Assembly (NCBI GenBank): GCA_945860865.1
Contig: CAMARW010000009.1
Span: 1-64,000, forward strand
Direction of reading: 5' to 3'
Length of the DNA: 64,000 nt
Source: Chitinophaga pinensis
Lineage (GTDB): Bacteria; Bacteroidota; Bacteroidia; UKL13-3
The notes beneath the pieces are model-generated. The model had not been told where the DNA came from. It saw nothing but the letters and a program-made list of their open reading frames with translations, and ran no database searches. Position 1 is the stretch's first letter. Each line of letters starts with the position of its first letter. Made by a program: the position numbers and the translations under genes. Shown piece after piece: positions 1-64,000 of the stretch.

Positions 1-150
1 AAAACATACAACCCAGCAGAAGGGTGGAATGGAAAAGACTTTAACAAAGGTCAGGACTGTCAGCAAGATGCCTACATTTACCAAGTAAATGCTACTAGTT
101 TCAATGGTAAAAAGTACACCTACAGTGGTTCGGTTACATTGTTGCGTTAG
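1..150 (+). CDS. C-terminal fragment of a T9SS type B sorting domain (gliding-motility-associated C-terminal domain) protein, truncated at the left window edge
   Basis: Frame 1 reads KTYNPAEGWNGKDFNKGQDCQQDAYIYQVNATSFNGKKYTYSGSVTLLR*, matching the ends of the two complete proteins at 53760 and 57011 (...FTLLR*, ...VTLLR*). Confidence 0.8.
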   Translation, partial: KTYNPAEGWNGKDFNKGQDCQQDAYIYQVNATSFNGKKYTYSGSVTLLR

Positions 151-170
151 TATATTATAAGTTACAAAAA

Positions 171-206
171 AGCCCGTTTACATTTTATGTAGACGGGCTT
201 TTTTTG
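171..206. terminator. Bidirectional Rho-independent terminator between convergent genes
   Basis: AGCCCGT-TTACAT-TTT-ATGTAG-ACGGGCT hairpin flanked by A-run and T-run. Confidence 0.85.
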
Positions 207-263
207 TAATTACAATTGCTTGTATCAATTGCATTTGATTTTTACATGCGCTCGAAGTATATG

Positions 264-908
264 TTATGGTTTTAGGGCTACTGTTTGGTGCACAATTTGA
301 TCAAAGCCTCCCCATACATTTTTGATATTTGAAAAGCCAATAACTTTTAAAACAGAAGCGGCAATCATGCTTCTAAATCCTTTATCACAATAAATTAGTA
401 GTTCGGTATTTTTAGCAATATTTGGATGATTTTTGATAAGCTCAGAAAGTGGGAAGTTACTTGCGTTGGCTACATGCGCTGCAGCGTATTCATCTGCTTC
501 CCTTACATCAATAATTACCGCTTTGGCATTGTGCTTACTGTCTAGGGCCAGCTCCTCAGCCGAAATTGAGATAATCATATCATATTTTTCATTAGCCTGC
601 ATCCATGCCTCTATTCCTCCAGATAAATATCCAATAATATGGGTGAAGCCAATGGCTTGGAAATGTTCTATGGTTTCTGCTTCCTCTCCGGGCTTACAAA
701 CTAGCAAAGTATTATTGGCAAGGTTAAACAGGTTATTGGCAAGGGTAGGGTATTGTTGCTTGAACCCATAATTAATAGCACCCGGAATATGCCCAAGTTC
801 AAAATAATCGGGTAAACGGGTGTCTATAATGCTTGGATTATCTTGTTGCATTGCTAGTTTAAAATCTGCTAGGTTCAAAGGCTGTATGTTTGATTTTTGT
901 TTGGCCAT
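264..908 (-). CDS. Tandem rhodanese-like domain protein
   Basis: Two rhodanese-like repeats (IDTRLPDYFELGHIPGAINY; IDVREADEYAAAHVANASNFPL), with candidate catalytic Cys LLVCKPG and LLIYCDKGFRS. Confidence 0.85.
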   Translation of the reverse strand: MAKQKSNIQPLNLADFKLAMQQDNPSIIDTRLPDYFELGHIPGAINYGFKQQYPTLANNLFNLANNTLLVCKPGEEAETIEHFQAIGFTHIIGYLSGGIEAWMQANEKYDMIISISAEELALDSKHNAKAVIIDVREADEYAAAHVANASNFPLSELIKNHPNIAKNTELLIYCDKGFRSMIAASVLKVIGFSNIKNVWGGFDQIVHQTVALKP

Positions 909-924
909 GAAAGGTATAATTGTA

Positions 925-1620
925 TTAGAAAAATTTATTTTTTGCTTGGGTGCCTACAAAGTCTTTGAGGTAATAGGGTTCAAAATAGGCTAAGTTTTCA
1001 AATTCCTTGTTGTGGTATGCTTCATCTGCTATTTGGATCAGGCCAGAGGCGCAACAATGTATATTTGGCAAATAATGGGTGTTTGGGTATTGCATAATTT
1101 CACGGCATTTTTCTGCGCCATTACCAAAGAAATAAGTGATTTGATGCTGGGCATATTCTTGCAAAGATTGGGGCTCTACAATAAGGGCAAAAGTCTCCTT
1201 AATAAAGTGTTGTTTAGCATCTATTACAGCAGTGTAAACCTCCATTCTTCGGGCATCTAGCAAAGGAATAAATAAGGCGTTTTGAAAAGGCTCATGGAGG
1301 GTATTTTGCGCCACCACGGTAAGACTCAATAAGGTATTAATGGCAATGAGCGGGATGCCCAATGCATAGGCATATCCTTTGGCTGTTGAAACACCAACTC
1401 TTAAACCCGTATAGCTCCCGGGTCCTTTACTGATGGCAATGGCAGATAAATCAGATAAAGTTAATCGGGTTTCTTGTAAAATATTTTCTACCATCACATG
1501 AAGTTCTGATGCATGCGCATTGATGGCTGGATGCGAATATTTTGCCAAGCAATTGCCGTTGTGCGCAATAGCAACAGAGCAAATTGTGGTTGCCGTTTCG
1601 ATGCAAAGAATAATAGCCAT
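925..1620 (-). CDS. tsaB: tRNA threonylcarbamoyladenosine biosynthesis protein TsaB
   Basis: MAIILCIETATTICSVAIA...HASELHVMVENIL...GPGSYTGLRVGVSTAKGYAYAL motifs. Confidence 0.93.
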   Translation of the reverse strand: MAIILCIETATTICSVAIAHNGNCLAKYSHPAINAHASELHVMVENILQETRLTLSDLSAIAISKGPGSYTGLRVGVSTAKGYAYALGIPLIAINTLLSLTVVAQNTLHEPFQNALFIPLLDARRMEVYTAVIDAKQHFIKETFALIVEPQSLQEYAQHQITYFFGNGAEKCREIMQYPNTHYLPNIHCCASGLIQIADEAYHNKEFENLAYFEPYYLKDFVGTQAKNKFF

Positions 1621-1717
1621 AGTGCCACAAAAGTATGATTTGCTAGCTTAATTTTTGTATGAATGCGTTTAATTGACTTGAGGCATCAAAAAAAAATGTA
1701 ACTTGCCACTCTTCAAT

Positions 1718-3421
1718 ATGTCAAAACGCTGGACCGCCAAAATAGAACCCGAAAAAGATGTTGTGGAAGCACTGTCTAAGGCCATAAACCTGAACAAAGT
1801 GTTAACCAGTGTTTTGGTGCAACGTGGTATAAATTCATACGAGGAGGCAAAGCGATTTTTCAGGCCTCAGCTGTCGTATTTACATGATCCTTTTTTAATG
1901 AAAGGCATGGATTTAGCGGTAAAAAGAATTCAAACTGCCATAGAACTTAATCAGAAAATTTTGATTTATGGCGACTATGATGTTGATGGCACAACGGCAG
2001 TTGCCACCGTATATAGTTTTTTTAAACAGCGTTACCCGCATTTGGATTTTTATATTCCAGATAGATACACTGAGGGATATGGAATTAGTTTTATGAGCAT
2101 TGATTGGGCCTCTAATAACGATTTCTCGCTTATTATTGCACTTGATTGCGGCATTAAATCAGTTGATAAAATTGCTTATGCAAATAACAAAGGCGTAGAT
2201 TTTATTATTTGCGACCATCATTTACCAGGCGACGAAATTCCAGCAGCTATCGCAGTTTTAAATCCTAAACAATTAGATTGTACTTATCCTTTTAAAGAAC
2301 TATCGGGGGCAGGCATTGGCTATAAACTTATTCAGGGTTATGCCATTCAAAATAATATTCCAAGCATTGAGGTGGAGCGTTATTTGGATCTTGGAGCTGT
2401 TAGTGTGGCGAGTGATTTGGTTCCTATTTTAGATGAAAACAGAGTGCTAGCGCATTTTGGATTAAAAAAGTTGAAACAACAACCTAATAACGGATTAAAA
2501 GCGTTATTGGAAGCTTATCCTGATAAGCCAGAATTTGGTGTTAATGATATTGTTTTTTTTATTGGCCCTAGAATTAATGCAGCTGGTAGAATTGCAGATG
2601 CAAAAGATTCAGTTCGGTTGATGACAGCAGATTCTATGGAGGATGCCAAGAAGATTGCCTATCAGGTTAATCAGCATAATATTGAACGTAGAACTTTTGA
2701 CCAGAGCATTACTGAACACGCCTTTGAGTTAATTGAAAAGGATCCTAGTTTTATTGATAGAAAATCAACTGTGCTTTTTCACAACGAATGGCACAAGGGG
2801 GTTATTGGAATTGTAGCCAGTAGGCTTATCGAAAAATATTATAGACCAACAATTGTTTTAACAGAATCAAATGGAATGGCTACGGGCAGTGCCAGGTCTG
2901 TAGAAGGATTTGATTTATACGGAGCCATTGAAGCTTGTAGCGAGTTACTTGATCAATATGGCGGCCATACCCATGCTGCGGGATTAACTTTAAAACTCGA
3001 GAATTTAAGTAAGTTCATCGAAAAATTTGAAACAGTTGTTGCAAAAAATATTGTTGAACGCAGTTTAACGCCAGAAATTGAGTACGATGTGGAAATACCT
3101 TTACGTACTATAACACCCAAGTTCTTTTCTGTATTAAAGCAATTTTCTCCTTTTGGTCCAGGTAATTTAAATCCTGTTTTTATGAGTAAAAACGTTTGGG
3201 ATGTGGGTGATGCAACTATCGTTGGAAATAACCACTTAAAATTAAGTCTAACACAGGAAGAGGGAGGCAGAATATTTAAGGCCATTGGCTTTGGCCTTGG
3301 CGAGCATTACGACAAGGTTTCACAAGGTATTAGTTTCGATATTTGCTTTACCATTGAAGAAAACCATTTTAATGGGCATGTTAATCTTCAATTGAATATC
3401 AAGGATATTCTCTTTAAATAA
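1718..3421 (+). CDS. recJ: Single-stranded-DNA-specific exonuclease RecJ
   Basis: DHH/DHHA1 motifs (YGDYDVDGTTAVA, CDHHLPG, GPRINAAGRI, GGHTHAAGLTL); ATG at 1718 preferred to the TTG at 1703 in the ORF track. Confidence 0.95.
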   Translation: MSKRWTAKIEPEKDVVEALSKAINLNKVLTSVLVQRGINSYEEAKRFFRPQLSYLHDPFLMKGMDLAVKRIQTAIELNQKILIYGDYDVDGTTAVATVYSFFKQRYPHLDFYIPDRYTEGYGISFMSIDWASNNDFSLIIALDCGIKSVDKIAYANNKGVDFIICDHHLPGDEIPAAIAVLNPKQLDCTYPFKELSGAGIGYKLIQGYAIQNNIPSIEVERYLDLGAVSVASDLVPILDENRVLAHFGLKKLKQQPNNGLKALLEAYPDKPEFGVNDIVFFIGPRINAAGRIADAKDSVRLMTADSMEDAKKIAYQVNQHNIERRTFDQSITEHAFELIEKDPSFIDRKSTVLFHNEWHKGVIGIVASRLIEKYYRPTIVLTESNGMATGSARSVEGFDLYGAIEACSELLDQYGGHTHAAGLTLKLENLSKFIEKFETVVAKNIVERSLTPEIEYDVEIPLRTITPKFFSVLKQFSPFGPGNLNPVFMSKNVWDVGDATIVGNNHLKLSLTQEEGGRIFKAIGFGLGEHYDKVSQGISFDICFTIEENHFNGHVNLQLNIKDILFK

Positions 3422-3486
3422 CAAACTACAAAGCAACCAAGCAACGAAGAAGAGTTTTTTGTAACTTCGTTCCTTCGTAGTTTGTT
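3420..3486. terminator. Imperfect inverted repeat between convergent recJ and glyS, probable bidirectional terminator
   Basis: Outer arms AACAAACTAC/GTAGTTTGTT and inner arms AACGAAG/CTTCGTT. Confidence 0.5.
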
Positions 3487-3491
3487 TATTT

Positions 3492-4979
3492 TTAATTCAA
3501 CAAATTACTCCAATTAATCTCCCTTCCAAGAATCTCCCTAATTTGCGAAACATTAATTCTTTCTTGTAGCATTGAGTCTCTGTATCTAATCGTAACTGTT
3601 TGGTCTTCTAGCGAAGCATGATCTATGGTAATACAAAATGGCGTGCCAATGGCATCCTGCCTGCGGTAGCGCTTTCCAATAGCATCTTTTTCTTCATAGA
3701 AGCAATTGTAATCGGCTTTAAGATCTTTTAAAATTTCTTTAGCCATTTCGGGCAAACCATCTTTTTTCATAAGCGGCAGAATGGCCACCTTGTAGGGAGC
3801 TAAAATAGGAGGTAGGTTTAGCACAACACGCGTGTCTTTCTTTTCTGGAGCGCTATCTGTAGCCGGAGTAATAATTTCCTCTTCGTTATAGGCCGCACAC
3901 ATGGTGGCTAAAAATAGCCTGTCTAAGCCAATAGATGTTTCAATAACATAAGGAATATAATTGCCGTAAGCTTTTCCATTTTCATCTAAATCGGCATCAA
4001 AATATTGCATTTTTTTGCCCGATAGTTCTTGGTGGTTGCGTAAATCAAAATCGGTGCGCGAGTGAATACCTTCCATTTCCTTAAATCCAAATGGGAAATC
4101 AAATTCTATATCTACCGCTGCATCTGCATAATGCGCTAATTTCACATGGTCATGAAATTTGTATTTGGCCGACCCAAAGCCTAATTTCAAGTGCCAATTC
4201 ATGCGCATATTTTTCCAGTGCTCGTACCATTCTTTTTGGGTGCCAGGTCTGATAAAAAATTGCATTTCCATTTGTTCAAACTCACGCATGCGCATAATGA
4301 ATTGGCGGGCAATAATTTCATTCCTAAATGCTTTACCAGTTTGGGCAATGCCAAAAGGGATTTTCATTCTACCCGATTTTTGCACATTCAAAAAATTTAC
4401 AAAAATCCCTTGCGCTGTTTCGGGCCTTAAATATACTTTATCGGCATCTTCTGCCATAGCTCCCATCTCTGTAGCAAACATGAGGTTAAACTGACGAACG
4501 TCTGTCCAATTGCGGGTGCCACTGATTGGGCAAGCAATCTCGTGCTGCTCTATTAAAGTTTTAAGTTGAACCAAATTATTATCAAGCAGTGCTTGGTCTA
4601 GAGCCAATTGAAGTTCCTCTGCTTTAAGCGATTTACCATCTTTTTGATAACGTGTAATTTTATCCTCTAATAAATTATCTGCCCTGTAGCGTTTTTTTGA
4701 GTCTTTGTTATCTATCATTGGGTCTGAAAAGCCATCTATATGACCGCTGGCTTTCCAAGTTTTGGGGTGCATAAAGATAGCGGCATCTAAACCAACAATA
4801 TTGTCATTCATTTGCACCATAGATTTCCACCAGTATTGGCGCAAGTTATTTTTGAGTTCTACCCCATTTTGTCCGTAATCATATACGGCACCTAGGTTGT
4901 CATAAATTTCGCTACTAGGAAAAACAAAGCCATATTCTTTGGCATGCGACACTACTTTCTTAAAAATATCTTCACTCAT
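3492..4979 (-). CDS. glyS: Glycine--tRNA ligase (single-chain type)
   Basis: Class II aaRS motifs: LRPETAQGIFVNF, FRNEIIARQFIMRMREFEQMEMQFF, GLDRLFLA. Confidence 0.95.
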   Translation of the reverse strand: MSEDIFKKVVSHAKEYGFVFPSSEIYDNLGAVYDYGQNGVELKNNLRQYWWKSMVQMNDNIVGLDAAIFMHPKTWKASGHIDGFSDPMIDNKDSKKRYRADNLLEDKITRYQKDGKSLKAEELQLALDQALLDNNLVQLKTLIEQHEIACPISGTRNWTDVRQFNLMFATEMGAMAEDADKVYLRPETAQGIFVNFLNVQKSGRMKIPFGIAQTGKAFRNEIIARQFIMRMREFEQMEMQFFIRPGTQKEWYEHWKNMRMNWHLKLGFGSAKYKFHDHVKLAHYADAAVDIEFDFPFGFKEMEGIHSRTDFDLRNHQELSGKKMQYFDADLDENGKAYGNYIPYVIETSIGLDRLFLATMCAAYNEEEIITPATDSAPEKKDTRVVLNLPPILAPYKVAILPLMKKDGLPEMAKEILKDLKADYNCFYEEKDAIGKRYRRQDAIGTPFCITIDHASLEDQTVTIRYRDSMLQERINVSQIREILGREINWSNLLN

Positions 4980-5002
4980 TTGATTGCGAAATTAAGTAAA
5001 AA

Positions 5003-5034
5003 GGGGCAGTAAAATGAATTACTGCCCCTTTTTT
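5003..5034 (-). terminator. Terminator downstream of gcvH
   Basis: GGGGCAGTAA-AATGAA-TTACTGCCCC hairpin, T-tract on the minus strand; lies between the gcvH stop and glyS start. Confidence 0.8.
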
Positions 5035-5071
5035 ATTTGAGCTAACTGGTTAAAATTAGCTATCAAGTTTA

Positions 5072-5449
5072 TTAATGTACTAGTTCTTTGTAAGCTGTTG
5101 CCGACATTAACCCAGCAATTTCATCTGGATTGGCAACGCTACATTTAATCATCCAGCCTTCACCGTAAGTGTCTGAATTAACTAATTCTGGAGCGCCATC
5201 TAATACTGGATTTATTTCTAATACTTCGCCAGTAATTGGCATAAATAAATCACTTACTGTTTTTACAGCTTCTACGGTGCCAAATACTTCGTGTTGTGCA
5301 ACGGTAGTTCCTTTGCTTGGAATGTCTACATACACGATATCACCTAATTCATGCTGGGCAAAATCTGTGATACCAATAAAGGCTACATCGCCTTCTACAC
5401 GCACCCATTCGTGGTCTTTTGTGTATAATAAATTTTCTGGAAAGTTCAT
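5072..5449 (-). CDS. gcvH: Glycine cleavage system H protein
   Basis: [42 protein letters not shown] lipoylation region. Confidence 0.97.
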
Positions 5450-5545
5450 TTTTTTATGATTTTTATTTCGGCGCTAAAATAAGGTTTGAACTCTAAATAA
5501 AAAATGATTCTTAGCTACCCGTTCACAAATTGGGCTTAAGAGGCA

Positions 5546-6232
5546 TTATTTCTGCATTTTTTGTTGGATAGCTTCGAGCACGGTTATAGGCAATAACAAG
5601 CAGGTAAGGGCGTAAACGCTATCTTCTATGGGAATGGTAATTAATCGCACTCCAATTATTTCTTCGGGGTTGTATAAAACTACTGGCTCTGGGGTTACAG
5701 CTCCCGTAAGCACTCCATTAACAATAAAAAATGGTATCAAATGCACAAAATAAGCCATCCAAAAATAGCCCATGTATTTTCCTTTAATCCAATATTGCTG
5801 AACCAATAAAATAACTAGGGCCAACGCAAAGTTTACAACTGTATAGGTTTTATCATGAAACACAACAATAACTAGGATACTCCAAATGATAAAAGTGTAA
5901 TTAAAAAAACGCACTTTATTCTGCCACCAATTGTCGTTTATATAAGCTTTTAAACAGGCATAAATAAAGATACTCGCATAGGGTACAACAACAAAAAATG
6001 ACCATTCTTCGAGCGGTAAATCTAAAATTCGGTAATCCCAAACATAGGTAGGATTAAAACTCCAAACGCCTGTTCTAGTAAACCACGAATCCCATACCAC
6101 AAAAAGAATTAGGTTCAGGCCAATGCCAGCAAACAAGGCGGGCCATAGGCGGAAAAAAGCAACTTTTTTGTCGAAGCTCAAGAAGAAGGGCCCAGCAAAA
6201 GAGGCCAACATAAGCCAAGCGTATAAACTCAT
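5546..6232 (-). CDS. Lycopene cyclase domain protein (CrtYcd type)
   Basis: Polytopic membrane protein with LPLEEWSFFVVVPYASIFIY motif; 4-bp overlap with the crtZ-like gene. Confidence 0.8.
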   Translation of the reverse strand: MSLYAWLMLASFAGPFFLSFDKKVAFFRLWPALFAGIGLNLILFVVWDSWFTRTGVWSFNPTYVWDYRILDLPLEEWSFFVVVPYASIFIYACLKAYINDNWWQNKVRFFNYTFIIWSILVIVVFHDKTYTVVNFALALVILLVQQYWIKGKYMGYFWMAYFVHLIPFFIVNGVLTGAVTPEPVVLYNPEEIIGVRLITIPIEDSVYALTCLLLPITVLEAIQQKMQK

Positions 6233-6681
6233 TTGCTAGTATTTGGATCAATCCAATATTTGAGAGGAACAATGAGCATTCCAAAATTTTCGCTTTGGTA
6301 TTTCCCCAAATGTTTGTGGTGTATTTTGTGCGCCCTGCGAATGGCGCGTACATAGCGACCATTGAGGCGTGTAAATAATTTAAAACGCTGGTGAATTATA
6401 ATTTCGTGCACCACAAAATAAGCAAAGCCATATAAAGAAATGCCAATACCAATAAATAACCTAAAATCATCGTACATCAATCCGGTTACGTAACAATAAG
6501 CACTGGGCACGGCAAAAATGAGAAAGAAGGCATCGTTTTTTTCAAAAAAACCCGGCTCTACTTGGTGATGGTCTTTGTGTAAGTACCACAAGAAACCATG
6601 CATTACAAATTTGTGCGTAAACCAAGCCATAAATTCCATAGCCAAAAATGTAAGGGCAACTATAATTATATTCATTAACAT
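6229..6681 (-). CDS. crtZ: Beta-carotene hydroxylase (CrtZ type)
   Basis: His clusters HKFVMHG, HKDHH, HEIIIH, HKIHHKH in a small membrane protein. Confidence 0.88.
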   Translation of the reverse strand: MLMNIIIVALTFLAMEFMAWFTHKFVMHGFLWYLHKDHHQVEPGFFEKNDAFFLIFAVPSAYCYVTGLMYDDFRLFIGIGISLYGFAYFVVHEIIIHQRFKLFTRLNGRYVRAIRRAHKIHHKHLGKYQSENFGMLIVPLKYWIDPNTSK

Positions 6682-6721
6682 ATTTTTATAACAAGGTACA
6701 AAAGTAATTGTTTGCCTTCTT

Positions 6722-7372
6722 CTACAACACTAAATTTAACCAAATAAAAAAGAGCATTTGAGCGCTGTATACTTTCCACCCTAGTGGGTTTGGTTTAAGC
6801 ACGCCGCCTTTCAGCATCCAGTAACAAAAAGCAAAACCGAAGAAAAACCAGGCAGTATAATTTTGTAGGGGAACTGTTAAATTTTCGAAGGCCCAAAAGT
6901 CGAGTTTGGGCGCTACGGGCTCTATTAAAAAATCTAGGATTACCATAAGCAAAGCAGCTAATAAGGCACCCCATATTTCGTGTAGTTTCCACTGCATTTT
7001 TTTGGCAATGGCATCTACGCTCAATAAACTGCTATAAGCTACTATTATCCAGTTTAAACCAATTATAATGGGTGTTTGGTTCAGCTTGGGCCCCAGGGCT
7101 TGGCCGTATAAATAATTTCCGAAAATTACGCCAGTGGTTGTGCCAATCATTTCTAAAAACCAAGCGGCTACAAACACAAAAAATAGATTTATAAAAAGTA
7201 ATAGGTCTTTATTGGGATGTAAATAAAATAACAAGACTGCCGTTAATACTAAGTTAAATGGCGTAAGTAGGGCAAAGTCTGGGTTCAGCCAAATGCCCAC
7301 TGCGCCTACACTATAAAATATTATTAAAATTGCTGTAAGCAGATTTTCTTTGATATTGAGCCAAGCAATCAT
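6722..7372 (-). CDS. CruF/DUF422-type carotenoid biosynthesis protein (probable 1',2'-hydratase)
   Basis: GTTTGVIFGNYLYGQALGPKL... and C-terminal NPLGWKVYSAQMLFFIWLNLVL in a polytopic protein next to crtZ and a cyclase. Confidence 0.75.
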   Translation of the reverse strand: MIAWLNIKENLLTAILIIFYSVGAVGIWLNPDFALLTPFNLVLTAVLLFYLHPNKDLLLFINLFFVFVAAWFLEMIGTTTGVIFGNYLYGQALGPKLNQTPIIIGLNWIIVAYSSLLSVDAIAKKMQWKLHEIWGALLAALLMVILDFLIEPVAPKLDFWAFENLTVPLQNYTAWFFFGFAFCYWMLKGGVLKPNPLGWKVYSAQMLFFIWLNLVL

Positions 7373-7380
7373 TTAATGGT

Positions 7381-8211
7381 TTATTTAATTCTGGAAGTTA
7401 CGGGGTTTTTTAGTTTCTCCATTTTGGTAATTTGTGCCCTAATAGAGCCTACAAAAATACTGCTTTCTACCATCAATGGAATTTTATTTTCATCGTCTGT
7501 AACCCATAAAGTTAAGGCCTCATCATCTTTAAAAACTCGACCTTTTATCAGCTGTGGTTTAATTACTAAAGTATTAAAGGTGCCGATATCTGTTTTTAAT
7601 TTTTCTTTGCCTACGTACTTAAATCGGAGTAAATAATTTTCTCCATCCATGTAAAAATTTACCGGAAAAATATCTCCAATTTTGGCGTCCGACATGTCTG
7701 TAATTCTTGCAAAATAAATGGCCGAAACAACATCTTGGGTTTGCGCTTCAATGCTTATTTTACCTCGCCTACTGGTTGCAAAGCCATTTTTTTGGTCGAA
7801 AATGATGAAATCACTATCGGTATAACTTCCTTCTTTTACCTTTTTAATTTGTTTCCAAGGAATAATGGCTTCTTCATCTACATAGCTTTCAAATTCATCG
7901 CGCACATTAAACATGGCATCCACCATACCAGCCGATCGGCCAACTACTTTTATATGATAAGATTTTCTATTATTAACTTCTACCGGATTATCACCCACCA
8001 CAAACTCGCAATTTCCGGCACTAAACGGACCATAATGCACGCGGTAGTTTAACTTCTCGCCGTAGGTAAAGGCTTGGTTATTTAGTTTTTTTAACTCGTT
8101 TACTTTATTGGTTTTTGGCACAATTAGCAGAGGTTTTTCAAAAGCCACAACGCTACTTGCTATTCCTCCCAGGATTAGCAAAGCATACAAAACATACTTG
8201 TTCTTCATCAT
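7381..8211 (-). CDS. DUF3108 domain-containing periplasmic protein
   Basis: Signal peptide then FTYGEKLNYRVHYGPFSAG..., LTLWVTDDENKIPLMVESSIFVGSIRAQI. Confidence 0.7.
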   Translation of the reverse strand: MMKNKYVLYALLILGGIASSVVAFEKPLLIVPKTNKVNELKKLNNQAFTYGEKLNYRVHYGPFSAGNCEFVVGDNPVEVNNRKSYHIKVVGRSAGMVDAMFNVRDEFESYVDEEAIIPWKQIKKVKEGSYTDSDFIIFDQKNGFATSRRGKISIEAQTQDVVSAIYFARITDMSDAKIGDIFPVNFYMDGENYLLRFKYVGKEKLKTDIGTFNTLVIKPQLIKGRVFKDDEALTLWVTDDENKIPLMVESSIFVGSIRAQITKMEKLKNPVTSRIK

Positions 8212-8253
8212 GCTTTTTTCATACACAAACCCTGTACCAAAACTTGTCTTTTT

Positions 8254-9801
8254 TTACAAATCAAATTTTATTCCTTGTGCCAATGGCAATTCCTTGCCAT
8301 AGTTAATGGTGTTTGTTTGTCGGCGCATATACACTTTCCAAGCATCAGAGCCGCTCTCTCTGCCGCCGCCTGTTTCTTTTTCGCCACCAAATGCGCCTCC
8401 AATTTCGGCTCCACTCGTTCCAATATTTACGTTTGCAATGCCGCAATCGCTACCCCAAGCACTTAAAAATTGCTCTGCTTCCAATAAATTATTGGTAAAG
8501 ATGCTCGAGCTTAAGCCTTGTTTTACGCCATTTTGCATAGCAATAGCTTCTTCTAAGTGAGTGTATTTTAGTAAATATAAAATGGGTGCAAAGGTTTCGG
8601 TTTGAACCGAATGATAATGGTTTTGGGCTTCGCAAATAGTTGGCTTAACATAACAGCCACTTTCGTAGCCATCACCTTGTAAAACCTCGTTTCCAACCAA
8701 TACTTTACCACCTTCTGCTTGTACATTTTTGATGGCATTTAAATATGCATTAACTGCATCTGTATCTATTAATGGTCCAACCAAATTGCCCGTAAGCGGG
8801 TTCCCAATACTTAATTGTCCGTATGCTTTTACCAATTTTTCTTTTACCGTTTCGTATAAACTTTCGTGTATAATTAACCTTCGGGTAGTGGTGCATCTTT
8901 GTCCGGCTGTGCCCACTGCGCCAAATAAAACACCCACCATAGCTAAATCTAAGTTGGCATTTTCAGTTAAAATAATGGCATTGTTTCCACCAAGTTCTAG
9001 TAAAGCTTTACCAAATCTTTGGGCTAGGGCCGAACCAACTGCTCTGCCCATTCTAGTAGAACCTGTGGCAGATACGAGCGGAATTCTCTCATCATTACTC
9101 ATCCACTCACCTACCTTGTAATCTCCATTTACCAAGCAAAATATTCCTTCGGGTAAATTATTTTCTTTTAAAATCTGTGCCATTAGATTCTGGCAAGCCA
9201 CGGCAGAGAGTGGTGTTTTTTCGGAAGGTTTCCAAACGCAAACGTTGCCACACACGGCTGCTAATGCACTGTTCCAGCTCCAAACTGCTACCGGGAAATT
9301 AAAGGCCGAAATAACCCCTACAACGCCAAGTGGATGGTATTGCTCGTACATTCTGTGATTGGGTCTTTCGCTGTGCATAGTTAAACCATGCAATTGCCTG
9401 CTTAAACCCACTGCAAAATCGCAGATATCAATCATTTCTTGCACTTCGCCCAGTCCTTCTTGTAAGCTTTTACCCATTTCGTAACTTACTAATTGTCCCA
9501 AAGCATCTTTGTGTTGGCGCAGTAAGTTTCCGTATTGTCTAATAATTTCGCCACGTTTTGGGGCTGGCATGGTGCGCCAAATTTTAAAAGCAGCCTCAGC
9601 GGTTTCTATTACCTGTTTATATTCTGCTTCAGTGGTAAAAGCAATTTTACCAATTAACTTTCCATCTACCGGAGAAATAATTTCTTTGGTTTGTGCCTCG
9701 GGTACGGCAAAATGATTTTGCCCTGTAGAAGTACCAGGATTGATGGCCTCTAAGCCCAATTCCTTTAAAAAGTTGGTAGAGAAACTAGCAGTATTTTGCA
9801 T
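8254..9801 (-). CDS. Aldehyde dehydrogenase, ALDH7-like (aminoadipate-semialdehyde dehydrogenase family)
   Basis: LELGGNNAIIL, GTAGQRCTTTRRL, IGGAFGGEKETGGGRESGSDAWKVYMRRQTNTINYG signature. Confidence 0.9.
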   Translation of the reverse strand: MQNTASFSTNFLKELGLEAINPGTSTGQNHFAVPEAQTKEIISPVDGKLIGKIAFTTEAEYKQVIETAEAAFKIWRTMPAPKRGEIIRQYGNLLRQHKDALGQLVSYEMGKSLQEGLGEVQEMIDICDFAVGLSRQLHGLTMHSERPNHRMYEQYHPLGVVGVISAFNFPVAVWSWNSALAAVCGNVCVWKPSEKTPLSAVACQNLMAQILKENNLPEGIFCLVNGDYKVGEWMSNDERIPLVSATGSTRMGRAVGSALAQRFGKALLELGGNNAIILTENANLDLAMVGVLFGAVGTAGQRCTTTRRLIIHESLYETVKEKLVKAYGQLSIGNPLTGNLVGPLIDTDAVNAYLNAIKNVQAEGGKVLVGNEVLQGDGYESGCYVKPTICEAQNHYHSVQTETFAPILYLLKYTHLEEAIAMQNGVKQGLSSSIFTNNLLEAEQFLSAWGSDCGIANVNIGTSGAEIGGAFGGEKETGGGRESGSDAWKVYMRRQTNTINYGKELPLAQGIKFDL

Positions 9802-9862
9802 AAATATTTGTTTTAAATTTTAAATCGGTTCAAAATTACGAAAAAATGCTGGCCTAATGGCC

Positions 9863-12800
9863 TTATAATTTCAGGTTTCTTATCATGCCAATTGGGTTTA
9901 CTTTGTTTAAATGAATGGTAAAACTAATTCTTTTTAACATCGTATCGAAACCATTGTTTTCCCAATAACCAGCTACATCTGAGCTGTAAAATAGGGGCAC
10001 ATGCATGGTTGCTACATCTCTAATAATATCTATATAAATACCTCCATTTAATGAAAGTTGCATTTTAGCATCTATTGTTCCTATGATACCTTTGTCACTG
10101 TTTAAAGGTCCTGAAGGCATTTGCCAATAAATAAAATCCGAATAAATTCCAATAGGAATAGGAATAGGAGCAGGGTATGTAAAATTTAAAGCGCTTAAAA
10201 ATGTGTTAGTTGATCCAATAGATGCGAAATTTCTAAAGCCTGCCTCACCCAATAAAACCTGATTTACAAAAGCATTTCCAATGCCAGATACATTTTGATT
10301 GTTATTAAAAAGTGACCGGCCAATCATGGCCTCGTCATACAAATAATCAAAATTACCTGTTCTACCTCCTGCCTGGAAAGATGCCCGTTCATTAAATAAG
10401 CTTATTTTGGCAGATGATTCTTCACTTTGTACAAATAGAAAGGCTCCTACAAATAAACGAACCGAAGCCAAAGACTTATGTTTACTAGTCTTAAATTGTT
10501 GCACAAACTCGGCACTTAGTTTATTCATATTTGCGTGATGTAAACCCTTTTGAAAATTAATTTTGGCTTGAGCAGGATATAATGCATTGGGGTTTTTGTA
10601 CTCATAGGTAGCTGTGGCAATGCCGTAATAATCGCGCAGAAATTTATAGGCAAATCCTCTATCAGCTGCTTGCTCGTTAATCATTACAAATCTCAATTCT
10701 ATTGCTTGTTCTATACCGCTTCTGGGTTTTTTAGGCTGGAGGTTAAAGCGTATAAAAGGAGCAAGTTTTTCGTAACTGATATTACCGTTATAATTAGCTA
10801 ACCCAGAATCGGCAAAATAGGCATGTATGCTTGGGTCTCCAGAATTAAAAAACACTCCCTGACTTGCAAACCTGGCCGATTTAAATCCTAATTGAATACT
10901 TTTTATTTTACCTAATGTGTAGAAATTATGCCAGTATTGGGCATAACCGTTTAGGTCTTTTGTTTCAAAACTGTAAACGGGCATAAACACAAATTCGTTT
11001 TTCTTTTGCGGAATTAAACTGTTGTAAAAGGCTAAACCCAACATAGAACGGTTGCTGTAATTAAACGCATAAACTGGCGACCAAAATATTTGTTTGGCAT
11101 TACTGGTTTCTAGGTTAAACAATGGTTGAAACTTAAGTCTGGCGCAACTTTCACAATTTCCGCGCACCGCTTTGGCATTGTTTTGCGGGTATAAATCTAT
11201 AGTTTGTTTCTCTCCATCAATGGTATAAACCAAGTTTTTTGATTCATTGCTTGCCGGAAATTGCAATGTCGCCACACTAAATGTTTTTTTACCTGTAAAT
11301 CCGGGTACCCATCGTGTGCTTATTATGGTATCGTTTTGTATTTGCGAAATGGCTACAGGTGTAACTAAATTTCCTTTGTTTTTGAGGGTAATTTCTTGGC
11401 TATTTACCTTGGTCATTTTATAGTCCATTTTTTGGGTGGAGCCTAAAACATCTTTAAAAAACCAATCCAGATTTTCACCGGTAAAAGTTTGGGCATGGTC
11501 TATAAAATCTTGCGGGAGGGGGTGTTTAAATTTCCAATTCTCAAAATAGGCTTGCATCATTTTATCAAATTTAGGCTTACCCAAGTAGCTGGCTAAATAA
11601 TGGAAAGAAAGTGGGTTTTTTGCGTAAAGAATTGCGCCATAATTATTATCTGTATAGGCATCTGAGTGCAGGTTTCCAGCTTGGTCTGCATTGCGCCTAG
11701 AGCTGTATTTAAACAAGAAATTTGTTTGGTCTAAATTTGTTAATTGTGCTATAACATTTGATTTTCGTTTGGTAACTTTAGTGGTGTCATTTTCTTTTCT
11801 ATTGCGTTCTTCGTAATAGGTGTTTAAGCTCTCATCCATCCAAGGATGATCTCTTTCGTTGCTGGCAATTATGCCATAAAACCAGTTGTGACCTAGCTCG
11901 TGCACAATGGTTGTTTTATCGTTTGAGCCGCAGTTGGTTATGGTTGGATATTCCATGCCTGCCCCCGCTACCAAAGGAGTTATCACTACTTGAGCAATGC
12001 TGTAAGGGTAGTTTCCCACTTTTTCTGAGTAAAATTGAACACCCTCGTTGATGTATGCGATGCCCTTTGGCATGGTATCACCTTCTGTTGGTTTTGCAAA
12101 TAGCCAGGTATCAACTATTTTACCATTGTTTAATTTTACAGAACTGTTAGAAACGCCAAAGAGCTCACTTCCAAACCAGGCAAAATCGTGCACAGAGTCT
12201 TGGATAAATCTTACTGTTTTTCTGGCTTCTGTGGCAGGGTGTTCTGCTTTGGGATTTTTGGCTCGGGCAAGCCACCAATTTTTCTCTTCTTCGTTTTGAA
12301 CCAAGCCAGTTGCCGCTACTAAAAAGTTTTTAGGAACATTAATACTCACATCAAATTTTCCAAATTCGCTATAAAATTCTCCTTGGTTTAAATAAGGCAT
12401 GGGGTTCCATCCGTTTACATCATAAACTGCTGGTTTGGGGTACCATTGTGTAATGCAATACACACTATCTTCATATCCTAATCTCGAAAACACCTTTGGA
12501 AGCTTCACAAAAAAGGGCGTACTAATGTTAATAGATTGTCCGCTTAATAAGGGTTCTGCCAATTTAATAACAGCAATGTCAATGTCTGACAGAAAGTGCC
12601 ATACAAGATTTTTCCCATTGGCTTTAAACTCCAATGAGTCTATATAACCGCGCTCTTCATCGCTGGCAAAATGGAAATTGGTGTTACCTTTTTCTAGTTC
12701 TTGTTTGGCGTAGGCTGTATTGCTGTTTTTATAACCGTTGGGCCACAGGTGAATAAATATTTCATAGAGTGTATCCGGACTATTATTTATATAATTTATA

Positions 12801-12964
12801 GTTTCAAATCCGTTTAAGGTATGGTTTAGGGTATTGAGCGAAACAGTAATTTGATAATTTACCCTTTGCTGCCAGTTTGCCTGCTTTTGGTTTTTTGGCA
12901 AAATTTGTGCGTGTAATTGCGATAAACATAGGGTTATCAATGATAGAGCGTATTTTATTTTCAT
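9863..12964 (-). CDS. M1 family metallopeptidase with long C-terminal probable outer-membrane beta-barrel
   Basis: GAGMEYPT and HELGHNW-X-E zinc site (HEXXH-X18-E); roughly 400 C-terminal residues of alternating beta-strand-like sequence. Confidence 0.85.
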   Translation of the reverse strand: MKIKYALSLITLCLSQLHAQILPKNQKQANWQQRVNYQITVSLNTLNHTLNGFETINYINNSPDTLYEIFIHLWPNGYKNSNTAYAKQELEKGNTNFHFASDEERGYIDSLEFKANGKNLVWHFLSDIDIAVIKLAEPLLSGQSINISTPFFVKLPKVFSRLGYEDSVYCITQWYPKPAVYDVNGWNPMPYLNQGEFYSEFGKFDVSINVPKNFLVAATGLVQNEEEKNWWLARAKNPKAEHPATEARKTVRFIQDSVHDFAWFGSELFGVSNSSVKLNNGKIVDTWLFAKPTEGDTMPKGIAYINEGVQFYSEKVGNYPYSIAQVVITPLVAGAGMEYPTITNCGSNDKTTIVHELGHNWFYGIIASNERDHPWMDESLNTYYEERNRKENDTTKVTKRKSNVIAQLTNLDQTNFLFKYSSRRNADQAGNLHSDAYTDNNYGAILYAKNPLSFHYLASYLGKPKFDKMMQAYFENWKFKHPLPQDFIDHAQTFTGENLDWFFKDVLGSTQKMDYKMTKVNSQEITLKNKGNLVTPVAISQIQNDTIISTRWVPGFTGKKTFSVATLQFPASNESKNLVYTIDGEKQTIDLYPQNNAKAVRGNCESCARLKFQPLFNLETSNAKQIFWSPVYAFNYSNRSMLGLAFYNSLIPQKKNEFVFMPVYSFETKDLNGYAQYWHNFYTLGKIKSIQLGFKSARFASQGVFFNSGDPSIHAYFADSGLANYNGNISYEKLAPFIRFNLQPKKPRSGIEQAIELRFVMINEQAADRGFAYKFLRDYYGIATATYEYKNPNALYPAQAKINFQKGLHHANMNKLSAEFVQQFKTSKHKSLASVRLFVGAFLFVQSEESSAKISLFNERASFQAGGRTGNFDYLYDEAMIGRSLFNNNQNVSGIGNAFVNQVLLGEAGFRNFASIGSTNTFLSALNFTYPAPIPIPIGIYSDFIYWQMPSGPLNSDKGIIGTIDAKMQLSLNGGIYIDIIRDVATMHVPLFYSSDVAGYWENNGFDTMLKRISFTIHLNKVNPIGMIRNLKL

Positions 12965-13020
12965 ATTATGAACAGGTGTTTATTGGAATGTTCAAAGATT
13001 TAAAAAATAAATGAGCTTTT

Positions 13021-13055
13021 TTTGTTTTAATGCTGAGTAGAAGAAATTAAATTTG
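13021..13055 (+). promoter_or_regulatory. Candidate Bacteroidota-type promoter for the TPR gene
   Basis: -7 element TAAATTTG (13048-13055) matches TAnnTTTG; upstream TTTG at 13021 with a non-ideal 23-nt spacer (TTTT at 19 nt). Confidence 0.45.
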
Positions 13056-13074
13056 AGCGTAAATTAAACTGCGT

Positions 13075-14481
13075 ATGGACGGCAATGATTTTTTAGGGGA
13101 GGATGTGAGCAGCAATGTGCAGCGTTATGAGAAAATGATTCGGAATAAAACCCAAGATTATTTTGATGCTGATGCTTTAGAGGGGATTATAGATTATTAC
13201 ATTCAACATGGTAAATACAAAAGAGCCATGGATGCAATAGCTTATGGGCAAGAACTATATGCCACCCATGTTAATTTTTGGGTAAAGTTGGCGGAGGTAT
13301 ATGTGTTGCAAGAAAAGTATGATTTGGCTCAGGCCGAATTGGATAAAGCTGAATTATATGAGCCATTTAACCCCGATTTGTTTTTATTAAAAGGGGAGGT
13401 AAATCTGCATTTGGGTTTGCTAGAAGATGCGAGCTTTTATTTTGAGCGCGCTTTAATGCATACGGATGAGCGTTTAGATATGCTCTTTGAGATTGCCTAT
13501 GTTTATGATGATTGCGATTTATTTTTATTGGCAGCCAAATATTTTAATTTGATTATTAACGAAGAGCCTGCGCTAGAACAAGCGTATTATGAGTTGGCTC
13601 ATTGCTACGATATGGTGCAGCAATATGAGGATGCTTTGGCCTGTTTAAATAAGTTGATTGATATAGACCCATACAATGTAGGTGCTTGGTACAACTTAGG
13701 AATCATTCATGGGAAAATGAACAATCATTTAGAGGCAATTAGTGCTTTTGATTTTTGCTTAGCCATTGAGGAAGATTATTCTATTGCCCGCTTTAATAGA
13801 GCCAATGCCATGGTTGAATTAGATAAATTTGAAGAGGCCATCTCAGAATATTTAGAAGTTATTAGGATTGAAGGAGGGGATAGCATTAGTTTTTGTAATT
13901 TGGCCGGTTGTTATGAAAGAACTGGATTTTTAGACCTAGCAAGAGAAAATTACACCAAAGCAGCTAAAATTAATCCTAATTTAGCAGAGGCTTGGTTTGG
14001 CATTGGCATTACTTATCACAAAGAAGGGGATTATATAAATGCTGTAGTTTTCTTTAAGCGTGCTGTTTTGCTTGAACCTGATAATGCAGAATTTTTGCTG
14101 GTTTTGGCAGAAAGTGAATACGAATTAGGAGCCTTTAATGAATCTGAAACACTTTACAAAAGGCTGTTAGAAGTTGATCCCGGCATGATGGAGGTTTATA
14201 TGGATTATAGCTTTTTGCTTTTTAAACTCAACCGTTTACCTGAAGCCATAGAACTTGTGAAAACTGCTTTGTCCTATGATAATGATTGTCACCAATACCA
14301 TTATAGAATGGTTGTTTTTTTATATGCAGCTGCTAAACAACAAGAAGCTTTGTTGCACTTAGAAAAAGGTTTGCAAATTCATTTTTTAGATTATTTTTTA
14401 ATGTTTGAAATTGCGCCAGAACTCCGCAATGTACCCGCTATTATGTCCTTAATTGATAGCCATAGAGCTGATTTAATTTAG
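13075..14481 (+). CDS. Tetratricopeptide repeat protein
   Basis: Many TPR units (e.g. AWYNLGIIHGKMNNHLEAISAFDFCLAI; AWFGIGITYHKEGDYINAVVFFKRAVLLEPDN). Confidence 0.9.
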   Translation: MDGNDFLGEDVSSNVQRYEKMIRNKTQDYFDADALEGIIDYYIQHGKYKRAMDAIAYGQELYATHVNFWVKLAEVYVLQEKYDLAQAELDKAELYEPFNPDLFLLKGEVNLHLGLLEDASFYFERALMHTDERLDMLFEIAYVYDDCDLFLLAAKYFNLIINEEPALEQAYYELAHCYDMVQQYEDALACLNKLIDIDPYNVGAWYNLGIIHGKMNNHLEAISAFDFCLAIEEDYSIARFNRANAMVELDKFEEAISEYLEVIRIEGGDSISFCNLAGCYERTGFLDLARENYTKAAKINPNLAEAWFGIGITYHKEGDYINAVVFFKRAVLLEPDNAEFLLVLAESEYELGAFNESETLYKRLLEVDPGMMEVYMDYSFLLFKLNRLPEAIELVKTALSYDNDCHQYHYRMVVFLYAAAKQQEALLHLEKGLQIHFLDYFLMFEIAPELRNVPAIMSLIDSHRADLI

Positions 14482-14491
14482 CATTTAAATT

Positions 14492-14524
14492 TTTGTTGTT
14501 TTATTGCGCTAAATAATAACTTTG
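14492..14524 (+). promoter_or_regulatory. Bacteroidota sigma-ABfr-type promoter for the comA-like gene
   Basis: TTTG (14492-14495), 21-nt spacer, TAACTTTG (14517-14524). Confidence 0.65.
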
Positions 14525-14569
14525 TGGATGCAGAATATAAGTTTCTGAATAGCAAATACCCACTATTTT

Positions 14570-15361
14570 ATGAAAAATTTTAAATTGAAACATATACCAG
14601 AACGCCCACTTAAACCCAGAGATAAAGGTTTAACAATGGTGATGGATAAAGGCCTAAGTTTAAGAGAGGCGGAAGATATGATTTCTGTAAGCGGTGAATA
14701 TACAGACATCGTTAAATTGGGATTCGGAACTTCTTATGTAACACCTAGGCTAGAGGAAAAAATAAAAATGTACCAAAGCAATGGTATTATAGTATACTTT
14801 GGTGGTACTTTATTTGAGGCTTACATTGTTAGAAATCAGTTTGAGGATTATATAAAAGTGCTCGATAAAATGGGTATGCAACACGCTGAAATCTCAGATG
14901 GATCTATTGAATTACCCCATGATTTAAAACTTGAATATATACAAAAACTAAGCAAGTATGTTACGGTTTTAAGTGAAGTTGGAAGTAAAGATGTAGAGAA
15001 AATTATTCCGCCATACCAATGGATAGAATTGATGGAAGCTGAACTAAATGCAGGTGCGTGGAAGGTAATAGCAGAAGCAAGAGAGGCCGGCAATGTAGGT
15101 GTTTATCGCAGCAGTGGGGAAGTGCGAGAGGGTTTGGTTCAAGAAATTTTAACCAAAATTCCAGAGGAAAAAATAATATGGGAAGCCCCACAAAAAGCAC
15201 AACAAACCTATTTCATTAAATTAGTTGGTGCCAATGTTAATTTAGGAAATATTGCTTCTAATGACGTTATTCCATTAGAAACTTTACGATTGGGTTTACG
15301 TAGCGATACCTTTACTTTTTTCTTAGGAAAAGGAAGTAAATACCTTACCAAGAAAAAGTAA
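14570..15361 (+). CDS. Phosphosulfolactate synthase-like (ComA family) protein
   Basis: KPRDKGLTMVMDKGLSL, DIVKLGFGTSYVTP, YFGGTLFEAYI, AEISDGSIELP, EVGSKD motifs. Confidence 0.85.
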   Translation: MKNFKLKHIPERPLKPRDKGLTMVMDKGLSLREAEDMISVSGEYTDIVKLGFGTSYVTPRLEEKIKMYQSNGIIVYFGGTLFEAYIVRNQFEDYIKVLDKMGMQHAEISDGSIELPHDLKLEYIQKLSKYVTVLSEVGSKDVEKIIPPYQWIELMEAELNAGAWKVIAEAREAGNVGVYRSSGEVREGLVQEILTKIPEEKIIWEAPQKAQQTYFIKLVGANVNLGNIASNDVIPLETLRLGLRSDTFTFFLGKGSKYLTKKK

Positions 15362-15390
15362 TATTTTTTTAAATTTAAATACACAATAGC

Positions 15391-15840
15391 ATGACTTTAC
15401 AAGAACAAATAAATGCAGATGTAATAGTTGCCATGAAGGCCAAAGAAGAAATAAGTTTAAGGGCCTTAAGAAGTTTAAAATCGGCTCTTTTATTAGCAGC
15501 TAGTGAGCCAGGCGCTAACGGTGTGGTAACGGATGATGCCGCACTCAAAATTTTTCAGAAATTAGCTAAACAACGCAAAGAATCTCTAGATATCTATGTG
15601 CAAAATAATAGAGAAGACCTTGCGCAAGTAGAGCGCGATGAATTGGCTGTTATAGAGAAATATTTACCTAAACAATTGAGCGAAATAGAAATTAAAAACA
15701 TTTTGCAAGAACTGGTTACTAATGCTGGAGCAACTACTTCGGCAGATTTTGGGAAAGTAATGCCGTTAGCCATGAAAGCATTAGCTGGTAAGGCAGATGG
15801 CAAAATTATATCTTCTGTTTTAAAAGAAATTTTAAGCTAA
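15391..15840 (+). CDS. GatB/YqeY domain-containing protein
   Basis: DVIVAMKAKEEISLRALRSLKSALL...KLAKQRKESLDIY...YLPKQLSE...DFGKVM. Confidence 0.92.
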   Translation: MTLQEQINADVIVAMKAKEEISLRALRSLKSALLLAASEPGANGVVTDDAALKIFQKLAKQRKESLDIYVQNNREDLAQVERDELAVIEKYLPKQLSEIEIKNILQELVTNAGATTSADFGKVMPLAMKALAGKADGKIISSVLKEILS

Positions 15841-15897
15841 AACGTCTTTATTTTATATTAATTCCGTTCTTGTGGTGTTTTTTAATTACATTATAGC

Positions 15898-16614
15898 ATG
15901 ACAGATAATAACGAAGATGAAAGAATAAAAAAGGCTTTTCAAAGAAAAGACTGGCCAGAAATAAAGGAGAGTGATAGCTGGGCTACCTTCAAAATTATGG
16001 CTGAGTTTGTGGAGGGTTTCGAGAAGATGAGCAAAATCGGTCCTTGTGTTTCCATCTTTGGTTCAGCCAGAACCCAAGCGGATAGCCCGTACTACCTGCT
16101 CTCTGAAGAAATTGCACGTAAACTGGTACATGCTGGTTTTGGTGTTATAACAGGTGGCGGACCAGGTATTATGGAGGCTGGAAATAAGGGGGCATTTGAG
16201 GCAGGTGGCAAATCTGTTGGACTAGGAATTGTGCTGCCTTTTGAGCATTTTTTTAATAAATATGTAGACCGCGATAAAAACATCAACTTTGATTACTTTT
16301 TTGTGCGCAAAGTGATGTTTGTAAAATATGCCCAAGGTTTTATTGCTATGCCTGGTGGGTTTGGTACTTTAGACGAATTGTTTGAATCGTTAACGCTTAT
16401 ACAAACACATAAGGTTGCTCAATTTCCGGTAGTTTTGGTAGGCACCGAATTTTGGGGGGGATTAATTGATTGGATTAGAACCGTTATGTTGGAAAAAGAA
16501 AAGAATATCAGCGCTGAGGATATGTTTCTTTTTAAATTAGTAGATACGGCTGAAGATGCAGTTAATTATATATTAGATTATTATGCAGAAATGAGCATTA
16601 AACCCAATTTCTAA
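15898..16614 (+). CDS. TIGR00730/LOG family Rossmann-fold protein
   Basis: SIFGSART, GVITGGGPGIMEAGNKGAFEAGGKSVGL, MPGGFGTLDELFE. Confidence 0.93.
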   Translation: MTDNNEDERIKKAFQRKDWPEIKESDSWATFKIMAEFVEGFEKMSKIGPCVSIFGSARTQADSPYYLLSEEIARKLVHAGFGVITGGGPGIMEAGNKGAFEAGGKSVGLGIVLPFEHFFNKYVDRDKNINFDYFFVRKVMFVKYAQGFIAMPGGFGTLDELFESLTLIQTHKVAQFPVVLVGTEFWGGLIDWIRTVMLEKEKNISAEDMFLFKLVDTAEDAVNYILDYYAEMSIKPNF

Positions 16615-16620
16615 AAGCAT

Positions 16621-17424
16621 TTAAAATTGAATGATTTTGTTGCTCCAACATTCATTTTCAGTTTCAATAGTTAACAATTTAATTCCGCGTATTGGCTGCA
16701 ATAACTGTAATAGATAAATACCTTCTGTTTCTGTATTTAGCATTATTGACTCTAATTGTCCATGCATATTTATTACTTTTACTGTTTTAATGGGTACAGG
16801 TGTATGCAATTGCCAACCCAAAGCTGTTTGATAGACTTTTAATGCTTCTTTATTATTAGCTTTAACCCATGTTGATGAACTTGAATTAAGGACTAATGAA
16901 TCTACGTATACTTTATCGCCACGTGATTCTTGGTCGTTATTGCCCATTACTGCAGCGGCATATAATACAATTATGTTTTTTTCTGGTTGGCTGGGTGCTT
17001 TCCATTTAAATTTCCAATATTTTAAATTATTACCATTATTTCCCGCTGTATTATGGGTAACATAATCTGAAATAAGTACGCCAGAATCTCCAGCTGTTAA
17101 GAAGTTTCCTGCATCGTTAAATTCAATTCCACGGTAACGGGCGTTGAGGGCAAATCCAAACTTAACAATCCCCGGGTGTGTGCTTATCACCTCAATATCA
17201 TAGGTGCTGTTTGGTGTAAAATAAGTACTTGTATCTTCACCATTTACTAAAATATTGATTGATCCTATGCTGTCTGGATTGGTTTTTCCAATATGGCAAG
17301 AAGAACAATTACCTTCGCCGGGTGCGCCACTTAAATTGAAACCGGCTGTTGAGCTCGCATGTAAGGTATAAAAACCTGCCGCAAGTGCGGCTATAACAAA
17401 AAATATCCCTGTAATCTTTTTCAT
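16621..17424 (-). CDS. Choice-of-anchor V (Reeler-like) secreted protein with CxxCH and degenerate T9SS type A-like C-terminus
   Basis: Signal peptide, GAPGEGNCSSCHIGKTNPDS, C-terminal VKVINMHGQ...GIYLLQL. Confidence 0.75.
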   Translation of the reverse strand: MKKITGIFFVIAALAAGFYTLHASSTAGFNLSGAPGEGNCSSCHIGKTNPDSIGSINILVNGEDTSTYFTPNSTYDIEVISTHPGIVKFGFALNARYRGIEFNDAGNFLTAGDSGVLISDYVTHNTAGNNGNNLKYWKFKWKAPSQPEKNIIVLYAAAVMGNNDQESRGDKVYVDSLVLNSSSSTWVKANNKEALKVYQTALGWQLHTPVPIKTVKVINMHGQLESIMLNTETEGIYLLQLLQPIRGIKLLTIETENECWSNKIIQF

Positions 17425-17462
17425 TACAGGGATAGACTAAATAAATACCTAAATGGTTGCTT

Positions 17463-20400
17463 CTATTTTAATGTACGCTTTACCTCTATTTCTTCGTATG
17501 CTTCCACATAATCGCCTTCTCTCAAGTCGTTGTAATTGTGAATGGTTAATCCGCAATCAAATCCTTGGGCCACTTCTTTGGCATCATCTTTAAATCGTTT
17601 CAACGATGATAATGAGCCAGAGAATACTACTACACCATCTCTAATTAATCTGATTTTTGCGTTTCTAACTAATTTTCCATCAGTTACCATACAACCTGCA
17701 ACAGCACCCACTTTGGTAATTTTAAATACCTCGCGAATCTGTGCATTACCCAATATTTTCTCTTCAATGGTTGGTGCTAACATACCTTCGATGGCAGATT
17801 TTATCTCTTCGATTGCATTGTAAATAACTGAATACAAACGGATATCAATTGATTCAGTTTCTGCTAACTTTCTAGCCTGCGGACTAGGACGAACCTGGAA
17901 TCCTACAATAATGGCATCAGAAGCTGAAGCTAACATTACATCACTTTCAGAAATTTGCCCTACAGCCTTATAGATTACACTTAACTGAACTTCTGGTGTA
18001 GATAGTTTAATCAACGAATCTGCTAATGCTTCTACCGATCCATCAACGTCGCCTTTTACAATTACGTTTAATTCTTTAAAATTACCAATAGCTAAACGCC
18101 TACCAATTTCATCCAAGGTAATGTGTTTATTGGTTCTAATTCCTTGTTCGCGCTGCAACTGCTGACGTTTATTAGCAATTTCTTTTGCTTCTTGTTCATT
18201 TTTAGTTACAATAAAACGATCACCAGCTTGTGGTGCTTTATCAAATCCAAGTATTACAACAGGAGTACTTGGTCCGGCTGTTGTCATTTTCTTGCCACGT
18301 TCATCAAACATAGCGCGCACTTTACCATTGTTGGTACCTGCAAGAAGCGGGTCGCCAACACGCATGGTTCCACTTTGAACCATAACAGTGGTAACAATTC
18401 CTCTACCTTTATCAAGAGTGGCTTCAATAATATTTCCTACAGCGCGTTTATTAGGGTTGGCGGTAAGTTCAAGCATTTCTGCTTCTAATAACACTTTTTC
18501 TAATAACTCTTCGATACCTGTTCCTTTTTTCGCAGAAATTTCTTGACACTGGAATTTTCCACCCCACTCTTCCACCAAAATATTCATGGCAGAAAGCTGT
18601 TCTCTAATTCTATCAGGGTTGGCAGCATCTCTATCTATCTTGTTTAAAGCAAAAACGATAGGTACACCTGCAGCTTGCGCATGACTAATAGCTTCTTTGG
18701 TTTGAGGCATCACACTATCATCTGCTGCAATCACAATAATTACAATATCCGTTAATTTGGCACCACGTGCACGCATAGCAGTAAATGCCTCGTGCCCGGG
18801 AGTATCTAAGAATGTTATTTTCTTTCCATTATCTAGTTTTACTTCATAGGCACCAATATGCTGTGTAATACCACCCGCTTCACCTTTTACAACATTGGCA
18901 CTACGCACGTAATCTAGTAAAGAAGTTTTACCATGATCCACATGACCCATAACCGTAACAATAGGTGCACGCGATACAAGCGTATCTGGCTCATCTGCTT
19001 CTTCTTCAACAGCTTCAACCATTTCGGCCGAAACAAATTCTACCTCGAAACCAAATTCTTCAGCAACAATGGCAATGGTTTCTGCATCAAGTCTCTGATT
19101 AATAGAAACCATCATACCCAGTGTCATACAGGCACTAATAATTTGAGTAACTTGAAGGTTCATCATTTGCGCCAATTCATTGGCAGTTACAAACTCTGTT
19201 ACCTTTAGTTTATTCTTTTCCATTTCCTCTTGCATCATCGCTTCTTCTCGCTCATTGGCTTTAAAGTCGCGTTTTTGCTTGCGTAATTTGGATCGAACTG
19301 CACCTATGTTTGGATTTTTACTTCCTGGATTTAACCTGGCTAAGGTGGCTTTTAATTTATCTTGTATTTCCTTATCGCTAATTTCAGTTTTTTCTTCTGG
19401 CTTAGCAAAACGGTTGTTTCCTCCTGCTGCAGGTCCTTTTTGGAAACGATTTCCAGCTCCTTGTCCAGGACCTCTATTTGCGTTATTGCCTTGATAAGGC
19501 GGTCTATTGGCGTTATTAGGGTTATTTCCTTGATAAGGCGGTCTGTTGGTGTTGTTAGGATTATTACCTTGGTAATTGCTGCGTGGCTTATTGGGGTCTA
19601 CAGGTTTGTTAGGATCAACTCGCTGGTTATTGGCTTGATCTCCTCCAACAGGTTTACGTTTGCGTTTTCTACGGCCATTAGGATCATCACTGCTGGCAAC
19701 AGGGTTTTGTTTTTTGGCAGGAGTATCTTGTTTTAAAACAATTTTACCCATTACTTTTAAACCCTCAAGTTTCTCGTATTTTACCTCTTTAACGTTTGCC
19801 TCTTCATTTTCTATATGAATAGGAGCTGTTTCAATTATTTCTGGAGAGGCGGCTGGTGTTTCAATTGGTGCTTCAACAGCAGTTATAACTGCCTTGTTGG
19901 TTGGAGTAAAAGCGGCAGGTTCTGGCTTTTTTTCTTCAGTTTTTTTACCTTTAGACTTTGGCTTTTTGAGTGAATCTAGGTCAATTTTACCCATTACTTT
20001 TAACCCGCCTTCTTCTTTTGGCAATTCAGTTGCAGGAGCTTCAATTGGCAAAGATTTGTTCTCTGATTCTTCAGTAAGAATTGCTTTACTTTTGTGTTCC
20101 TCTTCTTTTTTAACTGGAGTGGTTTTTGCTTCTTTGATTTCTGCAACAATATTCTCCTTAATTTTGGCTGGAGCTATTTTTTCAGCAACTGGCGGGGTAT
20201 TTTCTTCAGGCTGAGAAACTTCTTTTGAATTAACTGTTTCGGTAGTGGGTTTATCAACCAAAGATGTTTCAGGTGCTTTTTTATTTTGAGTATCAACTAA
20301 ACCAGATTTGATAAAAATGCCTTCCTCATAATCTTCCTCTTCTACCTGAGTTACTTTGGCTTTGGGTAGTTCGTGAACAGTGTCTTTAGGTTTAATTCTA

Positions 20401-20612
20401 TCGCGACCTAATTTGTTTGCTTCGTCTTTAACTTTCTTTTCTGAAGAGTATTCAGACAAAAGGATACCGTATTGGTCTTCTGTTAGTTTAGTGGTAGGTT
20501 TAGCCTCAATGGCATGACCTTTTTTTGCCAAAAAGTCTATCAGTGTGGTCATCCCCACATTGAGTTCCTTCACTACGGCGTTCAATCTTTTTGTTCCTGT
20601 TGTTTCGCTCAT
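17463..20612 (-). CDS. infB: Translation initiation factor IF-2
   Basis: [31 protein letters not shown]; long low-complexity N-terminus. Confidence 0.98.
19489..19605. repeat. 39-bp tandem repeats (about 3 copies, diverging) in the infB linker
   Basis: CCTTGATAAGGCGGTCT... starts at 19489 and 19528 and a diverged copy at 19567; encodes NNPNN(T/A)NRPPYQG. Confidence 0.85.
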
Positions 20613-20708
20613 TATGCGCTATTTCGTCCTAAAATTACTGCGAATATCGGTATTATTCATGGATATTCAACATGAAGGCTTTTGGCCAATTTATTTAAAC
20701 AACCCATG

Positions 20709-21944
20709 TTATTCAAACTCTGCTTCAAGAATTCTGCGCACTTCTTGCACAGTTTCCTCTTCTAGCTCAGTTCTGCGCACCAACTCTTCATTGGGAACTT
20801 GTAAAACACTTTTAGCAGTATCTAACCCAATTCCTTTTAATTCGTCGATAATCCAGCTATCTATTTCATCTGTAAATTCATCTAAGTCGATATCTTCCTC
20901 TTCTGTTTCAGCTTCACGGTAAACATCAATTTCGTATCCAGCTAATTTACCTGCCAATTTAATATTATGCCCACCTTTACCGATAGCCAAAGAAACTTGG
21001 TCGGGTTTTAAAAATACCGAAACGCGTTTTTTGTTTTCGTCTATTTTAATAGAAGAAACTTTAGCCGGACTCAAAGCTCTTTGAACCAACAAACTTGGGT
21101 TTCCGGTATAGTTAATTACGTCAATATTTTCATTTCTAAGTTCACGAACGATGCCATGAATACGGGAGCCCTTCATGCCCACACAAGCACCTACGGGATC
21201 AATTCTATCATCGTAGCTTTCTACAGCAACTTTGGCTCTTTCTCCTGGTTCTCTAACTACATTTTTGATGCTTATTAAGCCATCAATAATTTCGGGAACT
21301 TCTTGTTCAAATAATCTTTCTAAGAAAACACCAGCAGTTCTGCTTAAAATAATTCTTGGGTTGCCATTGTGCATTTCTACTTTAAGCACAACTGAGCGAA
21401 TAGCATCTCCTTTTTTGTAAAAATCTGCTGGAATCATTTCAGTTTTTGGAAGAATAAGTTCGTTGCCTTCATCATCCAATACCATAATCTCTTTTTTCCA
21501 GATTTGATATACTTCACCTGCAATAATTTCGCCAACTCTGTCTTTATATTTTTTGTAGAATTCGTCTTTTTCTAATTCTAAAACTTTAGATAAAAGGGTT
21601 TGACGAGCAGATAATACAGCTCTTCTACCAAAAATTTGTAAGCCAACTTCTTGGGTTACATCTTCTCCAATTTCAAAATCGGGTTCTATTTTTACGGCAT
21701 CAGAATAAGCTATCTGCGTATTTTCATCTTCCACTTCGCCATCATGCACAATGTTTCTATTGTGCCAAATTTCTAAATCTCCCGATTTATCGTTAATAAT
21801 TACGTCAAAATTTTCGTCGCTGTTGTAACGTTTACGAAGCATGCCTCTAAACACATCTTCCAACACGCGCTGCATGGTTGCGCGGTCTATGTTTTTGAAC
21901 TCTTTAAACTCACTAAAGGAGTCTATCAATCCTACACTGTGCAT
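20709..21944 (-). CDS. nusA: Transcription termination/antitermination factor NusA
   Basis: DPVGACVGMKGSRIHGIVRELRNENIDVI and KH domain AIGKGGHNIKLAGKLAGYEIDV. Confidence 0.97.
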   Translation of the reverse strand: MHSVGLIDSFSEFKEFKNIDRATMQRVLEDVFRGMLRKRYNSDENFDVIINDKSGDLEIWHNRNIVHDGEVEDENTQIAYSDAVKIEPDFEIGEDVTQEVGLQIFGRRAVLSARQTLLSKVLELEKDEFYKKYKDRVGEIIAGEVYQIWKKEIMVLDDEGNELILPKTEMIPADFYKKGDAIRSVVLKVEMHNGNPRIILSRTAGVFLERLFEQEVPEIIDGLISIKNVVREPGERAKVAVESYDDRIDPVGACVGMKGSRIHGIVRELRNENIDVINYTGNPSLLVQRALSPAKVSSIKIDENKKRVSVFLKPDQVSLAIGKGGHNIKLAGKLAGYEIDVYREAETEEEDIDLDEFTDEIDSWIIDELKGIGLDTAKSVLQVPNEELVRRTELEEETVQEVRRILEAEFE

Positions 21945-21963
21945 ATTCTCTAAATTTTAAATT

Positions 21964-22428
21964 TTAATTAAATGAAACCATTACCAAGGAAGTTTCTATA
22001 TCTGCTAATACAATCTCTTTTATTACAGGCTCCTTGGCGTTGTAAGCTTTTTTCTTGTCTTTTAAATGTAAGGTAAGTACCCCATTAGCAAATGCAATTA
22101 ATTTCCCTAATAATTCTGTTTTTGCTTTTAAGGTAATTTGCAATTCTCTGCCAACATGTTTGGGATATTGCCTTTCTAATAATAGCGGCTTATCTATACC
22201 CGGCGACGAAACTTCTAGTTTGTAGGGGGTGTCTCCAAAATCTAATTCGTCTAATTTGTTAGATAGGTGTTTATTCAATTTCCTGCATTGCTCAATCGTT
22301 AGCGATTCATCGCTATCAATCATTACCAATAGCTTTCCTCCACTGGGTTTGTAATCAATGTCTACAATAAAAACAGAGGGTTCTAAAACCTCCGCACTCC
22401 ACTCTTTTAGCTGTTCTACAATTTGCAT
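21964..22428 (-). CDS. rimP: Ribosome maturation factor RimP
   Basis: Position in rimP-nusA-infB; YKLEVSSPGIDKPLL. ATG at 22428 preferred over the ORF-track start because the upstream part overlaps a terminator. Confidence 0.9.
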   Translation of the reverse strand: MQIVEQLKEWSAEVLEPSVFIVDIDYKPSGGKLLVMIDSDESLTIEQCRKLNKHLSNKLDELDFGDTPYKLEVSSPGIDKPLLLERQYPKHVGRELQITLKAKTELLGKLIAFANGVLTLHLKDKKKAYNAKEPVIKEIVLADIETSLVMVSFN

Positions 22429-22429
22429 A

Positions 22430-22462
22430 GTTAACAAAAGAGGGGACTTTTGGTCCCCTCTT
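22430..22462 (-). terminator. Rho-independent terminator of the upstream prolyl oligopeptidase gene
   Basis: Minus strand AAGAGGGGAC-CAAAA-GTCCCCTCTTTTGTT (arms 22438-22447 and 22453-22462). Confidence 0.8.
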
Positions 22463-22537
22463 AATCTCATAATAACTTTACAAATATAGCTAATTACAAC
22501 TGAGTTGCAAGCAAAATTTAACTTTTATAATCTAAAC

Positions 22538-24685
22538 CTATTTTGTGTGGTGTAAAATAAATCCAAACATATCTGCCGCATCCTCAATCAATTTGGCTGT
22601 TGGTTTACCTGCTCCATGTCCGGCTTTGGTATCTATCCTAATTAGCACTGGGCTCTCTTTAGCAAACTCACTTGCTTGCAGGGTGGCAGCAAATTTAAAA
22701 GAATGCGCAGGAACCACCCTATCGTCGTGGTCGGCTGTCATAATTAAGGTAGCAGGATATTTTACGTCCTTTTTCACATTGTGTAAAGGCGAGTATTTAA
22801 TGAGGTATTCAAACTGTTCTTTGTCCTCGCTGCTACCGTATTCTACAGCCCAACCCCAGCCAATGGTAAATTTGTGGTAACGCAACATATCTAGCACGCC
22901 CACTGCGGGTATGGCAGCGGCAAATAATTCTGGTCTTTGGGTCATACAAGCGCCTACTAATAGTCCGCCATTAGAGCCCCCATGAATAGCTAAATGTTTG
23001 CTACTGGTATATTTTTCGGCAATTAAAAATTCTGCTGCGGCAATAAAATCATCAAATACATTTTGCTTTTTTGCTAACATACCTGCTTTATGCCAATCTT
23101 CTCCATACTCGCCCCCACCGCGTAAATTAGCAATTACATAAATACCACCTTGCTCCATAAACGCTAACCTCGAAATGCTAAAAGAAGGCGTGAGGCTGAT
23201 ATTAAAACCGCCATAACCATATAATAAAGTAGGATTATTTCCGTCTAATTTTAATCCTTTTTTGTGAATAATAAACATCGGAATTTTAGTACCATCCTTA
23301 CTCGAATAAAATACTTGTTTGGTTTCAAATGCTTCCGTATTAAATGGATATTTTACTTCTTTGAGCCAGTCTGTTTGGGTTCCTTCGTTTATATTGTATA
23401 GTTTTATTTTACTTGGTTCAGTAAAAGAAACAAAATTATAGCTTATAATATTTTCTCCTTTATTGGTGCCAGATAAGCCAACAGTGCCAATACCCGGAAG
23501 GTCTATGTTGTGCAATAATTTCCCTTTAATATCAAAATGTTTTAACCTATTGCTGGCATCTACCAAAAAGGAAGCTATTAAATGGGTTTCGTTGGCAATC
23601 ACTACGTTTTCCAGTAAGTTATCGCCTTCAGGAATAATGCTTATCCAGTTTTGTACCTCTGTTTTTTTAGGGTTTATGGCCACTAGCTTGTATTTAGGTG
23701 CATTTAAATCGGTTCTAACCAAAATATTATCACCCTCATTCCCTACAATATCAAAATTATTTTCGAAGCCTTTGCAGAGTATAGAGAAACCTGCCTGACT
23801 TATTTTTTGACTTGGGTTTAGACCAGATAAGTCTTTTACCCAAATTTCGTTGCCCGATGTGCCTTCAGAAATATTTATAAACAGGAAGCGTTCATCATCT
23901 GTAATGCCTGCGTTAAAATAGCGCAAGGGATTTTTCTTGTCTTCAAATACAAGTACATCTTCACTTTGGTCTGAACCAAGATTATGATAATATATTTTCA
24001 TAAACTCGTTCTGGTTACTGAAGTCTTTTCCTTTGGCAGGTTCATCGTACCTGCTATAAAAAAAGCCATTTCCCAACCAGGTGGCTCCACTAAATTTAAC
24101 CCAATTTATTTGGTCTTTAATTTTAGTTTTATTGGCTACATCCATGATAAAAATCTCATTCCAATCACTACCAGATTTGGCTATACCCACGGCTGCATAT
24201 TGGTGGTTTTTGCTAAAGCTTAAACTTGCTAAAGAAACCGTTCCGTCATCCGATAATTTATTGGGGTCTAAGAAAATTTCGGCATTTTGGTAGTTGTTTA
24301 AATCTTTGGTTCTATATAATACACTCTGGTTTTGTAAGCCATCATTTTTATAAAAATAATAATAATCGCCTTCTTTGGTTGGCGAGCTATATTTGGCATA
24401 ATTCCAGATTTCTGTGAGGCGTTTTTTAAGGGCGCTTCTGCTTTCAATTTGCGCTAAGTAATCAGTTGTAACCTTATTTTGGTTTTGCACCCATTGCAAT
24501 ACCTCGGGGGCGGTATCGTTTTCTAGCCAGCGGTAAGGATCAGAAATTTGGGTGCCAAAATAATTGTCGGTGGTGCTATCCTGCGCACTTGTTGGCAAAC
24601 TTTGTAGTTTTATTTCTTGTTTGTTCATGTTTGTTTGGCAGGCCGATAAAGTTAATAGTCCTGCTATAATTAAACTTGTTTTCAT
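22538..24685 (-). CDS. Prolyl oligopeptidase family (S9) serine peptidase, probable lipoprotein
   Basis: GGSNGGLLVG nucleophile elbow, DHDDRVVPAHSFK, KAGHGAG; lipobox LLTLSACQ. Confidence 0.93.
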   Translation of the reverse strand: MKTSLIIAGLLTLSACQTNMNKQEIKLQSLPTSAQDSTTDNYFGTQISDPYRWLENDTAPEVLQWVQNQNKVTTDYLAQIESRSALKKRLTEIWNYAKYSSPTKEGDYYYFYKNDGLQNQSVLYRTKDLNNYQNAEIFLDPNKLSDDGTVSLASLSFSKNHQYAAVGIAKSGSDWNEIFIMDVANKTKIKDQINWVKFSGATWLGNGFFYSRYDEPAKGKDFSNQNEFMKIYYHNLGSDQSEDVLVFEDKKNPLRYFNAGITDDERFLFINISEGTSGNEIWVKDLSGLNPSQKISQAGFSILCKGFENNFDIVGNEGDNILVRTDLNAPKYKLVAINPKKTEVQNWISIIPEGDNLLENVVIANETHLIASFLVDASNRLKHFDIKGKLLHNIDLPGIGTVGLSGTNKGENIISYNFVSFTEPSKIKLYNINEGTQTDWLKEVKYPFNTEAFETKQVFYSSKDGTKIPMFIIHKKGLKLDGNNPTLLYGYGGFNISLTPSFSISRLAFMEQGGIYVIANLRGGGEYGEDWHKAGMLAKKQNVFDDFIAAAEFLIAEKYTSSKHLAIHGGSNGGLLVGACMTQRPELFAAAIPAVGVLDMLRYHKFTIGWGWAVEYGSSEDKEQFEYLIKYSPLHNVKKDVKYPATLIMTADHDDRVVPAHSFKFAATLQASEFAKESPVLIRIDTKAGHGAGKPTAKLIEDAADMFGFILHHTK

Positions 24686-24854
24686 GCATATTTTTTTTCG
24701 AAAATAAGCCAAATTTGAGCACTTTTACTACAATATTTTTTGATGAAAATTGCTTTTCGTTCAGACTAAATCAAAATAAACTTTTCTTTATTTTTTGTTA
24801 AAGGTTTGCAATTAATTTAAAGAACCACTTTATTGCCAATTGAAACAAAAAAAC

Positions 24855-25412
24855 ATGAAAAAATTTACAATTAAATTGGCAATCATTGCCATGGCATTAT
24901 TTGCCAATTTTGCGGCTAAGGCCCAAGTAGAATTTTACCATTCTCTAGGTGGAGCGGCTTATTCTTCAATCAATTCGGGCGGAGGATACGCAATTGGCTA
25001 CTCTCCTCGTTTAAACCTAACAGAATTATCTGATGAAGTTAGTGTTTCTGTAGGTTCTCACGTTGGCTTAGGTTTTTCTATGTCGGCAAACTCTCAAACT
25101 GGTGGAAGCGGAAGTTTTGTATTGGATTTACCTTTGGTGGCCGAATTAAATTTTGGACATGCTAGCAGTGAAAATTCATCGGTGGGTTTTGGAGGCTTTG
25201 TAGGAGCTGGTTTTGGTTTTAATAGAATGAGTTATTCAGATAATTTTGGTTCTGACAGCAGAAGTGCTACTGGTTTAGTATTAAATGGTGGTTTTAGAAC
25301 TAATTTAATTAGAGAACAATCTGTTACTTTGAGGATTTCATATATGTTAGCTTCAGATGGTAAAGGAGATATTTTTGGTCTTGGTTTATTATATAACCTC
25401 GGCGATTTTTAG
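24855..25412 (+). CDS. Small outer-membrane beta-barrel-like hypothetical protein
   Basis: Signal peptide ending AKAQ, then Gly/Ser-rich alternating strands to terminal FGLGLLYNLGDF; ATG at 24855 preferred. Confidence 0.6.
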   Translation: MKKFTIKLAIIAMALFANFAAKAQVEFYHSLGGAAYSSINSGGGYAIGYSPRLNLTELSDEVSVSVGSHVGLGFSMSANSQTGGSGSFVLDLPLVAELNFGHASSENSSVGFGGFVGAGFGFNRMSYSDNFGSDSRSATGLVLNGGFRTNLIREQSVTLRISYMLASDGKGDIFGLGLLYNLGDF

Positions 25413-25434
25413 TTAGAAATCTTACATAAAAAAA

Positions 25435-25468
25435 GGGCAGTATAACTTAGTTATGCTGCCCTTTTTTT
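25435..25468. terminator. Bidirectional terminator between convergent genes
   Basis: GGGCAGTATAAC-TTA-GTTATGCTGCCC followed by T-run and preceded by A-run. Confidence 0.88.
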
Positions 25469-25482
25469 GTAATAAGCAAATA

Positions 25483-26091
25483 CTATAAAGCTGCTTCGTA
25501 TCTGCGGCTTACTTCGTCCCAGTTAATTACACTCCAGAAGGCTGTCATGTAATCTGGTCTGCGGTTTTGGTAATGCAAATAATAGGCATGCTCCCAAACA
25601 TCGCAACCCATAATTGGCGTTCCCGGACATTCAGCAATATCCATTAAAGGATTATCTTGGTTGGGTGTAGAGCAAACACATAAAGTTTTATCTGCTTTTA
25701 CGCATAACCAAGCCCAGCCCGAACCAAAACGAGTGGCACCTGCCTTGTTAAAATCTTCTTTAAATTTATCCCAACCACCTAATTGGCTTGTAATGGCATC
25801 CATTAATTTGCCGCTAGGCATGCCGACTGCGTTAGGCGCCATAATACTCCAAAAAAGACTGTGGTTAAAATGTCCACCGCCATTGTTGCGCACCGCCATT
25901 GGATATTTGCTTATATTTTTGCAAATATCTTCAATGCTTGCGTTTTCGCCATCTGTGCCGGCAAGGGCAGCGTTTAGGTTAGTAACGTAAGCGTTGTGGT
26001 GCTTGCTATGATGGATTTCCATGGTGCGCGCATCTATATGCGGCTCCAATGCAGTGTACTCGTATGCGAGTTTTGGTAATTCAAATGCCAT
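25483..26091 (-). CDS. Superoxide dismutase (Fe/Mn)
   Basis: [43 protein letters not shown]. Confidence 0.97.
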
Positions 26092-26163
26092 AATTTTTTT
26101 ATTGTTTAGAATTGCGAATATAGATAGAAACACCTTGTGTGGAACAAAGTTTTTTTTACATAT

Positions 26164-26607
26164 TTACCGTAATTTTTTAAAAAAAGCCTTCAATAACGCC
26201 TCCGATTCTTGTGCCATTATGCCGGCCCTTACTTGGGTTTTGGGGTGCATTATATCCATATTGTGGTGCGTAAAACCACGTTTTTTATCGGCTGAGCCAA
26301 AAACCAACGCTGCTGGTTTTGACCAAAAGATGGCGCCAGCGCACATAATACAGGGCTCTAGCGTAACATATAAGGTGCAATCTGTGAGATATTTTGCGCC
26401 TAAATAATTGGCCGCAGCTGTTATGGCTTGCATCTCGGCATGGGCCGTTACATCGTTTAATTGCTCTGTTAAATTATGGCCTTTACCAATAATGGTATTG
26501 TTACAAACCACCACGGCCCCTACTGGCACTTCGCCCAAATCATAGGCTTTTTGGGCTTCTTTTAGCGCCTCCCGCATAAACCACTCATCAGTAAATAACT
26601 CTTCCAT
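26164..26607 (-). CDS. tadA: tRNA-specific adenosine deaminase / nucleoside deaminase
   Basis: HAEMQAI and PCIMCAGAI deaminase motifs. Confidence 0.9.
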   Translation of the reverse strand: MEELFTDEWFMREALKEAQKAYDLGEVPVGAVVVCNNTIIGKGHNLTEQLNDVTAHAEMQAITAAANYLGAKYLTDCTLYVTLEPCIMCAGAIFWSKPAALVFGSADKKRGFTHHNMDIMHPKTQVRAGIMAQESEALLKAFFKKLR

Positions 26608-26722
26608 GCGTCAAAATTATAGTAATGTGAGTAGAATGTTGCTTCAATGATTTATTTCTTTCATATTTTAACGTAAAATTGCGTAATTGTAATTCATTCT
26701 ATTAATATAAACTGTATAAAAA

Positions 26723-27970
26723 ATGGCTAATAAATACACCTTATCTTTTGCCTGTTTTTGTTTATTGTTTTTCAGCTATTGTGATAAACCCAAACAGCAG
26801 CCACCAGCGCAAAAACCCAATGAAAACATCACCTTAGAATTGGGTGATCCTGTGGAAACACTTCCAGCAAATACCAATTATAAACCTGCCTTTACTGGGC
26901 AAACAAGAGTGGGTAGCTTGGTAACAAAAACCAAGTATCAACACAAAATTATTACATCACAATTGAGCAGTCCTTGGGGTATTGCACCTTTACCAAATGG
27001 CAAATTTTTGGTAACAGAAAAGGGAGGCAATATGCGCATGGTTACAGAAGAAGGTGCAGTTAGTGCTCCCATATCTGGCATTCCGGCAGTAAATTCAGCT
27101 GGACAAGGAGGTTTATTAGGCCTATTGGTTGACCCAAGTTTTGGTTCGAACCGAATGGTTTATTGGGCTTTTTCGGAGAATGCAACAGGTGGTACTACTA
27201 CAGCCATAGCTAAGGGTAAACTTTCTGAAGACGAAACTACGATGACCAATGTGGTGGTTATTTACAGGGCCAATTCGGCACATAGCTCTAGCTTGCATTT
27301 TGGCGCGCGCATAGTGATGGATGTAAGTAGAAATCTGCTTATTTGCTTGGGCGAAAGATCTAGCATGTCTACCCGTGTTTTGGCGCAAAGTGTGGCAAGC
27401 AGTTGGGGTAAAATTATACGTATTAACTTAGATGGAGCGGCAGCAGCAGGTAACCCAACTTTTGCTGGCGCTGGCGCATTGCCAGAATTGTATAGTATTG
27501 GGCATAGAAACCCGCAGGGTTTAGCCATACATCCAGAAAATGGCGAGCTTTGGTTAGGCGAATTTGGTCCGAGGGGTGGCGATGAGATTAATTTTATTGA
27601 GCCAGGTAAAAACCATGGGTGGCCAGTGATTACCTATGGGATAGAGTATGGCGGGCAAACAATAGGCGATGGTATCCAGCAAAAAGTTGGTATGGAGCAA
27701 CCTGTTTATTATTGGGATCCGTCTGTTTCGCCTAGTGGTATGACATTTTACAAGGGTAATAAAATACCAGAATGGCAAAATAATTTGTTTGTAGGGGCCT
27801 TGAGCGGAACGCATATTGTGCGTTTGCATATTCAAAATAGAAAAGTGTTGGGCGAGGAGCGTTTGTTAAGATCCGAAAACCAAAGGTTTAGAGACATTAC
27901 ACAAGGTTTAAACGGAGCTCTTTACGCTGTAACAGACGCGGGCAGGTTGTATAAAATTGATAAGGAGTAG
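26723..27970 (+). CDS. PQQ-dependent sugar dehydrogenase (glucose/sorbosone dehydrogenase family)
   Basis: SPWGIAPLPNGKFLVTEK, GGLLGLLVDPSF, GHRNPQGLAIHPENGELWLGEFGPRGGDEIN, ENQRFRDITQG. Confidence 0.93.
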   Translation: MANKYTLSFACFCLLFFSYCDKPKQQPPAQKPNENITLELGDPVETLPANTNYKPAFTGQTRVGSLVTKTKYQHKIITSQLSSPWGIAPLPNGKFLVTEKGGNMRMVTEEGAVSAPISGIPAVNSAGQGGLLGLLVDPSFGSNRMVYWAFSENATGGTTTAIAKGKLSEDETTMTNVVVIYRANSAHSSSLHFGARIVMDVSRNLLICLGERSSMSTRVLAQSVASSWGKIIRINLDGAAAAGNPTFAGAGALPELYSIGHRNPQGLAIHPENGELWLGEFGPRGGDEINFIEPGKNHGWPVITYGIEYGGQTIGDGIQQKVGMEQPVYYWDPSVSPSGMTFYKGNKIPEWQNNLFVGALSGTHIVRLHIQNRKVLGEERLLRSENQRFRDITQGLNGALYAVTDAGRLYKIDKE

Positions 27971-28042
27971 GAAACTTTTTTTTAGCTCCTATTACTTTCC
28001 TAAATTGCAGCCCCAATTAGTTTTTTAAAGGGCGATAATATT

Positions 28043-29803
28043 ATGTACAGAACAAATACATGTGGCGAATTAAGGCTTGCAGATGCAGGTAAACGGGTAA
28101 CTTTGTGTGGTTGGTTGCAAAAGGGCAGAGATTTGGGCGGCATGACTTTCATTGATTTGCGTGATAGATACGGCCTTATACAGCTGGCTTTTAACATGGA
28201 AACCAATGCCGAAATATGCGAAAAGGCACGTAAATTGGGTAGAGAATTTGTTTTGCAAGTGAGTGGTTTGGTGAAAGAGCGCGAAAGCAAAAACCTGCAA
28301 ATGCCTACTGGCGAAATTGAAATTATTGTAGATGAGTTATTGGTTTTAAATGAGGCTAAAACACCTCCTTTTACGATAGAAGATAATACAGATGGTGGCG
28401 ACGACCTGCGCATGAAATACAGGTATTTAGATTTACGTCGTGCACCCGTTAGAAATAACATGTTGTTAAGGCATAAAATGGCCCAACAAACCCGAGCCTA
28501 TTTAGATGCCCAAGATTTTACCGAGGTGGAAACTCCCGTTCTAATTAAATCTACTCCAGAAGGTGCCAGAGATTTTGTGGTTCCTAGTAGAATGAATCCA
28601 GGACAGTTTTATGCTTTGCCTCAATCTCCACAAACCTTTAAGCAATTGCTTATGGTGGCGGGTTTAGATAGGTACTACCAAATTGTAAAGTGTTTTAGAG
28701 ACGAGGATTTACGTGCAGATAGACAACCCGAGTTTACGCAAATAGATTGCGAAATGAGCTTTGTAGAGCAAGAAGATGTGCTAAATATGTTTGAGGGATT
28801 GGTGAAACATTTGTTTCAATCGGTGAAAGACATATCGATTCCAGAAGTGCCGCGAATGACCTACGCTGATGCTATGGAGTTTTATGGTTCAGACAAACCA
28901 GATACGCGCTTCGATATGCGTTTTGTTACACTTAATAATACAGCTAATAATTTAGTTGCGGGCAAAGATTTTAAAGTTTTTGAGGAGGCAGAGTTAGTGG
29001 TTGCTATTTGTGCAAAAGGCTGTGCCAGTTACACCAGAAAGCAATTAGATGAGTTAACAGATTTTGTAAAAAAGCCCCAAATTGGTGCTACTGGTTTAGT
29101 TTATGCACGTGTTAATGAAGATGGTACTATTAAATCATCGGTAGATAAATTCTATGATGAAACAGCTTTGCAGGCTTGGGGTAAAGCAACTGGGGCTGAA
29201 CCCAATGATTTGATTTTAATTTTGGCTGGTTCAGACCAAAAAACCAGAAAAGCCATGAACGAGTTGCGCCTAGAAATGGGAACTCGCTTGGGCTTGCGTA
29301 ACAAAGATGTTTTTGCTTGCTTGTGGGTATTAGATTTTCCATTGTTAGAATACAGCGAAGAAGAAAATAGATATTTTGCCATGCACCATCCATTTACATC
29401 GCCTAAGCCGGAAGATGTGGCTTTATTAAGTGCGGGTAAATTGGGTTTGGTTAGAGCCAATGCCTATGATTTAGTTATTAATGGTGTTGAAGTAGGAGGT
29501 GGTTCTGTGCGTATTTTTAACAAAGAACTGCAAGCCCAAATGTTTGAAGTTTTAGGTTTTACCAAAGAGGAGGCTCAAAATCAATTTGGATTTTTAATGA
29601 ATGCTTTTGAATATGGCGCACCTCCACATGCCGGATTAGCCTTTGGTTTTGATAGGTTATGCTCTTTATTTGGTGGTGCAGAAAGTATCAGAGATTTTAT
29701 TGCTTTCCCTAAAAATAATTCGGGCAGAGATGTTATGATTGATGGTCCGAGTGCCATAGATGAAAAACAATTGAACGAGTTGCATATAGCCTTAAAAAAG
29801 TAA
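28043..29803 (+). CDS. aspS: Aspartate--tRNA ligase
   Basis: [63 protein letters not shown]. Confidence 0.98.
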
Positions 29804-29948
29804 AATATGCTTAGGTTGAAAGAGTGTGGACTTTTTTCTCACAATTAGGATTCTTTTGAGCGCGGCTTTAAATGATTGCTATTGTTGAGTTTTATAGAAA
29901 TGAATGCGCAAAAAAGGGTCTTTTGAATCAGTTCAAAAAAATGGCAGC

Positions 29949-29979
29949 TTTGAAAAGTTGCGGGGATGGGTTATTTTTA
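29949..29979 (+). promoter_or_regulatory. Candidate Bacteroidota promoter for the DUF3127 gene
   Basis: TTTG (29949-29952), 19-nt spacer, TATTTTTA (29972-29979; 7/8 to TAnnTTTG). Confidence 0.5.
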
Positions 29980-30001
29980 TAAACTAAAATAAAAGATTGA
30001 T

Positions 30002-30391
30002 ATGGCTTTAGACATTACAGGCAAAATTATTCAAATATTGCCAAGCACTACTGGAACCAGCAAAGCTGGAAAAGATTGGGTAAAACAAGAATTTATTGTG
30101 GAAACACAAGAAGCTTATCCAAAGAAAATTTGCATAGGTTTAATGGGTGAAAAGGTCCAAGAACTAAAGAAATATACCACTGGCAATGAGGTAAAAGTTT
30201 CATTAAACATAGAATCTCGCGAGTACCAAGGAAAATGGTATACCAATATTAATGCTTGGCGTATAGAACCAGGTAGCGCAAGTGGCGCTCCTACTGGCCA
30301 AAGCGCTAATAATGAAGAAAATTTTGGTTCGCAAGAAACGTCAGAACCCAGCTATTCGCAAGAAAGTAGCACAGATGATTTACCCTTCTAG
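30002..30391 (+). CDS. DUF3127 family protein, OB-fold-like with SSB-like C-terminal tip
   Basis: ITGKIIQILPSTTGTSKAGKDWVKQEFIVETQ...GNEVKVSLNIESREYQGKWYTNINAWRIE, Ser/Asn/Gln-rich linker, terminal STDDLPF. Confidence 0.8.
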   Translation: MALDITGKIIQILPSTTGTSKAGKDWVKQEFIVETQEAYPKKICIGLMGEKVQELKKYTTGNEVKVSLNIESREYQGKWYTNINAWRIEPGSASGAPTGQSANNEENFGSQETSEPSYSQESSTDDLPF

Positions 30392-30400
30392 GATACTAAT

Positions 30401-31312
30401 TTGATACATTACTTAAGCCATGCAGAAATAGACCAAGCCAAGTGGGATCTCTGTTTAGAGCAATCCCCTAATGGTTTAGTTTATGGGTTTAGTTGGTATT
30501 TAAATATTGCTTCGCCCCAATGGGAAGCTTTAATTTTAGACGATTACCTTGCGGTGATGCCTTTAACAGCTCACCGCAAGTTTTTTATTTGGTATTTAAG
30601 TCAGCCCTTCTTTACGCAGCAATTAGGCATATTTACTAAGCAAGCTGTATCACAAGAAATTTTACAAAGCTTTTTACAGGCTATTCCAGCTAAATTTAGG
30701 TTTATAGACATTCAGCTAAATGAACAAAATCAGCTGTTAAACCCAAAGATTAAAATGCGTAAAAGGCGAAACTATGTGCTAGACCTAGCCAAGCCTTATG
30801 ATAAAATTACTAAAGAGTATAATACGCAAAGTAAGCGCAATTTAAAGAAGGCTAAAAAGTATGAATTGCTTATTCAGAGTATTAGTACTTCTGAAACCGT
30901 TTCTTTTTATAAATTACATAAAGCACTGAGCACAAAAGGTGTAAAAGAAGCTGATTACCAGCGTTTGCAGCAATTGATGGATAAAGCATCCGAACAACAA
31001 AAAATTATTTGCAAGGGAGTGTTCGATAAATCTGGGGAACTTTTGGCTGCAGGTGCATTTTTAGCGCACAAAAATAGAATTATATTCTTATTGGGAAATG
31101 GTTCTGAGCTTGGGAAAGAAAAGGGCGCCATGACTTACCTCATGGATAACATCATTTTTCTTTTTTCTGACCATCGCATGATATTAGATTTTGAAGGCTC
31201 CGAAATTGAGGGTATTGCAAGATTCTTTAGGAGTTTTGGTGCCGAAAAAAGAAATTACTACCGATACAAACTCAATCGCTTACCATGGATTTTGCGATTA
31301 TTTAAAAATTAA
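30401..31312 (+). CDS. FemAB/GNAT-like acyltransferase-fold protein
   Basis: RNLKKAKKYELLIQ...GELLAAGAFLAHKNRIIFLLGNGSELGKEKGAMTYLMDNII...LDFEGSEIEGIARFFRSFGAEKRNY. Confidence 0.65.
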   Translation: MIHYLSHAEIDQAKWDLCLEQSPNGLVYGFSWYLNIASPQWEALILDDYLAVMPLTAHRKFFIWYLSQPFFTQQLGIFTKQAVSQEILQSFLQAIPAKFRFIDIQLNEQNQLLNPKIKMRKRRNYVLDLAKPYDKITKEYNTQSKRNLKKAKKYELLIQSISTSETVSFYKLHKALSTKGVKEADYQRLQQLMDKASEQQKIICKGVFDKSGELLAAGAFLAHKNRIIFLLGNGSELGKEKGAMTYLMDNIIFLFSDHRMILDFEGSEIEGIARFFRSFGAEKRNYYRYKLNRLPWILRLFKN

Positions 31313-31315
31313 GTT

Positions 31316-32200
31316 ATGAAACTCGCTGCCATAGATATCGGATCAAACGCTGTTCGCCTTCAAATTGTTAGGGTTAACGAAATAGGTTCAGCCGATCGTT
31401 TTAAAAAATTAGAATTTGTTCGTATACCCATTCGATTAGGTGATGACGCTTTTAAAGAGCAATGGATTAGCAAAGAAAAGCGCAAAATATTTAGGCTTGC
31501 CATGGAATCTTTTAGTGCTTTACTGGGTGCTTTTGAGGTAGATCATTACATGGCCTGTGCCACTAGTGCAATGCGCGAAGCAGAAAATGGCGAAAAAATT
31601 GTAAAAAGAGTAGAGGAGGAAACAGGGTTAAAAATCCATATTATCAATGGTAAAAAAGAAAGTGAGTTAATTCTCGCTTCTATCCTACATATTTTTGAAC
31701 CCAACAAAAATTACCTAAGCATTGATGTGGGCGGAGGTTCAACTGAAATGACGATTATCTCCAATCAAAAAATCATCAACTCTGCTTCTTTTGATATTGG
31801 AACAGTTAGATTAATGGATGGAGCTGTTTCAGAAAAAACTTGGCAAACCTTAGAACATTGGGTTCAGCATAAAACAGCCGGTTTAACTGATATTAATGGC
31901 GTGGTAACCAGTGGAACTATCAATAAAATACTGGGTTTATTGCACCCTAATCAATTGGTAAAAACAATAACGCGCAATGAATTAAAAGATTTCCATAGAA
32001 AGGTAAGTAAAATGTCGCTGCAAGAGCGCATAGAAAAATACAAACTCAATATGGATAGGGCAGATATCATTGATGTTTCGGCCGATATTTACCTTAGAAT
32101 TTTAAATTGGGCTAATATAAAAACCATTTTAAGTCCAGATAATAGTGGCTTAAAAGATGGTATGTTGCATGTGCTTTATAACAAATTTTACCAGGCATAA
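31316..32200 (+). CDS. Ppx/GppA-family exopolyphosphatase-like protein
   Basis: AAIDIGSNAVRLQI, ACATSAMREAENG, LSIDVGGGSTEMTI. Confidence 0.9.
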   Translation: MKLAAIDIGSNAVRLQIVRVNEIGSADRFKKLEFVRIPIRLGDDAFKEQWISKEKRKIFRLAMESFSALLGAFEVDHYMACATSAMREAENGEKIVKRVEEETGLKIHIINGKKESELILASILHIFEPNKNYLSIDVGGGSTEMTIISNQKIINSASFDIGTVRLMDGAVSEKTWQTLEHWVQHKTAGLTDINGVVTSGTINKILGLLHPNQLVKTITRNELKDFHRKVSKMSLQERIEKYKLNMDRADIIDVSADIYLRILNWANIKTILSPDNSGLKDGMLHVLYNKFYQA

Positions 32201-32206
32201 AAAAAA

Positions 32207-32244
32207 CCATAAAATGAGCCGCTTTAAAGCAACCCATTTTATGG
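32207..32244. terminator. Nested inverted repeat between convergent genes
   Basis: CCATAAAATG ... GCTTTAAAGC (itself palindromic) ... CATTTTATGG. Confidence 0.6.
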
Positions 32245-32268
32245 CTCTATAATTAATTGGTGAATTAT

Positions 32269-33111
32269 TTATTTTACATTCACTAATTCTACATCAAAAA
32301 TGAGGGTTGCATTTGGCGGAATAACACCACCAGCACCGTTTGGACCATAGCCTAATTCACTAGGAATGATCAAGCGTATTTTGTCGCCTACTTGCATTAA
32401 AGCAATGCCTTCTTCCCAGCCTTTAATAACCATTCCTTGTCCTAATGGGAAACTAATAGGTTCACCTCTTTCAACAGAAGAGTCAAAAGTTCTGCCATCC
32501 ATTAAGTAGCCTGTGTAATGCACATCAACGGTTTTTCCGTTTTCAGCTTTTGCACCTTCACCTTTTTTCACCACAATGTATTTTAATCCACTGGCTGTAG
32601 TTAAAGTGTCTTTGCCTTTAACATCGTAGGCCGCAGCTTTTACGGGTGTAGTAGCATTTAAAACCTCGATATCAAACACTAGGGTACTATTAGATGGGAT
32701 GGTTCCCATATCTCTTTCGCCATAACCAATGCTTGGCGGAATAGTTAAAGTGGCTTTATCTCCAATGTGCAATAAAGCTAAACCTTCATCCCATCCTCTG
32801 ATAACTTGTCCACCACCTACTTTAAAATCAAAAGGTTGGTTGCGGTCTTTAGAGCTATCAAATTTGGTACCGTTGGTTAATTTACCTGTATAATGTACAC
32901 TTACTTTATCGCCAATTTCTACTTTTCGGCCTGAACCGATCTCAGTTACCTTGTATTTGAGTCCGGAAGCGGTGGTGATTTCTTCGTTCAACTTAATATT
33001 TCTTTTAGTGGTTTTATTTTCTTTTTTTGTTGTGCCTTTAGCAGGCTTAGTTTGTGCCATGCTTGGCGCAGTAAATGCTAACGCAGCAGCAAATAATAAA
33101 TACTTTATCAT
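32269..33111 (-). CDS. FKBP-type peptidyl-prolyl isomerase, two FKBP domains
   Basis: Two FKBP units ([18 protein letters not shown]..., [18 protein letters not shown]...) each ending in I/VPP.(S/A)TL(V/I)FD(I/V)E-type motif. Confidence 0.94.
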
Positions 33112-33113
33112 AA

Positions 33114-33944
33114 TTAATTAACTTTAATTAGTTCAACGTCGAAAACCAGCGTTGAGTATGGAGGAATAGGTCCGCTACCACGTGGGCCATAAGCCAATGT
33201 CCAAGGAATAATTAACTGTAATTTATCTCCTTCTTTCATTAACAAAAATCCTTCATCCCAACCTGCTATTACCTGTCCGGCACCAACTGTAAAAGTAAAT
33301 TCAGGGCTACCTTCTTTGGTTTCATCAAAAACAGTTCCATCTAATAAGGCGCCACGGTATTTTACAGTAACTTTATCTCCTTTTTTTACTGCTTTACCTT
33401 TACCAGCTTCTTTAACAATGTATTTTAAGCCAGAATTGGTTTGTTTTACATCTGTTAAACTGCTCAAGAAACTGCTTAAGGCTATGGAGTCTTTAACTTC
33501 AAAATCTTTATTTTGTTCATCAATTTTTTGTTGCATTTCTTGAGGGTTGTATACATCAAGTAAAGTGGCATAAAAAGTAATCATATCACCTGATTTTACG
33601 CCAGGGGGTAAACCTTCACCAAAATTACCATACAAGGTATCTGCTAAAATTTTAAAGATTGCGCTATCACCTTTCTTTAAAACGGCAAAAACTTCTTTTA
33701 AACTTGGCTCTCCTGCTGGGATGTAGTAAGGTTTATTATTTTTGTATGAATCAAAAAGAGCAGAGTCATTTTTGTCTAATACACCTTTTAAATGGATGTG
33801 TAAGTTATCTCCTTCGGCAACCATACGGGCATTGTCGTCTGTTTTAACAATTTTGTATTGGGTTCCATTAGGAGTGGTTTCAAAGCGCTGGTTGCAAGCG
33901 CCCATGATAAAAATGGCAACGATTGCCAAAAGGGTGTTTTTCAT
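33114..33944 (-). CDS. FKBP-type peptidyl-prolyl isomerase lipoprotein, two FKBP-like domains
   Basis: Lipobox FIMGACNQ; C-terminal [19 protein letters not shown]...[18 protein letters not shown]-terminal domain divergent. Confidence 0.92.
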
Positions 33945-33958
33945 TGTTTATTTTTAAT

Positions 33959-34981
33959 TTAGGTTGTTAAGTAATTCTTATATTGGTTTAGTGCCTCTTT
34001 AAATTTTGCTTCTACCAGCTCAATAGCCTCCATGCTCTCGCCGCCAGCTGCGTTAAAATGACCGCCTCCGTTAAAATATTTGCGGGCAAATTCATTGGCT
34101 GGAAATTTATCTTTAGATCTAAACGACATTTTTCTAGCTACTTTTCTATCTACAATAAGCACAGAGAAAAGAATACCCGAAATGGATAAGCCGTAATTTA
34201 CTAATCCTTCACTGTCGCCTGTTAGGATATGGAATTTTTTTAATTCATCTTCTGTAACCACGATTAGCGCTGTATTGTATTCTTTTAATATTTGTAGCTT
34301 TTCGCTCAGGCAAAAGCCAATAAAACGCGTTCTATTCTCAGAGTAATTGTCGTATATAGCCTCATAAATTTTGTTTGATTTGGCTCCCTTTTCTAATAGA
34401 ACAGCAGCTACTCTGTGGGTAGTGGCTGTGGTTGATGGATGCTTGAATGATGCAGTATCTGTAACAATTCCGGCGTATAAACAAGAGGCAATATCTGCAT
34501 CAATTAATGCTACATCACCCATTAATTCTATAAACCAAAAGATAAGTTCTGCGGTAGAGCTAGCTTGGGTTGTCCATAATCTAAAATCTTCAAATCCTTC
34601 TGGTTCTAGGTGATGATCTATTAAAACTTTTTGTGCAGGAGCTAACTTAACAATATCTCCAAGTTTATGGATACGTTTTAATGCATTAAAATCGAGGCAA
34701 AATATTAGGTCGGCGTCTGATATTAAATCAATACTTTTTTCTTCAAACTCCTCAAAATTGATGACTGAATTTTCGTTTGGCATCCATTTCAAAAAATCGC
34801 CATAGTCTGTTGGACTAATAATCTGAGCTGGAATATTTTTTTTGAGGAAATAGTTATACAATCCCAACGAAGAGCCTAGTGCGTCTGCATCAGGTTTGTG
34901 GTGGGTTGTAATGATTACCTTTGGTTTAACCGCAGCTTCTAGCAGCGGTTTTAAATCAGCAATGTTATTTAAATTTTTCAA
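33959..34981 (-). CDS. DHH/DHHA1 phosphoesterase, NrnA-like oligoribonuclease/pAp phosphatase
   Basis: THHKPDADALGSSLGL, IFCLDFNAL, LIDHHLEP, GGGHFNAAGG. Confidence 0.92.
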   Translation of the reverse strand: MKNLNNIADLKPLLEAAVKPKVIITTHHKPDADALGSSLGLYNYFLKKNIPAQIISPTDYGDFLKWMPNENSVINFEEFEEKSIDLISDADLIFCLDFNALKRIHKLGDIVKLAPAQKVLIDHHLEPEGFEDFRLWTTQASSTAELIFWFIELMGDVALIDADIASCLYAGIVTDTASFKHPSTTATTHRVAAVLLEKGAKSNKIYEAIYDNYSENRTRFIGFCLSEKLQILKEYNTALIVVTEDELKKFHILTGDSEGLVNYGLSISGILFSVLIVDRKVARKMSFRSKDKFPANEFARKYFNGGGHFNAAGGESMEAIELVEAKFKEALNQYKNYLTT

Positions 34982-35115
34982 AGTGGCTGCAAATATCTAC
35001 TAATGAATTGTTTTAATGCTATTCTTTTTATTTTTTTATTTAACAAACAAGTTTTATTGGTTGTAGCAATTTATTCCTAGAAGGATGTAATTTTGCAGGC
35101 CCAAATATAATAAAA

Positions 35116-35532
35116 ATGAGTAATATTACCTTTACAATGATTAAACCAGATGCAGTGGCAAATGGTTTTACTGGAAAAATTATCGATCAAATTTTAGAAG
35201 CAGGATTTACAATTCAAGCCATGAAATATGTTCGTTTATCTGAAGAAACGGCAGGTTCATTCTATGAAATACACCGTGAACGCCCGTTTTTTAATGATTT
35301 AGTTTCTTTCATGACCAGCGGAACTATTGTAGCGGCTATTTTGGTAAAAGATAATGCTGTAGCAGATTTTAGAACGCTAATTGGTGCCACAGACCCTGCT
35401 AAAGCAGAAGCTGGAACTATCCGCAACCGTTTTGCTAAATCTATCGAAGCCAATGCTATGCACGGAAGCGATAGCGATGCTAATGCTGCTGCCGAAGCGG
35501 CTTTCTTTTTCAGCGCTTTTGAAAGGTTCTAG
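35116..35532 (+). CDS. ndk: Nucleoside diphosphate kinase
   Basis: [48 protein letters not shown]. Confidence 0.97.
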
Positions 35533-35540
35533 GTTGCTGT

Positions 35541-35594
35541 TAACCCATAAAAAAAGGGGGTTTGCCATCGCAAATCCCCTTTTTTTATGGGTTA
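35541..35594. terminator. Long bidirectional terminator between ndk and the OmpA-family gene
   Basis: 25-bp arms TAACCCATAAAAAAAGGGGGTTTGC / GCAAATCCCCTTTTTTTATGGGTTA (one G.T pair), CATC loop. Confidence 0.88.
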
Positions 35595-35603
35595 AACCTG
35601 AAA

Positions 35604-37940
35604 TTATTTTACAATCTTAAACTCTACCCTTCGGTTTTTTTGGCGCCCCTCTGGGGTATTATTTTCTGCAATGGGTTCGCTTGAGCCAAATCCTGTTGCC
35701 TTTAATCTTGAAGCTGCTACACCTTTGCTAGCAATAAAAGTTTTTACTGCATTGGCTCGGTCTTGACTTAATTTTTTATTGTTTTTAGCAATTCCTAAAT
35801 TGTCTGTATGCCCGTTAATTTCGAGTTTATAATCTGGTTTAGCTAAGAACAAATCAGCCAATTCTGTTAAACTCAATAAAGAGCTTTCACTTATTTTAGA
35901 TGTGCCAGTTAAAAACTCTAAACTGCTAAAAGCTTCATTTAACACCTTTTTTTCAGCTTCATTAAGAACAACTAAATTAGGGTCTATATTTGGGCAACCC
36001 GCGTTTTCAAGACTGCCAGCCTCTGTTGGGCAATTATCGTATTTATCGGCTAAGCCATCACCGTCTGTATCAGGGCAACCTTTAAATTTAACAGGCCCTG
36101 GAGAATTAATGCACTCATCTTGTGTATCAGGCACAGAATCTCTATCTGCATCTGGGCAACCCTTAGAACCCTTCCAACCAGCTGCTTTAGGACAAGCATC
36201 GTCTTTGTCTAAAATGCCATCTTTGTCTGTATCTGGGCAGCCTTTGCTGCTTATCATGCCAGAATCGTTCGGGCATTTGTCAAATTTATCTGCAACACCG
36301 TCATTGTCTTTATCAGGGCAACCATTTAATTTGATACTACCTTTCTCATTTATACATGAGTCTATTGCATCTTTAACGCCATCTGCATCTGCATCTGGGC
36401 AACCATTGGCTGTAATAGATCCTGGAACATTGATGCATTCGTCTTTAGCATCTGGCACTCCATCCTTATCTGTATCTGGGCAGCCATCGAACTTAACTAA
36501 GCCAGGAACTTTTTTGCATTTATCTTTTCTATCGGGCACACCATCGTTATCGCTATCAAACCTTCCTCCAATATTTATATTTACGCCAAACCTAACCGTG
36601 GTGTACCTACCATCTAATCTAAGTGTACCATCTGTTGGTGCCCAACCCATTATATTGTCTGAAAGTAAATATATGGAAACAGGCGCAAGCTGTAAGGCCA
36701 AACCTGCACCTACGTTTTGATTATTTCCTCTGAAAATATTGTAATTTACGCGTAGGTCTAATAATCTCCATATCCTTTGCGTATATGAAATACTGGCTCC
36801 TGGGTAAAACTTGTTATTCCAAGTCTCACCGTAACCTACCAAACCAATGTTTCCACTTTTAAACAATTGGTAATTAAAACCTAAATAAAATCTTGGGTTT
36901 AAACGCGTAGTGTAGGCATTAATTGTATCTTGTTGAGGCTTAAAAACAGTGCTCACAGAATCCATCATTTGGGCAAATTCAGCCGAGTCTATATTAGATG
37001 GATCATCTGTATTAAATCCTTCAAAAACAAAGGTGCCTGCTCTAGAATAACTTCTTGCCTCTTTCCAGGTAATAGAACCTAAATCGAGCACACTGGCCGA
37101 CATGCTCAATTTTTTGTTGAATTTATAATCTGCTCCAATATCTACAGAAATGCCTGAACCAACAGGTTTTTTAAATATATTTTGCCCAAATTGAGAGTAA
37201 ATTGCTGTTCTATTTGCACCCGTAACGCTGTTTCCTAATTCCGATTGAAGGTCTTCAATTCTCGCTATTCCTGATGCTCTCAATAAATAATCTGTAGAAG
37301 CCGTTACCCTATAACTATTCTCATTGCCACTATCTGTTTTAATAGTGGTATTATTTCTTTCCAAAGAAACATCTGCCAAGCCAATATGGTATTTTCCACG
37401 AACACCAATGGTGAGTTTTTCACCAAATTCTCGCGTATAAGAGGCCGATAAGGATGTGTATGATTGAAATTTTAATTGCAAATCACTTAAAACAAGTTCT
37501 CTGTTAAAAGTTTGGGTACTATTCGCATTTCCGTAATAAACTAAACTAGCTAAATCTTTGGGTATGCCTAGAAAGGTGCTTGCTGTATTCTGCATAGCAA
37601 AAGAGAAATAACTTTTCTTTATCCTAAAACCCAAAAAGAGTGGATTAACTTCATTTTGTATTTGAATGTCTTTTAAATGGAAACTACTATTATTTAATAG
37701 TTTTTCAATAGTTTGATTTCCAGTTTCATCACTTCTAAGTAGGTCGTATGCACTTATACCGGGTGTGCTAATGTGATTAAAATTATCGAGTATGCCAATG
37801 GTAAAACCTTGCCTTGAAACGTGCGCAGGATTCAAAAAACTACTCTGTGCCACCGAACGGAAATTATAAAACATGGGGTTGGTTTGTGCAAATAAATTAC
37901 CGGCACACAAAAATATACTGAGTGTTAAAATTTTTTTCAT
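35604..37940 (-). CDS. DUF5723-like N-terminal barrel + seven thrombospondin type 3 repeats + OmpA C-terminal domain
   Basis: Seven 27-aa DxDxDGxxDxxDxC...GCP units; C-terminal INGHTDNLG...LSQDRANAVKTFI...NRRVEFKI. Confidence 0.9.
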   Translation of the reverse strand: MKKILTLSIFLCAGNLFAQTNPMFYNFRSVAQSSFLNPAHVSRQGFTIGILDNFNHISTPGISAYDLLRSDETGNQTIEKLLNNSSFHLKDIQIQNEVNPLFLGFRIKKSYFSFAMQNTASTFLGIPKDLASLVYYGNANSTQTFNRELVLSDLQLKFQSYTSLSASYTREFGEKLTIGVRGKYHIGLADVSLERNNTTIKTDSGNENSYRVTASTDYLLRASGIARIEDLQSELGNSVTGANRTAIYSQFGQNIFKKPVGSGISVDIGADYKFNKKLSMSASVLDLGSITWKEARSYSRAGTFVFEGFNTDDPSNIDSAEFAQMMDSVSTVFKPQQDTINAYTTRLNPRFYLGFNYQLFKSGNIGLVGYGETWNNKFYPGASISYTQRIWRLLDLRVNYNIFRGNNQNVGAGLALQLAPVSIYLLSDNIMGWAPTDGTLRLDGRYTTVRFGVNINIGGRFDSDNDGVPDRKDKCKKVPGLVKFDGCPDTDKDGVPDAKDECINVPGSITANGCPDADADGVKDAIDSCINEKGSIKLNGCPDKDNDGVADKFDKCPNDSGMISSKGCPDTDKDGILDKDDACPKAAGWKGSKGCPDADRDSVPDTQDECINSPGPVKFKGCPDTDGDGLADKYDNCPTEAGSLENAGCPNIDPNLVVLNEAEKKVLNEAFSSLEFLTGTSKISESSLLSLTELADLFLAKPDYKLEINGHTDNLGIAKNNKKLSQDRANAVKTFIASKGVAASRLKATGFGSSEPIAENNTPEGRQKNRRVEFKIVK
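35991..36557. repeat. Seven 81-bp units encoding thrombospondin type 3-like Ca-binding repeats
   Basis: 27-aa periodicity from DSDNDGVPDRKD to the last GCP; 567 bp. Confidence 0.9.
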
Positions 37941-37964
37941 TAGTCAAAAATTTGTGTGAGTTAA

Positions 37965-40088
37965 TTATTTAGTATTTTTTTTAAGGGCTATTTTGGTTTT
38001 TACTTTAACAGACAATCCAATTTTAGCTGTATAATCCGAGTAAATTTTTACTGGTGATGCACCGCTGCCAAAAGTGGCAATTTTTAGCCTTACTACCATG
38101 TTAATCAAGTTTTTAGATCTAATTTCTCTCAAAGTTTCTGCATCAATTCTTATGGTAGAAGTGGCAACCGTGTTTTTTATTGTTCTTCCATTTGCATCTG
38201 GAATAGATGAACGCATAAAAGTACCTGCTGAAACAGTATCCATGATAATACTATCCTTATCAGCAAAAAATAAATCTAATTCTGCGTCAAATGGTATTCC
38301 ATTATCTATGCGCATTATTAAATCTATGTATGCTAAATTATTTGAATCTACTGGGAATGCAAATTCATTTATTTGCCCATTTTTTACAGTAAATAGTGCA
38401 TTTTGTGATGTATTTTCTATAACTAATGAATTCGTTTTTAATGATAAGGGAATATCCACCTCATACCCAACGGCTATACCTGTACCTTGAAGAATAAAAT
38501 CATTATAGCCAACAAAACCTCCTGCATTAATGGTTGCCTTACCTCCAAATTTAATTGTTTTAGGGGCAATATTAAGGAGTTGAACAATGGATGAATTGTT
38601 TTTATCTAAAACCTTAACATCGTTTATAACCTGACCTTTTTGTGCTAGAGTTGGGTATCCAATTGTGAAGGCTGTAGCATTTAAATTTTGTTTAGTGCCT
38701 TTACTACTAATTCCTTCTGCGTCTAAGGTTACAGTTACGGGTACTCCGATGGAATTGGACGTGATTAATCTAATTTTAGGATCATCTATAGGAAAGCCAT
38801 TGGTAAATTGATCAAATAAATCAAAAGTGCTCTCTGATGGCTCAATTTTTATTTCCCTAGTTCCTAAAAATCCGTTTATTTCTTTAAATCCTAAATCGTC
38901 GAAGCTAAAACTAGCTTTCACAAAATTAGATGAGTCGAATGTTCTAATGAGGCCTGAAGAGATAATTCTTGGTTCTACGCTTACTTTTATTTTGTTGTAT
39001 GGCTTAGCGGGGTCTTGTGATAAATCAAACATTACATTTGTTAAATCTATAAATCCATTATTTGTATTGTTATTTACCTCAATAATAATTGGATTTAAGG
39101 CCACACCATTTTTAGTTGCCCCTAATATATTTAATTTAATTTGAAGCTTTTCTGCAATGTTTGAACTCAAATTATAATTGATTTTACCCGCATTAAATAC
39201 AAGTTTTCTGAGCCTAATGCTTGGATCATCACCATTTAAATCGAGGGTTAATTCTTGTGGGTTTAAAACCTGACTCGGGAATTTTGCTGCTCCTTGGTAT
39301 GCTTTTAATCCTTTGGTTTCAACTTTAAATTTTAATTCGTCTGTTGAGTCAACTAAAACTGGGCTGGCACTTGAAAAGGTTTTAAATATGGGCAAAGAAT
39401 AACCTAATCCGCTTGATAGTGTTGCTCCTGCTAGATTTATTGAATCTAATTTAGTTCCATTTGGGGCTACATTTCTAAATGTAAGCTGACCAATAAGCGA
39501 TTGAAAAGGAATGGTATTGAATATGCTCATTCTAATTTCATCCATTGTTACTGGAAATTCATTGGTAAATGCAACAACCAAAAAACCATTGGATAAATTA
39601 ACAAAATCAAATTCGTTAGATTCTAGCGGAATGACGTTTATCTGAGAATTAGCATCATTTAAAGCAGGAAATATAGTTACTTTACCAAAGGCCGAATCCA
39701 ATAAAAGTCTTGTGGAAGCATTAAAACTGTTTTTAAGACTGCCCATGGTTCTATTTTGATTCATGGTTAAGTTGCTAATATCTAACAAACCTAGTTTATT
39801 ATCAATTTTTAAAGGATCTACAGCCGGAATTTTCAGGATGCTATCTACCGGGAAATTTGCAATGGAGTCTTCCCTTATAACAAAACGGATAAAGCCATCA
39901 GGGTCATATTGAATGTATTCATCAGTGTCTTTTAAGATATCACTCATCTTAATTTGGATGGTTGCTAGTGGCAAACCTAATTCTGGACTGATAGATAAAT
40001 CATTAAATTTATCCAGATTGATATCTTTTTTGCATGCGCTACAAATGAGTAGTAGCCCTAATATGCTTGAAATAATTTTTATTTTCAT
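37965..40088 (-). CDS. Large hypothetical lipoprotein
   Basis: Lipobox LGLLLICSACKKD; beta-rich 707 aa; stop-to-start gap of 24 bp to the OmpA-family gene. Confidence 0.65.
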   Translation of the reverse strand: MKIKIISSILGLLLICSACKKDINLDKFNDLSISPELGLPLATIQIKMSDILKDTDEYIQYDPDGFIRFVIREDSIANFPVDSILKIPAVDPLKIDNKLGLLDISNLTMNQNRTMGSLKNSFNASTRLLLDSAFGKVTIFPALNDANSQINVIPLESNEFDFVNLSNGFLVVAFTNEFPVTMDEIRMSIFNTIPFQSLIGQLTFRNVAPNGTKLDSINLAGATLSSGLGYSLPIFKTFSSASPVLVDSTDELKFKVETKGLKAYQGAAKFPSQVLNPQELTLDLNGDDPSIRLRKLVFNAGKINYNLSSNIAEKLQIKLNILGATKNGVALNPIIIEVNNNTNNGFIDLTNVMFDLSQDPAKPYNKIKVSVEPRIISSGLIRTFDSSNFVKASFSFDDLGFKEINGFLGTREIKIEPSESTFDLFDQFTNGFPIDDPKIRLITSNSIGVPVTVTLDAEGISSKGTKQNLNATAFTIGYPTLAQKGQVINDVKVLDKNNSSIVQLLNIAPKTIKFGGKATINAGGFVGYNDFILQGTGIAVGYEVDIPLSLKTNSLVIENTSQNALFTVKNGQINEFAFPVDSNNLAYIDLIMRIDNGIPFDAELDLFFADKDSIIMDTVSAGTFMRSSIPDANGRTIKNTVATSTIRIDAETLREIRSKNLINMVVRLKIATFGSGASPVKIYSDYTAKIGLSVKVKTKIALKKNTK

Positions 40089-40178
40089 TGCAGAAGTGTA
40101 TAATTTTCAGATATTTTCTCCAAAAGTATATGAATCTGCCTAAAATTTCACTATTATTTTTAAAATTTAAGAAATTTA

Positions 40179-40589
40179 TTAAAAGCCATTAAATTCAAAA
40201 CTTGGTTCTCCTAATAAATTATTATCTGAATCTATGTATTGATAACCTATTAACTTATTGTCTCTTTTTATGCATATTAGCCATTTATTTGACTCTTGCA
40301 CATTAAAATTTAATGGGCTAGTTTTAAAGTAGGTGTTTTTTTTTGAGTCCTTAATAACTTCCAATATTATAATATTGGTATTCACTTTTTTTAGGATGTA
40401 AGGAGCGGCTATATTTAATGCTTCTCCATCTTTGAGGTATCCATCTATAACTTCTACACTTACTTTACTACTCAATTTAATGAATTCTATTCTAGTATAA
40501 ACTTTATATAACTTATTCCAAAAATTTACTGTTGTGTTTAAACTTTCGTTTCTGTCAACATTACTTAATTTTACAATAGGTGCATTCAT
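40179..40589 (-). CDS. Hypothetical protein, no recognised family
   Basis: 136-aa ATG-initiated ORF between annotated genes on the same strand, no competing ORF listed. Confidence 0.5.
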   Translation of the reverse strand: MNAPIVKLSNVDRNESLNTTVNFWNKLYKVYTRIEFIKLSSKVSVEVIDGYLKDGEALNIAAPYILKKVNTNIIILEVIKDSKKNTYFKTSPLNFNVQESNKWLICIKRDNKLIGYQYIDSDNNLLGEPSFEFNGF

Positions 40590-40674
40590 TAAAAATTATT
40601 TCTTCAAATTTAGAATCTTTAAAATTTGAATATTAGCCACTTAATAGGTAGAACATGCCGTTTAAAAAATAAAA

Positions 40675-42138
40675 CTATTCAAATTTATAAATGGTTCCTT
40701 CTTTCCCATCTTTAATCTCTATCCCTATTTCTTTTAATTGGTCTCTTATAAAATCGGAGGTTTCAAAATCCTTTTTGCCTTTTGCGGCCGCTCTTATACC
40801 AATAATTATTTGCATTAAATCATCGGTAAGCATTGCACTATTGTCTGTTTCGGGCATAAGGCCGAGTACATTTAAAGTAAAATCTTGCATAAATGCTTGC
40901 AACTCTTCTAGGTCTTTGGCAGCAATTTGCTCTTTTCCGTCGTTTACAAGGTTAATATACCTCGTTGCATCAAACAAATGGCTCAATGCTATAGGTGTAT
41001 TAAAGTCTTCGTTCATGGCCTTATAAACCTTATCTTTTATTTCTTGCACCGAAAAGCTGGAGCTATCTGAAATCTTTAAACTACTCAGTAGTTGCAAGCC
41101 ATTCATCAATCGTTCTAATCCTTTTTCTGCAGCCAATAGGGCATCGTTTCTAAAATCTAATGTGCTTCTGTAGTGGGCCTGAAGCATAAAAAATCTAACA
41201 GTCATGGCGCTGTAGCCTTTATCTAACAAGGCGTGATTTCCAGAAAATAACTCTGCAGGCAAAAACGAATTCCCCAAACTCTTGCTCATTTTCTGCCCGT
41301 TTACCGTTAACATATTGGTGTGAATCCAATATTTGGCAGGTTGGGTATGGTTACAAGCTAAATTTTGCGCAATTTCATTGGTATGGTGGGTTGGAATTAA
41401 ATCCATACCACCTCCATGAATATCAAATTCGTTGCCTAAGTATTTTGAACTCATAGCAGAACACTCTAAATGCCAACCCGGAAAACCTTCTCCCCAAGGG
41501 CTCTGCCACCTCATAATATGTTCTGGCTTGGCTTTAATCCATAAGGCAAAATCTAGTCGGCCACGTTTTTCATTTTGGCCATCTAATTCGCGGGTATTGT
41601 TTAATAGCTCCTCTAAATTTCTATTGGAGAGAATAGTATAATTGTGTTCAGCCGAAAATTTTTCTACATCAAAATAAATGCTGCCATTGGCTTCATAGGC
41701 GTAACCATTTTCCAAAATTTTCTTGGTCATTTCAATTTGCTCAATGATATGACCTGTTGCTGTGGGTTCAATACTCGGGGGTAAGGTGTTAAATTGCCTC
41801 AAAACTTCATGAAAATCTAGTGTGTAGCGCTGGACAATTTCCATGGGCTCCACTTGTTCTAATTTTGCTTTTTTGGCAAATTTATCATCTCCTTCATCTC
41901 TATCACCTTCCAAATGGCCGGCATCTGTAATGTTCCTTACATAACGTACTTTGTAGCCAAGGTGCAATAAATACCTGTAAATTATATCAAATGAAACATA
42001 GGTTCTGGCATTACCTAAGTGTGCATTGCTGTATACTGTAGGTCCACAAACATACATGCCCACATAATCTTTGTGAAGGGGTTTAAAAACGCTGGTTTCT
42101 CTGCTAAGGGTATTATATATTTTTAGCTCGTGTTGCAT
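40675..42138 (-). CDS. cysS: Cysteine--tRNA ligase
   Basis: YVCGPTVYSNAHLGNARTYV, GWHLECSAMS, KMSKSLGNS. Confidence 0.98.
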   Translation of the reverse strand: MQHELKIYNTLSRETSVFKPLHKDYVGMYVCGPTVYSNAHLGNARTYVSFDIIYRYLLHLGYKVRYVRNITDAGHLEGDRDEGDDKFAKKAKLEQVEPMEIVQRYTLDFHEVLRQFNTLPPSIEPTATGHIIEQIEMTKKILENGYAYEANGSIYFDVEKFSAEHNYTILSNRNLEELLNNTRELDGQNEKRGRLDFALWIKAKPEHIMRWQSPWGEGFPGWHLECSAMSSKYLGNEFDIHGGGMDLIPTHHTNEIAQNLACNHTQPAKYWIHTNMLTVNGQKMSKSLGNSFLPAELFSGNHALLDKGYSAMTVRFFMLQAHYRSTLDFRNDALLAAEKGLERLMNGLQLLSSLKISDSSSFSVQEIKDKVYKAMNEDFNTPIALSHLFDATRYINLVNDGKEQIAAKDLEELQAFMQDFTLNVLGLMPETDNSAMLTDDLMQIIIGIRAAAKGKKDFETSDFIRDQLKEIGIEIKDGKEGTIYKFE

Positions 42139-42168
42139 ACTTTTTAATTTCTATGCGAAAATACATTT

Positions 42169-43473
42169 TTATTCGAACAAGCTTAAATAAACCTCGTCCC
42201 AATTCTCCCAATTTTCTGTTGGGTCAAAATTAGAGTTATGCCAAATGCTTATAAATTCTCCACCTAAGCTTTGGCAAATTTCTTTGTATTGTTTAATCAT
42301 TATTTTGGATTGTTCAACACTTAGTTTCAGGGCATTTTTTAGTGTTACATCCATTAAACAAGGTGAGTGTACCCAAACTTCGAGGGTTTTTTCTTGAGCC
42401 AAATCATAAAACTTAAAGGGCTTTGCAGTAGATGCCCTAAAGCCTAGATGTTTGCTATAAGCCATAGAATAATCATGCGTAATACCCATTTTTTGCATCT
42501 TGATATAAGATTGGGGAATCTTAATTTTAAGAAAATGATGTCTACTTAGCCTGGCATCTTGACCCGAATGTAACTTAAAATAAGCATGCTCTTTTTGGTA
42601 TAAATTACTTATTAGTGAGCCTTTATAAGAAGGATGTATACCAATTGTATTTTTTTGTTGTAGGTTTTGAATCAAATTTTTTAACTCAGCACTTTTTGGT
42701 GAAAGGTTTAAATCATGCTTGCCATAATCGGCCAGTAAGAAGAAAAACAGGGTTTCTATCCCCTTGGCATTGGGTGTTTCTAACAAAAAATCATAGGTAT
42801 CGTAGGGGTCTTTTTGAGGAGGATTAAAGGCTTTATAATCGGGTTTATTTCTGAGTATTGAACCAATAGTCTTTCGCCATTTGGCTGCCAAAGACAGGCC
42901 CTTGTATTTATAAGCAAAGTCTATATCTATGGTATTTACTTGCTTAAAGTTGCTTGGGTTCAGCCTAATATTGGGGTAACATTTTTGTATTTGTTTGCCC
43001 AAGGTTTGAACCCAAAAATCTACTAAAGGATAATCTAAAAAATCATATTGAAAGGCGATGCTGTTTTCTGCTTTGAAGCGGCTGTGTTCGTCGGTTTTTG
43101 TCCCTAAATACTCTTCATATCTGCTCAATAAATAAAAAGATGCAGCTAATAAATCGAAGGGTAAAACTGCGGTATTTGATTTAAAATCTGGTATACTAAT
43201 ATAGCTGTTTTGGTAAAAAACTTTTTTCCAAGTAATGTGCGTTTCAACTTGGAGTTTCTGTGGTATAATTTGCTCGTCGAATAAAAGATTTTGTGCTGGA
43301 ATATTTACACAACCCTCTAATAATGTAGTGTTATAATTTATCTTTGGACTCTGCGAAGCGCTAAAATAAACAGGCTTATCTGTAATGCTGTAGCTTACTC
43401 CTAACCGGTGCAACAACACCTCATCTAAAATATATTTAAGCCTTTCTGTAACACTTGCAGCGAATACCAACAT
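42169..43473 (-). CDS. Polysaccharide deacetylase-like protein (DUF7033-type)
   Basis: LPFDLLAASFYLLSRYEEYLG, NTIDIDFAYKYKG, NTIGIHPSYKGS, ISIWHNSNF. Confidence 0.78.
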   Translation of the reverse strand: MLVFAASVTERLKYILDEVLLHRLGVSYSITDKPVYFSASQSPKINYNTTLLEGCVNIPAQNLLFDEQIIPQKLQVETHITWKKVFYQNSYISIPDFKSNTAVLPFDLLAASFYLLSRYEEYLGTKTDEHSRFKAENSIAFQYDFLDYPLVDFWVQTLGKQIQKCYPNIRLNPSNFKQVNTIDIDFAYKYKGLSLAAKWRKTIGSILRNKPDYKAFNPPQKDPYDTYDFLLETPNAKGIETLFFFLLADYGKHDLNLSPKSAELKNLIQNLQQKNTIGIHPSYKGSLISNLYQKEHAYFKLHSGQDARLSRHHFLKIKIPQSYIKMQKMGITHDYSMAYSKHLGFRASTAKPFKFYDLAQEKTLEVWVHSPCLMDVTLKNALKLSVEQSKIMIKQYKEICQSLGGEFISIWHNSNFDPTENWENWDEVYLSLFE

Positions 43474-43491
43474 AAAACAAAAGTAGGAAAT

Positions 43492-44790
43492 TTATGCTTT
43501 TGAATAGCGAATTACGGCTAAAATATTTTTTGGGTTCAAGGCTCTCCAAAATAATTGCAAACCCTCTTTGGGTTGGTAGGCCATTACCATAAAAAGCAAA
43601 GCTATGTATGAACCAATAACCAAGGAATAAGCAGCTCCGCTGATGCCCAATTTGGGTATCAATATAAATTCAAAACTAAGGATAAGAATGGCATTTAACA
43701 CTTGCATCCAAACAACATATTTTTGTTTTTGGATAGCCAACATCCACATGCCCCAGGCGGTTCCCCAAAAAACGGGTAAGCTTACCCAAATATGTATTTT
43801 AAAAATTTGCGGCGCTCCTGGAAATTTGGCACCATATAAAAACGAGATAACATAATCTCCTAAAAGGGTGCCACCCACTATTATTAAAATGGCTCCCCAA
43901 ATCATGAGGCTATATAGTTGGGTAAGGCGCTTTAATTGTAACTCTTTATTGTTTCTGTTATTAATAATGCCGGGAAATACCGCCGCACAAATAGCTACAG
44001 GAATAAAATAGGCAGCCTGGCTAATTCTAACTCCCGCCCCGTATTGGCCAACCTGACCCATATCTCTTAAAAAGCGAGCAATTAGAATGGCATCAACATT
44101 TTGGTAAAGTAGTTGAATAAAAGAGGATATGATTAAAGGTATGGCCAGTAGTAATAAATATTTGGCTTCAACAAAATTAAATTGCCATTCGCTTATCTTT
44201 TGGCCTTCTTTTTTGTAAAAGATATACTGGTTAAGAGCAGTTATAGCAGCTTCTAGAGCGGCCATAGTGGCAAACCATTCTAGTGGCGCATGGGTGTAAA
44301 TGAGGTATAATTTTACTAAAGCAGATATAAAAAGCGTGATTACTTGGTTGATGGCAGTAAGTTTTCCTTTTACCTGACTTTGAAAGTAAAAATCGATGAC
44401 TGATAGTGATTGAAAAACGATAGATAGGCTAAGTAAAAAAACAATGTAGGTGGTTTCTATTGGATCTCTCAACAGCGAATAAGCACAAGCACCCACTACT
44501 ACTAATAGCGAGCCAAAAAAGCGTAATCCAAATGCCGTTCCTAAAATTTTCTGGGTGTTTTTTGGTCGGGTTAAAAGTTCCCTTACCACCAAATTATCTA
44601 GTCCAAGGGTACTAAATATAGTAAGTATAGCAATAATTCCGAGGCCGTAAGTAAGTATTCCAAATTGCGCATCGCCCAGATAGCGCACTACTAATACGCC
44701 AACTAAAATGCCCGAAATAATTCGTGCAGATTTTTCGAGGAGCATCCAAAAAGAATTGCTAACGTAATTGTTTTTCGTTTTTTCTTGCAT
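43492..44790 (-). CDS. Oligosaccharide flippase (Wzx-like) membrane protein
   Basis: NSFWMLLEKSARIISGILVGVLVVRYLGDAQFGILTYGLGIIAI...VVRELLTRP; about a dozen hydrophobic segments. Confidence 0.9.
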   Translation of the reverse strand: MQEKTKNNYVSNSFWMLLEKSARIISGILVGVLVVRYLGDAQFGILTYGLGIIAILTIFSTLGLDNLVVRELLTRPKNTQKILGTAFGLRFFGSLLVVVGACAYSLLRDPIETTYIVFLLSLSIVFQSLSVIDFYFQSQVKGKLTAINQVITLFISALVKLYLIYTHAPLEWFATMAALEAAITALNQYIFYKKEGQKISEWQFNFVEAKYLLLLAIPLIISSFIQLLYQNVDAILIARFLRDMGQVGQYGAGVRISQAAYFIPVAICAAVFPGIINNRNNKELQLKRLTQLYSLMIWGAILIIVGGTLLGDYVISFLYGAKFPGAPQIFKIHIWVSLPVFWGTAWGMWMLAIQKQKYVVWMQVLNAILILSFEFILIPKLGISGAAYSLVIGSYIALLFMVMAYQPKEGLQLFWRALNPKNILAVIRYSKA

Positions 44791-44793
44791 GCC

Positions 44794-45354
44794 TTATTTG
44801 TTAAATTCGCTCATGGTTAGAGGCAAACCCCTTAGCACAAAACTTTCTATGGCTTGCACACATTTTAAGCAAAGCGGTGCAATTTCTTTGGCTTCTTCTG
44901 TGTTCCAAGTGCCCAATACAAAATCTACTTGCCTGCCTTTTGCGTAGTTGCTGCCTAAGCCAAATCTTATCCTAGGATAATTTTGGGTAAGCAATAATTC
45001 TTGGATACTTTTTAAACCATTGTGCCCAGCATCGCTGCCATTTCCACGAATTCTAATTTTGCCAAATGGAATGGCAAGGTCGTCTACAATAACGAAAATA
45101 TTTTCAACTGGAATTTTATGTGCTTGCATCCAATACCTAACGGCTTTACCACTCAAATTCATATACGTGTTTGGCTTAATGGCAATAATTTGTCGGCCGC
45201 GAAGTGATATTTCTGCTATATCTGCATATCTATCTGCTGTAAATACCGACTTATATTTTTCGACGAGGGCATCTACTACATCAAAGCCAATGTTATGGCG
45301 TGTATGTGCATAATCGTCTCCAATATTACCTAAGCCTACAATCAAATATTTCAT
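44794..45354 (-). CDS. pth: Peptidyl-tRNA hydrolase
   Basis: YLIVGLGNIGDDYAHTRHNIGFDVVD, KPNTYMNLSGKAV, GHNGLKSI. Confidence 0.97.
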   Translation of the reverse strand: MKYLIVGLGNIGDDYAHTRHNIGFDVVDALVEKYKSVFTADRYADIAEISLRGRQIIAIKPNTYMNLSGKAVRYWMQAHKIPVENIFVIVDDLAIPFGKIRIRGNGSDAGHNGLKSIQELLLTQNYPRIRFGLGSNYAKGRQVDFVLGTWNTEEAKEIAPLCLKCVQAIESFVLRGLPLTMSEFNK

Positions 45355-45428
45355 GTAAGGCAAAAGTAAGATAAATTGTTAATAGTATATCAGATTTAGG
45401 AGCAGTTTTGCAGCAGGTTCAATAAAAA

Positions 45429-45458
45429 AGCCCAACTGAAACAGCTGGGCTTTTTTTA
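45429..45458 (-). terminator. Terminator downstream of rplY
   Basis: AGCCCAACTG-AAA-CAGCTGGGCT with flanking A- and T-runs. Confidence 0.8.
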
Positions 45459-45476
45459 TAAATCGGTTTGAACCAA

Positions 45477-46076
45477 TTATTTTTTCTTCTTTCCGGTTTC
45501 TTTTTCGTTTGCCTTAGCAGCTTCCATTACGGCACGGGTTGTAATTACACTTACAACTGGATTATTAGGAGAATCTAATAGTGTTAAGTTTTCAATGCGA
45601 GCTAAATCACCTACTTTAATTGATTTGCCAATTTCTAAGTTATCAATATTAATTTCGATAAAATCTGGCAACAACATAGGTAAAGCTTTAACTCTTAACT
45701 TCTTACTTTTTACTACTAATTTACCACCCGCACGCACACCTACAGAATTACCTACTAATTTTACAGGAACGCCAATTTCTACTGGTTTGCTGTCTTCAAT
45801 TTCTAAAAAATCTGCATGTAAAATAGAATCGTTTACTGGGTGAAAGCTAATATCTTTAAGGATACACTTGTATGTTTTTCCATCGATATCTAACTTTACC
45901 TTGTAGGTATTTGGTGTATAAACCAATAATTTAAAATCGGGTTCGTAAACGGTAAAATGAATGTGGTTTCCGCCACCATACATTACGCAAGGTACTTTAC
46001 CTTCTGTTCTAAGTGCTTTGGTAGATACTTTGCCAACTTCTGTTCTGGTGTATCCAAATAATGCTACTGATTTCAT
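45477..46076 (-). CDS. rplY: 50S ribosomal protein L25/general stress protein Ctc
   Basis: L25 N-terminal and TL5 C-terminal domains; GKVPCVMYGGG; canonical prs-rplY-pth neighbourhood. Confidence 0.93.
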   Translation of the reverse strand: MKSVALFGYTRTEVGKVSTKALRTEGKVPCVMYGGGNHIHFTVYEPDFKLLVYTPNTYKVKLDIDGKTYKCILKDISFHPVNDSILHADFLEIEDSKPVEIGVPVKLVGNSVGVRAGGKLVVKSKKLRVKALPMLLPDFIEINIDNLEIGKSIKVGDLARIENLTLLDSPNNPVVSVITTRAVMEAAKANEKETGKKKK

Positions 46077-46157
46077 GTTTTTTTATATTAATTGTTATTT
46101 ATTTTTAATGCAAAGGGAATTCACCCAACTTTGGGTTCAGGCAAAATGAGTTAAAGT

Positions 46158-47105
46158 TTAAGCGTTTAAATCAAATAAGCTGCTAATGGAGCCGTGCTCT
46201 GTAATGTTACGAATGGCGTGGGCAAAAAGCTGTGCAGCAGATAATACTTTAATTTTAGAATCGGTTCGAACCAAAGGAATGGTATTACAAACTACCAATT
46301 CGTCTAATACGCTGTTTTCAATATTATCGTAAGCTTTACCGCTTAAAACAGGATGCGTACACATGGCACGAACACTGATGGCACCTCTGTCTTTTAGCAA
46401 TTGCGCCGCTTTGGCAAGGGTGTTACCTGTGTCAATAATATCATCTACCATAAACACATCTTTGCCACTCACATCTCCAATGAGCGTCATAGAGGCTATT
46501 TCATTGGCTCTTCTGCGTTCTTTATCTACAATTACCATATCACAACCGAGGGCCTTCGCGTATGTTCTAGCTCTAGCGCTAGAACCCATATCTGGAGAAG
46601 CAATAATAATATTGCTACCCATATTTAAGCTACGCATGTATGGTAAAAATATAACTGCTGGATCGAGGTGATCTACCGGCACTTCAAAGAAACCTTGTAT
46701 TTGAGGTGCGTGTAAATCCATGGTAATAACCCTGCTGGCACCGGCTACAGTGAGCATATCTGCCACTACTTTAGAACCAATAGAAACGCGGGGCTTATCT
46801 TTTCTATCTTGGCGAGCCATACCAAAATAAGGTATTACTGCCGTAATATAATGCGCGGAAGCTCTTTTAGCGGCATCAATCATGAGCAAAAGCTCCATGA
46901 GATTGTCTGTATTTGCAAAAGTGCTTTGTATTAAAAATACGTCACAACCACGCACCGATTCGTTGAAACTTGGCTGAAATTCGCCATCACTAAAGTATGA
47001 AATGGTGCAATCTCCTAAAGGAATTCCGTATGCTTTTGCAATTTCTTCTGCCAAGTACTTAGAACGTGTACCTGAGAAAATCTTTACTTCGTTTTTAACC
47101 GCCAT
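46158..47105 (-). CDS. prs: Ribose-phosphate pyrophosphokinase
   Basis: FSGTRSKYLAEEIA, PYFGMARQDRKD, FMVDDIIDTGNTLAKAA. Confidence 0.97.
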   Translation of the reverse strand: MAVKNEVKIFSGTRSKYLAEEIAKAYGIPLGDCTISYFSDGEFQPSFNESVRGCDVFLIQSTFANTDNLMELLLMIDAAKRASAHYITAVIPYFGMARQDRKDKPRVSIGSKVVADMLTVAGASRVITMDLHAPQIQGFFEVPVDHLDPAVIFLPYMRSLNMGSNIIIASPDMGSSARARTYAKALGCDMVIVDKERRRANEIASMTLIGDVSGKDVFMVDDIIDTGNTLAKAAQLLKDRGAISVRAMCTHPVLSGKAYDNIENSVLDELVVCNTIPLVRTDSKIKVLSAAQLFAHAIRNITEHGSISSLFDLNA

Positions 47106-47169
47106 AAGACCTAATATATGTTGTTCACCTTGCAGTGAGATTAGTTAATTTCCTTTCAAATGAAAGGAT

Positions 47170-47245
47170 TGGTTGACCGACTAGGGCTCGAACCTAGACT
47201 CCTCTGAACCAAAATCAGATGTGTTGCCAGTTACACCATCGGTCA
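47170..47245 (-). tRNA. tRNA-Gln (anticodon TTG), CCA encoded
   Basis: 76-nt cloverleaf: TGACCGA/TCGGTCA acceptor, TCTGA-TTTTGGT-TCAGA anticodon arm, CTAGG-TTCGAGC-CCTAG T arm, A discriminator and CCA. Confidence 0.97.
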
Positions 47246-47417
47246 ATATTGGGAGTGCAAAACTAACATTTTTATATAAAAAGTAAAGGGAAACCTTATT
47301 TTTTTTTCAAAATTCTGATTTTCACTCCAAAAATATGCATACTGAAATGATTTGTGCGCCTTGTTATGTGCAAAAAAAGACTTTTTACTGTAAAATCTTA
47401 TCAGACCTTTGTAAACG

Positions 47418-48629
47418 ATGGATGTTTTTTGTGTTGGGCTAGTTTTTAGTAGAGATCAATTGAGGTACCACAGTTATGCCAGGCAGTATGTGGAGGCCTT
47501 ATTGCGTTTGCATAAACAGGTAGCTATTTTTTCGCCCAACTGGATAGAACTCAATCAATATTTTCAGATAAATTTTCGCGATCAGGCCAAACGCATTCAT
47601 TGTTTTGCCCTCAACGAATATTCAGATTTGAATGAGCGTGAAGGTAAAATTGCTTTTTTTATTAGGCATATCAAATTGCGGCGTGTTATAAAAAATGCAG
47701 AACGACGCATGAATACCCAAATTGATTTTCTGTTTTTTGCTCCTGTAGATGATTGGATCAGGCCGTCTTTTCCAAAATTTTTGCTGAACCTAGTTTTGAA
47801 AAATGCTTGGAGTGGTTTATTAATAAACATGGAAAATTATGGCAACTTGCATGGTTTGGGCAAAGCACCTTTGTTACCTTTAAATGTAGATCCTAAATTT
47901 AAAGAGCCAGATTACTTGCTTAGTTCTGAAAACTGCAAAGGGGTTTGTACCCTCGATAGATTTAGAAGCGAGCAGTTAAAATCTCGGGTATATAAAAAGG
48001 TGGTGGTTTTGCCCGATGTAAGTAATTATAAATTGCCTGCTACCTTGCCTCTTTTAATTAATCAAATTAAAAAAATGGCCAGGGGTAGAATGATTGTGGG
48101 CAATGTTTTATTAGAAAATGAAGAGGTAACCCATTTCACTAATTTGGCCCTACAAGCCAATCCAGATCAATACTTTTTTGTATGTGCGGGTGCAATAAGT
48201 TCGCAGCATTTATCTGCTTCTGCGCAAGAATCTTTGAGTAATTTGCTTAGTTCTGGCAAACAGAATAACTATTTTATTTTAGACGATTTAGATGATTACG
48301 AGCAAATAAACGCCTTGGTACAATGCTTTGATGTTTGTTATGTAATGGCAAGTAAGCAGCCAATGCCCCATGCATTGTTGAGTAAAGCCGCCTTTTTTAA
48401 CAAACCAGTAATAGGTGTTTCTCAAGAATTAACTGGCAAATTAATTAGCACCTTTAAACTGGGTATAGTTGTTTCTACAGAGCTAACAGAAAGTATGCAA
48501 GCCCTACAAACCTATAGGTTACAAATGCCTTTAGATCAAAATTTTAATAATTCTTCTTTACAAAATTATACCCAATTGCAAAATCAACTACACCTTCGCG
48601 ATGCTTGGGAAATGCTACTTTGGTTTTGA
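47418..48629 (+). CDS. Putative glycosyltransferase (GT-B-like)
   Basis: About 400 aa; C-terminal half with DDYEQINALVQCFDVCYVMASKQPMPHALLSKAAFFNKPVIGVSQELTGKL, resembling GT-B donor sites. Confidence 0.65.
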   Translation: MDVFCVGLVFSRDQLRYHSYARQYVEALLRLHKQVAIFSPNWIELNQYFQINFRDQAKRIHCFALNEYSDLNEREGKIAFFIRHIKLRRVIKNAERRMNTQIDFLFFAPVDDWIRPSFPKFLLNLVLKNAWSGLLINMENYGNLHGLGKAPLLPLNVDPKFKEPDYLLSSENCKGVCTLDRFRSEQLKSRVYKKVVVLPDVSNYKLPATLPLLINQIKKMARGRMIVGNVLLENEEVTHFTNLALQANPDQYFFVCAGAISSQHLSASAQESLSNLLSSGKQNNYFILDDLDDYEQINALVQCFDVCYVMASKQPMPHALLSKAAFFNKPVIGVSQELTGKLISTFKLGIVVSTELTESMQALQTYRLQMPLDQNFNNSSLQNYTQLQNQLHLRDAWEMLLWF

Positions 48630-48710
48630 GATTGAAGAGGTTTATTTTCAAGGTGTTTGTAGCCTTGGAGTATTATTCTTACTTTCGTTGAATTATTTTG
48701 TAATACGAAA

Positions 48711-49562
48711 GTGAGTAAAAATTTAGGCTTAAGTTTAAAAGAAAAGATTTTTCTTTTGGTGGCAGGAATGCCGGGCAAATGGAGCAAATTTTGCCCTAGT
48801 TACTTGCGTGAATTTAAAAATACAGTTAGCAAAATCAATAGGCTAGGCGGTTCAATTTTATATGAATCGAGGGCAACTTTGGTAACCTTTCAAAACATCC
48901 AATTTAAACTGCGCTTGGGTTCAACAGATTTTTTGGTTTTTGATCAGGTTATTTTGGACGAAGAGTATGCTCCAATTATACAATTGATTAAGGATTCTCA
49001 AGCTAGTGTAAATCGCTTTAATATCATTGATGCAGGTGCAAACGTGGGTTTTGCAAGTTTATATTTCTCTAAACAATTTCCTGCCTCACAAATAGTGTCT
49101 ATTGAGCCAGATACTTCCAATTTCAATTCACTACAATCGAATATTGAAATTAATCAATTAAAAAATGCTGTATTTCCATTAAAGGGAGGTATTTGGGGTA
49201 AGACCAGTAAACTAAATTTATCTAATTCTTTCAGAGACGGTAGAGAGTGGTCGCTTAATTTAGAAGAAACTTCAATAGATGAAAAAGGTGCAATTGATGC
49301 CTTCTCATTGGACGATATAATGAAGAAGTTTAATTTTAATGTAGTTGATTTTTTAAAAATAGATATTGAGGGCGGAGAGAAAAATTTATTTGAGCATTGG
49401 TCAAATGACCCTTCAATATTAAGAAGTGTAAGATTTTTAGCCCTTGAAATCCATGATGAAATGGCCGATAGAAATTTTATTTCAAATGTTTTAGAACAAG
49501 CGGGATTTAAGCTAACTGAAATAAACGAAACTACCTTTGGTTTTAATGTCAATTTTAAATGA
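48711..49562 (+). CDS. FkbM family methyltransferase (GTG start)
   Basis: NIIDAGANVGFASLYFSKQFPASQIVSIEPDTSNFNSLQSNI, VDFLKIDIEGGEKNLF. Confidence 0.88.
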   Translation: MSKNLGLSLKEKIFLLVAGMPGKWSKFCPSYLREFKNTVSKINRLGGSILYESRATLVTFQNIQFKLRLGSTDFLVFDQVILDEEYAPIIQLIKDSQASVNRFNIIDAGANVGFASLYFSKQFPASQIVSIEPDTSNFNSLQSNIEINQLKNAVFPLKGGIWGKTSKLNLSNSFRDGREWSLNLEETSIDEKGAIDAFSLDDIMKKFNFNVVDFLKIDIEGGEKNLFEHWSNDPSILRSVRFLALEIHDEMADRNFISNVLEQAGFKLTEINETTFGFNVNFK

Positions 49563-50230
49563 GAGAAGAGAATTTAGAGAGATTACTTAGCTACAAAATG
49601 AAGCCTTATGCCACCAATTATTTGGAGCATAAGTTTATTATTGACGGCTTAAATTATACGGTAAATAAATATGCGAAAGCTCGTTTGATAGATATTGGTT
49701 GCGGTAATAAACCCTACTCTGAAATGTTAAACCCGCACATTACAGAATACATTGGTTGCGACATTATTCAATCGAGCAACAATTGTGTGGATGTATTGTG
49801 TGAAGCAACTAAAATACCTTTGCCAAACGATAGTTTTGATACAGCTTTCTCTACCCAAACTATTGAGCATGTGGGTGATTTCCAAGACATGGTAAATGAG
49901 GCCTTTCGCTTGCTTAAACCGGGCGGGTATTTCATTGTTTCTGGCCCCATGTATTGGCCTTTACACGAAGAACCATACGACTTTCATCGCTTTACCAAAC
50001 ATGGTTTTGCGCATACCCTACAAAAAGCAGGTTTTGAAGTGGTAGAAATAATTCCCAATGGAGGCAAATGGGCGCTTTTGGGTCAGGTTTTAATACAAAC
50101 TTTGCCAGTTTGGATCACCTTCCCAAAAGCACTTAAATGGCTTCATAACAAATTGTTTGTTTGGCTCGACCAGAGATATTTTGATCCTATAAATACCATG
50201 AATTACGTGGCCATTGGAAGAAAAAAATAA
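49559..50230 (+). CDS. Class I SAM-dependent methyltransferase
   Basis: RLIDIGCGNKPYSEMLNP, FDTAFSTQTIEHVGDFQDMVNEAFRLLKPGGYFIVSGP. Confidence 0.92.
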   Translation: MREENLERLLSYKMKPYATNYLEHKFIIDGLNYTVNKYAKARLIDIGCGNKPYSEMLNPHITEYIGCDIIQSSNNCVDVLCEATKIPLPNDSFDTAFSTQTIEHVGDFQDMVNEAFRLLKPGGYFIVSGPMYWPLHEEPYDFHRFTKHGFAHTLQKAGFEVVEIIPNGGKWALLGQVLIQTLPVWITFPKALKWLHNKLFVWLDQRYFDPINTMNYVAIGRKK

Positions 50231-51054
50231 TGCAAAAGTTAGTATCCATCATCATACCATGTTACAATCATGGCGCTTTTGTAAGGGAAGCGCTTGAGAG
50301 TATTTCATACGCTAACAGGGAAGAAATAGAAATAATTATTGTAAATGATGGTTCTACCGATGCACATACTATTTCGGTTTTAAAGCAATTAAGTGAAGAG
50401 GGATTTTATGTTATCAATCAAGTAAACCAAGGTCTGGGTAAAACTCGCAATAATGGCATTAAGCTGGCAAGCGGCAAGTATATTTTGCCTTTAGATGCCG
50501 ACAATAAATTATTGCCTGTTTACCTCGAAAAAGGGGTTGAGATTTTAGAAGCAAACAGTCAAATAGCTGTAGTTTATGGTGATCCAATTTTATTTGGGGA
50601 TAAGCAAGGTTTGGCACCTGTTTCTGATTATAATTTGCAAAGATTAATGACAGGCAATTACATAGATGCCTGTGCTTTGTACCGCAAATCTGCTTGGGAA
50701 CAAGTAGGCGGATACGACGAAAATATGCCCTACATGGGAGTAGAAGATTGGGAGTTCTGGCTGAACCTATCTTTTCATGGTCACAAATTTTTTCACCTGG
50801 CCGAACCCAGTTATTATTATAGGGTAGCCAATCAATCGATGATAAAAAAGGATACGGGTCCCAATTTTAATGAATTGCGGTTTTACATTGAAAAGAAACA
50901 CGCTTTTTATTTGGATTTTGATGCCCCAGCGGATGCTTTAAGTTTGAAGTTTAAAGCTAATCCTGTTATTTTATTATACAAGCTAATCTTGCGAACCTAT
51001 TTCCCAGCTAAATACCAATCTTTGGTTGAGCAAAGAAAAATAAAGAGAATTTGA
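50230..51054 (+). CDS. Glycosyltransferase family 2 protein
   Basis: VSIIIPCYNHGAFVREALESI, EIIIVNDGSTD, LDADNKL, VGGYDENMPYMGVEDWEFWL. Confidence 0.94.
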   Translation: MQKLVSIIIPCYNHGAFVREALESISYANREEIEIIIVNDGSTDAHTISVLKQLSEEGFYVINQVNQGLGKTRNNGIKLASGKYILPLDADNKLLPVYLEKGVEILEANSQIAVVYGDPILFGDKQGLAPVSDYNLQRLMTGNYIDACALYRKSAWEQVGGYDENMPYMGVEDWEFWLNLSFHGHKFFHLAEPSYYYRVANQSMIKKDTGPNFNELRFYIEKKHAFYLDFDAPADALSLKFKANPVILLYKLILRTYFPAKYQSLVEQRKIKRI

Positions 51055-51950
51055 TGCATACGCCAGTTTTACTTATAATTTTTAACAGATTTGATACTAC
51101 GCGGCAGGTAATGGCTAAGCTGCGCGAAGGCTTGGTGCCCAAATTATATGTATACTGCGACGGACCAAGAAAGGAAAAATTGGGCGAAGCGGAGCAATTA
51201 AGGCTAGTGCAAGAGCAGGTTTTAAATGCCATTGATTGGCCTTGCGAGTTGATAACAAATTTTAAAACAGAAAATGAAGGTCCGCGTTTGGCCATTGGCC
51301 ATGCTGTTTCTTGGCTGTTTGAAACCGAGGAGCGAGGTATTATTTTAGAGCATGATTGTGTGCCTCACCTGAGCTTTTTTAATTATTGCGAAACCCTGCT
51401 CAAGCATTATGAGGCAGATGAACGTGTAATGCATATTTCGGGTGATAATTTTCAATTTGGCAGGTGGCGAGGCGATGGGAGTTATTATTTTTCTAGGTTT
51501 AATCACATTTGGGGATTTGCTACTTGGAAGAGAGCTTGGCAGCATTATGATATAGCCATGCGTGCTTACCCCAACTTTAAGGAAAAGGGTAAAATAAGAG
51601 AAATTTTACCTGCAAAACGCGCACAAAAAATATGGTTAGATGTTTTAGATCGCACCTATTCTGGCAATTTACAAACATGGGATTACCAGTGGACTTTTGC
51701 GATTTGGAATTTAAATGGTTTGGCTATTTTGCCCAATACTAACTTAATTTCTAATGTTGGATTTGATGCATTGGCCTTAAATACGACCAATGCCAAGCAT
51801 AGATTAGCTAATTTGCCTAGTAAAGAAATTGGAGAAATTGAACATCCCAGTGAGATAAAACCAGATGAGGATGCAGATAATTATGCTGTTAATGATGTTT
51901 TTAATCCGAGTATGTTTAGATTTGCCTTACAAAAATTTGGGATCATATAA
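51051..51950 (+). CDS. GT-A fold sugar transferase-like protein
   Basis: TPVLLIIFNRFDTTRQVMAKLR, LYVYCDGPR, GIILEHDCVPHLSFF, HIWGFATWKRAWQHYD. Confidence 0.85.
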   Translation: MMHTPVLLIIFNRFDTTRQVMAKLREGLVPKLYVYCDGPRKEKLGEAEQLRLVQEQVLNAIDWPCELITNFKTENEGPRLAIGHAVSWLFETEERGIILEHDCVPHLSFFNYCETLLKHYEADERVMHISGDNFQFGRWRGDGSYYFSRFNHIWGFATWKRAWQHYDIAMRAYPNFKEKGKIREILPAKRAQKIWLDVLDRTYSGNLQTWDYQWTFAIWNLNGLAILPNTNLISNVGFDALALNTTNAKHRLANLPSKEIGEIEHPSEIKPDEDADNYAVNDVFNPSMFRFALQKFGII

Positions 51951-51952
51951 TT

Positions 51953-52876
51953 TTGAAATCATTTATAAAAAATATTACTGGCTTAAATAAGACAAGTGCT
52001 TATTTGAGAGAAGAAATTGAGAAAATGAAAGTGCTTATGGCGCAACCTATGGTATGCCAAAATAGAAGTGCTAAAGTAACAGGTTTGCAATGGAAGCAAA
52101 TAGAATTTTCTGCCTTTTCTCAGTGGGGAGATGATGGCATAATTCAGTATTTAATCCATCATATTCCAGCATTGGTGCCGAAATTTATTGAATTTGGAGT
52201 AAGTAATTATTTGGAGGCAAACACCCGATTTTTATTATTAAATGATAATTGGCAAGGTTTAATTTTTGATGGTTCGGATGCCAATATTCAGTTTATTAAA
52301 AATGACACCCTAAGTTGGCGATACGATTTAAATTGTGAAAGTTTATTTGTAACAAAATCAAATATAAACGAGGCTATTACCAAGCATGGTTTTAACGGAG
52401 ATTTAGGCATATTACATATAGATATTGATGGAAATGATTATTGGATTTGGGAGTGTTTAACAGCTGTAAATCCACAAATTGTAATCATGGAGTATAATAG
52501 TGTTTTTGGGAATAAAGGAGCCATAAGTGTTCCTTATAAAGACGATTTTTTTGTTACGGATGCCCATTATAGTAACTTGTTTTTTGGCGCCTCCTTAAAG
52601 GCTATGGATTTCTTGGCTAATAAAAAAGGATATAAATTTATAGGTGCCAATACAGCAGGCAATAATGCTTATTTTCTGCGTAATGATTTGGTTAACGAGT
52701 ATGTGCCAATTGTATCTGTGGATGATGCCTACAAGGCTTGTAATTTTAGGCAAAATAGAAATGTTGAAGGAAATGTAACTTTGCAAAGAGACGATAAAAT
52801 GATTCATGCTTGTGCTCAATTAGAAGTGGTGGATGTGGCCCTTGAACAAAGTTTTCCATTAAGTAAATATTTGTAA
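51953..52876 (+). CDS. FkbM-like methyltransferase-fold protein (TTG start)
   Basis: FSQWGDDGIIQYLI, FIEFGVSNYLEANTRFLLLNDNWQGLIFDGSDANI, LGILHIDIDGNDYWIWECL. Confidence 0.7.
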   Translation: MKSFIKNITGLNKTSAYLREEIEKMKVLMAQPMVCQNRSAKVTGLQWKQIEFSAFSQWGDDGIIQYLIHHIPALVPKFIEFGVSNYLEANTRFLLLNDNWQGLIFDGSDANIQFIKNDTLSWRYDLNCESLFVTKSNINEAITKHGFNGDLGILHIDIDGNDYWIWECLTAVNPQIVIMEYNSVFGNKGAISVPYKDDFFVTDAHYSNLFFGASLKAMDFLANKKGYKFIGANTAGNNAYFLRNDLVNEYVPIVSVDDAYKACNFRQNRNVEGNVTLQRDDKMIHACAQLEVVDVALEQSFPLSKYL

Positions 52877-53748
52877 TGATTGCCCAATACATTTTTGATA
52901 AATTGATTGGTTCGAACCAACCAAAATCATTGCTAACTAAGGTGTTAAAATTGGTTAGAAAACAAATTTTAACTAGTAACGACCCTATAGTTAATTACAC
53001 CTATAAAGGAAAAAATTTAGTCATACATTTAAGTCATGATTTTCCATACATACTCAAAGATTACCCGCAGTATAGTCAGAATTTAGGCTGGGTAATAAAA
53101 AAAATGCATCAAAAGTATGCAGATTTGAAAGTGATTGATGTGGGTGCTAATATTGGAGATTCTGCTGTTTTAATAAAAGATATTGCTGATGTGCCCATAT
53201 TATGTATTGAAGGAAATTCTAAGTTTTTGGATTTGTTGAAATTAAATACCAAAGGTTTAAACCAAGTGGCCATTGCAGATTGTTTTGTAGGAGAAGAGAT
53301 GTCTAAAGTGGAAGCTATTAGTGGGTTAGGTTCGGCCCATTTAAAAGAATCTACTGAGGGCGGAATAGAAGTAAAAACTATGCAGCGTGTAATTGCAGAA
53401 AACGATACTTTTAGAGGCGCCAAATTATTAAAAATTGATACTGATGGGTTTGATAACAAGATAATTAGAGGGGCTAAATCTTTTTTAACTGAATCTAAGG
53501 CTGCTGTGTTTTTTGAGTATGACCCCTATTTTTTATCAAAACAAGGGGAGCAAGGGTTTGATATTTTTGATTTTTTTGTTGATTTGGGGTATAAAAAGTT
53601 TTTAATCTTTGATAATATTGGAGATTTTCTTATAACTTTGGATAACCAAAATAAAAAACAGTTTGTAGAGCTTCATGCTTATTTTAATAAAGGTGGTAAG
53701 CAGTATATGGATATTTTGGCATTGCACGAAGAAGATTTAAATATCTGA
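52876..53748 (+). CDS. FkbM family methyltransferase
   Basis: LKVIDVGANIGDSAVLIKDIADVPILCIEGNSKFLDLL, AKLLKIDTDGFDNKIIRGA. Confidence 0.88.
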   Translation: MIAQYIFDKLIGSNQPKSLLTKVLKLVRKQILTSNDPIVNYTYKGKNLVIHLSHDFPYILKDYPQYSQNLGWVIKKMHQKYADLKVIDVGANIGDSAVLIKDIADVPILCIEGNSKFLDLLKLNTKGLNQVAIADCFVGEEMSKVEAISGLGSAHLKESTEGGIEVKTMQRVIAENDTFRGAKLLKIDTDGFDNKIIRGAKSFLTESKAAVFFEYDPYFLSKQGEQGFDIFDFFVDLGYKKFLIFDNIGDFLITLDNQNKKQFVELHAYFNKGGKQYMDILALHEEDLNI

Positions 53749-53759
53749 ATTATTAGCCA

Positions 53760-56700
53760 ATGAAATACGTTGTAGTTGCCCTCATTTTAATTGTTTCAAT
53801 TAAAGGAAGCTCCCAGTGCACCTACAATTCTACGCTATCTTCACCTAATTTGGTGGTGAATGGAAATTTTAGTTCTGGTAATGTTGGATTTACATCAGGT
53901 TATATTCATTCAACTATTAATCCCTTGGGTGAATCAAGTTATATAATTACAAATAATGCTGCTAACGTACACTTTGCTTTTTCTGGCGTAGACCATACAA
54001 CAGGAACTGGTAATTTTATGGTACTTAATGGATCTAGTACACCCACTAATGTTTGGAACCAAAGTGTAAGCGTACTTCCCAATACTTCATATAATTTTTC
54101 TGCTTGGTTTAAAAATATCGTAACAAAACCAGCTTATGCTGGAGCTCCTATTGCCACAGTAGAATTATGGATTAATGGTGTAAAAATAAGCAGAAATTTG
54201 TCGTTGCCAGATTATCCAGATGTCTGGAAACTGCTCGATACGAGCTGGTTCTCTGGTTCAGTTACAACGGCTAACTTATCCATTAGAAATATAGCTACTG
54301 CTCTGCATGGCAATGATTTTGCCATAGACGATGTAGCTTTTAAAGCTTGCTGCCAACCTGCTGGTTCCACACAAAATATGAATGCTTGTTTAGGGAATTT
54401 AACACAACTCAACGGCAGTGCCTCTGGAAGCTTTTTTTGGAGTCCAACTGCGGGCTTAAGTAACCCAACTTCCCTAAACCCGAGCTTTACGGCAACAAAC
54501 AATACTACCTATATATTAACGAAAACAATTGGCAATTGTACCGTAAAGGATACATTTAATATTGTAGTTGAAAACTGTTGCTTTCAGTGCAATTCACTAC
54601 CATTAACCTTAGGCAATGGTTTAGTAGCTTGTTATCCATTTACTGGCAATGCAAATGATGCCAGTGGAAACGGAAATCATGGTACAGTTTTTAATGCAAC
54701 TCTAACTACAGATAGGTTTAATAAACCCAATAGGGCATATAGTTTTAATGGAACTAATGCACGGATTCAAGCACCTCACTCCAACTCCTTAAATATTGGC
54801 AAAATTACAGTTGCCGCCTGGGTAAATTATGGTAATACGGCAACCACACAAATTATTACTAAACGAAATTGGACGAATGCCCAAAATGAAAAATTTGCTT
54901 TTGATACCAAGGAGTTTCATGTAAAAAGAAATGGGGCTTGCACTCCCAACTTGAATTGGAATTCACTTACTTATCCTTCTCCTCCCACAACAGGTGTGTG
55001 GACATACATTGTGGCCACTTATGATGGCAGATTTTCTCGCTTTTATAAAAATGGTGTTTTAGAGAGAACGGTCGATTTTTTAACTTTACAAGATTTGGAT
55101 TTATGTTCATCTGGTGAATTAATTTTTGGGGCTACTTTTGCTACATTCCCTTTCTATTATACTGGCAAAATAGATGATATACGCCTATACAATCGTGCTT
55201 TATCCGATGCTGAAGTAAGCCAATTGTATTTATTTACCGCTACAGAAAGCTTGCCTACTGCCAATGCAGGAACTGATATTCAAATTTGCGGTAATGATAG
55301 TTTTCAATTAAATGGTACAAACAACGGAATACCCGCTTGGTTGCCGGCTGCACCGCTGGCAAATGCCAATATCTTAAACTCGCGGGGACGAGTAATTGGC
55401 AATACTTCGTTTATTTTAACAAGCACCATAGGTTCTTGCATAGCCCGCGATACGATATCTGTAAATATGGTAGATTTGGTTGCTAATGCTGGTTCAGATT
55501 TATTTTCATGTAAACGACAATCTGTGGTTATTAATGGCGCAGGTAATGGAACGCAATTTAGTTGGTTGCCCATTAAAAACATTATGAATAATCTTTCTGC
55601 CAAGCCCACTGTTAATCCAGATACAACTACTACTTATATTTTAACTGTTTCTAATGGCACTTGTGTGCGCAGGGATACCATGACCGTTTTTGTAAACCCA
55701 TTAGATGCGCAAATTCTTAACAAAGACACGGTTTTTTGTGCAGGAGATACCATTCAATTAGTGGGTACAAGTAATGCCCTAAATTACACTTGGTTGCCTG
55801 CAACCAATATGATACAAGCAAATACTCTACAGCCACGGGTGTTTCCGCAAACTACTGCCAAATATTATATAGCAGTAAGCGATGGTATTTGTACTGTTAG
55901 CGATTCTATTCAACTAACTTTAGCAACTTTTACAATAAGCACAAGTGGCGATACTGTAATTTGCGAAGGAGATAGTATTGCCATATTTGCCCAATCTCCT
56001 GGTGCATCTTTTAGCTGGTTACCCACTTTTGGTTTGTCTAATCCAAACGCGAATAATCCCAAGGCATTTCCATTAAATACTACTAGTTATTTGGTTCAGG
56101 CCAATAAAGGAAATTGTTTAGCTAACGCTACTATAAAAGTTTTGGTTGATAAAATTCCACTGGTAAGTGCTGGTCCAGATGTGCGTTATTGTTTTGGCAA
56201 ATCTGCTCAATTACAAGGAAGTGTGTTAAACGCTGCTGCTTTTATTTGGAGTCCGCCAACAGCTTTAAGTGATATTGCAGCCTTACAACCCACCGTTACC
56301 AGCAGTGCAGGAAGGCAATATATACTTACGGCAACGCAAGGAAAATGTATAAACAGAGATACGGTTTGGGCTGAACCAAATCCGCTTGTGGTAGCTAATT
56401 TTACTTTTAGTCCGAACAATAAAGTCTACCCAGTCTTGGTTCAGTTTACCAATCAATCTGCCAACGCAAAATTTTATTTATGGGATTTTGATGATAAGGG
56501 GGCTCAATCTAATTTGTCGAACCCAAACCATACTTTTTTGGAGGCTAAAAAATATGACGTTTGGTTAAAAGTAAGCGATAATTTAGGTTGTTCAGATTCT
56601 ACAAATCTGGAAGTAAATGTAACAGATGAGGCACACTTAAAAATTCCAAATGTTTTTACACCAGATGGCAATAGTATAAATGATTGTTTTGAATTGGTTT

Positions 56701-56912
56701 ATACCGTTTCATCTTTTGAGTTTGTAAGCTATGAGATATACAATAGATGGGGAGATTTATTATACAGAACCAGAATGCCTGGCGGTGCCTGGTGGGATGG
56801 CACCTACAATAATGCTCCTTGTTCAGATGGTGTTTATTTTTTTAAAGTAAATGCCCTCGATTTTTCTGGAAAAGAGTATGGTGCAAATGGAGCGTTTACC
56901 CTTTTGCGTTAA
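53760..56912 (+). CDS. Secreted LamG/Ig-like repeat protein with T9SS type B sorting domain
   Basis: Signal peptide ...SIKGSSQC; LamG-like ACYPFTGNANDASGNGNHG...; Ig-like CxGDS repeats; PKD FTNQSANAKFYLWDFDDKG; IPNVFTPDGNSINDCF...NRWGDLLYRTRMPGGAWWDGTYN...FTLLR. Confidence 0.93.
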   Translation: MKYVVVALILIVSIKGSSQCTYNSTLSSPNLVVNGNFSSGNVGFTSGYIHSTINPLGESSYIITNNAANVHFAFSGVDHTTGTGNFMVLNGSSTPTNVWNQSVSVLPNTSYNFSAWFKNIVTKPAYAGAPIATVELWINGVKISRNLSLPDYPDVWKLLDTSWFSGSVTTANLSIRNIATALHGNDFAIDDVAFKACCQPAGSTQNMNACLGNLTQLNGSASGSFFWSPTAGLSNPTSLNPSFTATNNTTYILTKTIGNCTVKDTFNIVVENCCFQCNSLPLTLGNGLVACYPFTGNANDASGNGNHGTVFNATLTTDRFNKPNRAYSFNGTNARIQAPHSNSLNIGKITVAAWVNYGNTATTQIITKRNWTNAQNEKFAFDTKEFHVKRNGACTPNLNWNSLTYPSPPTTGVWTYIVATYDGRFSRFYKNGVLERTVDFLTLQDLDLCSSGELIFGATFATFPFYYTGKIDDIRLYNRALSDAEVSQLYLFTATESLPTANAGTDIQICGNDSFQLNGTNNGIPAWLPAAPLANANILNSRGRVIGNTSFILTSTIGSCIARDTISVNMVDLVANAGSDLFSCKRQSVVINGAGNGTQFSWLPIKNIMNNLSAKPTVNPDTTTTYILTVSNGTCVRRDTMTVFVNPLDAQILNKDTVFCAGDTIQLVGTSNALNYTWLPATNMIQANTLQPRVFPQTTAKYYIAVSDGICTVSDSIQLTLATFTISTSGDTVICEGDSIAIFAQSPGASFSWLPTFGLSNPNANNPKAFPLNTTSYLVQANKGNCLANATIKVLVDKIPLVSAGPDVRYCFGKSAQLQGSVLNAAAFIWSPPTALSDIAALQPTVTSSAGRQYILTATQGKCINRDTVWAEPNPLVVANFTFSPNNKVYPVLVQFTNQSANAKFYLWDFDDKGAQSNLSNPNHTFLEAKKYDVWLKVSDNLGCSDSTNLEVNVTDEAHLKIPNVFTPDGNSINDCFELVYTVSSFEFVSYEIYNRWGDLLYRTRMPGGAWWDGTYNNAPCSDGVYFFKVNALDFSGKEYGANGAFTLLR

Positions 56913-56982
56913 TTGTTTTTTTAATAGTTTTTTAAGAAAATAGTTTCTTTTTTCTTAATTTTTATTTTTTTTAGCTTAAGGC

Positions 56983-57013
56983 TTTGTAATTCTTTACCAC
57001 TTACTTAGATTTG
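56983..57013 (+). promoter_or_regulatory. Consensus Bacteroidota promoter upstream of the giant surface protein gene
   Basis: TTTG (56983-56986), 19-nt spacer, TAGATTTG (57006-57013): full match to TTTG-N19-TAnnTTTG. Confidence 0.7.
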
Positions 57014-57046
57014 ATGATTCGCCTTTTTAGGTTAATTAGCAAATTT

Positions 57047-60000
57047 ATGTTTAAAAATGTACTTGTTTATTTATTCGTTTTATTTCTAAGCGCAGGCAAT
57101 ATCTCTGCTCAAACTTTTAATTGGGGCATACGGGGTGGGAGCACTGGGCAAGATTTGATGCGCAGTGTATCTACAGATTCTAAGGGTAATATTTATGCTT
57201 TGCTTGTCCCTAATGGAGCAATAAACATTGATAGTTTGGGAACCCCAAGGGTAATTCCGAGTTATGGTAATAGAGATGTTTTAGTTGTAAAATATAATTG
57301 CGATAGTGTATTTCAATGGGTAATAAGAATTGGAGGAAATTTACTTGACGGTGGTTCATTTTTGCTTTCAAGATTGGCATCAGATTCAAGCGGTAATGTA
57401 TATGTTCACACAACCATAAATGGCGCTTGCAATATAACTTCATCCAATGGCTCCAATACAATAATAAATAGTGTTGGTAATACTGATGCTATTTTGGTAA
57501 AAGCGAATACCTCAGGAATTGTGCAATGGACAACGCGCATGGCTGGAAATGGATGGGATGAAAGTGGAGGTATTTGTATTGATAGGCTACAAAATGTTTA
57601 TATAACTGGATTCTACTCAGGAGCGGCTACTCTTACTCAGATAGGTGGGCCAAATAATACTTTAATTTCGGCTGGGAGTCAGGATATTTTTATTGCAAAA
57701 TATAATCCTACTGGAGCTCTGCAATATGCCACACGCGCTGGGGGCAGTTTTCAGGAAGTTCCCTCTAATATTGCTGTAGATAGTTCAGGTGCATTGTATG
57801 TTACAGGTAATTTTGGATGTTGTGGAAATTCAACCATTAATTTTGGAAATAATGTAACCAATACAGGTGGTTGGGGTGCATTTTTGGCTAAAGCTTCGCC
57901 AACAGGTGCATGGCAATGGGGTGTTGGAATGGGCACTGCGAGTTCAGAGTCGTTTTCTGACGTAAAAGTTGATGATATGAACGGTAGGGTTTATGTTTTC
58001 GGGCATTTTTCTGGGAACTCAAATTTAACTTCTCGCCCTCCAGGCGCGGGTGTAAATTTGAGTTCCAATGGTGCTCATGATCTTGTATTAGGGGCATATA
58101 ATTTAAATGGGAGCTTACAATGGGTAAGAACTGTTGGTGGCACTGGTGAAGATTATGGTTTTGGGTTAGATTTGGATGCCAATAGAAGTATTTTAGTTGT
58201 TGGTATTAGTTCGAGCACAGCAAATTTTGGTGGAAGTTCGTTAACTTTAACTGGCGCCTCGCACGCATTTTATGCGAGGTATTCACCTGCAAATGTATTG
58301 CAAGATGTGCAAAAAATTGGCAATGGATTAGCTTATGGTTCAATTGGAATTCATGTAAGTTCAAGTGGTTTAGGATACGTATCTGGCTCCTTCACAGGTT
58401 CTTGGTCGGTGGGGTCAAGTACATACAACAGCTTGGGTAATGAAGATGCCTTTATTGCCCGCATTCAGTTGCCAGATGTTACTACAATTGCAGCCAGTAA
58501 GTTAACACTAAATTGCTTAACAGATAGTATTTATCTATATATTAGAAATAAAGATTTGGGCAATTTTAAGTGGTATAGAAACGATACTTTGTTTTCGGAA
58601 ACCAATGGCAATATGATTAAAATTCATGAGCCGGGTGCTTATAGGGCTGTTTCTTTGAGCGATTGTTCGCCCAACTCTAATTCAGATATTATTTTTATTA
58701 ATAGGTCGCCTTTTTACACCGCACCAAGGGTTACAGATATTACTATTTGTAGGGGCGATAGTGGTAGATTATTGGCTCAAGGCGGAACCTCATACCGTTG
58801 GTCGCCGGCTCTTGGCCTAAGCGATACAACTATTGCCAATCCTTTTGCGAGTACATTAAGTAATAGAACTTATTTTTTAACAAGCACAATTGGGCAATGT
58901 ACCTCACTAGATACTGTATCTGTTTTGGTAGATGCAAATTGTTGCTTAACTTGTGCAACGCCTTTTTCACTTAATCAAGGTACTATTGCCTGTTTCCCGT
59001 TTGATGGCAATGCTAGAGACTTTAGTGGTTTTGGTAATGATGGACAAGTTTTTAATGCTACTTTGGCTCAAGACAGGTTTGCCAGAGCTAATAGGGCTTA
59101 TCAGTTTAACGGTTTTAACTCATTTATTGAAGTCCCAAATTCTGTTTCTTTGCAATCGCCAACCAATAAAGTTACCTTTACATTTTGGGCTGGGGTAATT
59201 GCTTGGGAATTTGCAGGAGGGGTTCAGTTTACACCTATTGTAAGTAAATCAAATGCTGTTGCAGCTGGCCAATACCGTGCATTGTTGCGCAACAATGGAG
59301 TAGCAGCTATGGCAAATGGTAATTCGTTTAATAATACCATTGGTAACCCAAATACCGCCATCAATGTTTGGAACTTTTTTGCTATAACAGTTAGTAATGA
59401 TACCGTTTATTATTATAGAAACGGAAATTTATTGGGTTTTGCAACGGGTCCAACTTCCTATGTGGTAAACAATACCACCCCTTTAAGAATTGGTAGAAAT
59501 GATTTTAATAGCACTTCTTTCTTTAATGGTAGGCTTGATGAACTGCGCATTTATAATAGAACCTTAGGTCCGGAGGAAGTGAGTAAATTATATAATCTCA
59601 GCAATTTGGCTGGTTTGCCGCTCATTTCTGCGGGTATAGATAAGAATATTTGCATAGACGATACCGTTCAACTAACAACCACTGGGTCTAATGGAACTTG
59701 GCTATGGAATCCAACTAGCAGCTTAAGTAGTGATACGGCTAGAAGTCCGTTTAGCTCCCCAGATTCTACAACACAGTATGTGGTTAGGGTTGATTTTTTC
59801 GGCTGTAAAAATTATGATACGGTGCAAGTAATCATTAATAATTTTAGGCCTAATATTGGGGTTGATCAAACCATTTGTGCGGGTGATACTGCCACTTTAA
59901 TTGTAAGTGAAGGAAACAATTTCTCTTGGTTCCCCGATTATAATATAAGCGGTTTAACCAATGATACCGCTTTTGTATTTCCAACCCGTGATACCACCTA

Positions 60001-61933
60001 TATTGTTACAGCTGCTTTAGGTGTTTGTGTGAGAACAGACACGGTAAATATTACTGTAAACACACCTTTGTTAGATGCGGGTTTAGATATTGATATTTGT
60101 GAAGACGACACTGCTAAATTTAACGTTACAACCAATGGTTCTCTAAGATGGAGTCCGTTTAAATGGCTAAGTGATTCAGTGGGTACCAATGTTTATGCTT
60201 TACCAGATTCTAGTATTACTTATTTTATAGAGGCAAGTTACCTAGGCTGTGTTAAACGAGATACGGTTTCTATTTCTGTTTCAAATATTCCTATAGAGGC
60301 TGGGCCAAATAGAGAAATTTGCTTAGGAGATACTATACAACTCAATGCTACTGGCGCAGCTAGTTTTAAGTGGTTTCCAAGAACTAATATAAGCGATTCT
60401 CTTATTGCCGATCCTTTTGTTTACCCCAACATCCCTACTTTTTACTACGTAAATTCCTCTAATGCCTTGTGTTCGCGAACAGACAGTGTTTTTATAAATG
60501 TAAAGCAAGCACAAGCCAATGCGGGTCCAAACAAAGCAATCTGTTTGGGAGATAGTGTGGTGCTTAATGGAACTGCTTTGGGCTCTCATATTTGGTCGCC
60601 TACAACTGGGTTAAAAGACACTAGTTTAACCACCTATGCTAAGCCAACGGTTACTACGCAATATATTTTAAGAGCAGATAATTCACTATGCTCTGCCTAT
60701 GATACTGTAGTGGTTTCGGTAACTAATTTTTCTATTAATGCAGGTGCAAATAAATCAATTTGTTTGGGAGATAGTGTTCAATTGCAAGCAACAGGTGGTG
60801 TAAAATACAATTGGCTTCCTTTTTACAACATAAGTGATTCTGGTATTGCTAATCCGTGGGTTAAACCAGAAGGGCCCACTAATTACTTTGTTTTATCTAA
60901 TAATGGTTTGTGTTGGAGGTATGATACTGTTTTTGTAAATGTTAAATCTTTTAGCGGTTCGGCCGGATTAGATACCAGCATGTGCGAGGGTTTATTTGTA
61001 GGCTTACAAGCCAGTGGTGGAGCCTCGTACGAATGGCTAAATGATGCTAATATAAGTGATAAGTTTGTTGCTAACCCAATGGTAACGCCGGCCGTTACGC
61101 AAAAATATTTTGTAAAAATTTATGATGGTACACAATGCTACGTTTACGATACTGTGCAGGTAGAAGTAAATAAGTTTCCAACCGTAAACGCTGGTGCAGA
61201 CCAACGCCATTGTCCGGGTGATTTTGTGATTTTAAATGGTACGGTAAGCGGTCAAACCCGCTTCGAATGGTCGCCTGCAACCTACCTCAGTGATAAGAAT
61301 GCGCTAGAACCTTCTGCCTCGGTTGTTATAAGCACCACTTATGCTTTGGGTGCTTGGAATAAAAATTGTTACTCAGAAGATAGGGTGCGGGTAGAGGTAA
61401 ATCCGAAGGTAACGGCTAACTTTTTGGCCGATCCCCTGCAAGGTTTAGCCCCATTGCCTGTTCAATTTACGAATACCAGTACAAATGCTTTCTTTTACAC
61501 TTGGGATTTTGGCGAAATTGGAGCGGGTTCTACAGATAAAGACCCAAATTATGTTTATACCGAAGATGGTAAGTTTTTAGTTACACTTATTGCCGAGGAT
61601 AGTTTAGGTTGTTCAGATACCATTTCTACCAGTATTACCGTAAATAGTTTAGATGTGTTGTTTGCGCCTAATGCCTTCTCACCCAATAACGATGGTTTAA
61701 ATGATGTTTTCTCGCCAACATACAATCCCAATCGTTTTGAATTTTTAGAAATGAAAATATTTAATCGTTGGGGAGTGGTTGTATACGAAACAAAAATGCC
61801 AGGCGGAGCTTGGTGGGATGGTAAAATTAATGGTAATCCAGAGCCTCCAGGAATTTTTACCTTCACGCTTTTTGGTAGAGATAAAAAAGGTAGGTCGTAC
61901 GAGATAAATGGTACAGTTACCCTTTTAAGATAA
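57047..61933 (+). CDS. Giant SBBP/LamG/Ig-like repeat/PKD surface protein with T9SS type B sorting domain
   Basis: Signal peptide MFKNVLVYLFVLFLSAGNISAQ; SBBP-type propeller repeats; LamG; serial CxGDSxxLxxxG...C...DTV modules; NAFSPNNDGLNDVF...NRWGVVVYETKMPGGAWWDG...VTLLR. Start moved from 57011 because the promoter overlaps it. Confidence 0.93.
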   Translation: MFKNVLVYLFVLFLSAGNISAQTFNWGIRGGSTGQDLMRSVSTDSKGNIYALLVPNGAINIDSLGTPRVIPSYGNRDVLVVKYNCDSVFQWVIRIGGNLLDGGSFLLSRLASDSSGNVYVHTTINGACNITSSNGSNTIINSVGNTDAILVKANTSGIVQWTTRMAGNGWDESGGICIDRLQNVYITGFYSGAATLTQIGGPNNTLISAGSQDIFIAKYNPTGALQYATRAGGSFQEVPSNIAVDSSGALYVTGNFGCCGNSTINFGNNVTNTGGWGAFLAKASPTGAWQWGVGMGTASSESFSDVKVDDMNGRVYVFGHFSGNSNLTSRPPGAGVNLSSNGAHDLVLGAYNLNGSLQWVRTVGGTGEDYGFGLDLDANRSILVVGISSSTANFGGSSLTLTGASHAFYARYSPANVLQDVQKIGNGLAYGSIGIHVSSSGLGYVSGSFTGSWSVGSSTYNSLGNEDAFIARIQLPDVTTIAASKLTLNCLTDSIYLYIRNKDLGNFKWYRNDTLFSETNGNMIKIHEPGAYRAVSLSDCSPNSNSDIIFINRSPFYTAPRVTDITICRGDSGRLLAQGGTSYRWSPALGLSDTTIANPFASTLSNRTYFLTSTIGQCTSLDTVSVLVDANCCLTCATPFSLNQGTIACFPFDGNARDFSGFGNDGQVFNATLAQDRFARANRAYQFNGFNSFIEVPNSVSLQSPTNKVTFTFWAGVIAWEFAGGVQFTPIVSKSNAVAAGQYRALLRNNGVAAMANGNSFNNTIGNPNTAINVWNFFAITVSNDTVYYYRNGNLLGFATGPTSYVVNNTTPLRIGRNDFNSTSFFNGRLDELRIYNRTLGPEEVSKLYNLSNLAGLPLISAGIDKNICIDDTVQLTTTGSNGTWLWNPTSSLSSDTARSPFSSPDSTTQYVVRVDFFGCKNYDTVQVIINNFRPNIGVDQTICAGDTATLIVSEGNNFSWFPDYNISGLTNDTAFVFPTRDTTYIVTAALGVCVRTDTVNITVNTPLLDAGLDIDICEDDTAKFNVTTNGSLRWSPFKWLSDSVGTNVYALPDSSITYFIEASYLGCVKRDTVSISVSNIPIEAGPNREICLGDTIQLNATGAASFKWFPRTNISDSLIADPFVYPNIPTFYYVNSSNALCSRTDSVFINVKQAQANAGPNKAICLGDSVVLNGTALGSHIWSPTTGLKDTSLTTYAKPTVTTQYILRADNSLCSAYDTVVVSVTNFSINAGANKSICLGDSVQLQATGGVKYNWLPFYNISDSGIANPWVKPEGPTNYFVLSNNGLCWRYDTVFVNVKSFSGSAGLDTSMCEGLFVGLQASGGASYEWLNDANISDKFVANPMVTPAVTQKYFVKIYDGTQCYVYDTVQVEVNKFPTVNAGADQRHCPGDFVILNGTVSGQTRFEWSPATYLSDKNALEPSASVVISTTYALGAWNKNCYSEDRVRVEVNPKVTANFLADPLQGLAPLPVQFTNTSTNAFFYTWDFGEIGAGSTDKDPNYVYTEDGKFLVTLIAEDSLGCSDTISTSITVNSLDVLFAPNAFSPNNDGLNDVFSPTYNPNRFEFLEMKIFNRWGVVVYETKMPGGAWWDGKINGNPEPPGIFTFTLFGRDKKGRSYEINGTVTLLR

Positions 61934-61962
61934 ACATTGCGCTAAGCGCAATGTTTATCTTA
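61926..61962. repeat. Perfect 37-bp palindrome (18-bp arms, 1-nt centre) over the stop codon; possible terminator without T-tract
   Basis: TAAGATAAACATTGCGCT-A-AGCGCAATGTTTATCTTA. Confidence 0.95.
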
Positions 61963-61993
61963 TATACTTCTTATTACTCGGTTTAGATTCTCT

Positions 61994-62722
61994 ATGTCAA
62001 AAGACTATTTTGATTTTAAAAAGTTTAGGGTTTGGCATCATGCCTCTGCCATGAAAGTAGGCACTGATGCCGTAGTTTTGGGTTGTTTAGTGCCTACAAC
62101 TTCAATCAGCAACACTATTTTAGATATTGGAACAGGAACAGGTATAATTGCATTAATGCTGGCCCAAAGAAACCCAGAGGCCTCTATTACCGCCATAGAA
62201 ATTGATATTGCTGCTGCACAGCAAGCAAACTATAATTTTGAACAGTCTATTTTTGCTTCACAGCTAAAATGTGTGCCAATATCGGTTCAAAACTTTGCGC
62301 TAACTGCCAATCAAAAATTTGATTTGATAGTGAGTAATCCGCCTTTTTTTGAAAAACATGCTAATGCGGCTATTGCCGATAATGCGCGTAGTTTAGCTCG
62401 ACAAGATGTGGCATTATCTTTTCACGATTTAGCCCATTCGGTTTCTATTTTATTACAAAACCAAGGCTGTTTTTGGTTAATTTTACCTGTTCAAGAAGCA
62501 CAAGTATTTGCTTTAGCTGCCGCATCTTTTTCACTCAATCTGAGCCAACAAATAAACATTATTCCGCGCCAGGGCAAAGCAAGCAATAGGGTAGTTCAAT
62601 GTTACCAAATGGGTCATAATAAATTGCTTACAACCGAATTAATTTTGAAAAATGAAGCGGGGTTGCCTAGCCAAGATTATATTGCTTTGAGCCGTGATTT
62701 TTACCTCCGCATAGATTTATAA
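61994..62722 (+). CDS. trmN6: tRNA1(Val) (adenine(37)-N6)-methyltransferase-like protein
   Basis: FRVWHHASAMKVGTDAVVLGCL, LDIGTGTGIIALMLAQRNP, FDLIVSNPPFF. Confidence 0.9.
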   Translation: MSKDYFDFKKFRVWHHASAMKVGTDAVVLGCLVPTTSISNTILDIGTGTGIIALMLAQRNPEASITAIEIDIAAAQQANYNFEQSIFASQLKCVPISVQNFALTANQKFDLIVSNPPFFEKHANAAIADNARSLARQDVALSFHDLAHSVSILLQNQGCFWLILPVQEAQVFALAAASFSLNLSQQINIIPRQGKASNRVVQCYQMGHNKLLTTELILKNEAGLPSQDYIALSRDFYLRIDL

Positions 62723-62735
62723 TTTGCATCTAGAA

Positions 62736-64000
62736 TTACTCTACAAAACGCTCTTCAAAAGCAATTCCAAAGGTTTGAAGTTCAGCCAAAATAGGTTCAT
62801 AAAATTCTTTACTTAAAGGTATTTGTACTCCCTTTGATTTAATTTTTTGCTGCAAAATTAGCTTACAGGCGATGGCCATAGGTAATCCAACTGTTTTGGC
62901 CATGGCTGTAAGTTTTTGATTTTCGCCAGTAACCACCAAATCAGATTGAATTTTATAGGTTTTATTATTTTGGGTATAGCTAATCTGGTGTTGCATGATT
63001 ATTTGATCTAATTCATGCTTCTGTAGTTGCCATTTTTCTTGTAATAATTTTTGTAAAGCCTGTGCCGGAGTAGCTACTGCTATGTTAATTTTGTTAGGCT
63101 CTAATAGGCCAAGCCAGAGGAGCTTTTTAAATAATTTGCTCGATTTTTTAATGCATAAAAATTGTGCTAAAGCCTCTTCTGTATCAGCTATATTACTTAA
63201 ATTTAAGAAGGCAGCTACCAATTCTCTGTAGCTTAAATTTTCTGAATGCGGTAGGGTATAGGTATCATCTGTTAGGCCAAGTTCTACCAAGCAATCCCAT
63301 GCTTCACTAAAGCCTTTTTTTCTCAAAGTGCCTCTTAAAACCGTATGTGCTGAGCCAATGCCATAAGGTTCAATATAGCTTAAAGAATCTCTATTGGCAT
63401 AAGCCTCGAATGAACCCGCACCACTAACTTTTACTTTCTTAGTTTGTGTAAAAATTCTATTTGGCGGAATAAATTTTAACAAACCATCCTGCAAATACCT
63501 TGCAGTGGCTTGTCCGGCCAATACCACATTACGCGGATTCCAAGTAAATTTATAATGCCAAGGATTATCATCAAATTCTGGTGCCACTAATCCGCCGCAA
63601 AAAGATTCAAAAATATCTATCACTCCACCTTCCGCTTGAATTTTCTGAATCATTTGCATGGCCGATAAATGATCAATGCCGGGGTCTAGTCCAATTTCGT
63701 TTAAGAACAATACATTGGCTTTTAAAACCTGCGCATGCATGTCTTTCATTTCATTGCTAAGGTATGAGGCGGTTACCAAATTCTTCTTATAATGCAGGCA
63801 ATCTTTAGCCACTAGCAGATGCAAGTTTGGAGGCAAAAGCGAAACCACTAAATCTGCTTTTTCTATCCAATTTTTTCTTTCTTTTTCTTGCGTTACATCT
63901 AAAGTAATGGCTGAACCAAATTTGCTTTTCCCAATTTTATCCTGAGCCAAACTAAGCTGGGTATCGGCCACAATTACTTCCCATTTCTCTTTGGAAGCAT
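62736..64000 (-). CDS. Saccharopine dehydrogenase family (LYS9-like) protein, N-terminus beyond the right edge
   Basis: NEIGLDPGIDHLSAMQMI, FESFCGGLVAPEFDDNPWHYKFTWNPRNVVLAGQ; frame stays open past the GTG at 63971 to the window end (ASKEKWEVIVADTQL...). Confidence 0.88.
   Translation of the reverse strand, partial: ASKEKWEVIVADTQLSLAQDKIGKSKFGSAITLDVTQEKERKNWIEKADLVVSLLPPNLHLLVAKDCLHYKKNLVTASYLSNEMKDMHAQVLKANVLFLNEIGLDPGIDHLSAMQMIQKIQAEGGVIDIFESFCGGLVAPEFDDNPWHYKFTWNPRNVVLAGQATARYLQDGLLKFIPPNRIFTQTKKVKVSGAGSFEAYANRDSLSYIEPYGIGSAHTVLRGTLRKKGFSEAWDCLVELGLTDDTYTLPHSENLSYRELVAAFLNLSNIADTEEALAQFLCIKKSSKLFKKLLWLGLLEPNKINIAVATPAQALQKLLQEKWQLQKHELDQIIMQHQISYTQNNKTYKIQSDLVVTGENQKLTAMAKTVGLPMAIACKLILQQKIKSKGVQIPLSKEFYEPILAELQTFGIAFEERFVE

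Follow-up and report, generated by a model that had tools for sequence, protein, structure and literature searches.

DUF3127 of Bacteroidota as a probable accessory single-stranded-DNA-binding protein with an SSB-type C-terminal tip

The DUF3127 protein encoded at positions 30002–30391 of the window (the whole stretch of 64,000 nucleotides analyzed here) is probably a divergent accessory single-stranded-DNA (ssDNA)-binding protein (SSB), with an OB fold of the SSB/PriB type, a linker, and a genuine SSB C-terminal tip (SSB-Ct) that recruits partners. This reading draws on a predicted OB fold, a conserved tip, a recombination context in phages, and canonical SSBs that in the genus of the window have lost their tail where DUF3127 has kept its tip. 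A preliminary description, made from the sequence alone, had already proposed an accessory SSB, and both the conserved tip and the predicted fold support that proposal.

The gene, its parts, and its neighbors are the following.

28043–29803, forward strand: upstream gene, an aspartyl-tRNA synthetase by its sequence, which adjoins DUF3127 only in the window's genus and one sister genus
30002–30391, forward strand: DUF3127 gene, 129 amino acids plus stop, with an OB core, a linker, and an SSB-Ct-like tip
30002–30271, forward strand: OB-fold core, residues 1–90 (AlphaFold2 pLDDT 94, pTM 0.82), with PriB and bacterial SSBs as best Foldseek matches
30272–30373, forward strand: disordered Ser/Asn/Gln-rich linker, residues 91–124 (pLDDT mostly <60), unconserved in sequence and length
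30374–30388, forward strand: SSB-Ct-like tip DDLPF, residues 125–129, with a PF end in 124/128 chromosomal homologs and DDLPF in 19/19 genus members
30401–31312, forward strand: FemAB-like gene, downstream (sub-threshold Pfam match), functionally uninformative as context
31316–32200, forward strand: Ppx/GppA phosphatase family gene (Pfam PF02541), functionally uninformative as context

The protein matches the DUF3127 model (PF11325) over residues 5–89 with an E-value of 2.2e-33 and 114.8 bits, against a curated cut-off of 27. The layout of core, linker, and tip and the exact STDDLPF end first read from the open reading frame hold (129 residues, C-terminus SSTDDLPF), as does the Ppx-like neighbor (PF02541, 9.4e-36). 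The other neighbor named at the outset keeps a likeness to FemAB, with a PF02388 match of 18.8 bits that lies below the cut-off of 24, and the candidate promoter once assigned to the gene itself finds no support, as sigma-70-like sites in the region number 8 against 10.1 expected in shuffles. No PADLOC model of anti-phage defense matches the protein. At 32269–33944, on the reverse strand, lies an adjacent gene pair that resembles double-domain FKBP-type prolyl isomerases, judging by sequence only.

DUF3127 is found in 115/198 genomes of a sample of the phylum, where the listed non-matches include none from the class to which the window belongs, and in 38/41 genomes of a sample of relatives. 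The order AspRS, DUF3127, FemAB-like, Ppx is limited to the window's genus and its sister genus; other clades have other neighbors, and we found no chromosomal operon around DUF3127 that is conserved across the class. One clade has RecQ (DEAD, RQC, HRDC) upstream of DUF3127 and an RNase_T exonuclease downstream, all on one strand, which suggests a repair unit in that clade (family f17: RecQ and DUF3127 share a strand at loci L037, L038, L040, L043, and L028, with the exonuclease next in all except L037).

The core is predicted by AlphaFold2 as an OB fold (strands 2–12, 25–35, and 42–48, helix 51–57, strands 63–75 and 78–90) with a pLDDT of 94 for the core alone, and the C-terminal tail is predicted to be disordered. 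When the core is compared with the PDB using Foldseek, bacterial SSBs and PriB nearly fill the top 50 matches, with probability 1.00 and TM to the query of about 0.55–0.73. The best matches are PriB (1woc, 4apv, 2pnh), with single-domain SSBs among the same matches at equally good scores. The predicted model has an OB fold of SSB type and of PriB type alike. Against viral models, phage DUF3127 proteins come first and SSBs next. The OB-like core suspected earlier is thus borne out by a predicted SSB/PriB-type fold.

In sequence comparison, the canonical SSB model PF00436 gives no row for it at E-values up to 10, and a phage relative reaches 17.2 bits, below the cut-off of 26; by this curated test, the window protein is a member of DUF3127/PHROG_4932 and lies outside PF00436. 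Aligning the DUF3127 core to a PF00436-type SSB core with hhalign gives a probability of 33% and an E-value of 4.6e-4, a score equaled by 1/150 column shuffles, and for that reason we dropped this comparison as proof of kinship with SSB. Nor is it independent evidence that a Bacteroidota SSB profile matches some DUF3127 proteins, as that profile includes the tip. Because there is no PF00436 match and the profile score is within reach of the shuffled null, descent from SSB is not established by sequence. What DUF3127 has in common with bacterial SSBs (E. coli SSB, B. subtilis SsbA), which are among its nearest solved folds, is an OB core, a disordered linker, and an acidic DD[IL]PF tip. On the other hand, its core is shorter and divergent, it has no PF00436 match, and it coexists with canonical SSB.

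The tip can be evaluated by itself. A first chromosomal set had a PF end in 94/98 DUF3127 copies, with consensus DDLPF. In a non-redundant chromosomal set that also takes in the relatives, the PF end is present in 124/128 homologs, again with consensus DDLPF, when shuffling the last 30 residues of the homologs leads one to expect 1.25 (maximum 6). Thus DUF3127 carries an acidic-hydrophobic C-terminal tip such as canonical SSBs have. The entropy in the alignment is about 3.1–3.7 bits in the linker and 0.2–1.5 bits in the last five positions. The check proposed in the preliminary description, an alignment of homologs at their last residues, gives a D-D-[LIV]-P-F end conserved across Bacteroidota and their phages. 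The exceptions among the 98 copies belong to one family, f12, in which the DUF3127 tip has been dropped in 4/4 genomes. There DUF3127 ends in DDD, DDE, or DEA (L088, L089, L092, L093). The canonical SSBs of this family keep DDLPF (3 copies read), the reverse of what we describe below for the window's genus.

Phages provide the functional context. PHROG_4932, whose function of "single strand DNA binding protein" is an annotation rather than an assay, matches the window protein at 2e-28, over residues 3–129 and profile positions 1–117 of 117, and because of that annotation the SSB label pre-exists for the phage members. RefSeq phage records also label DUF3127 proteins as SSB, and a phage genome report describes an SSB with a DUF3127 domain (PMC8004638). 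In the literature that we searched, this report is the only one to name DUF3127; PF11325 is not named, and we found no functional study. The SSB label is therefore not new for phages; what appears to be new is a tip parted from the canonical SSB across a whole genus. The phage and window proteins are the same family over their full length, OB core plus tip, but in the window the gene is chromosomal, part of the core gene set of its class, and outside any recombination module.

In annotated phages, DUF3127 sits beside RecT, NinG, RusA, and primase/helicase genes. Across 95 phage loci, the commonest neighbor is an ERF annealing protein, at most 4 genes away in 48/95 and mostly 1–3 genes upstream, and YqaJ and PDDEXK exonucleases are the neighbors at other loci. 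The PF end is present in 64/81 unique complete phage copies. A PF00436 SSB above cut-off was found in 0/10 phage records with DUF3127, five of the ten being environmental contigs and maybe fragments. Near the DUF3127 gene of Flavobacterium phage morran9-1, the primase/helicase (L121:7501-9327) has itself an SSB-Ct-like end, DDNSDVPF. A parallel is the SSB of phage HK620, also found beside a single-strand annealing protein, Sak4, whose annealing is driven by the six-residue tip of that SSB, an example of an annealing protein recruited through such a tip (PMC5928155). The HK620 protein belongs to another SSB family, and the phage partner of DUF3127 is ERF or RecT.

Could DUF3127 be a restart factor like PriB (primosomal replication protein N), in which the OB domain binds ssDNA and PriA and an added SSB tail docks on PriA, instead of a protein that coats ssDNA in general? 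We consider this unlikely. PriB is the closest predicted core fold, and PriA is present in the window's genus, although its SSB-Ct pocket residues are unanchored, as the solved-structure alignment ends before Arg697. Yet a PriB is an OB domain without a C-terminal tail, and the window protein has a linker and DDLPF; natural PriB has no tail, and a PriB-SSBc fusion is known only as a laboratory construct (PMC8509808). Moreover, single-domain SSBs equal the PriB scores in the Foldseek list, and in phages DUF3127 has genes for annealing proteins and exonucleases around it instead of restart genes.

OB folds bind proteins and RNA as well. The core might then bind another protein or RNA instead of ssDNA, and the tip would titrate or redirect the partners of SSB. 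This adaptor or decoy, raised as an alternative in the preliminary description, finds no support and seems to us quite unlikely for a protein that is near-universal in the window's class, that is used by phages with no other recognizable SSB, and whose nearest folds are ssDNA binders.

The accessory-SSB reading finds its sharpest case in the genus of the window. The genome of the window has two canonical SSBs, both without linker or tip. One adjoins recA and ends in LLMGTKEKKVI; the other lies between mutY and gldE-gldD and ends in QLLGSHKN. The mutY-ssb-gldE site is that of a tipped SSB in other Bacteroidota, with 51 tipped copies there among the loci read. We examined the window genome and 18 more species of the genus. 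The mutY/gldE SSB is readable in 18 genomes and tail-less in 18/18, and all remaining SSB copies read in the genus are likewise tail-less. Throughout the genus, a second, short tail-less SSB paralog adjoins recA (L002; orthologs for example at L184, L186, and L188). In a tree of SSB cores, the 18 genus SSBs form one clade, whose sister, an SSB from another genus of the family, ends in VDDLPF (SH-aLRT 99), hence a single tail loss there; the whole tree needs about 6 tip changes. No out-of-frame tail is hidden 3′ of the tail-less genes, as neither ssb locus has a [DE]xPF-stop site.

DUF3127, on the other hand, ends in DDLPF in 19/19 genomes of the genus. Scanning the window genome for [DE]-hydrophobic-P-F-stop gives DUF3127 as the sole match in an open frame of more than 30 codons. 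A scan for DDxPF-stop picks out DUF3127 in all 18 other genomes; two of these genomes each yield a further, unrelated ORF. Two unrelated ORFs (L356 and L357, in G203 and G212), of 475 and 171 amino acids, have similar KEDDLPF ends and are possible SSB-Ct mimics. DUF3127 is thus the only tip-bearing SSB-like protein found in the genus. Other lineages with a tail-less SSB at the mutY/gld site (f42, f54, f41), where examined, keep a tipped DUF3127, and the f41 genome additionally carries a second SSB, which is tipped. DnaB-type replicative helicases with SSB-Ct-like ends, DDDDDFPF and DEDDDFPF, occur in family f4 (L334:1-1515, with DnaB_C at 2e-107, and L358; genomes G012 and G095), and G012 has canonical SSB only in tail-less form.

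The tip in the window's genus is under selection, because it is invariant in 19/19 members while the adjoining linker diverges. That it is instead ancestral baggage, with a tail-less SSB that manages without SSB-Ct and a minor, specialized role for DUF3127, we regard as very improbable: the tip is indeed older than the tail loss and kept also where SSB is still tailed, but mere inheritance sits poorly with that invariance and with the central place of the SSB-Ct in recruiting proteins in E. coli (PMC10164576).

For an accessory SSB with a genuine tip, we infer binding of ssDNA, binding of partners, and a division of labor in trans. The OB core would coat ssDNA, and the exposed DDLPF would dock in the SSB-Ct pockets of RecO, RecG, PriA, RecQ, and similar proteins, bringing them to ssDNA. 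Most Bacteroidota would then have in DUF3127 a second tip-bearing SSB beside a tailed canonical one, and for their phages it would be the phage's own SSB. As the canonical SSBs of the window's genus are tail-less, recruitment through an SSB-Ct probably depends there mainly or solely on DUF3127, acting in trans to the tail-less SSB or mixed with it on DNA. Since the DUF3127 tip is conserved also where the canonical SSB is tipped, we propose the role of sole hub for the window's genus only. It is possible, and we say so tentatively, that two proteins share out the two jobs of SSB in this genus, and perhaps also in several other Bacteroidota lineages whose canonical SSB lost its tail, the tail-less SSB protecting ssDNA and DUF3127 carrying the SSB-Ct that organizes the repair machinery.

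The SSB C-terminal tip is the common docking point of about 20 genome-maintenance proteins in E. coli (PMC10164576). A genus with tipless canonical SSBs and a tipped DUF3127 is a natural experiment on the question, must the tip sit on the main SSB? For DUF3127, a near-universal protein of Bacteroidota filed under unknown function, the result is a testable function. And if the split of jobs between SSB and DUF3127 is true, it would be a natural system in which the SSB-Ct acts in trans.
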